64,000 bases of DNA from Sphingomicrobium astaxanthinifaciens (GTDB lineage Bacteria > Pseudomonadota > Alphaproteobacteria > Sphingomonadales > Sphingomonadaceae). Of the stretch, positions 1-64,000 are shown in pieces. How positions within the stretch are numbered: the first letter of the stretch is position 1; each line of letters begins with the position of its first letter. Under the pieces are notes generated by a model. It was given only the letters and a program-made list of their open reading frames with translations. It searched no databases and was not told where the DNA came from. Made by a program: the position numbers and the translations under genes. Location: NCBI RefSeq assembly GCF_022865105.1, contig NZ_JAKNYM010000002.1, forward strand, positions 1,087,501 to 1,151,500. Direction: 5' to 3'.

Positions 1-88
1 CGAGGAAGGCGATCTGCGCCAGGGTGGTCCAGCCGTCGTGGCGCGGTTCGGCGGGGAGCGGGGTCAGGTCGTCATGCGGCTCGGTCAT
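1..88 (-). CDS. Hypothetical protein, N-terminal fragment cut by window edge
   Basis: Reading the minus strand from an ATG at 88 gives about 29 codons beginning MTEPHDDLTPLPAEPRHDG and running off the window. Short proteins opening with a 'LP-x-EPRHDGW' segment are familiar in sphingomonads, often as uncharacterised proteins with a helix-turn-helix-like region, but too little is present to assign a domain. The start is chosen because it opens an uninterrupted frame; upstream there is only non-coding sequence. No function is proposed. Confidence 0.45.
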   Translation of the reverse strand, partial: MTEPHDDLTPLPAEPRHDGWTTLAQIAFL

Positions 89-296
89 GGCGCGCATTGA
101 ATCAGGAAAGGGGCGTGTAGGACAGGGGGCGGCTAGTCTGCCGAGGGATGGGTGCTAGCAACCCCGAAGCGAACTTAACTTCCGACCGGGCTGCAAACGA
201 CCCCAACAAGCGTACAGACACGATCAAGTGTGATCTGGGACTGCGGGAGACAACAAACCGTCCAAGATTTCGCCAAGACTCTAGCTATCACAATAT

Positions 297-340
297 AAAA
301 AGACCGATTGGCTCGCGTCACAACGTCGAGCCAATCGGTC
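297..340 (-). terminator. Rho-independent terminator downstream of PD40 pseudogene
   Basis: A perfect 14-bp inverted repeat (GACCGATTGGCTCG at 302-315 and its complement at 327-340) encloses an 11-nt loop. Read on the minus strand it is followed by five U residues and further A/U bases. It lies 24 bases after the stop codon of the restored pseudogene frame, so it fits as that gene's terminator. Confidence 0.8.
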
Positions 341-363
341 CTGTAGATCATCAGCTATATTGA

Positions 364-1174
364 TCAGCGATCTGTGGGAACTTCTCTAAAACGAAACCGA
401 TCACTTTTCCCGGTCTCCTTACTTCGTGTAGAAAACCAAATGTCTGGCAGAGGTGTGATGTTTCCTGCTCGACCGGACGCGAAAATGATGAAGCTCCCGT
501 CCCAGCTGATATAGGGCCGCGCGTCGAATCCGGGTCCGCTGAGTTCGGAGAGGTGGATAGCAGGTCCGAAATCCTCGGAGGTGCTTTCACGCGTTGCGTA
601 AGGGCCCGCCGTCGATGCTCATATAAAGCCTACCACCTTGCCCCGCCAGACCGCTGGGTGGACGACGCGTGAAGATCATCACCTCTTGCCCGTTTTCCTC
701 GTAAAAGGTTGGCGTTTCCTCCAACATCCCTGGCGTATTGATGTTGGGCCCGAGGCGGGTGGGTACGCTCCAGCCGTCCCGGCCCATTCGAGTGACATAG
801 ATATCATAGGCGAGGTCATCGCGATCACTGGAGAAGTATAATTTCTTGCCCGGCATCAAGGTGGGGCAGGCCTCGTTTGCGTCCGGTCGATTGACTGGCG
901 CAGGCAGAGGAGAAGCTGGACCGAATTCGTCAGCACGGCTGTTCCGGCTGGCCATGAAAAGGTCCTGGCTGCCGTTGCGATTCGAGTTGAAGACGATGGT
1001 CAGGCCATCAGGCGAATGGCTGGCGCATCCATCGACTACGGCCGTGTTGATATCGGGATTCGATATGACGTTGAGGTTTTGAGGAGGATTCCAAACCTGC
1101 CAGTTTTTCGCGGTAGCGCCGGAAACGCAGAAAAAAGCGAACAAAGACGATGTGATTAGAAGCTTTTTAGTCAT
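364..1174 (-). pseudogene. Secreted PD40/TolB-type beta-propeller protein, frameshifted
   Basis: The first 195 codons (1174 to 587) encode a signal peptide (hydrophobic, ending near SGATA) followed by PD40-like repeats with typical phrases such as SPDGLTIVF, PGKKLYFSSDRD and GRLYMSIDGGP. The frame then stops at 587. In the neighbouring frame the repeats continue without a break (GGPYATRESTSEDFGPA, DARPYISWDGSFIIFASGR, PDIWFSTRSKE) to a stop at 364. Removing one T near 599-601 restores a single ORF of about 269 residues. A Shine-Dalgarno TAGGAG precedes the ATG by about 6 bases, and a strong terminator follows at 297-340. Such proteins are usually periplasmic or secreted, with no fixed enzymatic role. 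The region is less G+C-rich than its surroundings, suggesting acquisition. A sequencing error cannot be excluded. Confidence 0.8.
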
Positions 1175-1370
1175 GACATCACTCCTAAGTTCACCCTGCG
1201 GGGGATGTGCGCGAACGACACCCCGGCTTTGAGTCGAAGGCGTCTCGGCACATCGACCTGGAAAGAGCGCCTAGATTTCTGGAAAGTCAAATATAACTAA
1301 CGCAGATCAATGTTTGCATTAGTATATTGGCCGAGCATTTTTACGCTTCCCAGCCCCTTCACTGCGTTCG

Positions 1371-2696
1371 TCACTCGCTCGGGATGAGCGTGATCGCGTC
1401 CTGCCGCCCGTCGAGGTAGCGCACGGTTTCGCCATCGAACCATGCGTCTTCCTCGCTGCGGAAATCGACCCGTCGGCCGCCCCATTCGGGGACCGCATTG
1501 TAGGTGGTCAGCTCGATCGACCAGGCGGTGTCGGCGCGGACCGGGGCGGCGCCGCGCGGGTCGGCCTCCTGATTGTCCCAGAAGCCGATGGCGGGGCCGG
1601 CGCCGTGGCCGTGCAGCCCGATGGGGTGCGAGTAGATCGACGGGTCGTAGCCCTCGGCGATCGCCTGTGCACGGGCGCGCGCGAGGATGGTATTGCCGGG
1701 CTCGCCCTCGCGAAAACTTTCCCGCAGGATGTCGGCGACGCGCTTGGTGGCCTCGAGGCCTGCGCGAAGGCCCGCGGGGGCCTGCGTCTCGCCGGGCTTG
1801 AGGACGTAGGCAAGGTGCTGGGTGTCGGTGTTGAGGCGCAAATAGGTGAGGCCGAAGTCGGTCCACAGCAGGTCGCCGGGCTCGATCACCCGATCGTTGT
1901 AGAGCATGCCCTCTTCGCCCTCGCGCTGGATGGCGACGCTGGGGTGGAACCACGGCTGGAGCCCGAGGCGCGCGAGCCGCTCGCGCATCCACCAGCGCAC
2001 TTGCGAGGTGGTGGTCACGCCGGGGGTGATGACCTGGCGGGAGAAGGCCTCGGCGATGATGGCGTGGGCGATGCGCACGATGCCGGGGTAGAGGGCGAGC
2101 TCGGTCGGGGTGCGGGTCTCGAGCCAGCGGATGGAGAGATCCTCGCCCGAGATGATGCGCTCTTCCAGATGGTCGGGGAGCGCGTCCATCATCAGCTTCC
2201 ACTGGCTGTGGGTCATGCCGTCAGCGAAGGCCGAGAGGTCGGAGGTGTTGACGGCGATGGTCTCGGGATCGCGGTCGGCGATGAGCTCGGCGAGCGCGGC
2301 CCACTGGTCGGGCTGGTCGGCGGGATCCCAGCTGACCTCGAAGAAATCGGCGATGCCGTAGCGCGAGACGCTAAGCCGCTCGATCGGCTGGCCCTCGCCG
2401 GGGTCGTGGAAGACGAGGATGGTGCGGCGGCGCGCCGAAAATTCCTCGCCGCTCAACATCGAGGCGGTGACGGGGTCCTCGAAATACTCGCGCGCCATCA
2501 GTACCCACAGGTCGACGCCCTCGGCGCGCATGACGGCTGGCAGGACGGTCTCGAAACGCTCGGCGAGGATGCGGTCGATGACCTCGGCGCGCTCCTTCAT
2601 CGGCAGGATGGCGGGAAGGGAGGGCGCGGGGTCCTCGACGTCAGTGAGCGGGAGGATGGGCTGGGCGGCGCCTAGGGCGAGGGCAAGGCTGAGCAT
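1371..2696 (-). CDS. Secreted M24-family metallopeptidase (Xaa-Pro aminopeptidase/creatinase fold)
   Basis: This 441-residue protein has a short hydrophobic N-terminus (LSLALALGAAQ), suggesting export. Its C-terminal half is a pita-bread M24 domain. Likely metal ligands are D280 in LLWTDFGL, D291 in NTDTQH, a His in PIGLHGHGAGP (about 362), E395 in WSIEL and E416 in RSEED. M24 enzymes hydrolyse peptides with proline at position 2 or act as related hydrolases; the substrate here is unknown. The only in-frame start is ATG at 2696, which lies 2 bases from a strong hairpin (2699-2727) and lacks a clear Shine-Dalgarno, so translation may be inefficient or regulated. rimO lies immediately upstream on the same strand, so the two may be co-transcribed. 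Confidence 0.85.
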   Translation of the reverse strand: MLSLALALGAAQPILPLTDVEDPAPSLPAILPMKERAEVIDRILAERFETVLPAVMRAEGVDLWVLMAREYFEDPVTASMLSGEEFSARRRTILVFHDPGEGQPIERLSVSRYGIADFFEVSWDPADQPDQWAALAELIADRDPETIAVNTSDLSAFADGMTHSQWKLMMDALPDHLEERIISGEDLSIRWLETRTPTELALYPGIVRIAHAIIAEAFSRQVITPGVTTTSQVRWWMRERLARLGLQPWFHPSVAIQREGEEGMLYNDRVIEPGDLLWTDFGLTYLRLNTDTQHLAYVLKPGETQAPAGLRAGLEATKRVADILRESFREGEPGNTILARARAQAIAEGYDPSIYSHPIGLHGHGAGPAIGFWDNQEADPRGAAPVRADTAWSIELTTYNAVPEWGGRRVDFRSEEDAWFDGETVRYLDGRQDAITLIPSE

Positions 2697-2698
2697 AT

Positions 2699-2727
2699 AC
2701 GGTCCCGACTGTTCGTGTCGGGACCGT
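2699..2727. repeat. Perfect 11-bp hairpin abutting a start codon
   Basis: ACGGTCCCGAC (2699-2709) and its reverse complement (2717-2727) flank a 7-nt loop, between the end of rimO and the ATG of the M24 peptidase. There is no U-tract after it on either strand, so it does not look like an ordinary Rho-independent terminator. In the minus-strand transcript it ends 2 bases before the start codon. Confidence 0.6.
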
Positions 2728-2757
2728 TATAAGCGTGGATGAGGGCGAGGCTAGAGG

Positions 2758-4113
2758 CTAGGCGACGGGCGCGCCAAACAGGTCGTGCTCGTCGGCGTCC
2801 TCGATCGTCACGCGGGCAAAATCGCCGGGCTGGAGGTGGCCGGCGTCGCGCAGGTGCACCTCGCCGTCGATCTCGGGCGCGTCGGCCTTCGAGCGGCCGG
2901 TGGCACCGCCGGTCTCGGGATCGACGAGGTCGATGATGACGTCCTGCGTGGAGCCGATCTTGGCCTTGAGCTTGTCGGCGCTGATCTTCGCGGTGAGCTC
3001 CATCAGGCGGGCGTAGCGCTCTTCCTTGACCTCTTCGGGGACCGCGCCGGGCAGGTCGTTGGCCGCCGCGCCCTCGACGGGTTCGAAGCGGAAGGCGCCG
3101 ACGCGGTCGAGCTGCGCTTCGGTGAGCCAGTCCATGAGATATTGGAAGTCTTCCTCGGTCTCGCCGGGGAAGCCGAGGACGAAGCTCGAGCGCACCGCGA
3201 TGTCGGGGCAGATCGAGCGCCAGTGCGCGAGGCGCTCGAGCACCTTGGCCTCGTTGGCGGGGCGGCGCATCGCCTTCAGGACCTTGGGGCTGGCGTGCTG
3301 GAAGGGGATGTCGAGATAGGGGGTGAGCTTGCCCTCCGCCATCAGCGGGATGACGCGGTCGACATGGGGGTAGGGGTAGACATAGTGGAGGCGGATCCAC
3401 GGGGTCTCGCCCTCGGGGGTCTTGAGGTTGCCGAGATGCTCGGCCAGGTCGAGCATGCGGGCGGAAATTTCCTCGCCCTTCCAGTTCCACGTCTGGTTCT
3501 TGAGGTCGATGCCGTAGGCCGAGGTGTCCTGGCTGATGACCAGCAGTTCCCTGGTGCCCGCGGCGACGAGCTTCTCGGCCTCGCGCAGCACCGCATCGGG
3601 GCGCCGGCTGGCGAGGTCGCCGCGAATGCTCGGAATGATGCAGAAGCTGCAGCGGTGGTTGCAGCCTTCGCTGATCTTCACATAGCTGTAGTGGCGCGGG
3701 GTGAGCTTGGCCTCGGGCAGCTGCGGGACGAGGTCGACATAGGGGCTGAGGCTGGGCGGGACCGCCTCGTGCACCGCGCCGACGACCTGTTCGTACTGCT
3801 GGGGGCCGGTGACCGCGAGCACCTTGGGGTGCGTCTTCATGATGAGGTCGGCCTCGTTGCCGAGGCAGCCGGTGACGATGACGCGGCCGTTTTCGGCGAT
3901 CGCCTCGCCGATCGCCTCGAGGCTTTCCTCCTTGGCGCTGTCGAGGAAGCCGCAGGTGTTGACGAGCACGACGTCGGCGCCGTCATAGTCGGGGCTCATG
4001 GCATAGCCGTCGGCGCGCAGCCTGGTGAGGATGCGTTCGGAATCGACCAGCGCCTTGGGACAGCCGAGCGAAACCATGCCCACTTTGGGCGGCGAGGGGA
4101 TCTTGGTTGCCAT
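2758..4113 (-). CDS. rimO: Ribosomal protein S12 methylthiotransferase RimO
   Basis: RimO is a radical-SAM enzyme that adds a methylthio group to the conserved aspartate of ribosomal protein S12. The 451-residue protein has the N-terminal MTTase domain with three cluster cysteines (C18 in SLGCPKA, C54 in NTCGF, C83 in TGCLG), the radical-SAM motif C151-x3-C155-x2-C158 in [11 protein letters not shown], and a C-terminal TRAM-like segment (about 385-451). Length and motif order match RimO rather than MiaB: the [12 protein letters not shown] opening and IPSIRG after the radical-SAM motif are typical. It lies upstream of the M24 peptidase gene on the same strand. Confidence 0.97.
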
Positions 4114-4166
4114 GATGGCCGCGCCCTTACGGACAAATTGCGGCGAAATCCAGAACCTTCAGATGC

Positions 4167-5636
4167 TTAATAGGTCTCGGCGGTCAGCTCGACCGCGTCG
4201 AAGTTGCCTGCGGCAAGGTCCTCGGGCCGGATCCAATATTGGTAGACGCCCTCGTCGAAATGATGGCCGATCGGGATATTGGCCCCCAGTTCGAGGAGCA
4301 GCAGCCATTCGCCGACGCGTTCCTCGGCCTCCATCTGCACGAAGGTGGGGGCGGAAAAGGCGCGCGCGTCGCCGGCGCTGAAGCGGTGGCGGTGGCGCAC
4401 CATGGCGAGCGCGGCTTCCCCGACCGGCTCGCCCGCCGACAGGCTGGCCTCGATCGCGTCGACCGTGATCGCCTCGAGGCAGGGGGCCGAGAATTTGTGG
4501 TGGCGGCGCAGCAGCTTCCAGAAGTCGTTGGCAGCGGTGCGCGACAGGTCGCGGCCCGCCTTGTGCGCGCGCTCGATCTTGCCGCGCCAAGTCTTGAGAT
4601 CGGCGGCGAGCGCCTTGGCTTCCTTCTGGTTGCCGGGGCGCTCGGCGCTGGCCTGGAGCCGCGCGAGGTGGCCGCAGGCGATGCGGATCGAGCGCCAGCT
4701 GGCGGGGAAGGCCTCAAAGGGGCGGTTGGGCTTGCCCTGCGCGTCGAGGCTGACCTTGAAGGGCGCGCAATCGCCGAGCTCGGATTCGAGCGTGGCGACC
4801 TGCGCGGCGGCGGTGTCGCGGTCGATCGCGCCGGGCCAGAAGGGCTGGTCCTGCATCTCGTCGCGGTCGGGGCGGGCGTGGAGGACGACCGGCTCGAAGC
4901 TCCAGTAGGGGAGCAGGCGCGGCCAGTCCTCGGCCGTCGACGGCCAGCCCCAGACGGCAGGGCTTTCATAGAGGTGGGGGAGCGCGGCGGGGGCGAGCGG
5001 CTGGTCGGCGGCGACATGGACGACCTTCCACTGCCAATAGGCGCCCCAGTGCAGGTCCATGAAGAAGAGGAGGCGGCCGCTGGCGGGGAGCAGCTGGAAG
5101 CTGGCCGCGGCGGGCACCTCGGCGCAATCGAGCGAGGCGATGAAGGACAAGGCGCGCTCTTCGCCCTCGGGGGTGGTGAAGGTGGGCCATTCGAAGCCCT
5201 CGGGGACCTGCGGCACGCCGCCCCAGTGGCTGCCATGGTCGAGGAGGGGCGGGAGGTGCTGACGGAACATGACCGCCTGTTCGCGCGCCCGGCGCAGCGC
5301 GGGATGGGCGCGGCGCGGCCGCGGCGGGGCGGCGGGCGCGGTGGCGGCGTCAAGAGGCTCGATCGCGTCTACGGGCGCGAGTTCGGTCTCGATCCGGTCC
5401 TGGAGGTCGTGGACCTCGTTGGATTCGGGCGGCGCGGTCGCCGCATCCTCGGCGGGTCGCGGGGCCGGGCGCGCGGGCCGGGGCGGGAGCTTGGGGGGCT
5501 TGGCGAACTTTTCCTCGGCGGCCATTTCCTGCGCCTGTCCGGCGAGCCGCGCGAGCCGCGTCGCGGCCTGTTCGGGCGCATCGCGGTGATCTGGCGTTGA
5601 ACGGCGCTTGCCGAATGTCTTCCTAATCATGGCCAC
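4167..5636 (-). CDS. DUF1963 (YwqG-like) family protein
   Basis: This is a 489-residue soluble protein. The first ~115 residues are low-complexity and rich in Pro, Ala and Arg (likely disordered); the rest carries a DUF1963/YwqG-type domain. Recognisable pieces are LPPLLDHGSHWGGVPQVPEG, LSFIASLDC, GRLLFFMDLH and a tryptophan-rich AVWGWPS stretch, as in that family, whose biochemical role is unknown. No signal peptide or membrane segment is visible. It sits alone between rimO and a potassium-channel gene on the same strand. The start ATG at 5636 (MAMIRK) follows AGGGGTGGCC; a second Met two codons in could also serve. Confidence 0.75.
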   Translation of the reverse strand: MAMIRKTFGKRRSTPDHRDAPEQAATRLARLAGQAQEMAAEEKFAKPPKLPPRPARPAPRPAEDAATAPPESNEVHDLQDRIETELAPVDAIEPLDAATAPAAPPRPRRAHPALRRAREQAVMFRQHLPPLLDHGSHWGGVPQVPEGFEWPTFTTPEGEERALSFIASLDCAEVPAAASFQLLPASGRLLFFMDLHWGAYWQWKVVHVAADQPLAPAALPHLYESPAVWGWPSTAEDWPRLLPYWSFEPVVLHARPDRDEMQDQPFWPGAIDRDTAAAQVATLESELGDCAPFKVSLDAQGKPNRPFEAFPASWRSIRIACGHLARLQASAERPGNQKEAKALAADLKTWRGKIERAHKAGRDLSRTAANDFWKLLRRHHKFSAPCLEAITVDAIEASLSAGEPVGEAALAMVRHRHRFSAGDARAFSAPTFVQMEAEERVGEWLLLLELGANIPIGHHFDEGVYQYWIRPEDLAAGNFDAVELTAETY

Positions 5637-5710
5637 CCCTTATCTGATGGGATGGTGACGAGAAGAGGTTTCGGAAGTGTATACTTTGGCGGAACGACCG
5701 GCGTAGAGTT

Positions 5711-6784
5711 TCAGCCGGTCTTGCAGGCGGGGAAGGCGTGGCCGGGGATGATTTCGATGATGCGGTCGCCGGCGCGCAGTTCCTTGGCGCCTTCTTCCCA
5801 GAAGCCGATCGCCTTGCCCTCGCGCAGGATGCGCACCCCGAGCCCGATTGCGGCGTCGGACAGCGACTTGCCGATCTCGAACTTCTCGATCTCGCGTTCG
5901 TGCAGGCGGACGCGGCCGGTAGCCGAGGCGAGGTCGGCCATATAGTCGGCGATCCCCGCGCCATGCGCGCTGCCCGCGAGCAGGAGGCCGGCGAAGCTGG
6001 TCGGGTTGATCACGGTGGTGGCCCCCGCCGCGCGGGCGGGAAACTCGTTGTCCTCGGCGCGCACCGCGAGGCTGATGTGCAGCTTGGGACACAAATGGCG
6101 CGCGGTCAGGCAGATGAGGATCGAGGTATCGTCGCGCCCTGCCGAGATGATCATCGTCGAGGCCTGCCGCAGCCGCACCGCCTCCATCGTCTCGTCGCGA
6201 GTAGCGTCGGCCTGGAGGACGATGCAGCCCATCCGCTCGGCCTTGGCGATGCTGTCGGGGTTGAGGTCGACGACCACGATCTTGCGCGGGTCCTCGCCGC
6301 GCGCGATGAGTTCATCGACCGCCTCGCCGCCGGAGGTGCCGAAGCCCGCCACCACGATATGGCCGGTCAGGGTGCGTTGCAGTCGTCGCATGAGGAAGGT
6401 GTCCCAGGTTCGCTTGATGACGAAGGTGTAGGCGGTGCCGGCGAGGATCAAGATGAAGAAGATGCGCGCGGGCGTGACGACGAGCGCGTCGAACAGGCGC
6501 GCGCGTTCGGTCACCGGCACGATGTCGCCATAGCCGGTGGTGGTCGCCGAGATCATCGTGAAATAGATCACGTCGGCGAAGGACAGCTGCCCGTCGGCAT
6601 GGTCGACGAAGCTGTCGCGTTCGATCCAGTGGACCGCGATGATGAAGGACAGGAGCGCGAACAGGAGCCCGATGCGGATCCCGAACTGCGCCCAGCCCGA
6701 CAGCGGGCTCTTCTGGCGCAGGAGGGGAATCTGCTGCCCGAGGCGGGGCGCCGGGGCAGTGGCGGGGCGCTCTTTGCGGTCCAT
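5711..6784 (-). CDS. Potassium channel protein with TrkA-N (RCK) domain
   Basis: The 357-residue protein has a two-helix pore module: one membrane segment at about 36-52, the selectivity filter TTTGYGD at 81-87, and a second helix at about 98-122. A cytosolic RCK/TrkA-N domain follows, with nucleotide motif VVAGFGTSGG (about 145-153) and acidic VVDLNPD, and then a C-terminal TrkA-C-like region. This is the architecture of Kch/MthK-type K+ channels, gated by ligands bound to the RCK domain, in the inner membrane. It appears monocistronic, with short gaps to both neighbours. Confidence 0.92.
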   Translation of the reverse strand: MDRKERPATAPAPRLGQQIPLLRQKSPLSGWAQFGIRIGLLFALLSFIIAVHWIERDSFVDHADGQLSFADVIYFTMISATTTGYGDIVPVTERARLFDALVVTPARIFFILILAGTAYTFVIKRTWDTFLMRRLQRTLTGHIVVAGFGTSGGEAVDELIARGEDPRKIVVVDLNPDSIAKAERMGCIVLQADATRDETMEAVRLRQASTMIISAGRDDTSILICLTARHLCPKLHISLAVRAEDNEFPARAAGATTVINPTSFAGLLLAGSAHGAGIADYMADLASATGRVRLHEREIEKFEIGKSLSDAAIGLGVRILREGKAIGFWEEGAKELRAGDRIIEIIPGHAFPACKTG

Positions 6785-6923
6785 CCTCGTCCCTTAAGCG
6801 GCTTTTGAAGGCGAGGAAAGATGTCTCTGCGCGGCGGGCGCGGCGGCCAAAGGGGGGCTATCGCCCAGGCGCGCCGCGGCCTCCTCGCGCCGTGCCTCCC
6901 ATGCCGCGACGCGACGGCATCGC

Positions 6924-8909
6924 TCAGACGTCGATCGCGCCCTCGTCGAGCCCGGGGGCCTCGGCCTGGATGAAGGCGAAGCGATGCTCGGGTTTCTTGC
7001 CCATCAGCCGGTCGACCACGTCGCGCGCGGGCTGCTGGTCCTGGTAGTCGGCGGGCAGGGTGATGCGGATGAGGCTGCGGCTCGCGGGATCCATGGTGGT
7101 CTCCTTGAGCTGGCCGGGGTTCATCTCGCCGAGCCCCTTGAAGCGCGCGACCTCGACCTTCTTGCCCTTGAAGTGCTTTTCCTCGAGCTCGGCGCGGTGC
7201 GCATCGTCGCGCGCGTAGAGCGATTTCGACCCCGAGGTCAGGCGGTAGAGCGGGGGCTGCGCGAGGAAGAGCCGCCCGCGCTTCACCAACTCGGGCATCT
7301 CCTGGAAGAAGAAGGTCATCAGCAAGGTGGCGATATGCGCGCCGTCGACGTCGGCGTCGGTCATGATGATGATCTTGTCGTAGCGCAGCGCGTCATCGTC
7401 ATAATCGTCGCGCAGCCCGCAGCCGAGCGCGAGGCTCAGGTCGGCGATTTCCTGGTTGGCGCGGATCTTGTCGCGCGTCGCGCTGGCGACGTTGAGGATT
7501 TTGCCGCGGATCGGCAGGATCGCCTGCGTCTTGCGATTGCGCGCCTGCTTGGCGCTGCCGCCCGCCGAATCGCCCTCGACGATGAATAGTTCGGTCTCGC
7601 CCTCGTCGGAGCCCGAATTGGCGCAGTCGGTGAGCTTGCCGGGCAGGCGCAGCTTCTTGGCGCTGGTCGCGGTCTTGCGCTTGACCTCGCGCTCGGCGCG
7701 GCGCCGGAGGCGCTCGTCCATCCGTTCGAGCACGGCGCCCAGCAGCGCGCGCCCGCGGTCCATGTTGTCGGCGAGATAATGGTCGAAATGGTCGCGCACC
7801 GCATTCTCGACGAAGCGCGCCGCCTCGAGGCTGGTCAGCCGGTCCTTGGTCTGGCTCTGGAAATGGGGATCGCGGATGAAGACCGAGAGCAGGCACTCGA
7901 TCCCGCCGAACAGGTCGTCGGCGTTGATCTTGGCCGCCTTCTTCTCGCCGACGAGGTCGCCGAACGCGCGCAGCCCCTTGGTCAGCGCGGCGCGCAGCCC
8001 CGCCTCGTGGGTGCCCCCGTCGGGGGTGGGGATGGTGTTGCAGTAATAGCGCTGATAGCCGTCGGTCCACAGCGGCCAGGAGATCGCCCATTCGCAGCGG
8101 CCCTGCCCGTCGGGAAAGTCCTGGCTGCCGGTGAAGGGCGGGGTGGTGATCATCCCGCGCTCGCCGAGCATCTCGGCAAGATGGTCGGCGAGCCCGTTGT
8201 CGAACTTGAAGACCGCCTGCTCGGGCACCTCGTCGGTGGCGAGCGCGGGAGCGCATTTCCAGCGGATCTCGACCCCGCCGTAGAGATAGGCCTTCGAGCG
8301 CGCGAGGTCGTGCAGCCGCTTGGGGTTGAAGCGCGCCTCCTTGCCGAAGATCTCGGGGTCGGGGGTGAAGCTGACCTTGGTGCCGCGGCGGTTGGGGGCG
8401 GCGCCGACCTCCTCGAGCCGGCTCGTGGCATGCCCCCGCGCGAAGCATTGGCGGTAGAGCGTCTTGTCGCGCGCGACCTCGACCACCGTGTCGCTCGACA
8501 GCGCGTTGACGACGCTGACCCCGACCCCGTGAAGGCCGCCCGAGGTGGCATAGGCCTTGCCCTCGAACTTGCCGCCCGAGTGGAGCGTGGTGAGGATGAC
8601 CTCGAGCGCCGACTTGTCCTTGAACTTGGGATGCGGGTCGATCGGGATGCCGCGGCCGTTGTCAGCGATCGTCAGCCGGTTGCCCTCGTCGAGTTCGATC
8701 TCGATCCGGCTGGCGTGCCCGGCGACCGCCTCGTCCATCGAATTGTCGATCACCTCGGCGGCGAGGTGATGGAGCGCGCGCGCGTCGGTGCCGCCGATAT
8801 ACATGCCGGGGCGGCGGCGCACCGGCTCGAGCCCCTCGAGGACCTCGATCGAGGAGGCGTCGTAATCGGACGGGGTGGCGGGCGTGTTGGATTCGAACAG
8901 GTCTGACAT
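6924..8909 (-). CDS. parE: DNA topoisomerase IV subunit B
   Basis: ParE is the ATPase subunit of topoisomerase IV and decatenates daughter chromosomes with ParC. The 661-residue product has the GHKL ATPase domain (EVIDNSMDEA, DNGRGIP, GLHGVGVSVVNAL), the transducer region and the TOPRIM domain (IVEGDSAGG, then DADVDGAHI), followed by the GLGEMNP region. The chosen start is the MSDLFESNTP methionine at 8909; a longer in-frame reading from 8993 adds 28 low-complexity residues unlike the family. The transcript ends about 140 bases before the potassium channel start. Confidence 0.96.
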   Translation of the reverse strand: MSDLFESNTPATPSDYDASSIEVLEGLEPVRRRPGMYIGGTDARALHHLAAEVIDNSMDEAVAGHASRIEIELDEGNRLTIADNGRGIPIDPHPKFKDKSALEVILTTLHSGGKFEGKAYATSGGLHGVGVSVVNALSSDTVVEVARDKTLYRQCFARGHATSRLEEVGAAPNRRGTKVSFTPDPEIFGKEARFNPKRLHDLARSKAYLYGGVEIRWKCAPALATDEVPEQAVFKFDNGLADHLAEMLGERGMITTPPFTGSQDFPDGQGRCEWAISWPLWTDGYQRYYCNTIPTPDGGTHEAGLRAALTKGLRAFGDLVGEKKAAKINADDLFGGIECLLSVFIRDPHFQSQTKDRLTSLEAARFVENAVRDHFDHYLADNMDRGRALLGAVLERMDERLRRRAEREVKRKTATSAKKLRLPGKLTDCANSGSDEGETELFIVEGDSAGGSAKQARNRKTQAILPIRGKILNVASATRDKIRANQEIADLSLALGCGLRDDYDDDALRYDKIIIMTDADVDGAHIATLLMTFFFQEMPELVKRGRLFLAQPPLYRLTSGSKSLYARDDAHRAELEEKHFKGKKVEVARFKGLGEMNPGQLKETTMDPASRSLIRITLPADYQDQQPARDVVDRLMGKKPEHRFAFIQAEAPGLDEGAIDV

Positions 8910-9031
8910 CAGGCACCGGGTATAGGCGGGGCGACGCGCGCGTGCCAAGCGCCAAGCGGCGAGCGCGACAATGCCCCCCGCAAAGACGCGCAATCACGCG
9001 ATATTTGCATTTGCCCGGCGCTCGTCAAGAT

Positions 9032-9060
9032 CTTGAAATCGGGGAATTCCGAACAAAATT
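9032..9060 (+). promoter_or_regulatory. Possible RpoH (heat-shock sigma) promoter for hsp20
   Basis: CTTGAAA at 9032-9038 matches the heat-shock sigma -35 consensus. A weak CCGAACAA-type -10 lies about 12 bases downstream. The position, about 100 bases before the hsp20 start, suits a transcript carrying the thermometer leader. The -10 match is poor, so this is tentative. Confidence 0.4.
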
Positions 9061-9064
9061 CCTT

Positions 9065-9160
9065 GCTGCGCCGGATGCCAATCGGGTCCGGCGGCGGGTC
9101 GGTGCGAGACAGGCTCGTCCGCCCGCATCATGTTGCTCAATCAAGGAGGACATCCCATGC
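9065..9160 (+). promoter_or_regulatory. ROSE-type RNA thermometer in hsp20 leader
   Basis: The leader folds into successive hairpins. The first is CGCCGGA paired with TCCGGCG (9069-9094), and the second is GCGAG paired with GCTCG near 9104-9116. The terminal hairpin starts at 9125: GCAT(9125) pairs with ATGC(9157, containing the start codon), ATGT(9130) with ACAT(9150), and UGCU(9134-9137) faces the Shine-Dalgarno AGGA(9144-9147). UGCU opposite AGGA with an internal G-G pair is the signature of ROSE elements, which melt at heat shock to free the ribosome site of small heat-shock genes in alphaproteobacteria. The fold was made by eye. Confidence 0.7.
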
Positions 9161-9627
9161 GTAGTGCATTCGACTTTTCGCCTTTCCGCCGTTCGACGAT
9201 CGGGTTCGATCGCCTGTTCGACCTGCTCGAGAACCAGACCGGGAACACGGGCGAGAACTACCCGCCCTTCGACCTCGTCAAGACCGGCGAGAACGATTAC
9301 CGCATCGACATCGCGGTCGCCGGCTTCACGCGCGAGGAAATCGACATCACCGCCCAGCAGAACCAGCTGGTGGTCACCGGGCGCAAGCGCGACGACGAAG
9401 AGGTGGACTATGTCCATCGCGGGATCGCGACGCGCGCGTTCGAGCGCCGCTTCGGGCTGGCCGACCATATCCGCGTGACCGATGCGGACATGGCCGACGG
9501 GCTGCTGTCGATCAGCCTCGTGCGCGAGATCCCCGAGGCGATGAAGCCGCGCAAGATCGCCATCGGCGGCGACGAGCAGCGGCAGATCGAGGGCAAGGCG
9601 TCGAAGAAGGAAAAGACCGACGCCTGA
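9157..9627 (+). CDS. Small heat-shock protein, Hsp20/alpha-crystallin family
   Basis: This 156-residue ATP-independent holdase chaperone is of the IbpA/HspA type. The N-terminus (FSPFRRSTIGFDRLFDLLE) is typical of bacterial class A sHsps. The alpha-crystallin domain spans about 30-125 (NYPPFDLVKTGENDYRI, IDITAQQNQLVVTG, FERRFGLADHI, ADMADGLLSISL), and an I-x-I-like KIAI lies in the tail. The start is ATG 9157 after AAGGAGG; the upstream in-frame ATG at 9130 lies inside the thermometer stem and is rejected. The ROSE leader suggests translational control by heat, and a strong terminator follows. Confidence 0.93.
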   Translation: MRSAFDFSPFRRSTIGFDRLFDLLENQTGNTGENYPPFDLVKTGENDYRIDIAVAGFTREEIDITAQQNQLVVTGRKRDDEEVDYVHRGIATRAFERRFGLADHIRVTDADMADGLLSISLVREIPEAMKPRKIAIGGDEQRQIEGKASKKEKTDA

Positions 9628-9653
9628 TCCGCGTTGACGGAAAGACGCTTCGG

Positions 9654-9687
9654 ACCGGCGCGCCCCTCGGCGCGCCGGTTTTTTCTT
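9654..9687 (+). terminator. Rho-independent terminator of hsp20
   Basis: An 11-bp perfect stem (ACCGGCGCGCC / GGCGCGCCGGT, 9654-9679) with a 4-nt loop is followed by six T residues and TTCTT. It lies 27 bases after the hsp20 stop. Confidence 0.9.
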
Positions 9688-9773
9688 GTGCGCGCGCAAG
9701 GGCGATCGACCCCCCGTCGGCTTGCATCGGGCGACGGACGGGGACAAAGCTCGCTGTCTGAAAAGGGGGAATG

Positions 9774-10136
9774 ATGGGAGCGATCGGATGGAGCGTGGTG
9801 GCGGCGGTGCTGGTGCTGGCCGCGCCCTTCATGCTCGGCGCGCTGGCGGCGGGGCCGGTGGGGATCGGGGTCGGCACGCTGTTCGGGCTGTTCATCGGCA
9901 TTCCCGCCGCCATCGCGTTCGGGGCGCTGTTCTTCACGCTGTCATACTGGCCCTGGCACCCACTATTGTTGCCGCCGGTGGCGGCGGCGGTGCCGCCGTT
10001 GCTCCTGTGGGCGCAGGCGCGCTGGAAGTGGCCGCTGGACGGCGACCTGTTCGGGATGATGCGGCTGGCCGCCATCGCCGGAATGGTCGGCGGGATCGTG
10101 CTGATCCGCCTCGATCCGCAAGGGCTTTGGACCTAG
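9774..10136 (+). CDS. Small hydrophobic membrane protein A (of a tandem pair)
   Basis: This approximately 120-residue protein is almost entirely hydrophobic. It has helices at about 5-27, 30-52, 60-80 and 95-112 and ends with MVGGIVLIRLDPQG. No known family was recognised. AAAAGGGGGA directly precedes ATGATG at 9771/9774; the second ATG gives better Shine-Dalgarno spacing. The next gene starts within this gene's stop codon (TAGTG) and encodes a similar protein ending LVGGLVLLHFDPLG, so the two look like tandem duplicates translated together. It is probably an inner-membrane protein of unknown role. Confidence 0.55.
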   Translation: MGAIGWSVVAAVLVLAAPFMLGALAAGPVGIGVGTLFGLFIGIPAAIAFGALFFTLSYWPWHPLLLPPVAAAVPPLLLWAQARWKWPLDGDLFGMMRLAAIAGMVGGIVLIRLDPQGLWT

Positions 10137-10480
10137 TGGGGGTCGTGCTTGCGGCGCTGGCGTCCTTTGCCGTGCTGGCGGGACATTGGGTGTGGCGGAA
10201 CGGGCGGTCGACCGCGGGCGAGATCATCGGCTTCGGCCTCATGATGGCGGTGCTCATCGGGCTGCCGGCGCTGGTCGGCTATGGTTTGCTGTTCCTGCTG
10301 CTCGCGCTGGTCGGCCCGCCGGGACCGCTGGTGCCGGTGCTCGCTGCGGTCGTCCCGCCGCTCGCGCTGGCGGTGAAGATCAGGGAAGTGCCGCGGCGCT
10401 CGCTTTTCCATGGCGCGATGGCGGGGCTGGTTGGCGGGCTCGTGCTGCTGCACTTCGACCCCTTGGGTCACAGGGGTTGA
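10136..10480 (+). CDS. Small hydrophobic membrane protein B (paralogue of the preceding gene)
   Basis: A GTG start at 10136 overlaps the preceding stop by one base and gives 114 residues with about four hydrophobic helices. The C-terminal half parallels the upstream protein: VLAAVVPPLALAV matches PVAAAVPPLLLWA, and AGLVGGLVLLHFDPLG matches AGMVGGIVLIRLDPQG. No family was recognised. The shared tail and the overlap support a real gene pair rather than a chance frame. A shared hairpin follows at 10487-10515. Confidence 0.5.
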   Translation: MGVVLAALASFAVLAGHWVWRNGRSTAGEIIGFGLMMAVLIGLPALVGYGLLFLLLALVGPPGPLVPVLAAVVPPLALAVKIREVPRRSLFHGAMAGLVGGLVLLHFDPLGHRG

Positions 10481-10483
10481 AAC

Positions 10484-10520
10484 GACGAAGGCCCCGGCAA
10501 TTCGCCGAGGCCTTCATCGT
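10484..10520. terminator. Bidirectional hairpin between membrane pair and gcrA
   Basis: GAAGGCCCCGGC (10487-10498) pairs with GCCGAGGCCTTC (10504-10515), 12 bp with one mismatch and a 5-nt loop. It lies 6 bases after the plus-strand stop and 16 bases beyond the gcrA stop on the minus strand. The U-tract is weak on both sides (UCGUUU on minus). Confidence 0.5.
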
Positions 10521-10531
10521 TGTCCGGTCGC

Positions 10532-11254
10532 CTAGCGGACCCGCGGGCCGCCGAAGGGCAGCGGGGGCGGGGGCTTGCGGTCGCGGCGCGGCAGCTGCGC
10601 CTGGTAGGCGACCCCGCAATGGTCGACGCAATAGGGAAAGCCGGGGTTGGCCTTCTGCCCGCAGAAGTGGAAATCGGGTTCGCCCGGATGCCCCATCGGC
10701 CAGCGGCACACGCGGTCGTTGAGGTCGAGCAGGCTGGTCTTGTCCGCCACCTCTTCGGACGGCTTGGCGGGGATCAGCCGGCGCGGCGGGGCGGGCGGGA
10801 TCGGCGCCTGCTGGTCCGAGGGACCCTGCCGCACGAAGCCGCCGGGGCCGACCGAGCGATATTGCGGCCCCTTGTCGCTCTTGCCGCTCGCGCTCGCCTT
10901 TTCGGGCGTCGGCTTGGCGGCGCGCTCGGGCGCGGGGCGGGCGGGCGCCGCCTTCTTCGCGGCGGGAGCGACCGCGGGGGCGTCCTTCTTGGGCGCGGGC
11001 GCCTTCTTGGGCGCCGCCTTGCGGGTGCCGGCCTTGGGCGCGGCGGCCTTCTTGGCGGGGGCCTTCTTGGCCGCCGCCTTCTTCTTGTCGCCCGACTTGA
11101 CCGGCGAGGGGCGCGATTCGAGCCCGAGCCGATGCGCCTTGCCGATCACCGCGTTGCGGCTCACGCCGCCGAGGTCCTCGGCGATCTGGCTGGCGGTCTT
11201 GCCTTCGGCCCACATCGCTTTCAGCCGTTCGATCCGCTCGTCGGTCCAGCTCAA
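10532..11254 (-). CDS. gcrA: GcrA cell-cycle regulator
   Basis: GcrA is an alphaproteobacterial sigma70-associated transcription factor that activates cell-cycle genes at CcrM-methylated promoters. The 240-residue product begins SWTDERIERLKAMWAEGKT followed by SQIAEDLGG and NAVIGKAHRLGL (the GcrA DNA-binding domain, 1-45). A long Lys/Ala/Pro-rich linker follows (about 50-140). The C-terminus holds the Cys-containing sigma-interacting region (VCRWPMGHPG, FHFCGQ, FPYCVDHC). The start is TTG at 11254, after GGAGAG with 4-base spacing, because the family begins exactly at the SWTDERI segment; the first upstream ATG adds 35 unrelated residues. The gene is divergent from the ABC permease. Confidence 0.93.
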   Translation of the reverse strand: MSWTDERIERLKAMWAEGKTASQIAEDLGGVSRNAVIGKAHRLGLESRPSPVKSGDKKKAAAKKAPAKKAAAPKAGTRKAAPKKAPAPKKDAPAVAPAAKKAAPARPAPERAAKPTPEKASASGKSDKGPQYRSVGPGGFVRQGPSDQQAPIPPAPPRRLIPAKPSEEVADKTSLLDLNDRVCRWPMGHPGEPDFHFCGQKANPGFPYCVDHCGVAYQAQLPRRDRKPPPPLPFGGPRVR

Positions 11255-11319
11255 TTTTCTCTCCACCCTCTGGGGTTCATCATTGTCTTCGTCGCGGCCC
11301 CCCGATAGGCGAGGCGGCC

Positions 11320-12150
11320 ATGGACGAAAACCAAAATCCGCAATGGTCGAACGCCCCATATGGCAAGCCGATCCTCGGCGCCATCAACACGGGCGGTCTC
11401 AGGACCCTCTATATCAAGGAGGTGCGGCGGTTCTTCAAGGTCCAGCTGCAAACTGTCTGGGGCCCGGCGGTCACGACGCTGCTCTATCTCGCCATCTTTA
11501 CTATCGCGCTGGGGCGCGGCGGGCGCGAGGTGCTGGGGGTGCCGTTCGCCGATTTCCTCGCCCCCGGGCTGATCGTGATGGGGATGATCCAGGCCGCCTT
11601 CGCCAACGCCAGCTTCTCGTTGCTGGTGGGCAAGATCCAGGGGACGATCGTCGATTACCTGATGCCGCCCTTGTCCACCGGCGAACTGATGGCGGGGCTG
11701 GTCGGCGCCTCGGTGACGCGCGGTTTCCTCGTCGGCGGCGCGGTGTGGCTGGTGATGGCGCTGTGGCCCGGCGTGCGCGTGGTGCCGGTGGCGCCGCTCG
11801 CCGCGCTCTATTTCGCGCTGATGGGCACGCTGATGCTCAGCTTCCTTGGGCTGCTCACGAGTTTCTGGGCGGAGAAGTTCGACCATGCCGCGATGGTGAC
11901 CAATTTCGTGGTCGCGCCGCTCGCGCTGCTGTCGGGCACCTTCTATTCGGTCGAGGCGCTGAGCGAGGGGTTTCAGGCGGCGAGCCACGCCAACCCCTTC
12001 TTCTACGTCATCTCGGGGTTTCGCTACGGCTTCATCGGGGTCGCCGACTCGCCGGTGACGGTGGGGGCGATCGTGCTGGCGCTCCTGAACGCCGCGCTCC
12101 TCATCCTGTGCTACCGGCTGCTCGACACGGGCTGGAAAATCAAGAATTAG
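11320..12150 (+). CDS. ABC-2 type transporter permease
   Basis: This 276-residue inner-membrane permease of the ABC-2 superfamily has an N-terminal cytosolic segment (about 1-45) and six hydrophobic helices. Conserved ABC-2 features include KEVRRFFKV, PGLIVMGMIQAAFANASFSL and a late FYSVEALSE followed by NPFFYVISGFRYG. That pattern resembles the drug/lipid/polysaccharide-export permeases of the DrrB/NodJ type. No ATP-binding partner gene lies next to it, which is unusual for this family, so the ATPase must be encoded elsewhere. It is divergent from gcrA with 65 bases between starts. Confidence 0.88.
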   Translation: MDENQNPQWSNAPYGKPILGAINTGGLRTLYIKEVRRFFKVQLQTVWGPAVTTLLYLAIFTIALGRGGREVLGVPFADFLAPGLIVMGMIQAAFANASFSLLVGKIQGTIVDYLMPPLSTGELMAGLVGASVTRGFLVGGAVWLVMALWPGVRVVPVAPLAALYFALMGTLMLSFLGLLTSFWAEKFDHAAMVTNFVVAPLALLSGTFYSVEALSEGFQAASHANPFFYVISGFRYGFIGVADSPVTVGAIVLALLNAALLILCYRLLDTGWKIKN

Positions 12151-12286
12151 GGCGATCAAGTGATTGAAACGGAGGCGTTTTCATCCGCCTGAACGCCGAC
12201 TGACAGCCATATTCAGCGAGACCACATCGGGCATCTTGCAGCCTGCGGGACATCAAGAGATTTCGCCGCAGTCCAGGAGTAGCCCC

Positions 12287-12931
12287 ATGCGAAAGATGTT
12301 TATCGGCCTGAGTGCCGCCCTCGCGGCCGGCATGGTCGCCCTTCCCGCCGCCGCCGCCGCCGCCGCCGCCAGCGCGGCGCCCGCCGCCAGCGCCGCGATC
12401 GGTGTCGGCAGCGCCTATCAGCCCTATTATCGCGGCGGCGACCGCTACGACCGCTACGATCGCCAGGGTTATGATCGCGGGTACGACCGCCGCGGCCATC
12501 ATGATTATCGCCGCCACTTCGCGTGGGGCAAGGTACGCGAATTGCACAACCGCGTGGCCCGGATGCGGCAGGACATCCGCTATTTCGCCCGGCAGGGCGC
12601 GTTCGATCGGGACGATTTTCGCAAGCTCGACCGCAAGGCGGAGCGGCTCCACTATCGCATCGACCGGATGAGCCGCCACGGGCTCAACCGCGGTGAATAT
12701 CGCGCCGCGGTTCGAGGCATCCGCAACCTGCGCCGCGAGATCCGCCACGAACTGCGCGACGGGCGGCGCTGGGAAAATCACGGCTATGGCTATCGCGGCG
12801 ATCGCGACCGCTACTGGCACGACGACGATCGCTGGGAGCGCGACAGCCGCTGGGACCGGCGCGGGGACGACCGCGACGATGACCGCCGCTACGAGCGCCG
12901 CCGCGACTGGGACGATCGCGACGACGACTGA
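12287..12931 (+). CDS. Secreted Arg/Asp/Tyr-rich low-complexity protein
   Basis: The 214-residue product starts with a signal peptide (MRKMFIGLSAALAAGMVALPA) running into a polyalanine tract encoded by a GCC repeat (about 12347-12370). The mature part is RGGDRYDRYDRQGYDR-like, then has a helical middle (about 80-160, heptad-like Arg/Leu/Ile pattern) and a strongly charged tail of Asp and Arg. Similar Arg/Asp-rich envelope proteins are common in sphingomonads and some are annotated as RcnB-like, but no domain is certain here. The start ATG follows CAGGAG by 7 bases; a strong terminator follows. Confidence 0.7.
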   Translation: MRKMFIGLSAALAAGMVALPAAAAAAAASAAPAASAAIGVGSAYQPYYRGGDRYDRYDRQGYDRGYDRRGHHDYRRHFAWGKVRELHNRVARMRQDIRYFARQGAFDRDDFRKLDRKAERLHYRIDRMSRHGLNRGEYRAAVRGIRNLRREIRHELRDGRRWENHGYGYRGDRDRYWHDDDRWERDSRWDRRGDDRDDDRRYERRRDWDDRDDD

Positions 12932-12972
12932 TCGCCCGAGGGGCGACCGGCCCCCGTGCAGCGCCCCGACGA

Positions 12973-13012
12973 GGCGTCGCCCCCCGCTTGCGGGTGGCGG
13001 CGCCTTTTCTTT
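12973..13012 (+). terminator. Rho-independent terminator
   Basis: GGCGTCGCC (12973-12981) pairs with GGCGGCGCC (12996-13004), with an inner CCCGC/GCGGG stem, followed by TTTTCTTT. It terminates the Arg/Asp-rich protein gene before argD. Confidence 0.85.
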
Positions 13013-13094
13013 GGCGCTAGGGACCCCACATTGACGTGAACCCAAGCGCGCCGCCCGCCCCGCCGGGGCGCGCTACCCTTAAGAGGAGCATTGA

Positions 13095-14285
13095 ATGTCG
13101 ATTCCCGCGCTGATGCCGGTCTATCCCCGTTGCGACGTCCGGCCGGTGAAGGGCGAAGGCCCCTACCTGTTCGGTGAAAACGGCGAGAAGTGGCTCGACT
13201 TCGCCAGCGGCATCGCGGTCAACCTCCTCGGCCATGACCACCCGCACCTCGTCGGCGCGATCCAGAAGCAGGCGGCCACGCTGATGCACGTCTCCAACCT
13301 CTACGGCAGCCCGCAGGGCGAATCCTGCGCGCAGCGGCTGGTCGACAACAGCTTTGCCGACACCGTCTTCTTCACCAACTCGGGCGCCGAGAGCGTGGAG
13401 TGCACGATCAAGACGATGCGCCGCTACCATGTCGTCGACGGCAACCCGCACAAGAAGGACATCATCACCTTCAAGAACGCCTTCCACGGGCGCACGATGG
13501 CGACGATCAGCGCCGCCAACCAGGAAAAGCTCCACGACGGGTTCGAGCCGCTGCTGCCCGGCTTCACCTATGTCGACTTCGACGATCTCGATGCCGCGCG
13601 CGCGGCGATCACCGACCAGACCGCGGGCTTCCTCGTCGAGCCGGTCCAGGGCGAGGGCGGCATCCGTCCGGCGAGCCAGGCGTTCATGACCGGGCTGCGC
13701 GAGCTGGCCGACAAGCACGGGCTGCTGCTCGGGCTCGACGAGGTGCAGTGCGGGGTCGCGCGCACCGGCACGCTCTATGCCTACGAGCAATATGGCATCA
13801 CCCCCGACGTCCTCGCCTCGGCCAAGGGGCTGGGCGGCGGCTTCCCCGTCGGCGCCTGTCTCGCCACCGAGGCGGCGGCCAAGGGGATGACCTTCGGCAC
13901 CCATGGTTCGACCTACGGGGGCAACCCGCTGGCGATGGCGGCGGTGGAAGCGGTGCTCGACGTCGTCGCCGACGAGGAATTCCTCGCCGGGGTGCGCGCG
14001 AAGGGCGAGCGGCTGCGCGCCAGCCTCGAGCAGATGATCGGCAACCATCCCGAGCTGTTCGAGAGCGTGCGCGGCATGGGGCTGATGCTCGGGGTGCGGA
14101 TGACCGACCAGGTGGTGGTCCGCGACTTCGTCGGCTGGCTGCGCGGCGAGGGGCTGCTCGCGGTCGCGGCGGGCGACAATGTGATGCGCGTCCTGCCCCC
14201 GCTCAACATCACCGAGGCGCATATCGCCGAATTCGTCGAGCTCCTGTCGGCGGCGGCGGCCAAGTACGAGATCCCGGCGCGCTGA
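13095..14285 (+). CDS. argD: Acetylornithine/succinyl-DAP-type aminotransferase (class III, ArgD family)
   Basis: A 396-residue PLP enzyme likely converting N-acetylglutamate semialdehyde to N-acetylornithine in arginine biosynthesis. Class-III features are NSGAESVECTIK (phosphate binding), the ITFKNAFHGRT segment, LDEVQCGVARTGTL with the PLP-contacting Asp, and ASAKGLGGGFPVGA with the Schiff-base lysine. Length and the opening PVYPRCDV fit ArgD. The ATG at 13095 follows AAGAGGAGC. The next gene, hslO, begins in the stop codon (TGATG). A dual role in lysine biosynthesis is known for some family members and cannot be told from sequence alone. Confidence 0.9.
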   Translation: MSIPALMPVYPRCDVRPVKGEGPYLFGENGEKWLDFASGIAVNLLGHDHPHLVGAIQKQAATLMHVSNLYGSPQGESCAQRLVDNSFADTVFFTNSGAESVECTIKTMRRYHVVDGNPHKKDIITFKNAFHGRTMATISAANQEKLHDGFEPLLPGFTYVDFDDLDAARAAITDQTAGFLVEPVQGEGGIRPASQAFMTGLRELADKHGLLLGLDEVQCGVARTGTLYAYEQYGITPDVLASAKGLGGGFPVGACLATEAAAKGMTFGTHGSTYGGNPLAMAAVEAVLDVVADEEFLAGVRAKGERLRASLEQMIGNHPELFESVRGMGLMLGVRMTDQVVVRDFVGWLRGEGLLAVAAGDNVMRVLPPLNITEAHIAEFVELLSAAAAKYEIPAR

Positions 14286-15241
14286 TGGCCGACGCCAAGC
14301 CCACCGGCCTCCTCGAGGATGCCGTCGTCGGCGCGATGCTGCCTACCCGCGGCGCGCGCGGGCGGCTGGTGCGGCTGACGCACGTGCTCGACGCGATCCT
14401 CGCCCCGCACAACTATCCCCCCGTCATCGAGAAGCTGCTCGCCGACGCGCTCGCGCTGACCGCGCTGCTCGGCTCGCTCCTCAAGGACGAGAAGGGGCAG
14501 ATCACGATGCAGGCGCAGACCGAGAGCGGGGTCGTCGACCTGCTGGTGTGCGACTATCTGGCGGGGCAGCTGCGCGGGCATGTCAAATATGACGGCGATC
14601 GGCTCGCCGAGGCGGGCCCCGCGCCGACGCTGTTCCAGCTGTTCGGCAAGGGCTATCTCGCGATCACCTTCGACCAGCCGAGCCGCAAGGAACGCTACCA
14701 GGGGATCGCGCCGATCGAGGGCGAGGACATCGGCGAGGTGGCGCAGAGCTATTTCGCCCAGTCCGAGCAGATCCCCAGCCTGGTGCGGGTGGCCGCCGAG
14801 AAGCGGGACGGCCACTGGGTCGCGGGCGGGCTGATGTTCCAGCACCTGCCCGAGGGCGAGGAGGGGCGCGACCGGCTGCACACCAAGCTCGACCATCCCG
14901 ACTGGCCGCATGTCGCCATCCTCGCGGGGTCGGTGAAGGCGGGCGAATTGACCGACCCGACGCTGGCGCTCGACGCGCTGCTGTGGCGGCTGTTCCACGA
15001 GGAGGACGAGGTGCGGCTGCTCGCCAGCACCGCGCTGACCAAGGGGTGTCGCTGCAGCCCCGACTATATCAAGAGCGTGATCGCGCGCTTTCCCCCCGAG
15101 GAACAGGCGCACATGGTCGCCGACGACGGGTTCATCCGCGTCGATTGCGCCTTCTGCGCGACCAGCTTCCCGATCGCGCCAGCGGCCCCCGGCGCCGCGC
15201 CCGATGGGGCGACCGACGAGCGCGGCGATGACGCCGTTTAA
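14285..15241 (+). CDS. hslO: Redox-regulated molecular chaperone Hsp33
   Basis: Hsp33 is a cytosolic holdase activated by oxidative unfolding. The 318-residue protein has the core domain (LTALLGSLLKDEKGQITMQ, LDALLWRLFHEEDEV) and a C-terminal zinc switch with GCRCSP followed, after about 33 residues, by VDCAFC, the C-x-C...C-x2-C ligands. The length is slightly above the E. coli protein because of a Pro/Ala/Asp-rich tail. Its ATG overlaps the argD stop by one base, an arrangement (argD-hslO) seen in other alphaproteobacteria, suggesting co-expression. Confidence 0.95.
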   Translation: MADAKPTGLLEDAVVGAMLPTRGARGRLVRLTHVLDAILAPHNYPPVIEKLLADALALTALLGSLLKDEKGQITMQAQTESGVVDLLVCDYLAGQLRGHVKYDGDRLAEAGPAPTLFQLFGKGYLAITFDQPSRKERYQGIAPIEGEDIGEVAQSYFAQSEQIPSLVRVAAEKRDGHWVAGGLMFQHLPEGEEGRDRLHTKLDHPDWPHVAILAGSVKAGELTDPTLALDALLWRLFHEEDEVRLLASTALTKGCRCSPDYIKSVIARFPPEEQAHMVADDGFIRVDCAFCATSFPIAPAAPGAAPDGATDERGDDAV

Positions 15242-15275
15242 CCGCGGTTCATCGGGCGCTGGTAAAGACGGCGCG

Positions 15276-15686
15276 ATGAAACGAGTGATTCGAGCGATGA
15301 TCGGTGTCGCCGCGCTGGGGCTGGGCCTCGGCGGGACGGCGGCGCTCGCGTTCGAGCACCAGGGCCGGCCGCACCTGTTGAGCGCGATCGAGGCGGGCTT
15401 GTGGGAGGTCAGCTACCCGGCGCGCAAGATCGCCCCCAAGCGCTTCTGCGTGGCCGATGTCTCGCTGCTCGCGCAGGTCGAGCATATCGGGCGCCAGTGC
15501 ACCCGCATGACGGTGTCGGAGGACGCCGACAGCGCGCTGATGCGCTATACCTGTACCCGCGGCGGCTTCGGCTCGAGCGACATGCAGGTGGTGACCCCGC
15601 GCTCGCTCAGGATCCAGACGCAGGGCATCAAGGACGGGCTGCCGTTCCACGATACGCTGCACGCGAGGCGCATCGGTTCCTGCTAG
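15276..15686 (+). CDS. Exported DUF3617-like protein
   Basis: A 136-residue protein with a signal peptide (MKRVIRAMIGVAALGLGLGG, cleavage near ALA-FEH). The mature part shows the DUF3617 pattern: AIEAGLWEVSYP near the start, a CVAD then QCTR pair of cysteines, a central YTCTRGGFG, and a final ARRIGSC. DUF3617 proteins are small periplasmic proteins of unknown function, with cysteines that probably form disulfides. The start ATG at 15276 is chosen because a signal peptide follows; an in-frame earlier ATG (15204) lies inside hslO. Confidence 0.7.
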   Translation: MKRVIRAMIGVAALGLGLGGTAALAFEHQGRPHLLSAIEAGLWEVSYPARKIAPKRFCVADVSLLAQVEHIGRQCTRMTVSEDADSALMRYTCTRGGFGSSDMQVVTPRSLRIQTQGIKDGLPFHDTLHARRIGSC

Positions 15687-15698
15687 GGCGCGGGCCAT

Positions 15699-15779
15699 TG
15701 GCGGCCGCTGGACGTCGTTGCGCGATCGCTGGCGATGCGCTGCATCGCGGCGCTCCTCGCGCCTAGCCAGCAACCGCCA
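15699..15779. repeat. Nested inverted-repeat element upstream of queC
   Basis: Outer arms TGGCGG..GCTGG (15699-15711) and CCAGC..CCGCCA (15767-15779) surround an inner palindrome GCGATGCgctGCATCGC (15732-15748) and GCGATCGC (15722-15729). It may be a sphingomonad repetitive palindromic unit. The region after parE (about 6846-6923) holds similar phrases such as GGCGCGAGGAG on the minus strand. No recognised riboswitch was found here. Confidence 0.4.
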
Positions 15780-15838
15780 CTGACCCGCTTGTGTCCTGCA
15801 TTTGTGGGTTCAGCTGTTTTTCCCTAAGGGGCCGTTCC

Positions 15839-16528
15839 ATGAAGAAAAAAGCGGTCATCCTGTTGTCGGGCGGGCTCGATTCGATGGTCTGCGCGGGGCT
15901 CGCGCGCGAGGCGGGCTATGCGATCCACGCGCTCACCATCGATTACAACCAGCGCCACCGGGTCGAGCTGGAAGCGGCCAAGCGCATCGCCGCCGAGGTC
16001 GGCGCGGCCGAGCATGTGGTGCTCCCGCTCGACCTTACCGCCTTCGGGGGCTCGGCGCTGACCGCCGATATCGACGTCCCCAAGGAGGGGGTGGGCGAGG
16101 GCATCCCGGTGACCTACGTGCCCGCGCGCAACACCGTCTTCCTGTCGCTGTGCCTCGCTTATGCCGAGACGCGCGGCGCCAACGACATCTTCATCGGCGT
16201 CAACAGCCTCGACTATTCGGGCTATCCCGACTGCCGCCCCGACTTCATCGCCCAGTTCGAGCGGTTGGCGCAGCTTGCGACCAAGGCGGGCGACGAGGGG
16301 CAGGTGATGCGCATCCGCACGCCCTTGCAGGACATGACCAAGGCCGACATCGCGCGCGAGGCGCACCGGCTCGGGATGGACGCGGGGCTGAGCCACAGCT
16401 GCTACGATCCCGGCCCCGATGGCGGCGCCTGCGGGGCGTGCGACAGCTGCCGGCTGCGCCACAAGGGGTTCGTCGAGGCGGGGCTCGATGACCCGACGCG
16501 CTATGCGCAAGGGGTGGAGCCCGCCTGA
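15839..16528 (+). CDS. queC: 7-cyano-7-deazaguanine (preQ0) synthase
   Basis: QueC converts 7-carboxy-7-deazaguanine to preQ0 using ATP and ammonia in queuosine biosynthesis. The 229-residue protein has the PP-loop [13 protein letters not shown] near the N-terminus, [26 protein letters not shown], and the C-terminal zinc-binding cysteines in SCYDP and [12 protein letters not shown]. The ATG at 15839 starts directly before [11 protein letters not shown]; an earlier in-frame ATG (15791) adds 16 unconserved residues. queE starts in the stop codon, so the two enzymes of consecutive steps are coupled. Confidence 0.96.
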
Positions 16529-17157
16529 TGGCCTATGCGGTCAAGGAGATGTTCCTCACCCTGCAGGGCGAGGGGATGCAGGCGGGGGCGCGCGCGGTGT
16601 TCCTGCGCTTTGCCGGGTGCAACTTGTGGACCGGGCGCGAGGAGGATCGACGCAAGGCGGTGTGCCGCTTCTGCGATACCGAGTTCGTGGGCACCGACGG
16701 GGTCAATGGCGGCAAGTTCGCCGATGCCGCGGCACTGGCGGCGCAGGTCGCGCGGCTGTGGGGCGAGGACAAGGCGCAGCGGATGGTGGTGGTCACCGGG
16801 GGCGAGCCGCTGTTGCAGCTCGATGCCGCGCTGATCGACGCGCTGCATGCGCAGGGGTTTCGCATTTCGGTCGAGAGCAACGGGACGCTTCAGGCGCCCG
16901 AGGGGATCGACTGGCTGTGCATCAGTCCCAAGTACGGCGCCGAACTGGTGCAGCGCTCGGGGGATGAGTTGAAGCTCGTCTGGCCGCAACCGTTCGATCT
17001 CGACGAACTGGAAGCGCTCGACTTCAATCATTTCCTCCTGCAGCCGATGGACGGGGAGATGATCGAGGACAATACCGAGGCGGCGATCGCGCTGGTGATG
17101 GAGCGGCCGAAGTGGCGGCTCACCCTCCAGACGCACAAATTGCTGGGGCTGGCCTAG
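16528..17157 (+). CDS. queE: 7-carboxy-7-deazaguanine synthase
   Basis: QueE is a radical-SAM enzyme making 7-carboxy-7-deazaguanine from carboxytetrahydropterin, the step before QueC. The 209-residue protein has FLTLQGEG near the N-terminus, the cluster cysteines C31, C46 and C49 (C-x14-C-x2-C, the QueE variant of the radical-SAM motif), and VVVTGGEPLLQ. The start overlaps the queC stop (TGATG). Its 3' end overlaps the convergent small lipoprotein gene by 4 bases. Confidence 0.95.
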   Translation: MAYAVKEMFLTLQGEGMQAGARAVFLRFAGCNLWTGREEDRRKAVCRFCDTEFVGTDGVNGGKFADAAALAAQVARLWGEDKAQRMVVVTGGEPLLQLDAALIDALHAQGFRISVESNGTLQAPEGIDWLCISPKYGAELVQRSGDELKLVWPQPFDLDELEALDFNHFLLQPMDGEMIEDNTEAAIALVMERPKWRLTLQTHKLLGLA

Positions 17158-17378
17158 TCCTCGTCGGCCTCGTCGGCAGCGGCGCGGCGCCCCGGCACCT
17201 CGTCATCGACCAGCCCCGCGTCATTGTCGGTGGCGGCGTCGATCGCGGTGATGTCGCGGCCCTCGATGGCGACGACCTCGGGCGCGTCGGCCTGTTCCTC
17301 GACCGCCACGCCATCGTCGGTCCCGCCGCACGCGACGAGGCACAGGGCTAGCAGGGCGGGGGACAGGCGGTGCATCAT
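17154..17378 (-). CDS. Small acidic lipoprotein
   Basis: A 74-residue protein with a lipoprotein signal (LLALCLVACGG, lipobox LVAC) and a strongly acidic mature part (EEQADAPEVVAIEG, EADED). No family was recognised. GGAGA precedes the first of two ATGs (17378/17375). It lies downstream of lipB on the same strand and its end overlaps the 3' end of queE on the opposite strand by 4 bases. It is probably anchored in the outer membrane or periplasmic face. Confidence 0.6.
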   Translation of the reverse strand: MMHRLSPALLALCLVACGGTDDGVAVEEQADAPEVVAIEGRDITAIDAATDNDAGLVDDEVPGRRAAADEADED

Positions 17379-17395
17379 CGGGTCTCCGGTCTTCG

Positions 17396-18058
17396 TCAAG
17401 GGGAACAGGCGCCTTGCTCGCACTTGTCGTCGAGGCTGGCAAGGAAGGATTGGGCATGGTGCTCGAGCGCGGCATCGAGCGCGGCCATGTCGGCGCCCAC
17501 CCCCAGCTGCTCGAGGCTGGTCACCCCGAACTCGCTGATCCCGCACGGCACGATCCCGCCGAAGTGCGAGAGGTCGGGGGCGACGTTGATCGAGAAGCCG
17601 TGGAGCGTGACCCAGCGTTTGACCCGCACCCCGATCGCGCCGATCTTGGCCTCGTGCGCGCCGTGGCCGGTCCAGATACCGATGCGACCGGGCTCGCGCC
17701 GCGCCTCGACGCCGAGCTCGTCCAGCGCGGCGATCATCCAGCCCTCGAGCTGGTGGACGAAGCGGCGGATGTCGCGCCCCCGCCTCGCGAGGTCGAGGTT
17801 GAGGTAGCCGACCCGCTGGCCGGGGCCGTGGTAGGTGTAGCGCCCGCCGCGCCCCGCCTCGTAGACGGGAAAGCCGTGGGGGTTGAACAGTTCGGCCGGA
17901 TCGGCACTGGTGCCCGCGGTGAACAGCGGCGGGTGCTCGAGCAGCCAGATCCGCTCCTTGGCGCGCTCCTCGCGGATCGCGGCGGCGCGCGCGGTCATGT
18001 CGGCGAGCGCCGCCTCATAGGGGACCAGGCTGTCCGAAACCCGCCATTCGATCGTCAT
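17396..18058 (-). CDS. lipB: Octanoyl-[acyl-carrier-protein]-protein N-octanoyltransferase
   Basis: LipB transfers octanoate from ACP to lipoyl domains, the first step of lipoate synthesis. The 220-residue protein has [29 protein letters not shown], the catalytic lysine K138 in [10 protein letters not shown] and the nucleophile C172 in GIVPCGIS. The start ATG is at 18058; a longer reading from 18148 adds 30 unconserved residues. LipB supplies the lipoyl group for GcvH (encoded at 48651) and other 2-oxoacid complexes. Confidence 0.95.
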
Positions 18059-18150
18059 GCGGCGCGCTGTGCCGCGCAGCGCCGCGCTTGGCAAGGGCGC
18101 GGCCTTTGCTATGGTCGCGGCGGACGACCACTCAGGGGGAATTTGCAAGA

Positions 18151-19029
18151 ATGGCCAATCTGTCGATCAGCAAGGCGTGGGACGACAGCCGTCCGATCAT
18201 CGCGCGCGACGGGCGACTGATGTTCAGCGTGGCGCTGGCCACCGTGGTGCTGCCCGGCAGCGTGCTGATGACCATCGCGCCGGGCGAGACCGACCTGCAG
18301 ATGGGCGGGGTGACGGTCGACGGCGGCGAGGCCGGCGCGGGGGTGCTCGTCCTCAGCTTCCTCTTCTCGCTGATCAACCTCATCGGCTCGATCGCGATCA
18401 GCTACCTCGCGCTGTTCCGCGGCGCGAGCGTGGCGGGGGCGCTCGGGCGCGGGGTGCGGCGGCTGGGCGCGGTGATCGGGATGGTGCTGCTGCTCCTCGT
18501 CCCGCTCGCGCTGATCGTCATCCTGTTCGCGCTGCTGGTGGTGCCGGGCGGCGAGATCGGCGCGATCGGGGAGCCGCAGGCGATGCAGGGGCTGTCGGCG
18601 GGGGCCGCGTTCGGCGCGCTGTTCCTGCTCGCCGCATTGCTCTACGTCGGCGTGCGGCTGATGGTCATCACCCCGGTGGTGGCCGCCGAGGACGTCGGGC
18701 CGATCGGGATCGTCAAGCGCGGCTGGGCGCTGACCCGCGGCCATTTCTGGCGATTGTTCGGCTTCCTCCTCCTGTTCGCGATCGGGGTCGTGCTGGTGAT
18801 GGGGACGGTCGGGCTGATCGCCGGGCTGGCGATCGAGCTGGCGCTGGGGCCGGTCGAACCGATGACGGTGGCGGCGCTCCTCGCCGCGCTCGTCTCGACG
18901 CTGGCGCAGGCGGCGGTGACGATCGTCTATTCGACGATCCTCGCGCGCATCTACCTCCAGCTCGCGGGGCAGCCCGCCGACCCGGCGGTGGGGGTGCCCC
19001 CGGTGAGCGCCGAACCGCCGACGCCCTGA
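18151..19029 (+). CDS. Polytopic membrane protein (GdpP-membrane-domain-like/YciC-like)
   Basis: A 292-residue protein with about six hydrophobic helices (roughly 24-45, 67-92, 108-135, 150-180, 202-228, 232-270). After helix four the stretch [32 protein letters not shown] resembles the conserved segment of 'glycerophosphoryl diester phosphodiesterase membrane domain' proteins, which often have no catalytic domain. Function is unknown. The ATG follows AGGGGGA with 8-base spacing. It is divergent from lipB and convergent with hemF. Confidence 0.65.
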
Positions 19030-19039
19030 GCGAGCCGCG

Positions 19040-19891
19040 TTACGCCCATCGCGCGAGCGGGGGTAGGCTCATCAGGATGGCATCGACATTGCCGCCGGTC
19101 TTGAGCCCGAACAGCGTGCCGCGGTCGTAGAGCAGGTTGAATTCGACATAGCGCCCGCGGAAATCGAGCAGCCGGACCATGTCGTCCTCGGTCCAGTCGC
19201 TGTCCATCCGCCGCCGCACGATCTGCGGGAAGATGTCGAGGAAGGCCTCGCCGACGTCGCGGGTGAAGGCGAAATGCGGCTCGAACAGCTCGCCCGCGGC
19301 GTCGAGGCGATCGTAGAAGATGCCGCCCACCCCGCGATGGCGCTGGCGGTGGGGCAGGTAGAAATAGTCGTCCGCCCACCTCTTGAACTTGTCGTAATAG
19401 GTGGGGTCGTGCGCGGCGCAGGCGGCGCGCAGCCGGGCGTGGAAGGCGGCGGTGTCCTCTTCATAGGGGATCGCCGGGTTGAGGTCGGCACCGCCGCCGA
19501 ACCAGCGCTTGGTGGTGGTGATCATGCGCGTGTTCATGTGCACCGCGGGGACGTGCGGGTTGGCCATGTGTGCGACGAGGCTGATCCCGGTGGCGAAGAA
19601 GCGCGGGTCCTCCTCGGCGCCGGGAATCGAGGGCGCGAATTCGGGGCTGAACTCGCCGCCCACGGTCGAGACGTTGACCCCGACCTTCTCGAACACCTTG
19701 CCCTTCATCGTGCCGCGGGTGCCGCCGCCGCCGTCGGCGCCCGAGGGATCCTCGCGCTTCCAGTCGGCAAAATCGAAGGTGGCGTCGGACCCGGCCTCGC
19801 GTTCGATTTCCTCGAAGGCGGCGCAGATGCGGTCGCGCAGCGCCTCGAACCAGTCGCGGGCGGCCTGTTGCTGATCGTCGAGCTCTTGCAT
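19040..19891 (-). CDS. hemF: Oxygen-dependent coproporphyrinogen III oxidase
   Basis: HemF converts coproporphyrinogen III to protoporphyrinogen IX with O2 in haem synthesis. The 283-residue protein shows strong family blocks: [76 protein letters not shown] and [19 protein letters not shown]. The ATG at 19891 fits the usual length. It is followed on the other strand by the bc1 operon, which needs haem, though no shared control is visible. Confidence 0.96.
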
Positions 19892-20059
19892 GCGCCCGCT
19901 TTATCGTCTCGCCCGCCGGGCGCAACCCGCGGTCGCGGCAGCAAAGACAAAATCCGGCCTTGGCAAACGGGGACCTTCGCGTCTATCAGGCGCCCAACCG
20001 TGCGGGTCCCCATGTCTGTGAGGGCCCCTTTTTCGCGAAGCCAAGACTAGGGATCATCC

Positions 20060-20641
20060 ATGGCAACGGTCGAACAGCCTGACCCCCTCCTCAACGAAGA
20101 CAAGACTGACGGGGCCGGCGACGGCGTGCGTCGTCGCGACTTCCTCGATATCGCCGCCGTCTCGTTCGGCGCGGTCGGGGTCGGCGCGGTGGCCTTCCCG
20201 CTGCTCAACCAGATGAGCCCGCCCGCCGACGTGCTGGCGCTGGCCTCGATCGAGGTCGACATCTCGAAGGTCGAGCGGGGGCAGGCGATCAAGACCAGCT
20301 GGCGCAAGCAGCCGGTCTTCATCCGCAACCTCACCGAGGCCGAGATCGCCGAGGCCAACGCGGTCCCGCTGTCGGCGCTGCGCGAGCCGCAGACGCTCGC
20401 CGAGCGGACCAAGGAAGGCAAGCAGAACTGGCTCGTCACGATGGGCGTGTGCACCCACCTCGGCTGTGTCCCGCTGGGCGCCGCCGAGGGCGAGAACAAG
20501 GGCGACTACGACGGCTATTTCTGCCCCTGCCACGGGTCGCATTACGATACCGCCGGGCGCATCCGCAAGGGACCCGCGCCGACCAACCTCGTCGTACCTG
20601 ATTTCGAGTTCGTCTCCGACACGCTCATCCGGATCGGATAG
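20060..20641 (+). CDS. petA: Ubiquinol-cytochrome c reductase iron-sulfur (Rieske) subunit
   Basis: Rieske 2Fe-2S protein of the cytochrome bc1 complex. In the 193 residues, an N-terminal twin-arginine-like VRRRDFL leads into a single transmembrane anchor (about 31-52). The cluster boxes are CTHLGC (C131, H133, C136) and CPCHGS (C155, C157, H158). It is the first gene of petA-petB-petC, with an 11-base gap to petB. It transfers electrons from ubiquinol to cytochrome c1 on the periplasmic side. Confidence 0.97.
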
Positions 20642-20652
20642 GAAGAAAAAAC

Positions 20653-21939
20653 ATGAGTTTCGCCTGGGCTAAGCCTTACGAACCCAAGACCCAGCTGGGT
20701 CACTGGATTGACCAGCGGCTGCCGCTGCCGCGTATGGTTCACGGTGCCGTCGGCGGGGGGTATCCCGTGCCGCGCAACCTCAACTATGCGTGGAATTTCG
20801 GGGTCCTCGCGGGCGTCTTCCTGATGATCCAGATCGTCACCGGCATCGTCCTGGCGATGTGGTACAACAGCGGCATCGCGACCGCCTTTTCCTCGGTCGA
20901 GCATGTCATGCGCGACGTGAATTCGGGCTGGTTCCTGCGCTATGCGCACGCCAATGGCGCGAGCTTCTTCTTCATCGTCGTCTACATCCACATCTTCCGC
21001 GGGCTGTTCTACGGCTCGTACAAGGCGCCGCGCGAGCTAGTGTGGATGCTCGGGCTGGTGGTCTACCTGCTGATGATGGCGACCGCCTTCATGGGCTATG
21101 TCCTGCCGTGGGGGCAGATGAGCTACTGGGGGGCGCAGGTCATCACCGGCTTCTTCTCGGCCTTCCCGGTGGTCGGCGAACCGCTGCGCGTCTTCCTGCT
21201 CGGCGGCTTCGCCCCCGACCAGGCCGCGCTGACCCGCTTCTTCTCGCTCCACTACCTGCTGCCCTTCGTGATCGCGGCGGTGGTGATCCTCAAGACCTGG
21301 GCGCTGCACATCCCGGGCTCGTCCAACCCGACCGGGGTCGACGTGAAGACCGAGAAGGACACGCTGCCCTTCCATCCCTTCTTCACCGCCAAGGACGGCT
21401 GGTTCGTGCTCGCCTTCCTGATGCTCTACGCCGCGGTGCTGTTCTTCGCGCCCAATGCGCTGGGCCACCCCGACAACTATATCGAGGCCAACCCGCTGGC
21501 GACGCCCGCGCACATCGTGCCCGAATGGTACTTCCTGCCCTTCTACGGCATCCTCAAGGCGTTCACGGTGGACTTCATCCTGCCCGCCAAGCTGTGGGGC
21601 GTGATCGCGATGTTCGGCTCGATCCTGCTGCTCTTCCTGCTGCCGTGGCTCGACCGTTCGCCGATCCGTTCGGGGCACTATCGCCCGATGTTCAAGGTGT
21701 TCTTCGCGATTCTGATCGTCGACGTGCTCCTGCTCGGCTGGGCCGGCGGTGCCGAACCGACCGCCCCGGTGGTCGCGGTGATGCAGATCGCCACCGCTTA
21801 CTATTTCGCTCACTTCCTCATCATCCTGCCGCTGATCTCGAAGTTCGAGAAGCCGCTGCCGCTGCCCAACTCGATCTCGAGCTCGGTGCTGCACGGCGAG
21901 GCGGAGGAAAGCGCGCCCTACGGGCTCGCCAAGGCTTAA
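20653..21939 (+). CDS. petB: Cytochrome b of the bc1 complex
   Basis: A 428-residue polytopic di-haem subunit with eight expected helices. Recognisable features are the haem-binding His residues in [12 protein letters not shown] and SLHYLLPFV with a second His in [29 protein letters not shown] in the quinol pocket, and the [13 protein letters not shown] motif (PEWY, Qo site). Length fits alphaproteobacterial full-length cytochrome b. It lies between petA and petC; AGGAAGAAA precedes the start. Confidence 0.97.
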
Positions 21940-21961
21940 GAACGAAGGAACCGACACGACC

Positions 21962-22948
21962 ATGGGTCAGCTTCTGAAATTCATCGGCATCCGCGGCTTT
22001 GCGTTCCTGATCGGCCTCGGCTTCATCGGGGTGCTCGTGATCGCCTTCATCACCGACGCGGTGAACTACTTCAAGGAACCGCCGGCGGAGAGCGCCGAGC
22101 ATGCGCTGCACAAGGCCAACAAGGACGTCGACTTCTCGTTCGAGGGGCCGTTCGGTCGCTACGACCAGGCCCAGCTGCAGCGCGGCTTCGCGGTGTTCCA
22201 GAACGTCTGCGCCTCGTGCCACGGCATGCAGTATGTCGCGTTCCGCAACCTCGAGGACCTCGGTTACACCCCCGAGCAGGTCAAGGCGTTCGCCGCCAAC
22301 TGGCCGATCGAGGTGCCGACCATCAACCCCGACACGGGCGAGCGGGCGACGCGCCCGGCGCTGCCCGCCGATCGCTTCCCGAGCCCCTATGACAACGAGA
22401 TCGCGGCGCGCGCGGCGAACAACAACGCCTATCCGCCCGACATGAGCCTCATCGCCAAGGCGCGTCCCGACGGGGCCGCCTACATCTACTCGCTGCTGAC
22501 CGGCTACCAGGAGCCCTACCAGGGCTATGACGAGCCGGCGGCCGAGCTGGCCGAGCGCTTCCCCGAGGCGCAGCCGGGCGACGGGCTCTACCACAACCCG
22601 TGGTTCCCCAACCTCAACATCGCGATGCCCGCGCCGATCACCGCCGACGGGCAGGTCGAATATCCCGAGGGCGCGCCCGAGGCCACCGTCGAGCAGATGA
22701 GCGCCGACGTTGCGGCCTTCCTGATGTGGGCCGCCGAGCCCAAGGCCGACACCCGCAAGAATGCCGGGCTCGCGGTGCTGATCTTCCTCGCCTTCGCGAC
22801 GACCTTCGCCTATCTGAGCTATCGCCAGATCTGGGCCGAGGCGAAGCGCAAGGTCGTCGCCAAGGGGCCACTCGATCCCGAGCATATGGCCGAGCGCGAA
22901 GAGGCCAAGGCCGAAGCCGCCGAGGCGGGTCGCGGGGTCAAGGGCTAG
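21962..22948 (+). CDS. petC: Cytochrome c1 of the bc1 complex
   Basis: A 328-residue c-type cytochrome anchored in the membrane. It has an N-terminal hydrophobic helix (about 9-31), the haem site C83-A-S-C86-H87 in NVCASCHGMQ, the axial Met probably in NIAMPAPI, and a C-terminal transmembrane helix (about 262-284) followed by a charged tail. It is longer than minimal cytochrome c1 because of the N-terminal anchor and tail. It ends the petABC operon and a strong terminator follows at 22969-23012. Confidence 0.95.
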   Translation: MGQLLKFIGIRGFAFLIGLGFIGVLVIAFITDAVNYFKEPPAESAEHALHKANKDVDFSFEGPFGRYDQAQLQRGFAVFQNVCASCHGMQYVAFRNLEDLGYTPEQVKAFAANWPIEVPTINPDTGERATRPALPADRFPSPYDNEIAARAANNNAYPPDMSLIAKARPDGAAYIYSLLTGYQEPYQGYDEPAAELAERFPEAQPGDGLYHNPWFPNLNIAMPAPITADGQVEYPEGAPEATVEQMSADVAAFLMWAAEPKADTRKNAGLAVLIFLAFATTFAYLSYRQIWAEAKRKVVAKGPLDPEHMAEREEAKAEAAEAGRGVKG

Positions 22949-22968
22949 GCGCCCTTCGCTCCGGCGAA

Positions 22969-23015
22969 CAAGAAAAGGGGCCCGGTGGAGCGATCCATCG
23001 GGCCCTTTCTTGTCG
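22969..23015 (+). terminator. Terminator of petABC
   Basis: A long stem around GGGCCCGGTGGA (about 22978-22989) pairs with TCCATCGGGCCC (22994-23005), loop GCGA, followed by TTTCTTGTC. The flanking AAGAAA and TTTCTT also pair, so it can act on both strands. Confidence 0.8.
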
Positions 23016-23090
23016 GGGTCGGAGGCCGACCTTGAGCGTCGGCCCAACGAAGGCTGAGGCCTATCGCTGCGACGACTGGCAGGCGAGCTG

Positions 23091-23120
23091 GCATGGATCC
23101 CAGCCTTTGCTGGGATGACG
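23091..23120. repeat. REP-like palindromic unit
   Basis: ATCCCAGC (23097-23104) and GCTGGGAT (23109-23116) form a perfect 8-bp stem with a CTTT loop, followed by GACG. Closely similar 'GATCCC-GC...GC-GGGATGACG' palindromes occur as dispersed repeats in many alphaproteobacteria. Only one copy was noticed in this window. Confidence 0.5.
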
Positions 23121-23135
23121 GGGAGGGCCGGCGGG

Positions 23136-23588
23136 CTAGTCGGCGCTGGTGCGCTTGAGGACGAGGAGGATGGTCTCCATCGACAGGACCTTCACCCCGT
23201 CCTGGTTCACCGCCTCGATGCGGCTGCGCGCGGAGCCGAGCCCGGGCTTGGAGCGCGAGGGGGTAAGCTCGAGCGTCTCGCTCGTCACGGCGAGCGTGTC
23301 GCCGGGAAAGACGGGCTTGAGCCAGCGCAGGTTATCGACCCCGGGCGAGCCGACGCTGACGAGCTGGCGCTCGGTGAAGCTGTCGACGATGACGCGCATG
23401 ACCATCGCGCAGGTATGCCAGCCCGAGGCCGAGATCTTGCCGAAATGGGTCATCGCGGCGGCATTGTCGTCGAGATGGAAGGGCTGGGGGTCGTAGCGCT
23501 CGGCGAAGGCGATCACCTCTTCGCGCGTCACTTGCGCGGTGCCGAGGTCACAGGTCTCGCCGACCTTGAGATCGTCCCAGAACAGCAT
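23136..23588 (-). CDS. MaoC family dehydratase
   Basis: A 150-residue hot-dog fold protein of the MaoC/(R)-specific enoyl-CoA hydratase type. The dehydratase motif region is visible as AERYDPQPFHLDD followed by AAMTHFGKISASGWHTCAM (catalytic Asp/His), then GVDNLRWLKPVFPGDTL. It probably hydrates enoyl-CoA or a related thioester; the substrate is not clear. Its ATG overlaps the ychF stop by one base (TGATG). Confidence 0.88.
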   Translation of the reverse strand: MLFWDDLKVGETCDLGTAQVTREEVIAFAERYDPQPFHLDDNAAAMTHFGKISASGWHTCAMVMRVIVDSFTERQLVSVGSPGVDNLRWLKPVFPGDTLAVTSETLELTPSRSKPGLGSARSRIEAVNQDGVKVLSMETILLVLKRTSAD

Positions 23589-24688
23589 CAGACGTTGAAC
23601 TTGAAGAGCATGACATCGCCGTCGGCGACGACATAGTCCTTGCCTTCCTGCCGCAGCTTGCCGGCATCGCGCGCCGCGCTTTCGCCGCCGAGCGCGACAT
23701 AATCGTTATAGGCGATGGTCTCGGCGCGGATGAAGCCGCGTTCGAAATCGGTGTGGATCTCGCCCGCCGCCTGCGGGGCCTTGGCCCCCTTTGCCACGGT
23801 CCAGGCCTTGGCTTCCTTGGGGCCGGCGGTGAAGAAGGTGTGGAGGTTCAAGAGGTCGTAGCCGGCGCGGATGATGCGGTTGAGGCCGGTTTCCTCGAGC
23901 CCCATTTCGGCGAGGAACTCGAGCTTTTCCTCGCGCTCCATCCCGACCATGTCGGCCTCGATCGCGGCCGAGACGATGACCGCCTCGGCGCCCTCGGCCT
24001 TCGCCTTCTCGAAGACGCGCGCCGAATATTCGTTGCCGTTGGCGGCATCGTCCTCGTTGACGTTGCAGACGTAGAGGACGGGCTTGGCGGTCAGCAGCTG
24101 CGCCTGGCGGAAGTGGCGGGCCTCTTCCTCGTCGTTGGGCTGGGTCAGCCGCGCGGGCTTGCCCTCGCGCAGGAGGTCGAGCGCCTGCCCGAGCACGCTG
24201 GCCATGATCTTGGCGTCCTTGTCGCCCCCGGTGGCGCGTTTTTGCGCGTTGGGCACGCGTTTCTCGAGGCTCTCGAGGTCGGCGAGCAGCAATTCGGTCT
24301 CGACCACCTCGGCATCGGCGATCGGGTCGACGTGGTTGGAGACATGCTGGATGTCGTCATCCTCGAAGCAGCGCAGCACGTGTACGATGGCATCGACCTC
24401 GCGGATGTTGGCGAGGAACTGGTTGCCGAGGCCTTCGCCCTTCGAGGCGCCCTTCACGAGGCCCGCGATGTCGACGAAGGCGAGCTGGGTCGGGATGACC
24501 TTGGCGCTGCCCGCGATGCCGGCGATCTTGTCGAGCCGTTCGTCGGGCACCGCGACCTGCCCGACGTTGGGCTCGATCGTGCAGAAGGGATAGTTGGCGG
24601 CCTGCGCGGCCTGCGTCTCGGTGAGCGCGTTGAACAGGGTGGACTTGCCGACGTTGGGCAGCCCGACGATGCCGCATTTGAAACCCAT
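23588..24688 (-). CDS. ychF: Redox-regulated ATPase YchF (OLA1 family)
   Basis: A 366-residue Obg-like P-loop NTPase that prefers ATP and binds ribosomes. Motifs are G1 GLPNVGKSTLFN (7-18), G3 DIAGLVKGASKGEGLGNQFL (about 73-92) and, in place of a canonical NKxD, NVNEDD (about 209-214). A coiled-coil insertion follows G3 and the C-terminal TGS domain begins near 280 (LLNLHTFFTAG), ending DVMLFKFNV. The start ATG at 24688 is clear. Downstream maoC is translationally coupled. Confidence 0.97.
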   Translation of the reverse strand: MGFKCGIVGLPNVGKSTLFNALTETQAAQAANYPFCTIEPNVGQVAVPDERLDKIAGIAGSAKVIPTQLAFVDIAGLVKGASKGEGLGNQFLANIREVDAIVHVLRCFEDDDIQHVSNHVDPIADAEVVETELLLADLESLEKRVPNAQKRATGGDKDAKIMASVLGQALDLLREGKPARLTQPNDEEEARHFRQAQLLTAKPVLYVCNVNEDDAANGNEYSARVFEKAKAEGAEAVIVSAAIEADMVGMEREEKLEFLAEMGLEETGLNRIIRAGYDLLNLHTFFTAGPKEAKAWTVAKGAKAPQAAGEIHTDFERGFIRAETIAYNDYVALGGESAARDAGKLRQEGKDYVVADGDVMLFKFNV

Positions 24689-24835
24689 GGAACCCTCGGA
24701 ATTGGAAAGGTGCGCTTCCCCTAGTCGCTGGGGCGACGGGGCACAAGCGATGGCGCGCGGCGGGCGTTAACCCGATGCCAAGATCGGCGGGTTAATCGCG
24801 GGCGTCGTTGATTCCGCGTAACGAGGAGGATGCCG

Positions 24836-25606
24836 ATGTTCGGGCGCCGCAAGACCCCGCCGACCCCGCCGCAACAGCCGCCGGGTGGCGACAAGCCCGG
24901 ACATGCGCATGTGCTGGCGCATCTCGACCGGGAGGAGGCCGACAAGCCTTATCAACGCACCCAGCTGGTCGGCAACATCCTGTTCGAAACCACGCAGGAA
25001 GCCGTCGCGCAGGATGGCCGCATTCGTGTCGAGAATGTCATCGTGACGCTCGCGTCGATCGGCGGGCAGCAATGCCTCGCCCCGCTGCTCCAGCGGCTCG
25101 CCGAAGAAGGCAAGCAGCTGCAGGACGTCGGCATGACCGTGCTCAAGGGCGATGACGGTCACCTCTATTTCTTCGGTGACCTGCCCAACCAGATGCTTGC
25201 CGAAAAGCAGACCTCGCTCATCAGCCTCGCCTTTGGCGCGGCGGCGCAGATCGGCGCCAGGGTCAGCGTCGAGATGATCATGCAAGAGATGAAGACGGTG
25301 GCGCAAAAAGCGGGGACGGGGGATGCCTTCCTCGAGCTCGACCTGCCGCCGCAGCACCAGGTCGACAGCCCGCTCGAGATCGTCGCAGCTTTCGGGCCCC
25401 GGCTGGTCGAGATTTGCGACCTCTATCGCGTGCCGCCGCTCGATCGGCAGGTTGCCTTCGGGTTCGCGCTGCAGCGGGTGCTGACCATGACCAAGGGCGT
25501 GATCGATCCCGACCTTGCGGTGAGCATCATCCTGCAGGCGGCGGTGCGGGCGTCGAAGATCGATCCCAACCGGGTCGCGCAGCGGCGCTCGGAGATGCTC
25601 CGCTAG
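24836..25606 (+). CDS. Conserved hypothetical protein (unrecognised)
   Basis: A soluble protein of about 256 residues with a Pro-rich N-terminus (RRKTPPTPPQQPPGG). It then has an apparently folded part with mixed helices (DREEADKPYQRTQLVGNILFE-like stretches, a hydrophobic SLISLAFGAAAQIGARVSV and a C-terminal DPDLAVSIILQAAV). No signal peptide or known motif was recognised. AGGAGG lies 6 bases before ATG 24836, while the in-frame ATG at 24830 touches the Shine-Dalgarno; hence the shorter start. It overlaps the end of the broken SDR gene on the opposite strand by 4 bases. The sequence composition is ordinary for the window. Confidence 0.65.
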   Translation: MFGRRKTPPTPPQQPPGGDKPGHAHVLAHLDREEADKPYQRTQLVGNILFETTQEAVAQDGRIRVENVIVTLASIGGQQCLAPLLQRLAEEGKQLQDVGMTVLKGDDGHLYFFGDLPNQMLAEKQTSLISLAFGAAAQIGARVSVEMIMQEMKTVAQKAGTGDAFLELDLPPQHQVDSPLEIVAAFGPRLVEICDLYRVPPLDRQVAFGFALQRVLTMTKGVIDPDLAVSIILQAAVRASKIDPNRVAQRRSEMLR

Positions 25607-26598
25607 GCGCTCGGCGGCAACGGGGTCAGGACGGCCTCGACGGCGGGGCCCCAGGCCTGGCTTTGGCCGACCCAGCCGAGCTGGGTCTCGGCAGACACGC
25701 GGTTGATCGCCATCTGCGGCTTGTTGCCGGGGTGGATGGCGCGGCGCAGCGGGCGTTCGGCGGCGGGGAGCATGGCGATCTCGGCGATGGCGCGCGGCAC
25801 GTCCATCGGGTCGGCGCTGCGGCCCGAGCCGTCCTCGGTGCCCATGCGCGCGACCATCTCGGGATAGCCCGCGGCATGGACGGGCTCGATGCGCTCTTTC
25901 AGGGCCGTGTTGTAGATGTTGCGGTTCTTTCAGATCTCGGTGGGATAGCCGCCGGGCTGAAGGATGGTGACGCCGAGGCCATGGGGCTGGATCTCGTAGG
26001 CGAGCTGTTCGGCCATGGCCTCGACCGCGAACTTGGTGGCGCAATAATGGCCCGCGCCCGGGGCGATGACGCGGCCCAGTTGCGAGGAGACGAAGAAGAG
26101 GTGGCCGCTGCCTGCCTCGCGCATCATCGGCAGGAAGGCGCGCGCGACGCGGTGATGGCCCATGACATTGGTATCGAACTGGAGGCGGATGGCCTCTTCG
26201 TCCTGCACTTCCACGGGGCCGGTGATGCCGATGCCCGCATTGTTGACGAGGATGTCGAGCCCGCCGTCCTCGGCCACCTTGGCGGCGACGCCCGCGACCT
26301 CGTTTGGGCGGAGCACGTCGAGCGCGAGGGTGCGCAGGTCGAGCGCCTCGGCCTCGGCGACCTGCGTCAGCTCGGCCGCTTCGATGCGGGGCATGTTGCG
26401 CATGGTGGCATAGACGGTGGCACCGGCACGGGCGAAGTGGAGCGCGGTGAGGCGGCCGAAGCCCGAGGAACAGCCGGTAACGAGGATACGATTGCCTGCG
26501 AGCGCGCCGGGCGCTGCGGCGGCGCTACCGGGGAGGCTGGCGGCAAGGCCGGTGGCGGCAGCGGCCTGCATCAGCTGGCGGCGGGTGAGGGTAGGCAT
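25603..26598 (-). pseudogene. Short-chain dehydrogenase/reductase with in-frame stop codon
   Basis: The reading frame from 26598 encodes a Tat-like leader (TRRQLMQ, then a hydrophobic Ala-rich segment), a Rossmann motif TGCSSGFG, NNAGIG, a catalytic-type S...Y-x3-K (SSQLGRV, GHYCATKFAVE) and then QPGGYPTEI. A TGA at 25930-25932 (codon 223) interrupts it. The same frame continues without another stop for about 109 codons (KNRNIYNTALKERIEP ... WGPAVEAVLTPLPPSA), giving 331 residues in all. The missing piece carries normal C-terminal SDR-like sequence. TGG to TGA at a tryptophan is the simplest explanation. The truncated protein lacks its substrate-binding C-terminus and is probably inactive, unless this is a sequencing error. 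Confidence 0.75.
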
Positions 26599-26639
26599 GA
26601 CGCGTCTCCTGCTAAATCGCAGGGCAGCCTAGGTCTTCC

Positions 26640-27230
26640 TCAGGCGAAATTGAAGCTGATCGAGAGGCGCTCGGTCTCGCCATGGTTGGGGAGCACCTCG
26701 TGGCGCAGGAAGCTTTCCCAGAGCAGCAGCGTTCCGGCCCGCGGGCGCAGCGTGACGAACGGCTGGAGATGCTCGGGCGCATCCTCCTCGCGCAAGGGCG
26801 CGGCCATCATCATCGGCAGCCGCGGGTCCTCGAAGCGGATCGCGCCCGCGCCCTCGGGGATGTCGACGTAGAGCGTGCCCGACAGGACGCTGTGCGGGTG
26901 GATGTGCGCGCTGTGGTGCGCGCCGGGGTCCATGAGGTTGACCCAGAGATGATCGAGCGTGGGTCGATGGTCCCAGCCGAGTTCCTTCGCGAAGGCTCGC
27001 GCATGCTTCTCGAGCAAGGGCACGAGGTCGCCGATCGCGGGGTCGCGGGTGGGCAGGTCATCGAGGCTGGCGTAGCTGGTATAGCCCCAATAGTCCTTTT
27101 CCTCGGCCCAGCGCTGTCCTGCCTCGTCATCCTCGGCGAGGCTGCGCACGGTGCGGGCGAGCGCGGCGAGGTCGACCTTCAGCGGGGCCTCGTAGAGCGG
27201 GGAGGCGAAGAGGAGGCGGGTGCGGCTCAT
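26640..27230 (-). CDS. 2-oxoglutarate-Fe(II) oxygenase family protein (TIGR02466-like)
   Basis: A 196-residue putative dioxygenase. The Fe/2OG core is suggested by LDHLWVNLMDPGAHHSAHIHPHSVLSGTLY-type sequence, where an H-x-H (HIHPH) replaces the usual H-x-D start, followed by GAIRFEDPR and a distal RHEV and NHGETERLSISF region with the 2OG-binding Arg. This matches the TIGR02466 group, whose substrate is unknown. The ATG at 27230 overlaps the pth stop (ATGA), so the two are translationally coupled. Confidence 0.85.
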   Translation of the reverse strand: MSRTRLLFASPLYEAPLKVDLAALARTVRSLAEDDEAGQRWAEEKDYWGYTSYASLDDLPTRDPAIGDLVPLLEKHARAFAKELGWDHRPTLDHLWVNLMDPGAHHSAHIHPHSVLSGTLYVDIPEGAGAIRFEDPRLPMMMAAPLREEDAPEHLQPFVTLRPRAGTLLLWESFLRHEVLPNHGETERLSISFNFA

Positions 27231-27796
27231 TCGCCCTGCCGCAGCGCGATGTCGTTCATGAAGCGGGCAAGATCGCGCTCGGCGAGCCATTCGGCCTCGC
27301 TCGCGATCGCGCCGAGCATGTGGACGAGATCGTCGATCTCGGCCTTGGCATAATTGCCGAGCACGTGGCCGGTGACGCGCTCTTTCGCGCCGGGATGGCC
27401 GATGCCGATGCGCACGCGGGTGAAGTCGGGGCCGAGGTGCCGGTTGATCGAGCGCAGCCCGTTGTGCCCGGCGAGCCCGCCGCCGACGCGCGCCTTGACC
27501 TTCATCGGCGCCAGGTCGAGCTCGTCGTGGAAGACGGTAAGGTCGTCCGCGCCCAGCTTGTAGAAGTCGAGCGCGGCGCGGACCGACCCGCCGCTCTCGT
27601 TCATGTAGGTGGCGGGCTTCAAGAGCAGGAGCTTGTGGCGGCCGATGCGTCCCTCGCGCACCTCGCCGCGAAACTGCTTTTTCGGCGGCGAGAAGCCGTA
27701 CATCTCGGCGATCGTGTCGACCGCCATGAAGCCGACATTGTGCCGGTGCATCCGATATTTCTCGCCCGGATTGCCGAGCCCCACCCACATCTGCAT
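27227..27796 (-). CDS. pth: Peptidyl-tRNA hydrolase
   Basis: Pth releases tRNA from dropped-off peptidyl-tRNA. From ATG 27796 (MQMWVGLGNPGEKY) the protein has 189 residues, with the family signature GLGNPG, the catalytic His in HRHNVGF, KPATYMNESG, FHDELDL and GGGLAGHNGLRSI. An earlier in-frame ATG (27832) adds 12 unconserved residues. It is usually adjacent to rplY, as here, where rplY lies upstream with one membrane-protein gene between. The 2OG oxygenase gene follows with an ATGA overlap. Confidence 0.95.
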   Translation of the reverse strand: MQMWVGLGNPGEKYRMHRHNVGFMAVDTIAEMYGFSPPKKQFRGEVREGRIGRHKLLLLKPATYMNESGGSVRAALDFYKLGADDLTVFHDELDLAPMKVKARVGGGLAGHNGLRSINRHLGPDFTRVRIGIGHPGAKERVTGHVLGNYAKAEIDDLVHMLGAIASEAEWLAERDLARFMNDIALRQGE

Positions 27797-27836
27797 GCGG
27801 GCGGGCTTAGCCCAATCGCGCGCGCCGACCAAGCGG

Positions 27837-28385
27837 TCAGCTCGAGAGGAACAGGGCGACGAGGAAGAGCATGAGGTTGGCGATCAGGAGATAGGTGCGG
27901 GCGCGGGCGATCCGGGCGGTCCGGATCGCCAGCACGAGCGGCGCGAGGAAGATGGCGAGCACCACCAGGCGGTACAGCCAGTCGGAGGCCAGGTCCTCGC
28001 CGAACACCACGACATCGGCGAAGAAGGTGATGAAGCCGACCAGCCCGACCGACTTTGCGCGATGCCGCATGAACCAGGCATCGAGATCGTCCTGCTCTTC
28101 GCTCGCGCCGGGGAAGGCGAAACTGGCGGCGAGGTAGAAGGCGACCGACAGGACAAGCGCGATCAGGATGTTGAGGAGCGAGACCTCGAAGCGGTGCTGG
28201 TTGTTGTACAGATTCCAGAAGATGACCACGAGGTTCTGGAGGAGGAGGAGCGCGACCAGCGGGGTCAGCCACCCGATCGCGCGCGCATGGCGCTTGAGCG
28301 CGTCGGCGAGCCCCTGCGCGATCTCGACCAGCGCGAGGCCGAGCGGGATGACGCACACCAGCGCCAGATATTCGAAATCGTTCAC
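27837..28385 (-). CDS. Multi-spanning membrane protein, unknown function
   Basis: From a GTG at 28385 (VNDFEYLALVCVIPLG) the product has 182 residues with about five hydrophobic segments (roughly 5-22, 36-58, 66-88, 108-128 and 158-180) and an acidic loop (SEEQDDLDAW). No family was recognised. GGGGGGTG precedes the GTG; the longer ATG start (28454) would lie within the rplY terminator and is rejected. Same strand as rplY and pth, between them. Confidence 0.6.
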   Translation of the reverse strand: MNDFEYLALVCVIPLGLALVEIAQGLADALKRHARAIGWLTPLVALLLLQNLVVIFWNLYNNQHRFEVSLLNILIALVLSVAFYLAASFAFPGASEEQDDLDAWFMRHRAKSVGLVGFITFFADVVVFGEDLASDWLYRLVVLAIFLAPLVLAIRTARIARARTYLLIANLMLFLVALFLSS

Positions 28386-28431
28386 GCCACCCCCCACAAC
28401 GCCCTGCGCCGGGAAGCATGGCCTGCCGCGC

Positions 28432-28474
28432 CCCAAAAGAAAAGCGCCGCCCACCCCGGCGGGGTGGACGGCGC
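28432..28474 (-). terminator. Rho-independent terminator of rplY
   Basis: On the minus strand a GC-rich stem (28444-28474, GCGCCGTCCACCCC with GGGTGGGCGGCGC) is followed by UUUUCUUUU. It lies 32 bases after the rplY stop codon. Confidence 0.9.
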
Positions 28475-28505
28475 CCTTGTCTTCGCGAGGAAGGAAAGCG
28501 CGGGC

Positions 28506-29195
28506 TTATTCGCCCTTGTCGGCGTCGCCCTCGGCGGCGCCGTCTTCGCCTTCGTCACCGGACTGCTCGGTCGCGGGGACCTCGTCGGCGGCGACTTCCT
28601 CTTCACCTTCCTTGTCGTCCTGGCTCTTCATGGCCGAGGGGGCGACGAGGGTGGCGATGGTGTAGTCGCGGTCGATCGCGTTGGTCGCGCCGTCGGGCAG
28701 CTCGACCGAGTTGATGTGGATCGAATCGCCGATGTCGAGACCGGCGAGGCTGATCACGATCTCGTCGGGGATCTTGGCCGCGTCGCAGAGCAGCTCGAGC
28801 TCGTGACGCACGACGTTGAGCACGCCGCCGCGCTTCATGCCCTTCGATTCCTCTTCGTCGACGAAGCGGACCGGGACCTGCACCTCGACCGAGGCGCCCT
28901 TGGCGAGGCGGAAGAAGTCGACGTGGATCGGACGGCTGGTGACCGGGTGGAACTGGACGTCCTTGGGCAGGGTACGGTGCTTGTCCTTGCCGACGGTCAG
29001 TTCGACCACCGAGTTCATGAAGTGCCCGGTTTCCATCATCTTGCGGAGGAGCTTCTCCTCGACATGGACACCCAGCGGTTCCTTCTTGCCACCATAGATC
29101 ACGGCGGGGACCCGGCCCTCGCGGCGCAGTGCACGGGCGGCTCCCTTGCCGGTCCCTTCGCGCAGCTCGGCGGGCAGCGTCAGCTGATCGCTCAT
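28506..29195 (-). CDS. rplY: 50S ribosomal protein L25/general stress protein Ctc
   Basis: A long-form (CTC) L25 that binds 5S rRNA. The 229 residues have the L25 N-terminal domain ([28 protein letters not shown], about 7-34), the TL5/Ctc beta domain ([34 protein letters not shown]) and a strongly acidic C-terminal tail (from about 200, [19 protein letters not shown]). The ATG is preceded by AAGGAAGA. pth lies downstream, the classic rplY-pth neighbourhood, separated here by a terminator and a membrane protein gene. Confidence 0.95.
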
Positions 29196-29345
29196 AGTCT
29201 TCTTCCTTATATATCTGTTGCGAGACGAGAAATTTCGTCGCGTTCGCCCACGCCTCCAGGGATGACCATGGGACGAACCGGCGCGCTATAGGGGGCAAGG
29301 CCCTCGGATGCAAGGGAAAGCCGGGCGCGGCGGGGCCCCTCCCGG

Positions 29346-30371
29346 TCAGTCGATCGGGCGCAGCGGCAACCCGCGGGCGCGCACCTCGTCGATCACCGAG
29401 CGCGCGCCCGCCAGGTGCCCCGCGCCGACCGCGACGAACAGCGTGCCGGGGGCCGCGAGCCGGGTCTCGATCCAGTCGACCCAGCGCCGGTTGCGGGCAT
29501 AGAGGAGATGCTCGAGATATTCCTCGGTGAGGCGCGCATCGCGCGCGGCATCGCGGCGGTCGAAGGCGCCCCCCGTGGCGGCGAGATGGGCGGCGATGTC
29601 GAGCGGGACGCCGGTGCGCCACTGCTCGAGCATCGCGTCCCAGCCCGCGCCCGCGAAGGCCCCGGCGGCGTGCCCCTCGCGCCGCGCCGCGAACCAGCTG
29701 TCGAGCCAGGCAGCTTGCAGTTCGAGCGAATAGGCGTCGGACATCTGGATCTGGAAGGCGAGCGTCTCGAGCGCCGAGTGCGGCTTGCCTGCCGCCTCGA
29801 ACTGCAGCGCGAGCTCGTGCTCCACCCCGCTGTCGGCGCCCGCCTCGGCGCCGACGAGCAGCCCGTCGAGGAGGAATTCGGCGAGCGCCCAGGTGTCGAT
29901 CTTGTCGTAGAAGCTCTCGGGCAGCGGCATCGGCTGTCGCGCCAGCAGCCGGTCGAGCGTGGCATGGTGCGCCGGGTCGAGCCGCGCGCGCAGCGGCGGG
30001 TTGGCGGGGTCGAAGGCGACCTCGGCGAGCAGCCCGACGATGGCCAGCGGGCCCGGGTCGGTGCGCACCTCGGTGACGAGTTCGTCGGCGGCCGCGATCG
30101 CGCGGGTGACGCGCGCGTCCTGCCAGCAGGTCGTGGACGCCAGCAGGTGGACCGTCCCGAACAGGTAGATGGTCGTGTCCGCGTCCTCGACCGCCCAGAG
30201 CGCGGGGCGGGGCGGGGGCTCGGTCCCGCTGAAGCAGGGGCCCGCGGGGTCGATCTTGCGCGCGATCAGCTCCACGCTCGGTTGCGCCGCGGCGGGCGCG
30301 GCCGCCAGCGCGGCGGCCAGCAGCGCGACGAGGGGGCGCCGCGCGCCGCGCACCCCCGCGCCCCCGCTCAC
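29346..30371 (-). CDS. TraB/GumN family protein 1 (secreted)
   Basis: A 341-residue TraB/GumN protein with an N-terminal Ala-rich signal peptide (LLAAALAAAPAAAQ). The family signature DTTIYLFGTVHLL lies near residue 67, with the closing FVAVGAGHLAGARSVIDEVRARG near 310-335 and a WVDWIETRL helix before it. These proteins resemble TraB/Tiki-type folds, some of which are metalloproteases; bacterial roles are mostly unknown. Its ATG overlaps the stop of the next upstream paralogue (ATGA). It is the last of three consecutive paralogues. Confidence 0.88.
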   Translation of the reverse strand: MSGGAGVRGARRPLVALLAAALAAAPAAAQPSVELIARKIDPAGPCFSGTEPPPRPALWAVEDADTTIYLFGTVHLLASTTCWQDARVTRAIAAADELVTEVRTDPGPLAIVGLLAEVAFDPANPPLRARLDPAHHATLDRLLARQPMPLPESFYDKIDTWALAEFLLDGLLVGAEAGADSGVEHELALQFEAAGKPHSALETLAFQIQMSDAYSLELQAAWLDSWFAARREGHAAGAFAGAGWDAMLEQWRTGVPLDIAAHLAATGGAFDRRDAARDARLTEEYLEHLLYARNRRWVDWIETRLAAPGTLFVAVGAGHLAGARSVIDEVRARGLPLRPID

Positions 30372-31324
30372 TCGTCGAGCCGGGTCACCGGATGCCCGGC
30401 CGCCTCGAGCATCAGCAGCAGGCTGTCGCCCCCCGCCAGATGCCCCGCGCCGACCGCGACGAAGACGGTCCCGGGGGTGTCGAGCCGCGCCGCGATCCAG
30501 TCGGCCCAGTCGCGGTTGCGCCGGGTCAGGATGGCGCTGCGGATTTCGGTGCCCATCGGCATGCCTTCGTTGAAGGTCGCGGCGATGGCGTCGGTGTCGC
30601 CGCGGGTCCAGGCCGCGAGCATCGCGCCGAAGGCGGCCTTGGTCTGTTCGTCCGAGACGATCACCGATTCGAGGAAGTCGCGCTGCGCCTCGAGCGAGAG
30701 CGTGTCGAAATAGGTGAGCTGCTGCTCGTTGGTCTCGAGCTGCTCGATCGCCTTGCCCTGGAGCGCGAAGGCCGCGCGCAGGTCGGTCTCGACCCCGGCC
30801 TCAGCGGTCAGCCCCAGCTGGGTCGCGGTCAGCCCGAACAGCGTGAGCCCCGCGGCCCAGCTTTCCATCAGGTCGAAGGCGCTCTCGGGCAGCCCGCTGC
30901 GGGCGATCTTCTGGCGCAGCAGCGGGCGCTTGGCGGGGGCGACCCGCTGGACGATCGGGGGCAGGTCCTGCGCCATCCCCATCCGCGCCATCAGGAGCCC
31001 GAGCGCCTCGGGCTCGTCGCGATCGATGATCGTTTCGACGACCAGCGTGTCGCTCGCCGCGATCGCGCTGTCGATCGTCGGGGTGCGCCACTCATAGTCT
31101 TCGGGGAGGAGGTGGAAGGTGCCGAACAGGTAGATGGTGGTATCGTCGTCGCGCGTGACCCACAGCGCGGGGTCGATCGCGTCGGTGGTGTCGGCGGCGC
31201 TGCGCGCCTCGCCGACCGGGATCGCGGCGGCGCGGTCATAATCGTCGAGCCCGCGATCGACCGCCGCGCACCCCGCGAGCGCAACCGCCAGCAGCGCGGG
31301 TCCAAGGGTCTTGCCGATCGTCAT
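30368..31324 (-). CDS. TraB/GumN family protein 2 (lipoprotein)
   Basis: A 318-residue paralogue with a lipoprotein signal (LLAVALAGCAAV, lipobox LAGC). Signature parts are DTTIYLFGTFHLL near residue 65 and FVAVGAGHLAGGDSLLLML near the C-terminus, with ADWIAARLDTPGT before it. The start ATG at 31324 follows GGAGGAGAG; a longer start (31366) would put 14 residues before the lipobox helix. It overlaps gene 1 by 4 bases, so genes 1 and 2 form one coupled unit. Confidence 0.9.
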   Translation of the reverse strand: MTIGKTLGPALLAVALAGCAAVDRGLDDYDRAAAIPVGEARSAADTTDAIDPALWVTRDDDTTIYLFGTFHLLPEDYEWRTPTIDSAIAASDTLVVETIIDRDEPEALGLLMARMGMAQDLPPIVQRVAPAKRPLLRQKIARSGLPESAFDLMESWAAGLTLFGLTATQLGLTAEAGVETDLRAAFALQGKAIEQLETNEQQLTYFDTLSLEAQRDFLESVIVSDEQTKAAFGAMLAAWTRGDTDAIAATFNEGMPMGTEIRSAILTRRNRDWADWIAARLDTPGTVFVAVGAGHLAGGDSLLLMLEAAGHPVTRLDE

Positions 31325-31365
31325 CGTCGCTCTCCTCCTGATGTCCCCGACGCGGCGGGGCCCCA

Positions 31366-31400
31366 ACGAAACAAGGGCGCCTTCCCCACGGAAAGCGCCC
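31366..31400 (-). terminator. Terminator after TraB/GumN gene 3
   Basis: GGGCGCCTTCC (31375-31385) and GGAAAGCGCCC (31390-31400) form an 11-bp stem with one weak pair and a CCAC loop; on the minus strand it is followed by UUGUUUCGUU. It separates paralogue 3 from paralogues 2 and 1. Confidence 0.75.
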
Positions 31401-31428
31401 CTGCTCGCCGGTCGTGCCGGTCAGGATG

Positions 31429-32376
31429 CTAGTTCACGCGACGCGACGCAATGCCTTTGTCGGTGAGGAAGCGCTGGACGCTGTCGGCGCCCATGAGGTG
31501 GCCCGCGCCGACCGCGACGAACACGGTGCCGGGGGCGTCCATGCGCGCGTCGATCCACTCCGCCCAGTCGGCATTGCGCTCGGTCAGGAGCGCCTCGTAG
31601 AAGGCGGCGCTGCTGTCGTTCATCTCGGCGAACAGCTCGGCGAAGACCGCCTCGTCGCCGCTCTTCCACGCGGCCAGCATGGTCTCGAGCGTGTCGTCCA
31701 TCTCGTCGAGCTCAAGCAGCATTTCCTCGAGCAGCCTGATCTGCTCGGCCTCGTCGATCTTGACGGTGAACAGCGCCAGCTGCTCCTCCATCGTCTCGAG
31801 CTCGGTGATCGGCTTGCCGTCGGCATTGGCGGCGGTGATGATCGCCTTGTCGACCCCGAGGCCTTCCTCGAACCCCATCTTGGGCATCAGCCCGGCGGTC
31901 AGCGCGGCGCTGGCAAAGCCCGGCTTGAACATGTCGAAGGCCTGCGCTGGCGCGCCCATCTCGGCGAGCGTGGCGTGCAGCTCGGTGCGCGCTTGCGCCG
32001 ACAGCTTGGCGGACAGCGGGGTGCCCGACCGGTCGACCGCATATTGCATGATGATCGGCTGCATCTCGGCGGGATCGGTCGGCGGGACCAGTTCGACCAC
32101 CACCTCGTCGGCGGCATCGTAGGAGGTGCGGACCTCGTCGTTGAACCAGTCGACCCCCGGCTTCATCGCGTGGAAGGTGCCGAACAGGTAGATGGTGGTG
32201 TCCTCGTCCTCGACCACCCACAGCGCGGGATCGGCATCGACCGCGACGAGCGCGTCGGCGGCGGCGGCATCGGCGTTGGCAGCGGCGACGGCATGGTCGT
32301 CGGCCAGCGCGGGCGCCGCGGCGAGCGACAGGGCGGCCAGCGCGGTGCCGGCAAGGGTCTGGATACGCATCTTCAT
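31429..32376 (-). CDS. TraB/GumN family protein 3 (secreted)
   Basis: A 315-residue paralogue with a Sec signal peptide (TLAGTALAALSLAAAPALA). It carries DTTIYLFGTFHAM near residue 68 and FVAVGAGHLMGADSVQRFL near the C-terminus. The central region is unusually acidic (IDEAEQIRLLEEMLLELDEMDD). The ATG 32376 is preceded by AAAGGA at suitable distance; an in-frame ATG at 32415 lacks a ribosome site. It is the most upstream of three same-strand paralogues and has its own terminator. Confidence 0.88.
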   Translation of the reverse strand: MKMRIQTLAGTALAALSLAAAPALADDHAVAAANADAAAADALVAVDADPALWVVEDEDTTIYLFGTFHAMKPGVDWFNDEVRTSYDAADEVVVELVPPTDPAEMQPIIMQYAVDRSGTPLSAKLSAQARTELHATLAEMGAPAQAFDMFKPGFASAALTAGLMPKMGFEEGLGVDKAIITAANADGKPITELETMEEQLALFTVKIDEAEQIRLLEEMLLELDEMDDTLETMLAAWKSGDEAVFAELFAEMNDSSAAFYEALLTERNADWAEWIDARMDAPGTVFVAVGAGHLMGADSVQRFLTDKGIASRRVN

Positions 32377-32552
32377 CTCTATTCCTTTCGGGTTTAAAAC
32401 TTCTCGACAATTCATTTTCGGATCAATGGGAAGCGGTTAGCGCGCGGGGTGGCAAGGGGCGGCGCGACCGTTCGCCCCGCTTTTCGACCAACGGCGCGCG
32501 ATCTTGCGCCCCTTGTGGCCGCCGCGCCACGGTGCGCCCCGCGCGCCGCGCG

Positions 32553-32990
32553 TCAGCGGAAACGGTGGAAGACATAGCCCGCGACCAGCGGCGCGAAAAA
32601 GCCGAGCCAGAGCACCTCGTGCCCGGGCTCGGGGACAAGGCCGCCCTTCCACAGCGCGTACCAGGCGGGGTAGCCGCACAGCAGGACGAACCCGCCGACC
32701 TGCATGCCGAACGCCTGGTGCGCCATCTCGAGCTCGTCCGCGGTACGGGTCGCGGTGAGCATCAGCAGCGGCATCACGACGAGCACGCCCGCCGCCACCG
32801 CGATGGCGAAGCCGGTGGGCCACTCGCGGCCCTCGGCGAACGCGTCCTCGCCGCCTACCGACAGGAGGCCGAAACCGATGCCCATTCCCATGCCGAGGAG
32901 CAGCGCGAGAGCGATGACGATCTTCTGCAGCCGGACGCGGCGCGCCTCGCGCCGTTCGCCGGGCGAAGCGGTAGGGGGCGTTGCATCCAT
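32553..32990 (-). CDS. Four-helix membrane protein of the XRE-regulator module
   Basis: A 145-residue protein with a charged N-terminus (GERREARRVRLQK) and four hydrophobic helices (about 24-44, 61-83, 98-116, 124-140). No family was recognised; small DUF2178-like or other membrane proteins often sit next to XRE-type regulators of this size. Start ATG 32990 follows AAAGGAT at 8 bases. It lies 42 bases downstream of the XRE gene on the same strand and is probably its regulated partner. Confidence 0.65.
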   Translation of the reverse strand: MDATPPTASPGERREARRVRLQKIVIALALLLGMGMGIGFGLLSVGGEDAFAEGREWPTGFAIAVAAGVLVVMPLLMLTATRTADELEMAHQAFGMQVGGFVLLCGYPAWYALWKGGLVPEPGHEVLWLGFFAPLVAGYVFHRFR

Positions 32991-33032
32991 CAGTCGGATC
33001 CTTTGCAAGCGCGGCGGGCCGCGGGAAGGGGG

Positions 33033-33227
33033 TCAGCCCTGGTCATCGAAAATCTCCTCGATCGGCTTGCCGAACAGCCGCGCGATCCTGAAGGCGAGGG
33101 GGAGCGAGGGGTCGTGCTTGCCGGTCTCGATGGCGTTGACTGCCTGGCGCGAGACCTCGAGCCGCCCGGCCAGTTCGGCCTGGCTCCAGCCGTGCACGGC
33201 GCGCAGCACCCTGAGCTGGTTCTTCAC
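33033..33227 (-). CDS. XRE-family helix-turn-helix regulator
   Basis: A 64-residue protein consisting of a single HTH_3/XRE domain: KNQLRVLRAVHGWSQAELA then GRLEVSRQAVNAIETGKHDPSLPLAF, ending PIEEIFDDQG. This is a COG1476-type small repressor. The GTG start at 33227 is chosen because family members begin at KNxLRVLR. There is no strong Shine-Dalgarno, and the 38-codon ORF upstream ends 8 bases before it, suggesting coupling. The TGACA/TGTCA array at 33381-33434 is a plausible binding region. Confidence 0.85.
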   Translation of the reverse strand: MKNQLRVLRAVHGWSQAELAGRLEVSRQAVNAIETGKHDPSLPLAFRIARLFGKPIEEIFDDQG

Positions 33228-33235
33228 CGCGTCGA

Positions 33236-33352
33236 TCAGGCGAGGCCGGCGAGCAGCTGCCCGAGCGCATAGCCCGCGCCGAACAGGACGAGCCCGGTAA
33301 ACAGCGCCAGCGCGATGCCGCTGCGCCAATCCAGCTTGAGTTCGATGGTCAT
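33236..33352 (-). CDS. 38-residue single-span membrane peptide
   Basis: The ATG at 33352 follows CGGGGA with 8-base spacing and opens a 38-codon ORF beginning [12 protein letters not shown], followed by a hydrophobic helix ([18 protein letters not shown]) and ending LLAGLA. It ends 8 bases before the XRE GTG start. An in-frame ATG at 33373 would add seven residues but has no ribosome site. No homologue was recognised. The membrane span, good ribosome site and operon position argue that it is a real small gene. Confidence 0.55.
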
Positions 33353-33380
33353 GTTGTCGGTCCCCGTTGTCATGTTGTGC

Positions 33381-33434
33381 TGACACTATGTCGCGATTCG
33401 CTGACACTTGTCAAGACAAGCTGACAAATTGTCG
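33381..33434. promoter_or_regulatory. Three phased GCTGACA repeats with dyads (candidate XRE operator)
   Basis: TGACA-cta-TGTCG (33381-33393), TGACA-ct-TGTCA (33402-33413) and TGACA-aat-TGTCG (33422-33434) start 21 and 20 bases apart, close to two helical turns. A perfect dyad CTTGTC-AA-GACAAG (33407-33420) overlaps them. The array lies between the divergent XRE module and glyQ. Binding by the XRE protein is inferred from position only. Confidence 0.5.
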
Positions 33435-33510
33435 CGTTAACCGAACTTTTTGGCAGGAAAGCGCGACTTGCTTGACCTCGGCCACGCCACCCGCCAAAGC
33501 CACGATCATC

Positions 33511-34374
33511 ATGCTGAGCTTCCAAGACCTTATCCTGCGCCTGCACGCCTATTGGGGCGCGCAGGGCTGCGCGATCCTCCAGCCCTATGACATGGAGATG
33601 GGGGCGGGGACCTTCCATCCGGCGACCACGCTGCGCGCGCTGGGACCCAGGCTCTGGAAGGCGGCCTATGTGCAGCCGTGCCGCCGCCCGACCGACGGGC
33701 GCTATGGCGAGAACCCCAACCGGCTGGGGCATTATTACCAGTACCAGGTCATGCTGAAGCCCAGCCCCGAGAACCTCCAGGAGCTCTATCTCGGCAGCCT
33801 CTCCGAAATCGGGATCGATCCCTTGAAGCACGACATCCGCTTCGTCGAGGACGACTGGGAAAGCCCGACGCTGGGCGCCTGGGGGCTGGGCTGGGAAGTG
33901 TGGTGCGACGGCATGGAGGTGACGCAGTTCACCTATTTCCAGCAGGTTGGCGGCTTCGACTGCAAGCCGGTGGCGGGCGAGCTGACCTACGGGCTCGAGC
34001 GGCTGGCGATGTATATCCAGGGCGTCGACAATGTCTTCGACCTCGCCTTCAACAACGACGGCACCACCTATCGCGACGTCTTCCTCGAGAATGAAAAGCA
34101 GATGAGCAAATATCATTTCGAGGTGGCCGACACCGAGATGCTGTTCGATGCCTTCAAGAAGGCGGCGGGGGAAGCCGAGAACTGCCTGCGCAACGCGGTG
34201 CCGCTGGCCGCCTACGAGCAGGCGATCAAGGCGAGCCATATCTTCAACACGCTGCAGGCGCGCGGGGTCATCTCGGTCGCCGAGCGGCAGGCCTATATCG
34301 GCCGCGTGCGCGACCTCGCGAAGGGGGCTTGCGCCGCCTGGCTCGAGCATGAGCTGGAGGAGGCGGGCCGATGA
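33511..34374 (+). CDS. glyQ: Glycyl-tRNA synthetase alpha subunit
   Basis: Catalytic subunit of the tetrameric bacterial glycyl-tRNA synthetase. The 287 residues begin [15 protein letters not shown] and carry [39 protein letters not shown] and [22 protein letters not shown], highly conserved class-II core segments. The earlier in-frame ATG at 33367 would overlap the operator array and is rejected. It overlaps glyS by 4 bases (ATGA). Confidence 0.97.
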
Positions 34375-36485
34375 CCGACTTCCTGCTCGAACTCTTCTCC
34401 GAGGAAATCCCCGCGCGGATGCAGGCGAAGGCGAGGATGGACCTCGAGCGGCTCTTCACCGCGCAGCTCGCCGAGGCGGGGCTGGAGGCGGACAGCATCC
34501 GCACCTACTCGACCCCGCGGCGGCTGGCGCTGATCGCGAGCGGGCTGCCGGGCGAGACCGAGGCGGTGCGCGAGGAGACCAAGGGTCCGCCGACGGCGGC
34601 GCCCGAACAGGCGGTCGAGGGCTTCCTGCGCAAGGTGGGGCTCACCAAGGACCAGCTCGAGGTGCGCGACGTGAAGGGGCGCGAGACCTATTTCGCGGTG
34701 GTCGACAAGCCGGGGCAGCCCACCGCCGACATCCTCGGCCCGGCGATCGCCAATATCGTGCGCGACTTTCCGTGGCCCAAGTCGATGCGCTGGGGCGCGG
34801 CCTCGGGCGCGGAGGGCGCGCTGCGCTGGGTGCGTCCGTTGCACCGGATCGTCGCGCTGCTGGGCGAGGACATCGTGCCGGTCGACGTGGAGGGGGTGAC
34901 CTGCGGCGCGGCCAGCCTCGGCCACCGCTTCCACCACCCGCACGAGATCACCTTCGGCGGCGCGCACGACTATGTCGAGAAGCTGCGCATGGCGCATGTG
35001 CTGGTCGACCATGAGGAGCGCGAGGCGATCGTGCGCGACGGCGCCAAGAAGGCCGCCGCGGCGGCGGGCTATACGCTGATCGAGGACGAGGGGCTGGTGA
35101 TCGAGAATGCGGGGCTGACCGAATGGCCGGTGCCGCTCCTGGGCAATTTCGACCCCGACTTCCTCGACGTGCCCGAGGAGGTGATCCAGCTGACCGCGCG
35201 CACCGACCAGAAATATTTCGTGATGCGCGATGGCGAGGGGCGACTGGCGCCCGCCTTCATCTGCACCGCCAATATCGAGAGCAGCGACCCGCAGGCGGTG
35301 GTCGACGGCAACCAGCGCGTGCTCGCCGCGCGGCTGAGCGATGCGCGCTTCTTTTGGGAAAACGACCTCAAGGCCAGCCTCGGCGATCTCGCGCGCGATC
35401 TCAATCGCAGCGTCTTCTTCGAAGGGCTCGGCAGCTATGCCGAGAAGGCCGAGCGCATCGCCGTGCTGGCGGGCAAGGTCGCGACCCATGTCGACGGCGT
35501 TGATCCGCACGAAGCCGAAGAGGCGGCGCGGCTGGCCAAGGCCGACCTGACCAGCGGCACGGTGGGCGAGTTCCCCGAATTGCAGGGCGTGATCGGTGGC
35601 TACCTCGCCCGCGACCTCAGTTCGGAACAGGCCGAGGCGATCGCCTACCAGTATCGCGACGACCCGCCGGGCAAGCTGGCGCAGGTCGTCGGCCTCGCCG
35701 ACCGGCTCGACACGCTCGTCGCCTTTTTTGCCAAGGGGCAGAAGCCGACCGGTTCGAAGGATCCCTTCGCACTGCGCCGCGCCGCGCTGCATTCGATCAA
35801 GATTATCACCGACAACGACCTTCGCGTGCCGCTGTCGAAGGCGTTCGAGGAGGCCGCCAAGGGGGTGCCCGGCGCCGAGCTCGACGGCGAGGAACTGCTC
35901 GCCTTCTTTGCCGACCGCCTCAAGGTGCAGCAGCGCGAGGCGGGGGTACGGCACGACCTCATCGACGCGGTGTTCGCGCTGGGCGGGGAGGACGATCTCG
36001 TCCGCTTGCTCGCGCGGGTGAAGGCGCTGCAGGCGTTCGTCGAGACCGAGGCGGGGGGCGACCTGCTCGCCGCCTACAAGCGCGCCGCCAACATCCTCAA
36101 GAAGGAGGGGGTGGAAGGCTCCGGCGCGATCCCCGGCAGCGTCGAGCAGACGGGCGAGGAAGACCCGCTCGCGCTGGTCGGCGAGAGCGCGGGCTTCGAC
36201 CATGCGGTGGCGCAGTGGGACCATGAGACGCTCGCGGGCGAGGAAGCCGCGCTGGCCGATGCGCTGGTGAAGGCCGGCCCGGTCGCGGCCCAGGCGCTCG
36301 AGGAAGAGGATTTCACCACCGCGATGGAGGCGCTGGCGTCCTTGCGCGGGCCGATCGACGCCTTCTTCGACAAGGTGACGGTCAACTCCGAGGTGCCCGA
36401 GGAACGCGCGCGCCGGCTCGGGCTGCTCGCGCGGTTCCGCAGCCTCGCCGACAGCATCGCCGACTTCGGCCGCATCGAGGGCTAG
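34371..36485 (+). CDS. glyS: Glycyl-tRNA synthetase beta subunit
   Basis: A 704-residue tRNA-binding partner of GlyQ. It opens with [16 protein letters not shown] and has the [10 protein letters not shown]-like [53 protein letters not shown] and the C-terminal anticodon-binding-like domain ([17 protein letters not shown]). It is in the expected order glyQ-glyS. Its stop is 6 bases from the end of a convergent small gene. Confidence 0.97.
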
Positions 36486-36491
36486 GCGGGC

Positions 36492-36734
36492 TCAGTCGGC
36501 GGGGTCGGCCCGGCCCTCGCTGCGCAACGCGGCGGCGCGCAGGCTGTCCTTCTCGCGCCATTCCTTCTCGGCGGCGGCATAGTCGGCCTCGACCGCCTCG
36601 CGGCGCTCCTTCTCGGCGCGATAGCGCTCCTTCCACTTGCGCCCGCCGCCGGCGAGCAGGAAGGCGCCGATGATCAGCCCCATCACGAAGACGAGCCCGA
36701 TGATGATCCACTGGTCCTGCGTGAATTGCGTCAT
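36492..36734 (-). CDS. Small single-span membrane protein with charged coiled tail
   Basis: An 80-residue protein with one N-terminal helix (WIIIGLVFVMGLIIGAFLLA, about 9-28) followed by an Arg/Lys/Glu-rich tail with heptad-like pattern (KWKERYRAEKERREAVEADY). No family was recognised. The ATG 36734 follows AAAGGGGAAAAGAG. It is convergent with glyS and on the same strand as the tad cluster, but separated from tadC by a terminator. Confidence 0.65.
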   Translation of the reverse strand: MTQFTQDQWIIIGLVFVMGLIIGAFLLAGGGRKWKERYRAEKERREAVEADYAAAEKEWREKDSLRAAALRSEGRADPAD

Positions 36735-36822
36735 CTCTTTTCCCCTTTGCTCGCCAACCGCGAAGGGGGGCGGGGAGTTCCCATAACGCGCCCGCAACGA
36801 GCCGCGCGCGCGGGGGAGGGGC

Positions 36823-36866
36823 GAACGAAAACTGCCGCCCCGGGCCCGTAGGCTCGAGGCGGCAGC
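36823..36866 (-). terminator. Rho-independent terminator of the tad cluster
   Basis: Read on the minus strand, CTGCCGCC and GGCGGCAG (arms at 36858-36865 and 36832-36839), with a partly paired inner GGGCC segment, are followed by UUUUCGUUC. It lies about 40 bases after the tadC stop. Confidence 0.75.
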
Positions 36867-36905
36867 TCCTTCCCCCCACCAGGGAAGCTCGGGCGATCGC
36901 GGAGC

Positions 36906-37895
36906 CTATTTGCTGATGAAGCTATCCGAGATCGAACAGGCGGCCGGGCCGAGAATGACGACGAACAGGCACGGCAGGATGAAGAGGATGAGCGGGACGG
37001 TCATGATCGCGGGCAGGCGCGCGGCCTTTTCCTCGGCGCGCATCATCCGCTGGTTGCGGAATTCGGCCGACAGGACGCGCAGCGCGCTGGCGAGCGGGGT
37101 GCCGTATTTCTCGGTCTGGATCATGGTCGTCACGACCCCGCGCACCGCCTCGAGATCAACGCGGTTGGCGAGGTTCTCGAACGCCTGGCGCCGTTCGTTG
37201 AGGAAGCCCAGCTCGATCGCGGTGAGGCCGAACTCGTCGCCCAGTTCGGGATAGGCCTTGCCCAGTTCCTTGGCGACGCGGTTGAAGGCGGCATCGACGG
37301 TCAGCCCTGCCTCGGCGCAGATCACGAGCAGGTCGAGCGCGTCGGGCAGGCCCTTCTGGATCGCCTTCGAGCGCTTGTCGACGCGGTTGTCGAGCCACAT
37401 GTCGGGGGCCTTGTAGGCGAGCCCGACGGTGCCCGCGACGGCGAGATATTTCTTGAGCGCCGACCAGTCGGGCTTGATGTCGACGACATAGATCAGCACC
37501 ACCGCCACGATGCCGAGCACGACCGGCAGTACGAAGCGCGCGAAGATGATGAAATAGGCCAGTTCCTTCGAGCGGATCCCGGCCTGCCCAAGGCGCTTCT
37601 GCGCCTTTTCGACCTGTTCGCCCTGGAGCATCTTGAACGAGGCGAGCAGCCCGCGCACGCGGTCGGCGGCCTGGTTCTTGTTGGTCAGTTTCTTGCGCTT
37701 GTTGGTCGAGGCGACGATGCCCGCCTTGAGCTGTTCGCGGCGGTCGTTCAGCGCCTTGACGCGCTTGGCCATCGGGTCCTTCACGGTGGTCGCGGCATAG
37801 ACCGCGACGAGCACCGCGAAGACCGCGACCGCCGAGAGCAGCGTGGCGACCCACATGACGTCGACGCCGAGGAGGGTGGGACCGGTGGTTTCCAT
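36906..37895 (-). CDS. tadC: Tad pilus assembly inner-membrane protein TadC
   Basis: A 329-residue type-II-secretion-F family platform protein for Flp pilus assembly. It has an N-terminal helix (about 10-31), a cytosolic region with GLPDALDLLVICAEAGLTVDAAFNRVAKELG-like sequence typical of TadC, and C-terminal helices (about 130-160 and 295-325). The LSAEFRNQRMMRAEEKAARLP segment precedes the last helix pair. It follows tadB by 21 bases and ends the cluster. Confidence 0.92.
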   Translation of the reverse strand: METTGPTLLGVDVMWVATLLSAVAVFAVLVAVYAATTVKDPMAKRVKALNDRREQLKAGIVASTNKRKKLTNKNQAADRVRGLLASFKMLQGEQVEKAQKRLGQAGIRSKELAYFIIFARFVLPVVLGIVAVVLIYVVDIKPDWSALKKYLAVAGTVGLAYKAPDMWLDNRVDKRSKAIQKGLPDALDLLVICAEAGLTVDAAFNRVAKELGKAYPELGDEFGLTAIELGFLNERRQAFENLANRVDLEAVRGVVTTMIQTEKYGTPLASALRVLSAEFRNQRMMRAEEKAARLPAIMTVPLILFILPCLFVVILGPAACSISDSFISK

Positions 37896-37916
37896 TGTCT
37901 CTCTCTTCTTCCCGCG

Positions 37917-38888
37917 TCAGATTTCGAAGCTGACCATCTTGGCCATCACGAACACCCCGATCGACATCCACAACAGCCCGCCCATGCCGGCGATCATCAG
38001 TCGCTCGTCCTCGAAGAAGCCCATCATGTAGTCGGGGTTGACCATCATGATCAGCACGAAGACGATGAAGGGAAGCGCGCCGACGATATAGGCCGAGGCC
38101 TTCGATTCCGAGCTCATCGCGCGGATCTTGAGCTTCATCTGCGCGCGCTTGCGCAGCACGTCGGCGAGGTTGGCGAGCGTCTCGGCCAGGTTGCCCCCGG
38201 TCTCGCGCTGGATCGACAGGGTGATCACGAAGAACTGGAATTCGGGGGTGCCGAGGCGATCGGCGACCTCCTGCAGCGCGGCCTCCATCGTGGTGCCCAC
38301 CTTCATGCGGTCGGAGACCAGCTTGAATTCCTCGGCGACCGGGCCCTGGATCTCGGTCGCCACGACCCCGAGCGTCTCGGTGATCGGCAGCCCCGAGCGC
38401 AGCCCGCGCACCATCAGCTCGATCGCGTCGGGGAAGTTGACGTTGAAATTGTTGAGCCGCTTGTTGATCAGATAGCCGATCGCGAAGTGCGGCACGCCGA
38501 TGCCAACCAGCATCCCGAGCAGGATGGCGAGCAGGAGAGGCGCCCCCTGGAGCGCGATGACGAAGCCGATGACCGCGGTGATCGCGGCGTTGATCATCGC
38601 ATATTTGCCAAGGTCGATCTTCTTGCCGGTGCGGTCGAGGCGCTTTTGCATCTCGGCCGGGCGCGGCACCAGCGAGGTGAAGACGTCGTTGACCCCGCTC
38701 TTCTTGCGATCCGCCATCAGCTTGCGGATCCGCATCTGGGCATTGGCCTTGAGCGCGCCGTCCGCCGCATGCCGTTCGCGCACCATTTCCATGCGCCGCT
38801 TGGCCGTCTTCTCGGGGCTCGGCCCCTGGAAGGCGAACGCGACGAGGACGATGGCCCCGAACAGCCCGGCGATCATGACGTACAGCAT
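37917..38888 (-). CDS. tadB: Tad pilus assembly inner-membrane protein TadB
   Basis: A 323-residue T2SS-F family protein, partner of TadC in the Flp pilus platform. N-terminal helix (about 3-20), helices near 110-150, the conserved NVNFPDAIELMVRGLRSGLPITE and QRETGGNLAETLANLADVLRKR segments, and C-terminal helices (about 265-318). The start ATG at 38888 is preceded by AAGGGGTC. The gene upstream is cpaE, 75 bases away, where cpaF would normally sit. Confidence 0.93.
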   Translation of the reverse strand: MLYVMIAGLFGAIVLVAFAFQGPSPEKTAKRRMEMVRERHAADGALKANAQMRIRKLMADRKKSGVNDVFTSLVPRPAEMQKRLDRTGKKIDLGKYAMINAAITAVIGFVIALQGAPLLLAILLGMLVGIGVPHFAIGYLINKRLNNFNVNFPDAIELMVRGLRSGLPITETLGVVATEIQGPVAEEFKLVSDRMKVGTTMEAALQEVADRLGTPEFQFFVITLSIQRETGGNLAETLANLADVLRKRAQMKLKIRAMSSESKASAYIVGALPFIVFVLIMMVNPDYMMGFFEDERLMIAGMGGLLWMSIGVFVMAKMVSFEI

Positions 38889-38963
38889 GGGCGTGACCCC
38901 TTCGAATAAAGCGTGGCGGGAGGGAGGGGCGACATGGGGATCGCCCCCCCTTTCCCGGTCTCG

Positions 38964-40226
38964 TTACGCGGCCTCGGACTTCTTGAGCATGCCTTTGAGG
39001 CCGGCCATCAGCGAGCTCTTGGTGGCGCTCACCGAATCGATCTTCTCGCCGCCCTCGTCGCTCGAATGGCTCAGCACCATGTTCGACAGCTGCGCGAAGG
39101 GCTGCGCGAGCTTGCCGGTCGCGATCTCGGCGAGCGGCTTGCCCAGCTTGGCGGCCTGCGCGGCGGCCTTGGGATCGGCGGGGAAGACGATGTCGACCTC
39201 GCGTTCGATCGACTGCTCGAAGTCCTTGCGGCTGATCTCGAGCGCGCCGCCGGTCGGCACCGCGTTGGCGGTGACGATCACCTTGGTCTGCGGCGCGTTG
39301 GACTTGAGCCAGGCGAGCAGGCGGATGGTGTCGCGGGTCGCCGCCAGCGTGAGCTCGGACACGAGCACCGCGACATGCGCGTCGTGCACCATGTGCGGAT
39401 ATTGGATCAGCATGTGGCGCGGGGTGTCGATCACGGTCGATTCGAAAGCGTTCTTCATCTCCTCCTGGAGCTGGAAGAAGGCGGTCCCGTCGGTCAGCAG
39501 CGGCTGGCTGATCGGGGCCTCCGCCGAAAGCACCGAGAGGCGTTCGTTGGCGCGCACCATCGCGCGCTCGATGAACAGCCCGTCGATCCGGCTGGGGTTC
39601 TCGATCGCGTCGGTGAGCCCGCGCCCCGGTTCGAGGTCGAGCGCCAGCGCGCCGGTACCGAAATGGATGTCGAGGTCGAGCAGCGCGGTCGAGCGGTTGG
39701 CCTTCTCGCCGAGCAGCCAGGCGAGGCTGGTGGCGATGGTCGAGGCGCCGACGCCGCCGCGCACGCCGATGACCGAACTCATGACGTGGGGCTTTTCGAC
39801 CTGCGCCTCGCCGCGCGGGCCTGACAGGATCGACTGCGCCTGCGCGAAGGTCTCGCGCAGCTGGTCGACGGTGAAGGGCTTGAGCAGATAGTCGTGGATG
39901 CCCGAGGCGACGAGGTCGCGGTACAGGCGCACGTCGTTGACCTGCCCTGCCGCGATCACGATCGTGCCCGGTTCGCACACCTCGGCGAGGCCGTTGATGT
40001 CGGTCAGCGGGTCGGCGCTCTCGGACAGGTCGACGAACAGCACGTTGGGGCTGGCCGAGACCGAGAGCGACTGCACCGCGTTGCGCAGCCCACCCAAGTT
40101 GACCTTGTCGGGCGACCAGCCGTGCTCGACCGCCACGGGACGGAGCATGTCGGCGGTTTCTTCGTCGCAGACGAAGGCGGTGAACGGTTCGCGAAGCCCC
40201 GCTCTGGCCTGGAAGGGCGCGTTCAT
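38964..40226 (-). CDS. cpaE: Pilus assembly protein CpaE/TadZ
   Basis: A 420-residue protein that positions the Tad machine at the pole. The N-terminal part is a degenerate receiver-like domain (FVCDEETADMLRPVAVEHG, VDLSESADP). The C-terminal part is a MinD/ParA-like ATPase with the deviant Walker A GVRGGVGASTIATSL, lacking the usual K-G-G lysine and GKT, and LLDLDIHFGTGAL. It lies between cpaD and tadB. A GGGGCGA...TCGCCCC hairpin sits just after its stop. Confidence 0.92.
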   Translation of the reverse strand: MNAPFQARAGLREPFTAFVCDEETADMLRPVAVEHGWSPDKVNLGGLRNAVQSLSVSASPNVLFVDLSESADPLTDINGLAEVCEPGTIVIAAGQVNDVRLYRDLVASGIHDYLLKPFTVDQLRETFAQAQSILSGPRGEAQVEKPHVMSSVIGVRGGVGASTIATSLAWLLGEKANRSTALLDLDIHFGTGALALDLEPGRGLTDAIENPSRIDGLFIERAMVRANERLSVLSAEAPISQPLLTDGTAFFQLQEEMKNAFESTVIDTPRHMLIQYPHMVHDAHVAVLVSELTLAATRDTIRLLAWLKSNAPQTKVIVTANAVPTGGALEISRKDFEQSIEREVDIVFPADPKAAAQAAKLGKPLAEIATGKLAQPFAQLSNMVLSHSSDEGGEKIDSVSATKSSLMAGLKGMLKKSEAA

Positions 40227-40227
40227 A

Positions 40228-40866
40228 TTAGTTCTCCGTGGTGGTGACGTCGTCGAGACCCTTGTCGCCGGTCGGAGCGGCGTCTCGATAGGACTGGATG
40301 GCCCGCGCCGCGGTGCGGCTGTCGGCGACGCCCGAGCCGGCGCGGCCGTAGACGAGGTCGTTCGGATTGGCGATCATCGCGGCGAGCGCCCCGTTGACCC
40401 CGCAGCCGAAATTGGCGTTGGCGAGGTTCTGGAGGTTGGGCTGGTCGGCGCGCGTCCAGTTGGGGCAGCCGGGCACCGAGGCGGTGGCCCGCCCGACGAT
40501 GACGCGGACCGCGCCCGCGGGGACCGCCCCCGAGGTCACCGGCGCACCCTCGGCGAGGAGCAGCCCGTAGCGCCCGGCGAGCGCGGCGACGTCGGCGCGC
40601 GCGCTGGCCGCGGCGGGACCGTCGACATAGACGACGTCGCCATATTGCAGCCCGAGCGAGTCGAACCAGGCGGCAAGCCGGGCCTGCTCGGTGCCGGGCA
40701 GGGTGCCCGCCGGGGCCGAGACGTCGAAGGCGTAATTGGTCTGCGCGACCACCGGGACGTTGACCGCCCCGAGACCGGCGGCATCGTCGCGCCCTTCGTA
40801 GATCGCGGTCTGGCAGCCCGACAGTCCGGTCAGCGCGACGGCGGCGAGGAGAAGCTTGTGCATCAT
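40228..40866 (-). CDS. cpaD: Pilus assembly lipoprotein CpaD
   Basis: A 212-residue CpaD-like lipoprotein (signal AVALTGLSGCQTA, lipobox LSGC). The mature part includes GDVVYVDGPAAASARADVAALA (OmpA-like region), GCPNWTRADQPNLQNLANANFGCGVNGALAAM with the CpaD signature (NFGC near the end), and DLVYGRAGSGVADS. It is in the canonical place between the secretin and CpaE. The first of two ATGs at 40866 follows AAGGA. Confidence 0.9.
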   Translation of the reverse strand: MMHKLLLAAVALTGLSGCQTAIYEGRDDAAGLGAVNVPVVAQTNYAFDVSAPAGTLPGTEQARLAAWFDSLGLQYGDVVYVDGPAAASARADVAALAGRYGLLLAEGAPVTSGAVPAGAVRVIVGRATASVPGCPNWTRADQPNLQNLANANFGCGVNGALAAMIANPNDLVYGRAGSGVADSRTAARAIQSYRDAAPTGDKGLDDVTTTEN

Positions 40867-40894
40867 CGGTTCAAATCCTTCCTGTGCGCCGCGC

Positions 40895-42313
40895 CTAGAG
40901 GCTGAAGCCGGGCTGGGCGGGAGCGGCGGCGGCCGGCTGGGCGGCCCCGACACGCGCGGTGGGGACGACGCCCTGCGGCCCCGAGACGCCGACATAGGTC
41001 TGCCCCTCGATCACGCGTTCGACGTCGTTGGGATAGCGGAAGCCGTCGGTCGGCAGCGGGATCTGCCCCGACACCGGGCGAACGAGATAGGGGGTGACGA
41101 TGATCACCAGCTCGGTCTCGTTTTTGCGGAAGCTCGAGGAGCGGAACAGCGCGCCGAGGATCGGCAGGTCGCCGAGGAAGGGCGCCTTGTTGATGTTGTT
41201 GGCACCGTTCTGGCGCAGCAATCCGGCGATCATGAAGCTCTGTCCCGAGCCGAGCTCGACGGTGGTCTCGGCGCGCCGGGTGACCAGCGCGGGGACGTCG
41301 AAGCCGTTGAGCCGGATCGAGCCCTCGGTCGACAGTTCGCTGACCTCGGGGCGCACGCGCATCGAGATCCGCCCGTCGGCGAGGACATAGGGGGTGAAGG
41401 CGAGCCCGACCCCGTAGGACTTATATTCGATCGACACCGCGCCGAGCGACTGCGAGATCGGGATCGGGAATTCGCCCCCCGCGAGGAAGCTCGCGGTCTC
41501 GCCCGACAGCGCAGTGAGGTTGGGTTCGGCCAGCGTGGTCACGAGACCGTCGGTCTCGGCGAGGTCGAGGCTGGCGATCATGTCGAGCCCGAGCAGCCCG
41601 CCGGCGATGCCGACCACGGTGCCGCCCGTGGGCGAGGCCAGCTCGAGCGGGTCGCGCTGCCCGAAGACCGAGCCCTGGCCGATGGCGAACTGCGTGCCGC
41701 CGCTCGAATCCGAGCTCAGCAGGTTGACCCCGACCGACTTGAGGAGGGTGCGGTTCACCTCGGCGATCCGCACCTTGAGGTTGACCTGGAGCGGGGTCGC
41801 CTGGCGCAGCCGGCTGACCACCTCGAGGCCCTCGCCGACATAGGCGCGCACCAGCCGTTCGGCTTCCTGCGCATCCTCGGGGCTGGCGACGGTGCCGGTC
41901 AGCAGGAGCAAGTTGTTCATCGGCGTGGCGGTGATGTTGGCCTCGGGCATCGCCAGGTCGAGCATGGCGTCGACCGAGCTGATATTGCTCCCTACCTGCA
42001 CCTCGGCGGCGTAGACGACCTGCCCGCCCGCGCCGGTGGCGTAGATGGTGGTCTTGCCCGCCTGTTCGCCGAAGATGTAGATCTGGCGGTTCGAGCGGAC
42101 GGTCACGTCGGCGATGCTTTCATCGGCGATGAAGACGTCGGTGATCGCGCCCGGCAGCCGGACCAGCGTGCCTTCGCCGGTGGCCAGCGTCAGCGTCTCG
42201 GAGGGCTGCACCTGCTGCATCGCGGCGGCGGGGGCCGGCTTGGCGACCGGGGCGAGGGCCAGCGCCGCGACCGCGACACCCAGACCCAGCGTGTTCTTCT
42301 TGAGGATGGTCAT
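40895..42313 (-). CDS. cpaC: Tad pilus outer-membrane secretin CpaC/RcpA
   Basis: A 472-residue secretin with signal peptide (LGVAVAALALAPVAKPAPAAA). An N-terminal secretin/pilus domain follows (TLATGEGTLVRLPGAITDVFIADESIADV, about 40-70), then a BON-like region (about 140-200) and the C-terminal secretin beta-barrel (LSGETASFLAGGEFPIPI, VRPEVSELSTEGSIRLNG, FLGDLPILGALF). It forms the outer-membrane pore. The start ATG at 42313 directly follows the cpaB stop. Confidence 0.95.
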   Translation of the reverse strand: MTILKKNTLGLGVAVAALALAPVAKPAPAAAMQQVQPSETLTLATGEGTLVRLPGAITDVFIADESIADVTVRSNRQIYIFGEQAGKTTIYATGAGGQVVYAAEVQVGSNISSVDAMLDLAMPEANITATPMNNLLLLTGTVASPEDAQEAERLVRAYVGEGLEVVSRLRQATPLQVNLKVRIAEVNRTLLKSVGVNLLSSDSSGGTQFAIGQGSVFGQRDPLELASPTGGTVVGIAGGLLGLDMIASLDLAETDGLVTTLAEPNLTALSGETASFLAGGEFPIPISQSLGAVSIEYKSYGVGLAFTPYVLADGRISMRVRPEVSELSTEGSIRLNGFDVPALVTRRAETTVELGSGQSFMIAGLLRQNGANNINKAPFLGDLPILGALFRSSSFRKNETELVIIVTPYLVRPVSGQIPLPTDGFRYPNDVERVIEGQTYVGVSGPQGVVPTARVGAAQPAAAAPAQPGFSL

Positions 42314-42314
42314 C

Positions 42315-43331
42315 TTAATTGCTCCCGACGGGCACGACGGTGACGGCATTGCCACGTGCGATACGGACGCTCGGACCGGCGCTCGGCGCGGGCGCGGCAC
42401 CCGCGGCGGGGGCGGCGGCCGGCTGCGCGGCGGTCTGGGCAGGACGGTTGCGGGCCGACGGGTTGCCGTCGCGGACGAGCCGCGAGACCTGGCCGCCAGT
42501 GGTGTAGGTGGTGTTGCTGTCGACCGGACGGTTGGCGACCTGGAGCAGGATGCGGCGCTCTTCATCGGGCGTGGCATCCTCGGGCAGGTCGACTTCGCCG
42601 GCGGCGACCGCGCGCTCGAGCTCGGCGCCATTGTCGGCGATCGAGCGCAGCACCAGGCTCAGCTTGCCGAGCGACTGCGCGACGCTGACCTTTTCGGCGA
42701 TCTTGGGGGTCACCTCGAGGGTCGCCGAGGCGATGTTGGCGTTGGCGGTCTGGACGCCCTCGGCGTTCTTGCCGTCGACGCTCTGGTTGATCGCCAGCAC
42801 GCGAACGTTGCGCACGATGGTCTCGGAGGCATCGAGCTTGCCGTTGTCGGACTCGACCGCGTGGGTGACGACGATGTCGACGCGGTCCCCCGGGAAGACG
42901 AAGCCCGACACGCCGGTGGTGGCGCTGATCGGGACCGACACGGCGCGCATGCCCGGGCCGAGCGCGGCGGCGAGGAAGCCGCGGTCGTTGGGACCGACCA
43001 GCGCGCCGCGCGTGATCGGCTGCCCCGCGCTGATCGCATTGCGCACCACCGTGCCGATGAGCGCGGACGGGTCGGCGTCCTCGTCGGTCTCGGTGTAATA
43101 GACGTTCTGGACGAGTTCCTCGGGCCAGGGCTGGAAGGTCAACGCCTCGGCGTCGATGATCGTGCCCACGGGCAGCGGCTTGTTGGCCACCATCACCTTG
43201 GGCCCCTGCGGGACGGCCGCGGCCTGAGCCTCGGCAGTCGCTTCCCCGCTGAACAGGCTCCGGGCCATGAATGCGGTAACCACCGCAATGACCAACGCTC
43301 CAACGAGCAGCATGAGTTTCTTCGCGTTCAT
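42315..43331 (-). CDS. cpaB: Tad pilus assembly protein CpaB/RcpC
   Basis: A 338-residue periplasmic protein with a signal anchor (LMLLVGALVIAVVTAFMA). A SAF domain follows (VMVANKPLPVGTIIDAEALTFQPWPEEL, about 45-72; RGALVGPNDRGFLAAALGPGMRAV), then the RcpC region (FPGDRVDIVVTHAVESDNG). The C-terminal tail is Ala/Pro-rich. It lies between cpaA and cpaC. Confidence 0.93.
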   Translation of the reverse strand: MNAKKLMLLVGALVIAVVTAFMARSLFSGEATAEAQAAAVPQGPKVMVANKPLPVGTIIDAEALTFQPWPEELVQNVYYTETDEDADPSALIGTVVRNAISAGQPITRGALVGPNDRGFLAAALGPGMRAVSVPISATTGVSGFVFPGDRVDIVVTHAVESDNGKLDASETIVRNVRVLAINQSVDGKNAEGVQTANANIASATLEVTPKIAEKVSVAQSLGKLSLVLRSIADNGAELERAVAAGEVDLPEDATPDEERRILLQVANRPVDSNTTYTTGGQVSRLVRDGNPSARNRPAQTAAQPAAAPAAGAAPAPSAGPSVRIARGNAVTVVPVGSN

Positions 43332-43375
43332 GGCGCTTTCGCCTCCCCCATCTGGGTCTATTCAATGGTGCCTAG

Positions 43376-43849
43376 TCATCCGGCAAAATGGTTAAGAAAG
43401 CGTTGGGTGAGTAACCACAATCCACCGACCGCGATCGCCACCCCGTAAGGAACCTCGGCTTTGCCCGCTTTTCCGCGCAATTTATGGTTGAGGACCGCGA
43501 GCAACGAGACGATCCCGCCGGCCAGCGACATGATCACCACGAATTGCAGCGTGCCCGCCCAGGGGAACCAGAGCGCCAGCGCGGCGGCCAGCTTGACGTC
43601 GCCCCCGCCCATCACCCCGAGCGCGAACATCGCCGCGAACAACGCGAAGACCAGCAGCGCCATCCCGGCGCGGATCGCCATCTCGGCCCAGCGCAGGTCG
43701 ATCGACCACCAGTAGGCGAGCGCGCCGATCGCGGTGAGCGCGACGATCCAGTTGGCGATGCGATAGGTCTGCGTGTCGCGCCACGCCATGTAGACGAGGA
43801 GCAGCGCGAGCGCGGCGTTGAGAGCCAGGGTAAAGTCGACGTTCATCAT
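43376..43849 (-). CDS. cpaA: Prepilin peptidase CpaA/TadV (A24 family)
   Basis: A 157-residue aspartic prepilin peptidase. The catalytic aspartates are probably in WRDTQTYRIANW (about 22-33) and the G-x-G-D motif GGGDVKLAAA. About five membrane helices. It would cleave the class III leader of Flp pilins, but no flp pilin gene is next to it in this window. First gene of the minus-strand cluster; ATG 43849 (or 43846). Confidence 0.9.
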   Translation of the reverse strand: MMNVDFTLALNAALALLLVYMAWRDTQTYRIANWIVALTAIGALAYWWSIDLRWAEMAIRAGMALLVFALFAAMFALGVMGGGDVKLAAALALWFPWAGTLQFVVIMSLAGGIVSLLAVLNHKLRGKAGKAEVPYGVAIAVGGLWLLTQRFLNHFAG

Positions 43850-43897
43850 GCCAACGGGTCTAGACGGGCCGCCTTTCCAAACCGTAACCAGCGTCGC

Positions 43898-45013
43898 GTG
43901 AGCAGGATCGACCCCTTTGACGTCGCGATCGTGGGCGCCGGGATCGCGGGCACCGCGCTCGGCGCGCACCTCGCGCGGCGCGGACTCTCGGTGTGCGTGC
44001 TCGAGGCCGAGCCGCAGCCGGGCTACCATGCCACCGGGCGCTCGGCCGCCTTCTGGCTCGAGAGCTATGGCGGCGCGGCGGTGCTCCCGCTCTCGCGCGC
44101 CAGCCGCGATTTCCTCGACCAGCCGCCGGCCAATTTCTCGGCGCGCGGCTTCCTGCGCCCGCGCGGCGCCATCCATCTCGCGCGCGGTGGCGGCGAGGAT
44201 GCGTTCGCCGCGCTGCCCGCCGAGGCGACGACCGAGCCGCTCGACCCCGACCGGCTCGCCGCGCTGATCCCCGGGCTCCGTCCCGAGTGGCGCCACGGGG
44301 TCGCCGAACCCTCGTGCCGCGAGATCGACGTCGCCGGGCTGCACCAGGCCTATCGCGCCTCGCTGGTGCGCGCGGGCGGGCGGATCGAATGCAACGCCGA
44401 GCTGGTCGCGGCGCGACAGGCGGGCGGCGGCTGGGCGATCCGCCTCGCCGACGGGCGCGAGCTGCGCGCGGCGCGGCTGATCAACGCCGCCGGGGCCTGG
44501 GCCGACCGCGTCGCCGAGCGCTGCGGGCTGGCCCCGCTCGGGATGGCGCCCAAGCGGCGGACGATGGTCCAGCTGCGGGTGGCGGGGATCGAGGCCCGGC
44601 GGCTGCCGCTCGTCAGCGCCATCGACGGCAGCTTCTACTTTCGCGGCGAGGGCGCGCACAGCGTCTGGCTCAGCCCGCACGACGAGGTCGACAGCCCGCC
44701 CTGCGATGCCGCCCCCGAGGAGCTGGCGGTGGCGACCGCGATCGACCGGCTCGAGGCGGTGGTCGACTGGACGATCGAGGCGGTCGAGCGCAAGTGGGCG
44801 GGGCTGCGCACCTTCGCGCCCGACCGGGTGCCGGTCATCGGCGCCGACCCCGATTGCCCGTCCTTCTTCTGGTACGCGGGGCAGGGGGGCACCGGGATCC
44901 AGACCCAGCCCGCCGCCGCCGCGCTCGCACGCGCGCTGTTCCTCGGCGAGCCGCCCGCGGGGATCGCGGCGGGGATCGACCCCGCGCCCTTTGCCCCCTC
45001 GCGGCTGCGCTAG
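43898..45013 (+). CDS. FAD-dependent oxidoreductase (DAO/DadA-like family)
   Basis: A 371-residue enzyme of the D-amino-acid-oxidase/glycine-oxidase type. An N-terminal Rossmann FAD motif (VAIVGAGIAGTALGAHLARRGL), YHATGRSAAFW, LINAAGAWADRVAE (binding loop) and a late WAGLRTFAPDRVPVIG and FFWYAGQGGTGIQTQPAAA. The substrate is not determined. The GTG start at 43898 is inferred from the short gap to the divergent cpaA start and the distance to the Rossmann motif. Confidence 0.85.
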   Translation: MSRIDPFDVAIVGAGIAGTALGAHLARRGLSVCVLEAEPQPGYHATGRSAAFWLESYGGAAVLPLSRASRDFLDQPPANFSARGFLRPRGAIHLARGGGEDAFAALPAEATTEPLDPDRLAALIPGLRPEWRHGVAEPSCREIDVAGLHQAYRASLVRAGGRIECNAELVAARQAGGGWAIRLADGRELRAARLINAAGAWADRVAERCGLAPLGMAPKRRTMVQLRVAGIEARRLPLVSAIDGSFYFRGEGAHSVWLSPHDEVDSPPCDAAPEELAVATAIDRLEAVVDWTIEAVERKWAGLRTFAPDRVPVIGADPDCPSFFWYAGQGGTGIQTQPAAAALARALFLGEPPAGIAAGIDPAPFAPSRLR

Positions 45014-45037
45014 CGCCTGAGGGCCAGGAGCGGCGGC

Positions 45038-45472
45038 CTAGCGCAGCGCCTCGGCGGCGGCGCAGGCGAGCTGGTCGGCGCGTTCGTTCTCGGGGTGCCC
45101 GGCGTGGCCCTTGACCCAGTGCCATTCAACACTGTGCGGCGCGGCGGCGGCGGCGAGCCGCTGCCACAGCTCGGCGTTCTTGACCGGCTTCTTGGCAGCG
45201 GTCTTCCAGCCGTTCTTCTTCCAGCCGTGGATCCACTTGGTGATGCCGTCGCGGACATAGACGCTGTCGGTCGTCAGCTGCACCTTGCAGGGACGCTTGA
45301 GCGCCTCGAGCGCGGCGATCGCGGCCATCAGTTCCATGCGGTTGTTGGTGCTGTCGCGCTCGCTGCCCGACAATTCCTTCTCGTGGCTGCCCGAGCGCAG
45401 CACCGCGCCCCAGCCGCCCGGGCCCGGGTTGCCCTTGCACGCCCCGTCGGTGAAGATCTCGACTTCCTGCAC
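45038..45472 (-). CDS. rnhA: Ribonuclease HI
   Basis: RNase HI removes RNA from RNA/DNA hybrids. The 144 residues have the catalytic acids D9 in [12 protein letters not shown]47 in [10 protein letters not shown]69 in TTDSVYV and D133 in ERADQLA, plus the basic loop ([17 protein letters not shown]). GTG start at 45472, chosen because the family begins immediately before VEIFTDG. ispH lies 11 bases upstream, so the two are probably co-transcribed. Confidence 0.96.
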
Positions 45473-45483
45473 GTCGCGAGCCG

Positions 45484-46428
45484 TCAGGCGACCAGCGAGC
45501 GCGGCAGCTTGAAGACCATGTTTTCCTCGACGTGCGCGACCTCGCGCTCGGCCACGGTGAAACGGTCGCCGAGCGCATCGACGACCTCGCGCACGAGGAT
45601 CTCGGGGGCCGAGGCGCCGGCGGTGATGCCGACCCGCGTCGGGGTGCCGAGCCAGTCCCAGTCGATGTCGGCCGCGCGCCCGATCAGCCGCGCCGGCGTG
45701 CCGAGCCGCTCGGCGGTCTCGGCGAGGCGGCGGCTGTTGGAGCTGTTGGGGGCGCCGATGACGAGCAGGCGATCGACCTGCGGCGCGACCTGCTTGACCG
45801 CCGCCTGCCGGTTCGAGGTGGCATAGCAGATGTCCTCGCCCTTGGGGCCCTGGATCGCGGGAAAGCGCTCTTTCAGGATGGCGATGATCGCGTCGGTATC
45901 GTCGACCGACAGCGTGGTCTGGGTGAGGAAGCCGAGGCGGTCGGGATCGGCGACCGCGACGCCGCGCGCGTCGGCCTCGGTCTCGACCAGCGTCATGTGC
46001 CCCTCGGGGACCTGCCCGAAGGTGCCGATCACCTCGGGGTGCCCGGCGTGGCCGATGAACAGGATGTGGCGCCCGTTCTCGATCATCCGCTCGGCCTGGC
46101 GATGGACCTTGGAGACGAGCGGGCAGGTGGCATCGAGATAGTCGAGCCCGCGCGCCTCGGCCGCCTGCGGCACCGCCTTGGGCACGCCGTGCGCGGAAAA
46201 GACGACCGGGCGATGGCCGGGCACCGCGTCGAGCGTCTCGACGAACACCGCGCCCAGACCGCGCAGCCGGTCGACCACGAAGCGGTTGTGGACGATCTCG
46301 TGCCGCACATAGACTGGCGGGCCATAGCGTTCGAGCGCGAGCTCGACGATCTTGATCGCGCGATCGACACCGGCGCAAAAGCCGCGCGGCGCGGCGATGA
46401 GGACTTCGAGGTCGGGAGCGTTGCTCAT
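45484..46428 (-). CDS. ispH: 4-hydroxy-3-methylbut-2-enyl diphosphate reductase
   Basis: IspH performs the last step of the MEP isoprenoid pathway, producing IPP and DMAPP with a 4Fe-4S cluster. The 314 residues have [12 protein letters not shown] (C18), [12 protein letters not shown] and [10 protein letters not shown], the three cluster cysteines, and the HEIVHN and HAGHPEV motifs. rnhA follows on the same strand. The start is ATG 46428; a slightly earlier start cannot be excluded. Confidence 0.96.
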
Positions 46429-46513
46429 GCGGGCGATGTAAGCGATCGCTTGGCAAGCGTGAAGGGCCTTCCTATGGAGAGGCAGACTTTTCTGGCAATC
46501 CAAGGTATCCGAC

Positions 46514-47146
46514 ATGGTTCGCAAGCTGCTTCTCGCCTCCTCCACCCTGCTGCTGGCCGCCTGTGCGGGCGAGGGGCGGATCGAAAATGGCGGCATCGTC
46601 GTCGCCCGCAGCCTGTGCCCGCAGGTCGGCATCCCCGCCGGGACCGGCTCGGTCACGCTGTTCGATCCGGCGGATTCGACCCGCGCCGAGGCGATCGACG
46701 TCACCGCCGCGATCACCAACCTCGACGGCCAGTGCGCCGAGGACCAGCAGTTCGTGACCTCCTCGGTCAGCTTCGACGTGCAGGCCGCGCGCCGCGTCCC
46801 GGGACCCGCGCGCACCCTCACCCTGCCGATCTTCAACGTCGCGGTGCAAGGCGGCGACACGGTCGTCGCCAAGCGCGTCGGCAGCGTCCGGCTCGACTTC
46901 GCGGAGGGCGCGCTGCGCACCGAGACGCGCGGGCAGGCGAGCATCCGCGTGGCCCGCGCCGCCGCAACCCTGCCCGACGCGGTGCGCGCCGAGCTGACCC
47001 GCAAGCGCCGCGCCGGCGACGTCGATGCCGCGATCGACCCGCTCTCGCGCCCCGAGATCCGCAGCGCGGTCGCGCGCGCCAGCTTCGAGCAGCTGGTCGG
47101 CTTCCAGCTTACGCCCGAACAACTGCGCTACAACGCGACCAAGTGA
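46514..47146 (+). CDS. Lipoprotein of unknown function
   Basis: A 210-residue protein with a lipobox ([12 protein letters not shown]). The mature part has two cysteines ([15 protein letters not shown]), a beta-rich middle ([23 protein letters not shown]) and a C-terminal helical section. No family was recognised. Divergent from ispH by about 85 bases. It is followed closely by the glycine riboswitch, but it is not part of the gcv leader. Confidence 0.6.
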
Positions 47147-47249
47147 TTTTTTCGCACCATCGCCCGCGCAAGGGCGATTGACAGGCGGGGGGTGCGGGGC
47201 CAAAGCCGGACCCGTCTCCGGCGCGTGCCCCACGCGCGTGCCGGGGGGC

Positions 47250-47466
47250 CATGCGGGAGAGACCCCGGGCAACCGGGGCGCCGAAGGAGCAACCGCCCCC
47301 GGAATCTCTCAGGCAGAAGGACCGTTTGGCCCCGTGACAGTCTGGAAAGCGCGGCGCGCCCGTCACCGGGCCGCGACGCCACCGACGGGGTAGGCGGGAC
47401 GAGCCGGCAGGAGAGGCGGCCAGTCTTCGTCGAAACTCTCAGGTCCATGCGACAGATGGGGGTCCG
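47250..47466 (+). ncRNA. Tandem glycine riboswitch upstream of gcvT
   Basis: The first aptamer is clear: GGGAGAGACC, GCCGAAGGAGCAACCG and AATCTCTCAGGCAGAAGGACCG (47255-47324), and its 3' end is near GACAGTCTGGAAAGC. The second half has GGAGAGGC, then AAACTCTCAGGTCCATG and GACAGATGGGG (47410-47461), the usual closing features of a second aptamer; an equivalent of GCCGAAGG is less obvious (perhaps ACCGACGGGG near 47391). After it GGTCCG (47461) can pair with CGGACC (47505), around an inner CGCGCGGG/CCCGCGCG stem, just before the ribosome site of gcvT. It likely turns on gcv genes when glycine is abundant. Confidence 0.9.
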
Positions 47467-47529
47467 GTTTTCTCGGCGCGCGGGCGTTTTTCCCCCGCGC
47501 GTCACGGACCTTGAAAGGCGCTGCTTGGC

Positions 47530-48651
47530 ATGACCGACACTCTTCCCCTCGACCGCTGGCACGTCGCGCACGGCGCGCGCATGGTCGAATTCGCCGGCTA
47601 TGCGATGCCGATCCAATATGAGGGCATCATCGCCGAGCATAAGTGGACGCGCGAGCAGGCGGGGCTGTTCGACGTCAGCCACATGGGCCAGCTCACCGTG
47701 AAGGGGCCCGGTGCCGCCGCCGCGCTCGAAGCGCTGATGCCCGGCGATTTTGCGGGCCTCAAGCCGGGGCGCGCGCGCTACTCGATGCTGCTCGCCGACG
47801 ATGGCGGTATCCTCGATGATCTCATCGTCACCCGCGTGCCCGACGCGGACAGCGACGAGGCCTTCGCGCTCGTCGTCAACGGCGCGGTCAAGCATGACGA
47901 CATCGCGCACCTGCGCGCGCGGCTGCCCGAGGAGGTCGAGATGACGCACCACGAGGAGCGCGCATTGCTCGCGCTGCAGGGCCCCGCCGCCGCCGCGGTG
48001 CTCGAGCGGCTCGTGCCCGGCGTCGCCGACCTCGCCTTCATGCAGGGCGCGGGGTTCGACCATGAGGGCGATTTCCTGTGGATCAGCCGGTCGGGCTATA
48101 CCGGCGAGGACGGCTTCGAGATCTCGATCGCGCCCGCGCAGGTGGAAGCCTTTGCCGAGGCGCTGGTCGCCGACGGTCGCGTCAAGCCGATCGGGCTGGG
48201 GGCGCGCGATTCGCTGCGGCTCGAGGCGGGGCTGCCGCTCTATGGTCACGACCTCGATCCCGAGATCACCCCGATCATGGCCGACCTCGGCTTCGCCATC
48301 TCCAAGCGCCGCCGCGAGGAAGGCGGCTTCCCGGGCGCCGAGCGGATCCTCGAGGAACGCGCGAAGGGCGCGCTGGTCAAGCGCGTCGGCTTCTTCGTCG
48401 AGGGCCGCCAGCCGGTGCGCGAGGGCGCGCCGCTGCTCGATGGCGAGGGCAATGTCGTCGGCAAGATCACCTCGGGTGGCTTTTCGCCCACCTTGGAGCG
48501 GCCCATCGCCATGGGCTATCTCGCCACGCATCTCGTCGATGACGCCGACGCGGTGGTGAAGGCGCAGCAGCGCTCCAAGCTTTTCGACGTGACGGTCACC
48601 GACATGCCGTTCGTCCCGCATAACTACCATCGCAAGCAGGGGAAGAAGTGA
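47530..48651 (+). CDS. gcvT: Glycine cleavage system aminomethyltransferase (T protein)
   Basis: GcvT moves the aminomethyl group to tetrahydrofolate, releasing ammonia. The 373 residues have [44 protein letters not shown] and the C-terminal GcvT_C segment ([21 protein letters not shown]). First of a gcvT-gcvH-gcvPA-gcvPB operon behind a glycine riboswitch. Its stop overlaps the gcvH ATG by one base. Confidence 0.96.
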
Positions 48652-49022
48652 TGACCCTCTATTACACCAAGGAACATGAGTGGCTGCGCGTCGAGGGCGA
48701 TGTCGCCACCGTCGGCATCTCCAACCACGCGCAGGAAGCGCTGGGCGACATCGTCTTCGCCGAGGTGCCCGAGGCCGGGCGCACCGTGTCGAAGGGCGAC
48801 GATGCCGCGGTGGTCGAGAGCGTGAAGGCGGCGAGCGACGTCTACGCCCCCGTGTCGGGCGAGGTGGTCGAGGGCAATGAGGCGCTCGACGGCGACCCCG
48901 CGCTGGTCAATTCGGACCCCGAGGGCGAGGGCTGGTTCTTCAAGATCAAGCTGTCCGACCCGTCGGAACTCGACGGGCTGATGGACGAGGCCGCCTACAA
49001 GGAATTCCTCGGCACCCTCTAG
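48651..49022 (+). CDS. gcvH: Glycine cleavage system H protein
   Basis: The 123-residue lipoyl carrier of the glycine cleavage system. It starts [17 protein letters not shown]; the lipoylated lysine is K59 in [24 protein letters not shown] follows. The ATG is in the gcvT stop (TGATG). LipB at 17396 would supply the octanoyl precursor of the lipoate. Confidence 0.97.
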
Positions 49023-49068
49023 GCGCAACGCCGGCGCGAGCAACCTGTCCCGCGCGACAAAGGATGAA

Positions 49069-50439
49069 GTGATGCGATACCTGCCGCTCAAGGACACCGA
49101 CCGGGCCGCGATGCTCGAGAAGGTCGGCGCCGCCACCATCGATGACCTGTTCGTCGACGTGCCCGAGGAAGCGCGGCTCGACGGGCCGATCGACGGGCTG
49201 CCGATGCACGCCAGCGAGATGGCGGTGGAAAGGCACATGCGCCGCCTGTCGAAAAAGAACCTCGCGGCGGCGGATGCGCCCTTCTTCCTCGGCGCGGGCG
49301 CCTATCGCCACCACGTCCCCGCGAGCGTCGATCACCTCATCCAGCGCGGCGAGTTCCTCACCGCCTACACGCCCTACCAGCCCGAGATCGCGCAGGGCAC
49401 GCTGCAGATGCTGTTCGAGTTCCAGACGCAGGTCGCGCGGCTCTACGGCTGCGCGGTGGCCAACGCCTCGATGTACGACGGCTCGACCGCCTGCTGGGAA
49501 GCGGTGGCGATGGCGAGCCGCGTCGCGCGCGGCAAGAAGAAGAAGGTCGTGCTCTCGGGCGCGCTCCACCCGCATTATGCCGAGGTGGTGCGGACGATGG
49601 CCAAGTTCACCGAGGACGAGATCGCGGGCGCGCCCCCGAGCCTCACGCCGCGGCCCGACGACGACGGCCTCATCGCGCGGATCGACGACAATACGAGCTG
49701 CGTGGTGGTGCAATATCCCGACATCCTCGGGCGCATCCCCGACCTCCAGCGCATCGCCGATGCCGCGCATGCCAAGGGCGCGCTGCTCATCGTCGTCAAC
49801 ACCGAGCCCGTCGCGCTCGGCGCGATCGAGGCGCCGGGCAACCTTGGCGCCGACATCGTCGTGGGCGAGGGGCAGGCGATCGGCGTCGGCCTCCAGTTCG
49901 GCGGGCCCTATCTGGGGCTGTTCGCGGTCAAGGACGAGAAGCATGTGCGCATGATGCCGGGGCGGCTGTGCGGCGAGACGGTCGATGCCGAGGGCAAGCG
50001 CGGTTACGTCCTCACCCTCTCGACGCGCGAGCAGCATATCCGCCGCGAGAAGGCGACCAGCAACATCTGCACCAACTCGGGGCTGTGCGCGCTGGCCTTC
50101 AGCGTCCACATGACGCTGCTCGGCGAAAAGGGGCTGCGCGCGCTGGCGGCGGAGAACCATCGGCTCGCCTGCCTCGCCGCCGACAGGCTGGCCGCGGTGC
50201 CGGGCGTGACGCTGCTCAACGAACATTTCTTCAACGAATTCACGCTGAAGGTCGGGCGCGATGCGCGCGCGCTGGTGCGCGAGCTCGCCGACAAGGGCAT
50301 CCTTGCGGGCGTGTCGCTCGGCCGGCTCTATCCGGACAGCGAGGGGCTCGACGATGCGTTGCTCGTCGCGCTCACCGAGACGACCAGCGAGGAGGACATC
50401 CAGACCCTCTGCGATGCGCTGACGGAGGCGCTATCATGA
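49069..50439 (+). CDS. gcvPA: Glycine dehydrogenase (decarboxylating) subunit 1
   Basis: A 456-residue N-terminal half of the P protein, with MRYLPLKDTDRAAML, HVPASVDHLIQRGEFLTAYTPYQPE, ANASMYDGSTACWEAVAMA and REKATSNICTNSGLCAL. GcvPA and GcvPB together decarboxylate glycine with PLP on the lipoyl arm of GcvH. Its stop overlaps the gcvPB ATG by 4 bases (ATGA). Split P proteins are normal in this lineage. Confidence 0.96.
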   Translation: MMRYLPLKDTDRAAMLEKVGAATIDDLFVDVPEEARLDGPIDGLPMHASEMAVERHMRRLSKKNLAAADAPFFLGAGAYRHHVPASVDHLIQRGEFLTAYTPYQPEIAQGTLQMLFEFQTQVARLYGCAVANASMYDGSTACWEAVAMASRVARGKKKKVVLSGALHPHYAEVVRTMAKFTEDEIAGAPPSLTPRPDDDGLIARIDDNTSCVVVQYPDILGRIPDLQRIADAAHAKGALLIVVNTEPVALGAIEAPGNLGADIVVGEGQAIGVGLQFGGPYLGLFAVKDEKHVRMMPGRLCGETVDAEGKRGYVLTLSTREQHIRREKATSNICTNSGLCALAFSVHMTLLGEKGLRALAAENHRLACLAADRLAAVPGVTLLNEHFFNEFTLKVGRDARALVRELADKGILAGVSLGRLYPDSEGLDDALLVALTETTSEEDIQTLCDALTEALS

Positions 50440-52115
50440 CCAAGACCAACGAGAGCGGCTGGAAGCCCGGCACCCCGGTCGAGGGGCATAATGCGATGAG
50501 CGGACCCGACACCACCACCGGCAACCGCGCGCTGATGCTCGAGGAACCGCTGATCTTCGAGATCGGCGACAGCCAGACCACGGGGGTCGATTTCGAATTC
50601 GCGGGCAAGCTCGACCTCGCGGGCGTCGAGCAGCCGGCAAGCCCCACGCCGATGAGCGCGACGACGAGCCGTCTCGGCGGGTTCGAGCGCAAGGGCGAGA
50701 TCGGGCTGCCGGGGCTCACCGAGCCCGAGACGGTGCGTCACTATACGCGCCTGTCGCGCCAGAATTACGGCATCGATCTCGGCCTCTTCCCGCTCGGCAG
50801 CTGCACGATGAAGCACAACCCGCGGCTCAACGAGAAGGTCGCGCGGATGCCGGGCTTTGCCGACGTCCACCCGCTGCAGCCGGTCGATACGGTGCGCGGC
50901 GCCTTGGAAGTCATCAACGAACTCGCCTTCTGGCTGGTCAAGCTGACCGGCATGCACAGCGTGGCGATGAGCCCCAAGGCGGGCGCGCATGGCGAATTGT
51001 GCGGCATCCTGTGCATCCGCGCCGCGCTCGAGGCGAAGGGCGATGCGCGCGAGGTCATCCTCGTCCCCGAGAGCGCGCACGGCACCAACCCCGCCACCGC
51101 CGCCTTCGCGGGCTACCGGATCGAGAATATCCCCGCCAACAGCGACGGGCGCGTCGATCTCGAGGCCTTGAAGGCTCGCCTCGGCCCCGATGTGGCGGGG
51201 GTGATGATCACCAACCCCTCGACGCTCGGGCTGTTCGAGCGCGACCTGAAGGCGATCTCCGACGCGGTCCATGCGGCGGGCGGCTATGTCTATTGCGACG
51301 GTGCCAACTTCAACGCCATCGTCGGCAAGGTGCGCCCCGGCGACCTCGGCGTCGATGCCATGCACATCAACCTGCACAAGACCTTTTCCACCCCGCATGG
51401 CGGGGGCGGGCCGGGCTCGGGGCCGGTGGTGCTGTCGGAGGCGCTTAGCCCCTTCGCGCCGCTGCCCTATACCGCGCGCACCGAGGACGGCACCGTCCAT
51501 CTCGTCGAGGAAGAGGATGCGCAAAGCTTCGCCGAGGCGCATTTCGGCGGACCGCTCGAGCATTTCGGGCGCATGACCGCCTTCCACGGGCAGATGGGGA
51601 TGTTCACCCGCGCGCTCGCCTATATCCTCAGCCACGGCGCCGACGGCCTGCGCCAGGTCGCCGAGGATGCGGTCTTGAACGCCAACTACATCCTGCGCAG
51701 CCTCGAGGACGTGCTCGACGCGCCCTTCGCCCATTCGGGCCCGTGCATGCACGAGGCATTGTTCAGCGATAAGGGCTTCGGCGAGGGCATCTCGACGCTC
51801 GACCTCGCCAAGGCGCTGATCGACGAGGGTTACCACCCGATGACCATGTACTTCCCGCTGGTGGTGCATGGGGCGATGCTGGTCGAGCCGACCGAAGCCG
51901 AGAGTAAGGCGACGCTCGACCAGTTCATCACCGCGCTGCGCAGCGTGGCCGACCGCGCCAAGGCGGGCGACGAGGGCATGAAGGCCGCGCCTTATTACGC
52001 GCCGCGCCGCCGCCTCGACGAGACGCAGGCCGCGCGCAAGCCCGTGCTCGCCTACAAGGAAGCGGTGCCCGAGGCCTCCTCGACCGGGATGGCGGCCAGG
52101 TACGGCGGCGGCTGA
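50436..52115 (+). CDS. gcvPB: Glycine dehydrogenase (decarboxylating) subunit 2
   Basis: A 559-residue catalytic half of the P protein. The PLP lysine is K315 in NLHKTFSTPHGGGGPG; other blocks are LGSCTMKHNPRLNE, MSPKAGAHGELCG and NPSTLGLFE. There is an N-terminal extension of about 35 residues before LEEPLIFEIG. Its stop overlaps the start of the ABA4-like gene (TGATG), extending the operon. Confidence 0.96.
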   Translation: MTKTNESGWKPGTPVEGHNAMSGPDTTTGNRALMLEEPLIFEIGDSQTTGVDFEFAGKLDLAGVEQPASPTPMSATTSRLGGFERKGEIGLPGLTEPETVRHYTRLSRQNYGIDLGLFPLGSCTMKHNPRLNEKVARMPGFADVHPLQPVDTVRGALEVINELAFWLVKLTGMHSVAMSPKAGAHGELCGILCIRAALEAKGDAREVILVPESAHGTNPATAAFAGYRIENIPANSDGRVDLEALKARLGPDVAGVMITNPSTLGLFERDLKAISDAVHAAGGYVYCDGANFNAIVGKVRPGDLGVDAMHINLHKTFSTPHGGGGPGSGPVVLSEALSPFAPLPYTARTEDGTVHLVEEEDAQSFAEAHFGGPLEHFGRMTAFHGQMGMFTRALAYILSHGADGLRQVAEDAVLNANYILRSLEDVLDAPFAHSGPCMHEALFSDKGFGEGISTLDLAKALIDEGYHPMTMYFPLVVHGAMLVEPTEAESKATLDQFITALRSVADRAKAGDEGMKAAPYYAPRRRLDETQAARKPVLAYKEAVPEASSTGMAARYGGG

Positions 52116-52564
52116 TGGACTGGGGCACGCTGTTCGCGCTCGCCAGCACCGCGGTGCTCGTCCCGTGGATCGCGCTGGTCGTGGGGCCGCGCGGTCCCAA
52201 GACGCACGCGCTGGTGTTCTATCTCGGCATCGGGCTGCTCAGCCTCGCCTATGCGGTCGGGCTGCTCGGCCTGCTGATCGGCAATGGCGGCTTGGGTGAG
52301 GGCGATTTCTCCTCGATCGAGGGGGTGCGCGCGCTGTTTGCCAGCGATGCCGGCGTCACCGTCGGCTGGCTCCACTATCTCGCCTTCGACCTGTTCGTCG
52401 GCCAGTGGATCGCCAAGGATGCCGATCACAAGATGGTGAGCCGGATCGCGCAGGCGCCGATCCTCGTCCTCACGCTGCTGGCCGGGCCGCTTGGGCTGTT
52501 CGTCTGGATGGTCGTGCGCGAGCGCCGCGCGCGGGCGATGGCCGGGCTCAAACTGCGCGGATGA
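52115..52564 (+). CDS. ABA4-like (DUF4281) membrane protein
   Basis: A 149-residue inner-membrane protein with about four helices (5-25, 35-57, 85-105, 112-137) and the family's WLHYLAFDLFVGQWIAKDA segment. ABA4 is required for neoxanthin synthesis in plants; bacterial relatives have no established role, although sphingomonads make carotenoids such as nostoxanthin. It is joined to gcvPB by a stop/start overlap and to the DUF938 gene by ATGA, which may reflect genome compaction rather than a functional link. Confidence 0.8.
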   Translation: MDWGTLFALASTAVLVPWIALVVGPRGPKTHALVFYLGIGLLSLAYAVGLLGLLIGNGGLGEGDFSSIEGVRALFASDAGVTVGWLHYLAFDLFVGQWIAKDADHKMVSRIAQAPILVLTLLAGPLGLFVWMVVRERRARAMAGLKLRG

Positions 52565-53202
52565 GCGACCCGATCCCCCCCTACACGATGGCCGACCTCG
52601 GCCGCGAAGCGCGGCGCGAGGCGCCCGCCGCCGCGCGCAACGTGCGCCATATCATCGCCGTGCTCGAGGACTGGCTTCCCGCCACCGGGCTGGTGCTCGA
52701 AACCTCGAGCGGGACCGGCCAGCATGCGCGCGCCTTCGCCGAGCATTTCCCCGCGCTCACGTTCCAGCCGAGCGACCCCGATCCCGCCGCGCTCGTCTCG
52801 ATCGCGGCCTGGCGCGAGGGGGGGCCCGCCAATTTGCTCCCCCCGCTCGACCTCGATACCGCCGCGCCGGGCTGGGGCATCGAGGCGGCCGATGCGGTCT
52901 TGTCGATCAACATGGCGCATATCGCGCCGTGGGCGGCCACGCTCGGGCTGCTCGAGGGGGCAGCGCGGCTGCTCCGGCCGGGGGCGCCGCTGATCTTCTA
53001 CGGGCCGTGGCTGGCCGCCGATATCGAGACCGCGCCCTCCAACCTGGCGTTCGACGAGAGCCTGCGCGCGCGCGACCCGGCGTGGGGGCTGCGCACGCTC
53101 GAGGCGCTGTCCGCCGCCGCCGAGCCGCGCGGGTTCGCGCTGGCCGAGCGCCGCACGATGCCCGCCAACAACCTCATGCTGCGGCTGGTCCGGCGCGGCT
53201 GA
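52561..53202 (+). CDS. DUF938 SAM-dependent methyltransferase-like protein
   Basis: A 213-residue class-I methyltransferase-like protein. DUF938 features include REARREAPAAARN, VLETSSGTGQHARAFAEHFP (SAM motif I), WQPSDPD-like FQPSDPDP, AVLSINMAHIAPW and FYGPWL. The substrate is unknown. ATG 52561 overlaps the ABA4-like stop. Last gene of the gcv transcription unit as far as overlaps show; a T-run follows (53206-53214) without a clear stem. Confidence 0.85.
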   Translation: MSDPIPPYTMADLGREARREAPAAARNVRHIIAVLEDWLPATGLVLETSSGTGQHARAFAEHFPALTFQPSDPDPAALVSIAAWREGGPANLLPPLDLDTAAPGWGIEAADAVLSINMAHIAPWAATLGLLEGAARLLRPGAPLIFYGPWLAADIETAPSNLAFDESLRARDPAWGLRTLEALSAAAEPRGFALAERRTMPANNLMLRLVRRG

Positions 53203-53252
53203 GCGTTTTTTTTTAACTGGGCTTTTACCGTCCGCGGGCTAACCATGCCGGC

Positions 53253-53672
53253 ATGGACCAGAGTCATTCGCCGCAGAATCGCAAGAGCCCGCGCTCGCAC
53301 CTGTTCATGAAGGCGACCCTCGAGAGCGGGGGGCGCGAACAGGTCGTGCGGCTGCGCAACCTGTCGGCCGAAGGCGCGCTGGTCGAGGGCGACCAACTCC
53401 CCGTCGAAGGCACCGAACTGCTGTTCCGCCGCGACGGGCTGTCGGTCCCCGGGCGGATCGCCTGGACCGCCGAGGGGCGCGCCGGCATCGCCTTCGCGCA
53501 GGCGCTCGAGCCCGAGATCGTGCTGCGCCATGTCCCGCAGCCCAAGCCGCGCCCGCCGATGGCCAGCCGCCGTCCCCCGGTGCGCTCGAGCGAACTGAGC
53601 GAGGGCGAGCGCCGCTACGCGCAGGAATGGGTGTTTCGCAATCCCGGTGACCCGCCCGCGCGCGGGCGCTGA
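53253..53672 (+). CDS. PilZ-domain protein (single domain)
   Basis: A 139-residue PilZ-type protein that may bind cyclic di-GMP. The PilZ parts are NRKSPRSHLFMKA, LRNLSAEGALVEGDQLPVEG (the D/N-x-S-x-x-G motif as NLSAEG) and GRIAWTAEGRAGIAF, but the upstream RxxxR motif is only loosely present (RKSPR). A C-terminal linker and helical tail (ERRYAQEWVFRNPG) follow. Convergent with a second PilZ gene 54 bases away. Confidence 0.8.
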   Translation: MDQSHSPQNRKSPRSHLFMKATLESGGREQVVRLRNLSAEGALVEGDQLPVEGTELLFRRDGLSVPGRIAWTAEGRAGIAFAQALEPEIVLRHVPQPKPRPPMASRRPPVRSSELSEGERRYAQEWVFRNPGDPPARGR

Positions 53673-53726
53673 AGCCTGCCACCGTCTCGCCGGCCGCGCT
53701 GATCGCCCGCGGGACCGGCGCGCACG

Positions 53727-54371
53727 CTAGCTCGCGCGGGAGATCGGCGTGCGCTGCTGGTCGAGCCAGCGCACGAGGTCGTTGAGCGGCATCAGCGTGT
53801 TGAAGGTGATCCCCGCGCATTCGTCATCCTGCCAGCAGACCGAGGCGCGGATCGGCGCCAGCCCGGGCAGCCCCACCCCGAGATCCTTGCCGCGCGGCAG
53901 GACCTCGCGGACCGCGACCTTGACCCCGCCCTGGCTGATATCCTCGATCCGCGCGGGGATCGGGCGACAGTCGAGATAGAGCGTCGCGGCGCAATCGACC
54001 TCGATCCGCGGCATCCGCGGACGCGGACCCTCCATCGAGGTGTGGAGGATGTGGAGCACGTCGATCTTGTGGTCGAACTGCACCCCGACATTGTGCTCCT
54101 TGGTCCAGATCGCGCGCCCCGAGATCGGTTCGCCGCTCTTGAGTTCGACCGTCAGCCGGTCGCCCTCGCGGACCTTGCAATAGGCGCGGATCATCATGCC
54201 CCCCGCCGAGATGTTCTTGATGAGGCACAATTCGCGACGCTCGCCGAGCGTGATCGCCCCGACCCGGAACAGCGTGAGGTGCCGTTCGCCCGCGCGCTGC
54301 TCGGTGCGCTCGGGCGCGGGGGCCTCCTCGGCGAAGGAATAGAGCGTGGTCTGCATCGACTGGTCGCTCAA
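53727..54371 (-). CDS. Protein with two PilZ-like domains
   Basis: A 214-residue protein with tandem PilZ-like halves. The first has ERHLTLFRVGAI and CLIKNISAGGMMIRAY with GRAIWTKEHNVGVQF. The second has RIEVDCAATLYLDCRPIPARIEDISQGGVKVAV and ASVCWQDDECAGITFN. The NISAGG and DISQGG signatures are the c-di-GMP-loop type. A TTG start at 54371 follows AGAGGAGG by 5 bases; an ATG at 54401 lacks such a site. Convergent with the single PilZ gene. Confidence 0.78.
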   Translation of the reverse strand: MSDQSMQTTLYSFAEEAPAPERTEQRAGERHLTLFRVGAITLGERRELCLIKNISAGGMMIRAYCKVREGDRLTVELKSGEPISGRAIWTKEHNVGVQFDHKIDVLHILHTSMEGPRPRMPRIEVDCAATLYLDCRPIPARIEDISQGGVKVAVREVLPRGKDLGVGLPGLAPIRASVCWQDDECAGITFNTLMPLNDLVRWLDQQRTPISRAS

Positions 54372-54671
54372 CGCGGCCTCCTCTTGTTGCACCCGGTGCA
54401 CCGCCCGATCGGCGGCAGCGCCCGGTCAGCGGCATCGCCCGGTCGGCGGCCGTCGCATCCTCCCAGATATGTCGACTGCCTTACCAACTGGTTAGACGCG
54501 CCACCGCAATTGTGCTGCCCGGGGCCGCAATCGGTCCGATCCGGTGCGAATTGGCCTCGGGTCGGCGCGCGCGGTTGCGGCTCGTCGCACCCCGCTTGAC
54601 AGCGCGCGCGATTGACGTTTGGTCGCGAATTGGGCAGAGGGTTCAATGTCTTAGCATCCGGGGGCCGACCC
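54372..54671. other. 300-base intergenic region
   Basis: No credible gene was found between the PilZ gene and the glycosyltransferase gene. It holds three 17-base repeats near its left end (54402-54451) and a less G+C-rich stretch at 54465-54520; the promoters of both divergent genes must lie here. A stretch resembling tRNA arms near 54475-54500 does not fold into a tRNA. Confidence 0.5.
54402..54451. repeat. Three tandem 17-bp repeats
   Basis: CGCCCGATCGGCGGCA (54402), CGCCCGGTCAGCGGCA (54419) and CGCCCGGTCGGCGGCC (54436) are spaced exactly 17 bases apart, with one or two differences between units. They lie just upstream of the two-domain PilZ gene's start and could be regulatory or a simple tandem duplication. 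Confidence 0.7.
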
Positions 54672-56234
54672 ATGACAAGTATCGCCGAGCGCGCCACGCC
54701 GCGCGCAGGGCGGCTGGCGCCGTCGCTGGCCACGGCGTTCGTGGCGCTGCTGGCCAGCCTGCCGCTGCTCGCGCTCGCCAGCCCGATCGACCATGACGAG
54801 ACGCAATATCTCGCCGCGGCCGAGCTGTTCGCGGCCGGGCTCGCGCCCTTTCGCGACTTCCTCTACCTCCAGACCCCCTACCAGATCTACGTCCTCGCGC
54901 CGCTGCTCGCGCTCGAGCCGCACGCGCTGCTGGTCGCGCGCCTGGCCTCGGGGCTGGCCGGGGCGGGGGTGATCGGGCTGCTGTTCGCCGCGCTGCGCGA
55001 GGCGCGGGTGCCCGTGCGCGAGGCGATGCTCGCCGCCGGGGCGTTGTGGTTCTGCCATGCCTTCCTGTTCGGGGTCACGCTGGTGCGCAACGATGCGCTG
55101 CCCGCGCTGCTGCTCGCCGCCGCGCTGTTCCTCGCGATGAGCGCGCTACGACCGGGGCGCCCGGCGCGGCGCTACAAGTGGCTGCTCGTCGGGCTCGCGC
55201 TCGGCGCCGCGACGGGCACCAAGCTCAGCTATGCGGTGATGGCGGGCGCGCTGGTCGCCTTTCCCGCCGTCGCCTGGACGCTCGGGGCGATGCGCGCGCG
55301 CCGCGCGCTCGCCACGCTGCTGATCACCGGCTCGGGGGTGGTGCTCGCGCTCGTCCCGCTGCTGTGGATCCGCGCCGGCGCGCCCGCCGCCTTCGACTAT
55401 GGCAATTTCGCCTATCACGCCGAGGCGCCCTTCCTGTGGTACGAGGCCAATGGACGCGGCCATCGCCTGACGTGGGGGATGAAGCTGGTCGACGCGCTGC
55501 TCACGCTCGCGCGCGGGCCCGCGCTGGTCGCGCTCCTCCTCTACGCGATCGCGCGGATCCGCCTGCTGCGCGCGCGCCGGCTGCAGCCGCCCGCGCTGAT
55601 CCTGACCGACCTGTGCGTGCTCGCGGGGCTGGTCGCCACGCTCGCGCCGACGCCGATCCACCGCCAATATGCGATCCCGCTGCTGCCGCCGCTGTTCCTC
55701 GGGCTGGGGCTGCTCTGGGTGCGCCAGCGCGACCTCGTGCCCGCGGGGCGATGGGTGCGCGGCGCGCTCGCGCTCTCGCTGCTCGTCGGGCTGGTCCAGC
55801 CGCTCTACAACCTGGGCGGCGCGCTGGCCGACCGGCCCACGCCGCTGGTGGTGGCCGAAGAAGGCCGGCTGCTCGCCGAGCTGGTACGCGCCGAGGGGCT
55901 CGAGGGGAGCGTCGCCACGCTCAGCCCCGAGACGGTGGTCGGCAGCGGGCTCGCGCTCGACCCCGCCTTCGCCACCGGCCCCTTCGCCTATCGCACCGGC
56001 GACATGATCGCCGCGAGCGAGCGCGATGCGCTCGGCCTGCTCTCGCCCTCGACCGTGACCGCCTATCTCGAAGCCACCGCCCCGGCCGCGATCGTGACCG
56101 GTTACGAGGCGAGCCACACGCGCGACCGCGTCGGGCTCGAGGCGCCGATCGAGGCGTTCGCGCGCGCACACGGGTACCGCCGTGTCGACAGCCCGGTCGG
56201 CGGCGCGGTCTTCTGGTTGCGCCCGTCGCGCTGA
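54672..56234 (+). CDS. Glycosyltransferase family 39-like membrane protein
   Basis: A 520-residue polytopic protein with about ten helices. The N-terminal portion has DHDETQYLAAAELFAAGLAPFRDF, whose acidic pair (DHDE) in the first periplasmic loop is the catalytic D-E motif of GT-C enzymes like PMT/ArnT/DUF2029. QTPYQIYVLAP and KLSYAVMAG follow. It probably moves a sugar from a polyprenyl-phosphate donor, acceptor unknown. Start ATG 54672. C-terminal 130 residues are soluble, unusual detail for the family. Confidence 0.75.
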   Translation: MTSIAERATPRAGRLAPSLATAFVALLASLPLLALASPIDHDETQYLAAAELFAAGLAPFRDFLYLQTPYQIYVLAPLLALEPHALLVARLASGLAGAGVIGLLFAALREARVPVREAMLAAGALWFCHAFLFGVTLVRNDALPALLLAAALFLAMSALRPGRPARRYKWLLVGLALGAATGTKLSYAVMAGALVAFPAVAWTLGAMRARRALATLLITGSGVVLALVPLLWIRAGAPAAFDYGNFAYHAEAPFLWYEANGRGHRLTWGMKLVDALLTLARGPALVALLLYAIARIRLLRARRLQPPALILTDLCVLAGLVATLAPTPIHRQYAIPLLPPLFLGLGLLWVRQRDLVPAGRWVRGALALSLLVGLVQPLYNLGGALADRPTPLVVAEEGRLLAELVRAEGLEGSVATLSPETVVGSGLALDPAFATGPFAYRTGDMIAASERDALGLLSPSTVTAYLEATAPAAIVTGYEASHTRDRVGLEAPIEAFARAHGYRRVDSPVGGAVFWLRPSR

Positions 56235-56265
56235 GCGGCGCGATGTCGCGAGGCGTCGAGGGAGG

Positions 56266-56296
56266 GAAGGCTGGTGAGCCGAGCAGGGGTCGAACC
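56266..56296. repeat. Copy of the tRNA-Lys 3' end (att-like direct repeat)
   Basis: Bases 56266-56296 match 57065-57095 in 30 of 31 positions. The latter contain the acceptor, CCA and T-arm of the intact tRNA-Lys gene. The two copies are in direct orientation about 800 bases apart. Such duplication of a tRNA 3' end is typical of att sites left by integration into a tRNA gene; no integrase is present in the segment. Confidence 0.7.
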
Positions 56297-56397
56297 GGCC
56301 TTTTGCTAACAACCTAGTTGACTACGAGGAATCAACAGGCGTGACAGGTTCGGGTCGGCACATTAGCGTCGGAGCGAAACAACCGGGGGGTATCCGA

Positions 56398-57003
56398 ATG
56401 CAGTATGAAGTGATCCGGCCTGTCGTTATTGTGGCCTGCGCCGTCGGCCTTTCGGCCTGCGCGGCAAAACCCGTCAACATGACCGTCGGGCAGGTGGCGA
56501 CGGTAGAAGCCCACCGGCTCGCGCCGCTTCACCAGACGATCACGCTGGTTGAGGTATCGGGTGGCAAGGAAACCAAACTTTCCTCGCAGGTGTCGGACGA
56601 GGCGTTCATGGAAGCGCTGCGCCAATCCCTCGCCAACAACAATCTTCTGGCGGCGGGCATGGGTGACTACGAGCTGGCGGCCGAGCTGGTGCGCATCAAG
56701 AAGCCTGCGCTGCTGGTCAGCAGTGGAGTCAGGTCGAAAGTGCGCTACAGGCTCAGTGATCGACAGACCGGCGAACTGCTCATGGATGAGATGGTGCGGA
56801 CCAAATATGTTGAGCCTTTCGGCACCGCCTGGACGTCGGAGATGCGGATCAGGAAGTCGATCGAGGGATCGCTACGCCAAAATGTCGTCCTTTTCATGCA
56901 GCGGCTTGCCGAACAAATGGGCGATGCGCCGCCGCCGCGCCAAGGTGACGGCATCGAGATCAGCATCTTCCCGCCCGCCGAGACGGGCACGTTCGGCTAT
57001 TGA
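56398..57003 (+). CDS. Lipoprotein inside the tRNA-Lys-flanked segment
   Basis: From ATG 56398 the product has 201 residues: a lipobox (VIVACAVGLSACAAKP, LSAC) and a mature part with SDEAFMEALRQSLANNNLL, DYELAAELVRIKKPALL, RYRLSDRQTGELLMDEMV and a C-terminal ISIFPPAETGTF. The pattern resembles UDP-N-acetylglucosamine-independent, LPS-assembly-like small lipoproteins only loosely, and no family is claimed. Its composition is less G+C-rich than neighbours. It is the only gene between the two tRNA-Lys end copies. GGGGGGT precedes the start. Confidence 0.6.
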   Translation: MQYEVIRPVVIVACAVGLSACAAKPVNMTVGQVATVEAHRLAPLHQTITLVEVSGGKETKLSSQVSDEAFMEALRQSLANNNLLAAGMGDYELAAELVRIKKPALLVSSGVRSKVRYRLSDRQTGELLMDEMVRTKYVEPFGTAWTSEMRIRKSIEGSLRQNVVLFMQRLAEQMGDAPPPRQGDGIEISIFPPAETGTFGY

Positions 57004-57070
57004 TCGATCGATAGGGCGCGCGGGCGACCGCTCGCGCGCCATCGGTTGCGGTAGTGTGGGGAGAGAAGGC

Positions 57071-57146
57071 TGGTGAGCCGTGCAGGGGTCGAACCTGCGA
57101 CCTACTGATTAAAAGTCAGTTGCTCTACCAACTGAGCTAACGGCCC
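57071..57146 (-). tRNA. tRNA-Lys (anticodon UUU)
   Basis: On the minus strand the cloverleaf is clear: acceptor GGGCCGT/ACGGCTC, D-arm GCTC-AGTTGGTA-GAGC, anticodon stem ACTGA/TCAGT with loop CTTTTAA (anticodon TTT), variable AGGTC, T-arm GCAGG-TTCGACC-CCTGC, discriminator A and encoded CCA (57071-57073). It recognises AAA and AAG codons. Confidence 0.97.
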
Positions 57147-57199
57147 ATCCAGCCGGGTGCCGACCTAGCGAGCCCTCGGCGCTTCATCAAGGCATGATT

Positions 57200-57691
57200 T
57201 CAGTTTTTGCGCCGCGCCCGCCGGAGCCGCGCCGCGAGGTGACGCAGCGCGAGCCCGCCGGTGATCCGCCAGTCGGGCGCGATCTGCGCGAGCGGGACGA
57301 GCGCGCTCGCACGTTCGCCCAGCGCGGCGTGGGGAATGGTCAGCGCGCGGCCGTGATAGTCGCCCCCGTCCCAGGCGAGGATGTCGAGGTCGAGCACGCG
57401 CGGGCCCCAGGCCTTGCCCGGGCGGCGGCCAAATTCGTGCTCGATGAATTTCAAGCTCGCGAGCATCGCCTCGGGCTCGAGGTCGCTCTCGACGATCGCG
57501 GCGGCGTTGGCGAAGTCGCGTCCGGCGCCGCCGAAGGCGGGGTTGAGGAGGATGGGGGAGGCGTCGAACAGCTCGTGGTCGCGCGCCAGCCGCGCGATCG
57601 CCGCCTCGACCACCGCGGCGGGGCGACCGTGGCGCGGGTGCACGCGATTCGAGCCGATGCCGATGCCGTAGACATGCTTGCTTGCGGTCAT
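57200..57691 (-). CDS. folK: 2-amino-4-hydroxy-6-hydroxymethyldihydropteridine diphosphokinase
   Basis: FolK pyrophosphorylates hydroxymethyl-dihydropterin in folate synthesis. The 163 residues have IGIGSNRVHPRHGRP, LLNPAFGGAGRDFANAAAIVES, RRPGKAWGPRVLDLDIL (the HPPK signature) and LTIPHAALGERA. The start of the family, YGIGIGSN, fits ATG 57691. Divergent from the UDG-GNAT gene. Confidence 0.93.
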   Translation of the reverse strand: MTASKHVYGIGIGSNRVHPRHGRPAAVVEAAIARLARDHELFDASPILLNPAFGGAGRDFANAAAIVESDLEPEAMLASLKFIEHEFGRRPGKAWGPRVLDLDILAWDGGDYHGRALTIPHAALGERASALVPLAQIAPDWRITGGLALRHLAARLRRARRKN

Positions 57692-57809
57692 TTACGCTCG
57701 CTCCTCCAGCCGTGCCGCGCTCGCGCGCGCGCCCCGTCCTTAGAGCGGTCGCATGAAAAGGGAAGAGAGGCCTTTCCCAAGGTCCTCGCGGCGCGGTAGG
57801 GATCGGCGC

Positions 57810-58979
57810 ATGTCGCATGTCTCGCCCGCCGATCTGTCCCCGCTCCCCACCGCCGAACCGCCCCGCGACTGCCCGCTATGCCCGCGGCTGGTCGACCTGC
57901 GGGTGCGGCTGCGCCGCGAGCATCCCGACTGGTACAACGCCCCGGTGCCCGCGTTCGGCGACCCCGGGGCGGGGGTGGCGATCATCGGGCTCGCGCCGGG
58001 CAAGCAGGGCGCGCATCGCACCGGGCGTCCCTTCACGGGCGATTATGCGGGCGACCTGTTGTTCGACACGCTGATGCGGGTCGGGCTGTCGGTCGGCCGG
58101 TATGACAGCCGGATCGACGACGGGGTCGAGCTGAAGGGCGCGATCATCCTCAACGCGGTCAAGTGCCTGCCGCCCGAGAACAAGCCGACGGGGCAGGAAA
58201 TCCAGCACTGCCGCCCCTTCCTCGAGGAGATGCTCGGCCAGCTGCCCGGCGTCCACACGCTGTTCGCGCTCGGCAAGATCGCGCATGACGCGGCTTGCCG
58301 CGCGCTCGGCATGACGCTCAATCGCAACAAGTTCGGGCATGGCAACGTGCATCATGCCCCGAACGGGCTGCGGCTGGTCGATAGCTATCATTGCAGTCGC
58401 TACAACCAGAATACCGGGCGATTGTCCGACGAGATGTTCCTGATGGCGCTGCGCAAGGCGGTCAGCCCGGGGCTCAAGGGCGAGCCGGCGGAGGAATTGC
58501 GCACCGAGCGGCTGGTGCTGCGCCGCGCGCGGCCCGACGACGCCGAAGCGCTGCACCGGCTGTTCACCGACGAGGAGACGATGCGCAGCTGGTCGACCAC
58601 CGTGCACGACACGATGTTCGAGACGCAGGAATGGCTGCGCGGCATGATCGAGGCGGCGGGGCCCCATTCGGACGATTTCATCGTCGAGAAGGACGGCGAG
58701 CTGATCGGCAAGTGCGGGCTGTGGGACGTGCCCGAGATCGGCATGATGATCCGCCGCGAGGACTGGGGGCAGGGGTACGCCACCGAGGCGCTCGCCGCCT
58801 ATCGCGACTATATCCGCACCCGCGGGCTGCGCTACATGTTCGCCGACGTCGACCCCGCCAATGTCGGCTCGTTGAAGGCGCTCGAGAAGGTCGGGTTCAC
58901 CCGCTCGGGCTACAAGGAAAAGGCGATGAGGCACGGCGACCGCTGGGTCGACAGCGTGTATTTGCGGATCGACCTCTAG
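57810..58979 (+). CDS. Uracil-DNA glycosylase (family 5-like) fused to a GNAT acetyltransferase
   Basis: A 389-residue two-domain protein. Residues 1-225 are a 4Fe-4S uracil-DNA glycosylase: cluster cysteines C21 and C24 in RDCPLCPR, C119 in NAVKCLPPENKP and C134 in HCRPFL; motif GLAPGKQGAHRTGRPFTGDYAG at about 60 on, in which the acidic residue of motif A is absent as in family 5 (UdgB); and YHCSRYNQNTGRL near 193. From about 228 (ELRTERLVLRRARPDDAEALHRLF) it is a GNAT domain with acetyl-CoA segment RREDWGQGYATEAL. UDG excises uracil from DNA; the GNAT substrate is unknown. The join is in one uninterrupted frame. Confidence 0.88.
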   Translation: MSHVSPADLSPLPTAEPPRDCPLCPRLVDLRVRLRREHPDWYNAPVPAFGDPGAGVAIIGLAPGKQGAHRTGRPFTGDYAGDLLFDTLMRVGLSVGRYDSRIDDGVELKGAIILNAVKCLPPENKPTGQEIQHCRPFLEEMLGQLPGVHTLFALGKIAHDAACRALGMTLNRNKFGHGNVHHAPNGLRLVDSYHCSRYNQNTGRLSDEMFLMALRKAVSPGLKGEPAEELRTERLVLRRARPDDAEALHRLFTDEETMRSWSTTVHDTMFETQEWLRGMIEAAGPHSDDFIVEKDGELIGKCGLWDVPEIGMMIRREDWGQGYATEALAAYRDYIRTRGLRYMFADVDPANVGSLKALEKVGFTRSGYKEKAMRHGDRWVDSVYLRIDL

Positions 58980-59563
58980 TCGAGCGAGCGCATCGCCGCA
59001 TAGTCGAGCGTGCGGAACAGCAGCAGCAGCATTGCCAGCGGCGCATCGACCGGCGCCCCGGGGGCGAGCGCGAGCTGGCCGCGCGGTGCCGGACCGCCGC
59101 GCAGCGCGGCGCGGATCGGCGCGAGCAACCCGGACAGGCGGCGCGGCGCCGGCTCGGGCCGCCGGGTCGAGCCCAGCACGCGATCGCCGTCGACGAGCAG
59201 GAGGTCGCTGTCCATCAGCGCCTCGAGCGCCCGCGCCGCGCCGGCGCGTCGCGACAGGCCGCTTGGTGGCACCAGCTCGAGCCAGGGGCGGCGCGCGCCG
59301 TCCTCGAGCACGAAGCCGCGGGTGCGCAGCGCCGAAGTGAGGCGCGGGACGACGATCGCCGCGCGCGGCGTGCCGCCGACGTCGAGCGCGATGCGCGTGC
59401 CGCGGCGCTCGATCCGCCCCACGTCGGCTCCGTCGCGATCGACCAGCGTGGCCGCGCGCAGGTAGCGCGCACGCGCCATCCGCGCGACGAGCAGCGGGAC
59501 CCCCGCGGCGTCCTCGAGCCGGAAGTCGGTGCCCTCGCGCCAGAGGCGGTAGGCAGGATCCAT
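58976..59563 (-). CDS. Hypothetical protein downstream of aguB
   Basis: A 195-residue soluble protein rich in Arg, Leu and Ala. The first half alternates beta-like stretches (VPLLVARMARARYL, IALDVGGTPRAAIV) reminiscent of an LURP/scramblase-type fold, but this is only an impression. Its ATG overlaps the aguB stop (TGATG), so it is likely translated with aguAB. Its end overlaps the UDG-GNAT stop by 4 bases on the other strand. No function is proposed. Confidence 0.6.
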   Translation of the reverse strand: MDPAYRLWREGTDFRLEDAAGVPLLVARMARARYLRAATLVDRDGADVGRIERRGTRIALDVGGTPRAAIVVPRLTSALRTRGFVLEDGARRPWLELVPPSGLSRRAGAARALEALMDSDLLLVDGDRVLGSTRRPEPAPRRLSGLLAPIRAALRGGPAPRGQLALAPGAPVDAPLAMLLLLFRTLDYAAMRSLD

Positions 59564-60417
59564 CACAGGTCCTGCGCGAGCCGTCCGTAGAGTTCGGGGC
59601 GGCGGTCACGGAAGAAGCCGAATGCGGCGCGGTGCTGGCGCACCCTGGCGATGTCGAAGCTGGCGGTCAGCACGCCCGTCTCGGTCGCGCCGAATTCCTC
59701 GACGATGTCGCCGCGCTCGTCGCAGATGAAGCTGTGGCCGTAAAAATGCTGCCCGCATTCCTCGCCGATGCGGTTGGCGGCGACCACGGGAACCACGTTC
59801 GAGACCGCATGGCCGATCATCGCGCGGCGCCACATCCGACTGGTGTCGAGCGTGGGGTCGTGCGGCTCCGAACCGATCGCGGTCGGGTAGAAGAGGATCT
59901 CTGCCCCCAAGAGCATCATCGCGCGCGCGGTCTCGGGGTACCATTGGTCCCAGCAGATGCCGACCCCCATGTGGCGTTCGCCGGGGCCCTTCCAGACCTT
60001 GAAGCCGGTGTTGCCGGGGCGGAAATAGAACTTTTCCTCGTACCCGGGACCGTCGGGGATGTGACTCTTGCGATAGACGCCCGCGATCCGTCCCCCCGGT
60101 GCGATCCAGGCGAGCGAATTGTAATGATGCGGCCCGTCGGCCTCGAAGAAACTGGTCGGGATCCAGATCGACAGTTCCTCGGCGAGCGCCTGCATCGCGC
60201 GCACGCTCGGGTGATCGGCGGTCGGGCGCGCGCCCGCGAACAGCGCCTCGTCCTCCTCGCGGCAGAAATAGGGGCCCTCGAACAGTTCGGGAGGGAGCAC
60301 CACCTCGGCGCCCTTGCCCGCCGCCTCGCGCACCAGCTCGGTGACGTTGGCGATATTCTCCTCGACCCCGCCGCCGAGCGCGAGCTGGAGGGCGGAGACG
60401 GTGATCTTGTCGGTCAT
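59563..60417 (-). CDS. aguB: N-carbamoylputrescine amidase
   Basis: A 284-residue nitrilase-superfamily enzyme that turns N-carbamoylputrescine into putrescine. The catalytic triad is expected at E44 in LPPELFEGPYF, a lysine in YRKSHIPDGPG and the cysteine in GVGICWDQWYPE. GSEPHDPTLDT and MWRRAMIGHA are typical AguB blocks. It overlaps aguA by 4 bases (ATGA), giving consecutive pathway steps. Confidence 0.95.
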   Translation of the reverse strand: MTDKITVSALQLALGGGVEENIANVTELVREAAGKGAEVVLPPELFEGPYFCREEDEALFAGARPTADHPSVRAMQALAEELSIWIPTSFFEADGPHHYNSLAWIAPGGRIAGVYRKSHIPDGPGYEEKFYFRPGNTGFKVWKGPGERHMGVGICWDQWYPETARAMMLLGAEILFYPTAIGSEPHDPTLDTSRMWRRAMIGHAVSNVVPVVAANRIGEECGQHFYGHSFICDERGDIVEEFGATETGVLTASFDIARVRQHRAAFGFFRDRRPELYGRLAQDL

Positions 60418-61409
60418 TGCGGCACCTGTTGCGAAATGCAGTGGAACGACCCCCCACCGGTGAGGATGTGGTCGGCACGGATGCCGGTGACGCGATGGTC
60501 GGGGAAGAGCCCGCCGATCGCCTCGATCGCGGCGAGGTCGTTGGCAGCGCCGTAGAGCGGCACCACCACCGCGGCATTGCCGATGAGGAAGTTCATGTAG
60601 CTGGCGGGCACGAGCCGCTGCTCGCCCGTCTCTGGGTCGGGGCGCATCACCGCGCCGGGCGAGGGGATGGCCGTCACCTCGAGGTCGGCGTCGAGCAGCG
60701 CGGCGGCGGCATCGGCATAGGCATCCGCATTGGGATCGGCCTCGCCCGCGGGTTCGGGAATGGCGACCTTCCCGGGCGCGACGAAGCGCGCGAGGTTGTC
60801 CACATGCCCGTCGGTATGATCGTTTCGGAGCCCGTTGCCGAGCCAGACGATGCGGGTCGCGCCGAGATCGCGTTTGAGCTGTTCTTCGATCTGCTCGCGG
60901 CTGAGGCCCGGGTTGCGGTTGGGGTTGAGGAGGCATTCCTCGGTGGTGATGAAGGTGCCCGACCCGTCGCCGTCTATGGCGCCGCCCTCAAGGATCCAGT
61001 CGGCCTTTTGATAGGGCAGGTCGGCGGTGGCGGCGAGGCGCTCGCCCACGCTGTCGTCGCCTTCGAGCTCATATTTGCCGCCCCAGCCGTTGAAGCCGAA
61101 CCCCTGCGCGCGGCGCGCGTCGCCCGTGCCGAGGATGATCGGCCCGGTATCGCGCAGCCAGATGTCGCCGAAGGGCTCGACGATGACGGTGGCGAAGGGG
61201 GCGAGGCGGCGCGCCTCGGCGGCGGCCTCCTCGGTGGCGGCGACAAGGCGGATCTCCTCGCCCTCGCCGCCTGCATGGAGCGCGGCGGCGAGCGCGGCGA
61301 CCTCGGCCTGCGCGGGCGCCAGATCGTCTTCCCACAGGTCGGGATGGCTGGGAAAGCCGATCCACATCGCGTCGTGCGGGGCCCATTCGGGAGGGGGAGC
61401 ATTGGTCAT
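60414..61409 (-). CDS. aguA: Agmatine deiminase
   Basis: A 331-residue guanidino-group hydrolase converting agmatine to N-carbamoylputrescine. It has WIGFPSHPDLW near the start, GDIWLRDTGPI, NGWGGKY, DWILEGGAIDGDGSGTFITTEECLLNPNRNP and DGHVDNLARFV, and the catalytic cysteine about C324 in GGGSFHCISQQVP. First gene of aguA-aguB-hypothetical. No arginine decarboxylase was seen nearby, so agmatine must come from elsewhere. Confidence 0.95.
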   Translation of the reverse strand: MTNAPPPEWAPHDAMWIGFPSHPDLWEDDLAPAQAEVAALAAALHAGGEGEEIRLVAATEEAAAEARRLAPFATVIVEPFGDIWLRDTGPIILGTGDARRAQGFGFNGWGGKYELEGDDSVGERLAATADLPYQKADWILEGGAIDGDGSGTFITTEECLLNPNRNPGLSREQIEEQLKRDLGATRIVWLGNGLRNDHTDGHVDNLARFVAPGKVAIPEPAGEADPNADAYADAAAALLDADLEVTAIPSPGAVMRPDPETGEQRLVPASYMNFLIGNAAVVVPLYGAANDLAAIEAIGGLFPDHRVTGIRADHILTGGGSFHCISQQVPQ

Positions 61410-61423
61410 GAACGGGCCTTTGG

Positions 61424-61456
61424 CACGAAAAAGGGCGACCCGGAAGGGCCGCCCTC
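61424..61456 (-). terminator. Rho-independent terminator of rpsD
   Basis: On the minus strand GGGCGGCCC (61446-61454) pairs with GGGTCGCCC (61433-61441), loop TTCC, followed by five U residues (UUUUUCG). It lies about 30 bases after the rpsD stop and just before the aguA start. Confidence 0.9.
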
Positions 61457-61482
61457 TTCGTCTGTCGCGATTTCGCTGGAGC

Positions 61483-62097
61483 TTAGCGCGAGTAGAATTC
61501 GACGACCAGGTTGGGTTCCATGCGCACCGGGTAGGGCACCTCGTCGAGCGTGGGCACGCGGGTGAAGGTGACCTGGTGGTCGCTGTCGACCGAGACATAG
61601 TCGGGGATGTCGCGTTCGGCGAGGCTCTGCGCCTCGAGGACGAGCGCCATTTCCTTGGCCTTCGGGCCGAGCGAGATTTCATCGCCGACGTCGCAGCGAC
61701 GCGAGGCGATGTTGCACTTCACGCCGTTGACGCGGATGTGGCCGTGGCTGACGAGCTGGCGCGCGGCCCAGATGGTCGGCGCGAACTTGGCGCGGTAGAC
61801 GATCATGTCGAGACGGCGCTCGAGCAGGCCGATGAGGTTCTGGCTGGCGTCGCCCTTCATGCGGCTGGCGTCCTGGAAGGTGCGCTTGAACTGCTTTTCG
61901 GTGACGTCGCCGTAATAGCCCTTAAGCTTCTGCTTGGCGCGCAGCTGCAGGCCGTAGTCCGACATCTTGCCCTTGCGGCGCTGGCCGTGCTGGCCGGGGC
62001 CATATTCGCGGCGATTGACCGGGCTCTTCGGGCGACCGAAGACGTTTTCGCCCATGCGGCGGTCGAGTTTGTACTTGGCGCTGGTGCGCTTCGACAT
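61483..62097 (-). CDS. rpsD: 30S ribosomal protein S4
   Basis: A 204-residue primary 16S rRNA-binding protein. It has [42 protein letters not shown]-type N-terminal sequence and an S4 domain ([33 protein letters not shown], about 94-125), ending LVVEFYSR. Stand-alone rpsD is common in alphaproteobacteria. An excellent terminator follows. Confidence 0.97.
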
Positions 62098-62270
62098 GGT
62101 GTTTCTCCAACTAGCTTGTGTTCGTGTCCGGACCGCTCCGCCATCCCTGTCGGGCTGACGCGATCACCACTTCACCGGACCTGTGGGATCAATTGCGAAG
62201 GCGCGCCTAGCCGAGGCGGGCTGCAAGGTCAAGCGTTGCAGCCCCTTAGCGAGCCTGCCATGGCGGGCGC

Positions 62271-62579
62271 ATGAACGAGATCCGCGATCCCGATGCCTGC
62301 GAGACCATGGCCCATGTGCGCGCCGGGGTCGACGAGGTCGACCGGCAGCTGGTCAAGCTGCTCGAGCGCCGTTTCGGCTACATGCGCGCCGCGGCGCGGA
62401 TCAAGCCGTCGCGCGAGGCGGTCCGCGACCAGGACCGCAAGGACGATGTCCATGCCAAGGTCGCGGCGGCCGCGCGCGCGGCGGGGCTTCCCGCCGAGCG
62501 GCTGTGGCCGGTGTGGGAGGAGCTGATGGAGCAGTCGATCGCCTACGAGTTCGAACGCTTCGACGCGACGCGTAGCTGA
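62271..62579 (+). CDS. Chorismate mutase (AroQ class)
   Basis: A 102-residue all-helical enzyme converting chorismate to prephenate for Phe/Tyr synthesis. Typical AroQ pattern: VRAGVDEVDRQLVKLLERRFGYMRAAARIKPSREAVRDQDRK, with R-x2-x-D-x-L-like first helix and the K/R...D motifs, and a C-terminal helix WEELMEQSIAYEFERFD. ATG 62271 at the expected place. It stands alone, divergent from rpsD. Confidence 0.9.
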   Translation: MNEIRDPDACETMAHVRAGVDEVDRQLVKLLERRFGYMRAAARIKPSREAVRDQDRKDDVHAKVAAAARAAGLPAERLWPVWEELMEQSIAYEFERFDATRS

Positions 62580-62590
62580 GGAATCGGCGG

Positions 62591-63307
62591 CTAGGCTTTC
62601 ACCAGTGCGCGGATGACGCCGTGGAGCGCCTTCAATTCGCGCTCCGACCAGCCCGGCTTGGTGAGGATCGAGCGCAGCGTCGCCTGCGTGGCCTCGGTGC
62701 GCTCGGGCGGGAAGAAATAGCCCTTTTCATCGAGCGCGCTGTTGAGGTGGCCGATGAGCGCGTCCAGCTCGGCCTTGGTGGCGGGCGGCTCCATGTCCTT
62801 GTCGGTCGGCTGGACGAGCGCCTCGCCCGCGCCGCGCGACCATTCGTAGGCGAGCAGGATCACCGCCTGCGCCAGGTTGAGGCTGCCGAACTCGGGGTTG
62901 ATCGGCACGGTGACGATCTTGTCGGCGCGGCCGATGTCCTCGGTCTCGAGCCCCGAGCGCTCGGGGCCGAACAGGATGGCGGCGCGACTGGCTGGCGCAA
63001 GCGCGTGGATGTCCTTCGCCATCTGCTCGGGGCCGACCACCGGCATGACGAGGTCGCGGCGGCGCACGGTCGAGGCGAAGACGAGGCTGCAGTCGGCGAG
63101 CGCCTCGGCGGTGGTCTCGAAGACCTGCGCGCCGTCGAGCACCATGTCGGCGCCGCTCGCGGCGGGCCCCGCCTCGGGGTTGGGCCAGCCGTCGCGCGGC
63201 GCGACGAGCCGCATCTCGGTGAGCCCGAAGTTGAGCATGGCGCGTGCCGCCTTGCCGATATTCTGCCCCAGCTGGGGGTTCACGAGGACGATGACGGGCT
63301 TGTTCAT
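62591..63307 (-). CDS. trmJ: tRNA/rRNA 2'-O-methyltransferase, TrmJ family
   Basis: A 238-residue SPOUT methyltransferase likely modifying ribose at tRNA position 32. It begins with [30 protein letters not shown], has [16 protein letters not shown] and the knot motif [23 protein letters not shown]. Its ATG overlaps the nrdR stop (ATGA). Family members differ in target (Cm32/Um32), and this is not resolved here. Confidence 0.9.
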
Positions 63308-63759
63308 TCGTCGCCCTCGTCCACGCTCTCGGCGAAATCGGCGAAGTCGCCGGCTTCCTTGAAGTCGCGATAGACGCTGGCGAAGCGGATGTAGGCGACG
63401 CTGTCGAGCGCCTTCAGTCCGTCCATCACCGCCTCGCCGATGAGGTCGGCGTTCACTTCATCGCCCTGCGTCTCGAGCTGGCGCTGGATCGAATGGGCGA
63501 GCCGTTCGATCTGGCCTTCGGAGATGTTGCGCTTCCTGCAGGCGTGGCGGATCGAGGCCTGCAGCTTGGGCTGTTCGAAGGGCTCGCGCTTGCCGTCCTT
63601 CTTGACCACGGTGAGGTCGCGCAGCTGCACGCGCTCGAAGGTGGTAAAGCGCGCGCCGCAGCCCTCGCACTGGCGCCGCCGCCGGATCGCCGCGCCGTCC
63701 TCGGACGGGCGGCTGTCCTTCACCTGGCTCTGTTCGTGGGTGCAAAAGGGGCAGCGCAA
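63304..63759 (-). CDS. nrdR: Transcriptional repressor NrdR
   Basis: A 151-residue nucleotide-sensing repressor of ribonucleotide reductase genes. A zinc ribbon at the start (C3, C6, C31, C34 in RCPFCTHEQ and QCEGCGARF) is followed by an ATP-cone domain ([30 protein letters not shown], about 53-80). TTG start at 63759, because NrdR starts immediately before RCPFC. It lies between glyA and trmJ on the same strand, a common alphaproteobacterial order (glyA-nrdR). Confidence 0.95.
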
Positions 63760-63763
63760 CGGA

Positions 63764-64000
63764 TCAGGACCCCTCGTAGATGGGGAAACGGTCGCATAGC
63801 GTCTCGACGCGGGCCTTGACGTCGGCCTCGACCGCGGGGTCGCCTTCGCCGCCCGTCCCGGCCACGCCGTGGAGCACGTCGGCGACCATGTCGCCGATGG
63901 CCTTGAACTCCTGTTCACCGAAGCCGCGGGTGGTGCCCGCGGGCGAGCCGACGCGGATGCCGCTCGTCTTCATCGGCGGCAGCGGGTCGTTGGGCACCCC
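63764..64000 (-). CDS. glyA: Serine hydroxymethyltransferase, C-terminal part
   Basis: The last ~78 codons of GlyA, entering from beyond the window: [40 protein letters not shown] and [15 protein letters not shown] are the typical C-terminal region (the TSGIRVGTPA block). The enzyme interconverts serine and glycine with tetrahydrofolate. It lies upstream of nrdR with a 4-base gap. Confidence 0.95.

Follow-up and report, generated by a model that had tools for sequence, protein, structure and literature searches.

The UDGb of Thermus thermophilus (2d3y), a family-5 uracil-DNA glycosylase for which the available portion of PMC5387724 gives N120 as catalytically important, is a protein of 219 aa without an acetyltransferase domain, unlike the fused protein described here. 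A UDG-superfamily domain is likewise found within a longer chain in UdgX-type proteins with an extra domain, but that extra part is N-terminal, whereas the acetyltransferase of the fused protein is C-terminal, and the KRRIH loop that marks UdgX, according to the accessible part of PMC10359453, is absent from the fused UDGb. RimL/RimJ, BlmB, SpeG and the Bacillus protein 3fbu have the same fold over the whole GNAT acetyltransferase domain (Z about 20-23), the solved Acetyltransf_3 relatives listed are 14-32% identical to it, and none of the solved GNAT entries listed is described as joined to a DNA glycosylase. E. coli topoisomerase I, as covered in the available text of PMC5983628, provides a precedent for acetylation altering a bacterial DNA enzyme. 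We find no description of a UDG-acetyltransferase fusion in the portions available from the open-licence literature, outside which most subscription journals lie; PMC3747172, a text match, concerns an unrelated protein. Judged by its sequence, the gene is a new and conserved combination of known domains, a fusion carried by a single clade with unfused counterparts in the same genus.

The fused gene and its two domains

The window, a 64,000-nt stretch of the Sphingomicrobium astaxanthinifaciens genome (2.24 Mb, two contigs), carries the fused UDGb-GNAT gene at 57810-58979 (+ strand, 389 codons plus stop), in a frame ending at 58979 that has no internal stop whether it is opened at 57753 or at 57810. 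The in-frame ATG at 57753 would give an alternative product of 408 aa; we consider 57810 (389 aa) the likelier start codon, since a start codon stands at the same residue in most of the aligned relatives, two of which, G017 and G018, lack any other 5' of it. For G012, translation has to begin about ten codons upstream of the residue aligned with 57810. A sequence-only reading of this DNA had described an in-frame fusion of a family-5-like glycosylase with a GNAT acetyltransferase, both intact in their motifs, and our analysis bears this out: one open frame holds both Pfam domains, and 11 genomes carry the fusion at full length; the best solved relative of the glycosylase half is 2d3y; and the Fe-S cysteines, UDG motifs and acetyl-CoA loop all look intact. 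The domain junction falls at residues 220-228 (linker, 58467-58493, + strand), slightly 5' of the 58480-58520 given earlier, and this linker is constant in length in 11/11 fusions and less conserved in sequence. An AlphaFold2 model of the fusion built on a 70-row alignment has a mean pLDDT of 93.3 and a pTM of 0.90, with its lowest-confidence ten-residue block (73) at residues 191-200 and junction blocks of 93-94.

The glycosylase domain occupies residues 1-219 (57810-58466, + strand) and matches UDG PF03167 over residues 48-215 (E 2e-24; 86.7 bits vs a Pfam cut-off of 24.3). In a sequence search of solved structures, Thermus thermophilus UDGb is found at E 3.8e-45 vs 7.6e-07 for the best family-4 entry, and the structure match to 2d3y (Z 28.8 over 210 residues, model residues 11-221) likewise exceeds that to family 4 (Z 21.7); the NCBIfam models for family-4 UDG score below their cut-offs on this half. 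The closest characterised relative of the UDG half is UDGb, and not family 4 or UdgX. Four cysteines, C21 and C24 (57870-57881), C119 (58164-58166) and C134 (58209-58211), all on the + strand, are invariant across eight aligned fused proteins and match the cysteines of 2d3y; we take them to be the predicted ligands of an Fe-S cluster. Both active-site motifs align with those of the Thermus protein, which is alike in its four cysteines, its GLAPG and HxSRxN motifs and its catalytic Asn. The first, GLAPGKxGAxRTGRPFTGD (residues 60-78, 57987-58043, + strand), is invariant in the eight proteins except at the two x positions, while the second, HCSRYN (residues 194-199, 58389-58406, + strand), and N124 (58179-58181, + strand), the equivalent of Thermus N120 in the alignment with 2d3y, are invariant in all eight. 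We expect this half to excise uracil from DNA.

The acetyltransferase domain, at residues 229-389 (58494-58976, + strand), matches Acetyltransf_3 PF13302 over residues 234-364 (E 6.9e-29; 101.7 bits vs a Pfam cut-off of 25.4), and its modelled fold (residues 223-389) is matched by RimL (1s7l, Z 22.8) and BlmB (2zw6, Z 22.5), with 3fbu tied at Z 22-23. These predicted resemblances do not give the acceptor of the GNAT half. By sequence, a Bacillus GNAT and BlmB, the bleomycin acetyltransferase, are its best solved relatives. All NCBIfam models stay below their cut-offs on both halves of the fusion, and the GNAT half is a member neither of the BlmB exception model (51.7 bits vs a cut-off of 625) nor of the RimJ equivalog PRK10809 (26.1 bits vs 190). 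The segment WGQGYA (residues 319-324, 58764-58781, + strand), which we presume to be the acetyl-CoA-binding loop, has W319 and G322 invariant in the eight aligned fused proteins. This half would be expected to transfer acetyl from acetyl-CoA to an amine.

Distribution and origin of the fusion

Full-length, stop-free matches to the fused gene, 65-91% identical, are present in ten other genomes of the genus, and the aligned region measures 389 codons without gap or stop in 11/11 fused genes. This confirms the observation: the fusion is no sequencing error, and it is not peculiar to a single genome. A search of 71 genus genomes at E <= 1e-20 gave matches in 65, which we sorted by row into arrangements. 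Eleven of the 71 carry the full-length fusion (G000, G001, G002, G012, G017, G018, G034, G196, G201, G263 and G346); 19 have UDG and GNAT as neighbouring but separate genes, two have them near each other (about 0.24 and 1.26 kb apart), and three have both genes but apart. UDG occurs without a close GNAT match at this threshold in 26/71, some of these on truncated contigs, and GNAT without a UDG match in 4/71, so that the partnership is not obligate; six genomes, four of them <80% complete, have neither gene. The genus thus has both the fused and the unfused state, which disposes of the earlier concern that relatives might hold two separate genes and never a fused one. Named carriers are Sphingomicrobium lutaoense (DSM 24194), S. 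nitratireducens and a metagenome-assembled 'Sphingomonas sp.'; full-length fusions make up 3/80 of the named contigs kept, and none adds a genome beyond the 11.

Outside the genus, none of the UDG matches listed in the order, class and phylum samples runs on through GNAT. The UDG region is matched in 24/24 genomes of the same-order sample, with a full-length fusion in none; among the matches listed for the class (194 of 289 genomes with a match) and the phylum (111 of 349), only the window's own genome is full length, and in the class listing any full-length fusion should outrank the UDG-only rows. The window's genome has three UDG-superfamily matches, of which the fused gene is one. Another is a UdgX-type protein (L300, G000:C2:616359-616841) in a 487-codon ORF with a long N-terminal part; it carries GEQPG together with KRRIH, both of them UdgX marks in the accessible part of the source cited above.

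Across the loci compared, the usual order in the genus is folK(-), UDG(+), optional GNAT(+), aguB(-), aguA(-), rpsD(-). In the window, the divergent upstream neighbour is folK (HPPK, PF01288, 57200-57691, - strand), which tblastn synteny places beside the locus in relatives too. Unfused pairs typically show an 8-nt overlap of the GNAT start with the UDG stop, e.g. GTGGTTGA, and since this overlap recurs in many relatives the two genes are probably co-translated there. The GNAT frame is +1 relative to UDG in 15/15 unfused pairs measured (of 19). In these 15 pairs, the MF codon of UDG and the TxRL codon of GNAT lie 49, 55 or 58 nt apart, mostly 58 and always 1 mod 3, vs 69 nt in 11/11 fusions. 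The frames were thus joined by a net gain, of about 11 nt relative to the commonest spacing, rather than by a simple loss of the stop. The fusion would thus descend from two adjacent genes with the GNAT start overlapping the UDG stop, the gain having bypassed that stop in the clade ancestor and brought GNAT into frame. An open frame of 387 in G291 looked like a second, independent fusion but is none, since a stop closes the UDG there and the GNAT is read in a different frame.

We built an rpoB tree from 56/71 genus genomes, with reading frames chosen by similarity, leaving out 15 in which rpoB was unmatched or was matched only in part or in split form. In it, the fused genomes, 11 in all, group as one clade with 100/100 support and no unfused member. 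This tree needs a single origin of the fusion, which would lie in the ancestor of the 11-genome clade. The earlier suggestion of a recent gene fusion is therefore only partly right, since within this clade identity between GNAT domains has fallen to as little as 50%. G001 is represented in the tree by a second, partial rpoB copy; this assembly has two rpoB matches, one of which groups outside the genus, probably through assembly contamination. The fused GNAT domains also form one clade in a GNAT tree (100/100). The best such tree joins it to copies that lie elsewhere (94/89), and a tree constrained to hold all UDG-locus copies in one clade is not rejected (p-AU 0.288); the adjacent and the fused GNATs may thus have come to the UDG locus once or separately. 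At two loci (L114 in G013 and L137 in G175), UDG is missing and GNAT alone fills the interval from folK to aguB; one of the two genes can thus occur there without its partner.

Genomic neighbours, selection and possible roles

We favour, with modest confidence, a reading in which two adjacent genes have given rise to a single-chain, two-activity enzyme with halves functionally tied in DNA maintenance. Uracil, and probably further deaminated bases, would be excised from DNA by the N-terminal UDGb domain; the C-terminal GNAT would use acetyl-CoA to acetylate an amine of some acceptor; and fusion would have fixed 1:1 production of both activities, an arrangement retained since. That both halves are catalytic and tied in function is what we infer, and the tie would most likely be acetylation that serves DNA maintenance, directed at a protein or at a small molecule that damages DNA. 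The sequence-only reading had put forward, as candidate targets, a repair partner or the glycosylase itself. The natural series from separate, overlapping genes to a clade-wide fused enzyme names a pair of activities worth joint testing, and the fusion may offer an entry to the question of whether bacteria employ acetylation in base-excision repair.

The main competitor, which we regard as a real possibility though one short of an even chance, is that two active enzymes with unrelated jobs were joined by way of their overlapping genes and kept as harmless, the GNAT being, for example, one that detoxifies small molecules or antibiotics. The presence of the bleomycin acetyltransferase BlmB among the closest solved sequence relatives is in keeping with this, as is the occurrence of the GNAT without UDG and at many unrelated loci; against it stands the aligned region, in which 11 diverged genomes show no stop and no change of length. 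The remaining evidence on this point comes from the genes beside GNAT relatives. Close relatives (E <= 1e-40) are patchily distributed, in 38/397 genomes of the family (ten in the window's genus) and in 41/195 genomes of one further genus. Pfam identifies topoisomerase I and DprA next to the GNAT relative in G204 and G758, topoisomerase I next to a GNAT copy in G025 of the window's genus, RecQ in G149 and G280, UvrD helicase in G343, ComEC in G918, G842 and G886, DnaA in G797, and MutL about 0.4 kb away in G775. Overall, DNA-maintenance genes lie beside GNAT in 10/35 genomes outside the genus, or 6 of about 19 distinct settings, a grouping of our own that includes genus GNAT copies away from the UDG locus. 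Pfam confirms at least one DNA gene in each of the 10 positive genomes, as well as topA in G025; G792, with topA one gene further away, was left out of the count. The remaining settings, which are the majority and so lean towards an incidental fusion, hold metabolic, transport or unfamiliar genes; in this first set, non-DNA neighbours were mostly scanned once per setting, the rest being named from the start of their sequences or not named at all. In two of the ComEC genomes (L290 in G918 and L305 in G842), the GNAT relative sits between comEC and lexA, both Pfam-confirmed.

DNA-maintenance neighbours are commoner here than at control GNAT loci, a difference seen after the fact that speaks against an incidental fusion. 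Among the controls, handled in the same way, 0/33 lie beside DNA genes, or 1/33 under a loose definition that counts the PF03372 (endo/exonuclease/phosphatase family) neighbour of L319. Pfam scanning covered 40/66 of the control neighbour ORFs and assigned no family to 15 of these 40; the control is the weaker for it, as some of its ORFs may have been called wrongly. Going by how their sequences begin, most of the unscanned ORFs resemble LysR or L27. In a further 37 genomes, sampled afresh, most settings repeated the PF03641/ThiD and DnaJ ones already seen or varied them on one side; uvrD turned up once again (L353), and a DNA gene in 0/4 settings new on both sides, one of which (L378) has a PF00149 phosphoesterase neighbour; over all 72 genomes together the count is 11/72. 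Binomial P values for 6/19 settings are 6e-4 at a 6% base rate and 0.009 at 10%, and for 6/23 settings 0.002 and 0.023, both base rates being guesses. Fisher tests by genome give p 0.0009 for 10/35 vs 0/33, 0.006 vs 1/33, and 0.016 for 11/72 vs 0/33; neither genomes nor settings within a lineage are independent, and we framed the test with the data already in view. We therefore treat the DNA-maintenance neighbourhood of GNAT, noticed after the fact, as suggestive only.

A bolder extension, which we think improbable, is that a roving acetyltransferase family, placed across the Sphingomonadaceae beside UDGb, topA/dprA, recQ, uvrD, comEC/lexA, dnaA or mutL, acetylates DNA-handling proteins of this kind, and that it is covalently tethered in this clade to a glycosylase so as to deliver acetylation to sites of uracil repair.

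Selection bears on a further alternative, in which the GNAT half is catalytically dead and merely shapes or stabilises the glycosylase. The GNAT half does diverge faster than the UDG half (median pairwise identity among fusions of 59% vs 79%), and E replaces the first loop glycine in the fused proteins of G017 and G263; against this alternative, dN/dS over seven pairs is low for GNAT (0.10-0.25) as for UDG (0.05-0.21), so that both domains look to be under purifying selection, and the loop and core residues are common to unfused relatives. We consider a dead GNAT very unlikely. An assembly or sequencing artefact masking a stop or frameshift, a danger raised earlier and one that a single indel error could create given the unfused frame offset, is refuted by the same fusion in 11 separately assembled genomes, with an identical aligned length of 389 codons and no stop, and has a negligible chance of being right.

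Returning to the locus, we find no sigma-70-like promoter in 57500-59100, and GTTC-N7-GTTC, which we assume as the SOS box motif, has one match in the window, far from the fused gene and not above chance. The sole tRNA found in the window, a tRNA-Lys (ttt), lies at 57071-57146 (- strand). Between the fusion and aguB is an ORF of 196 aa (58979-59566, - strand) with no Pfam match, and tblastn finds it in the same place, among the loci compared, in G346 (38% identity) and G018 (34%).
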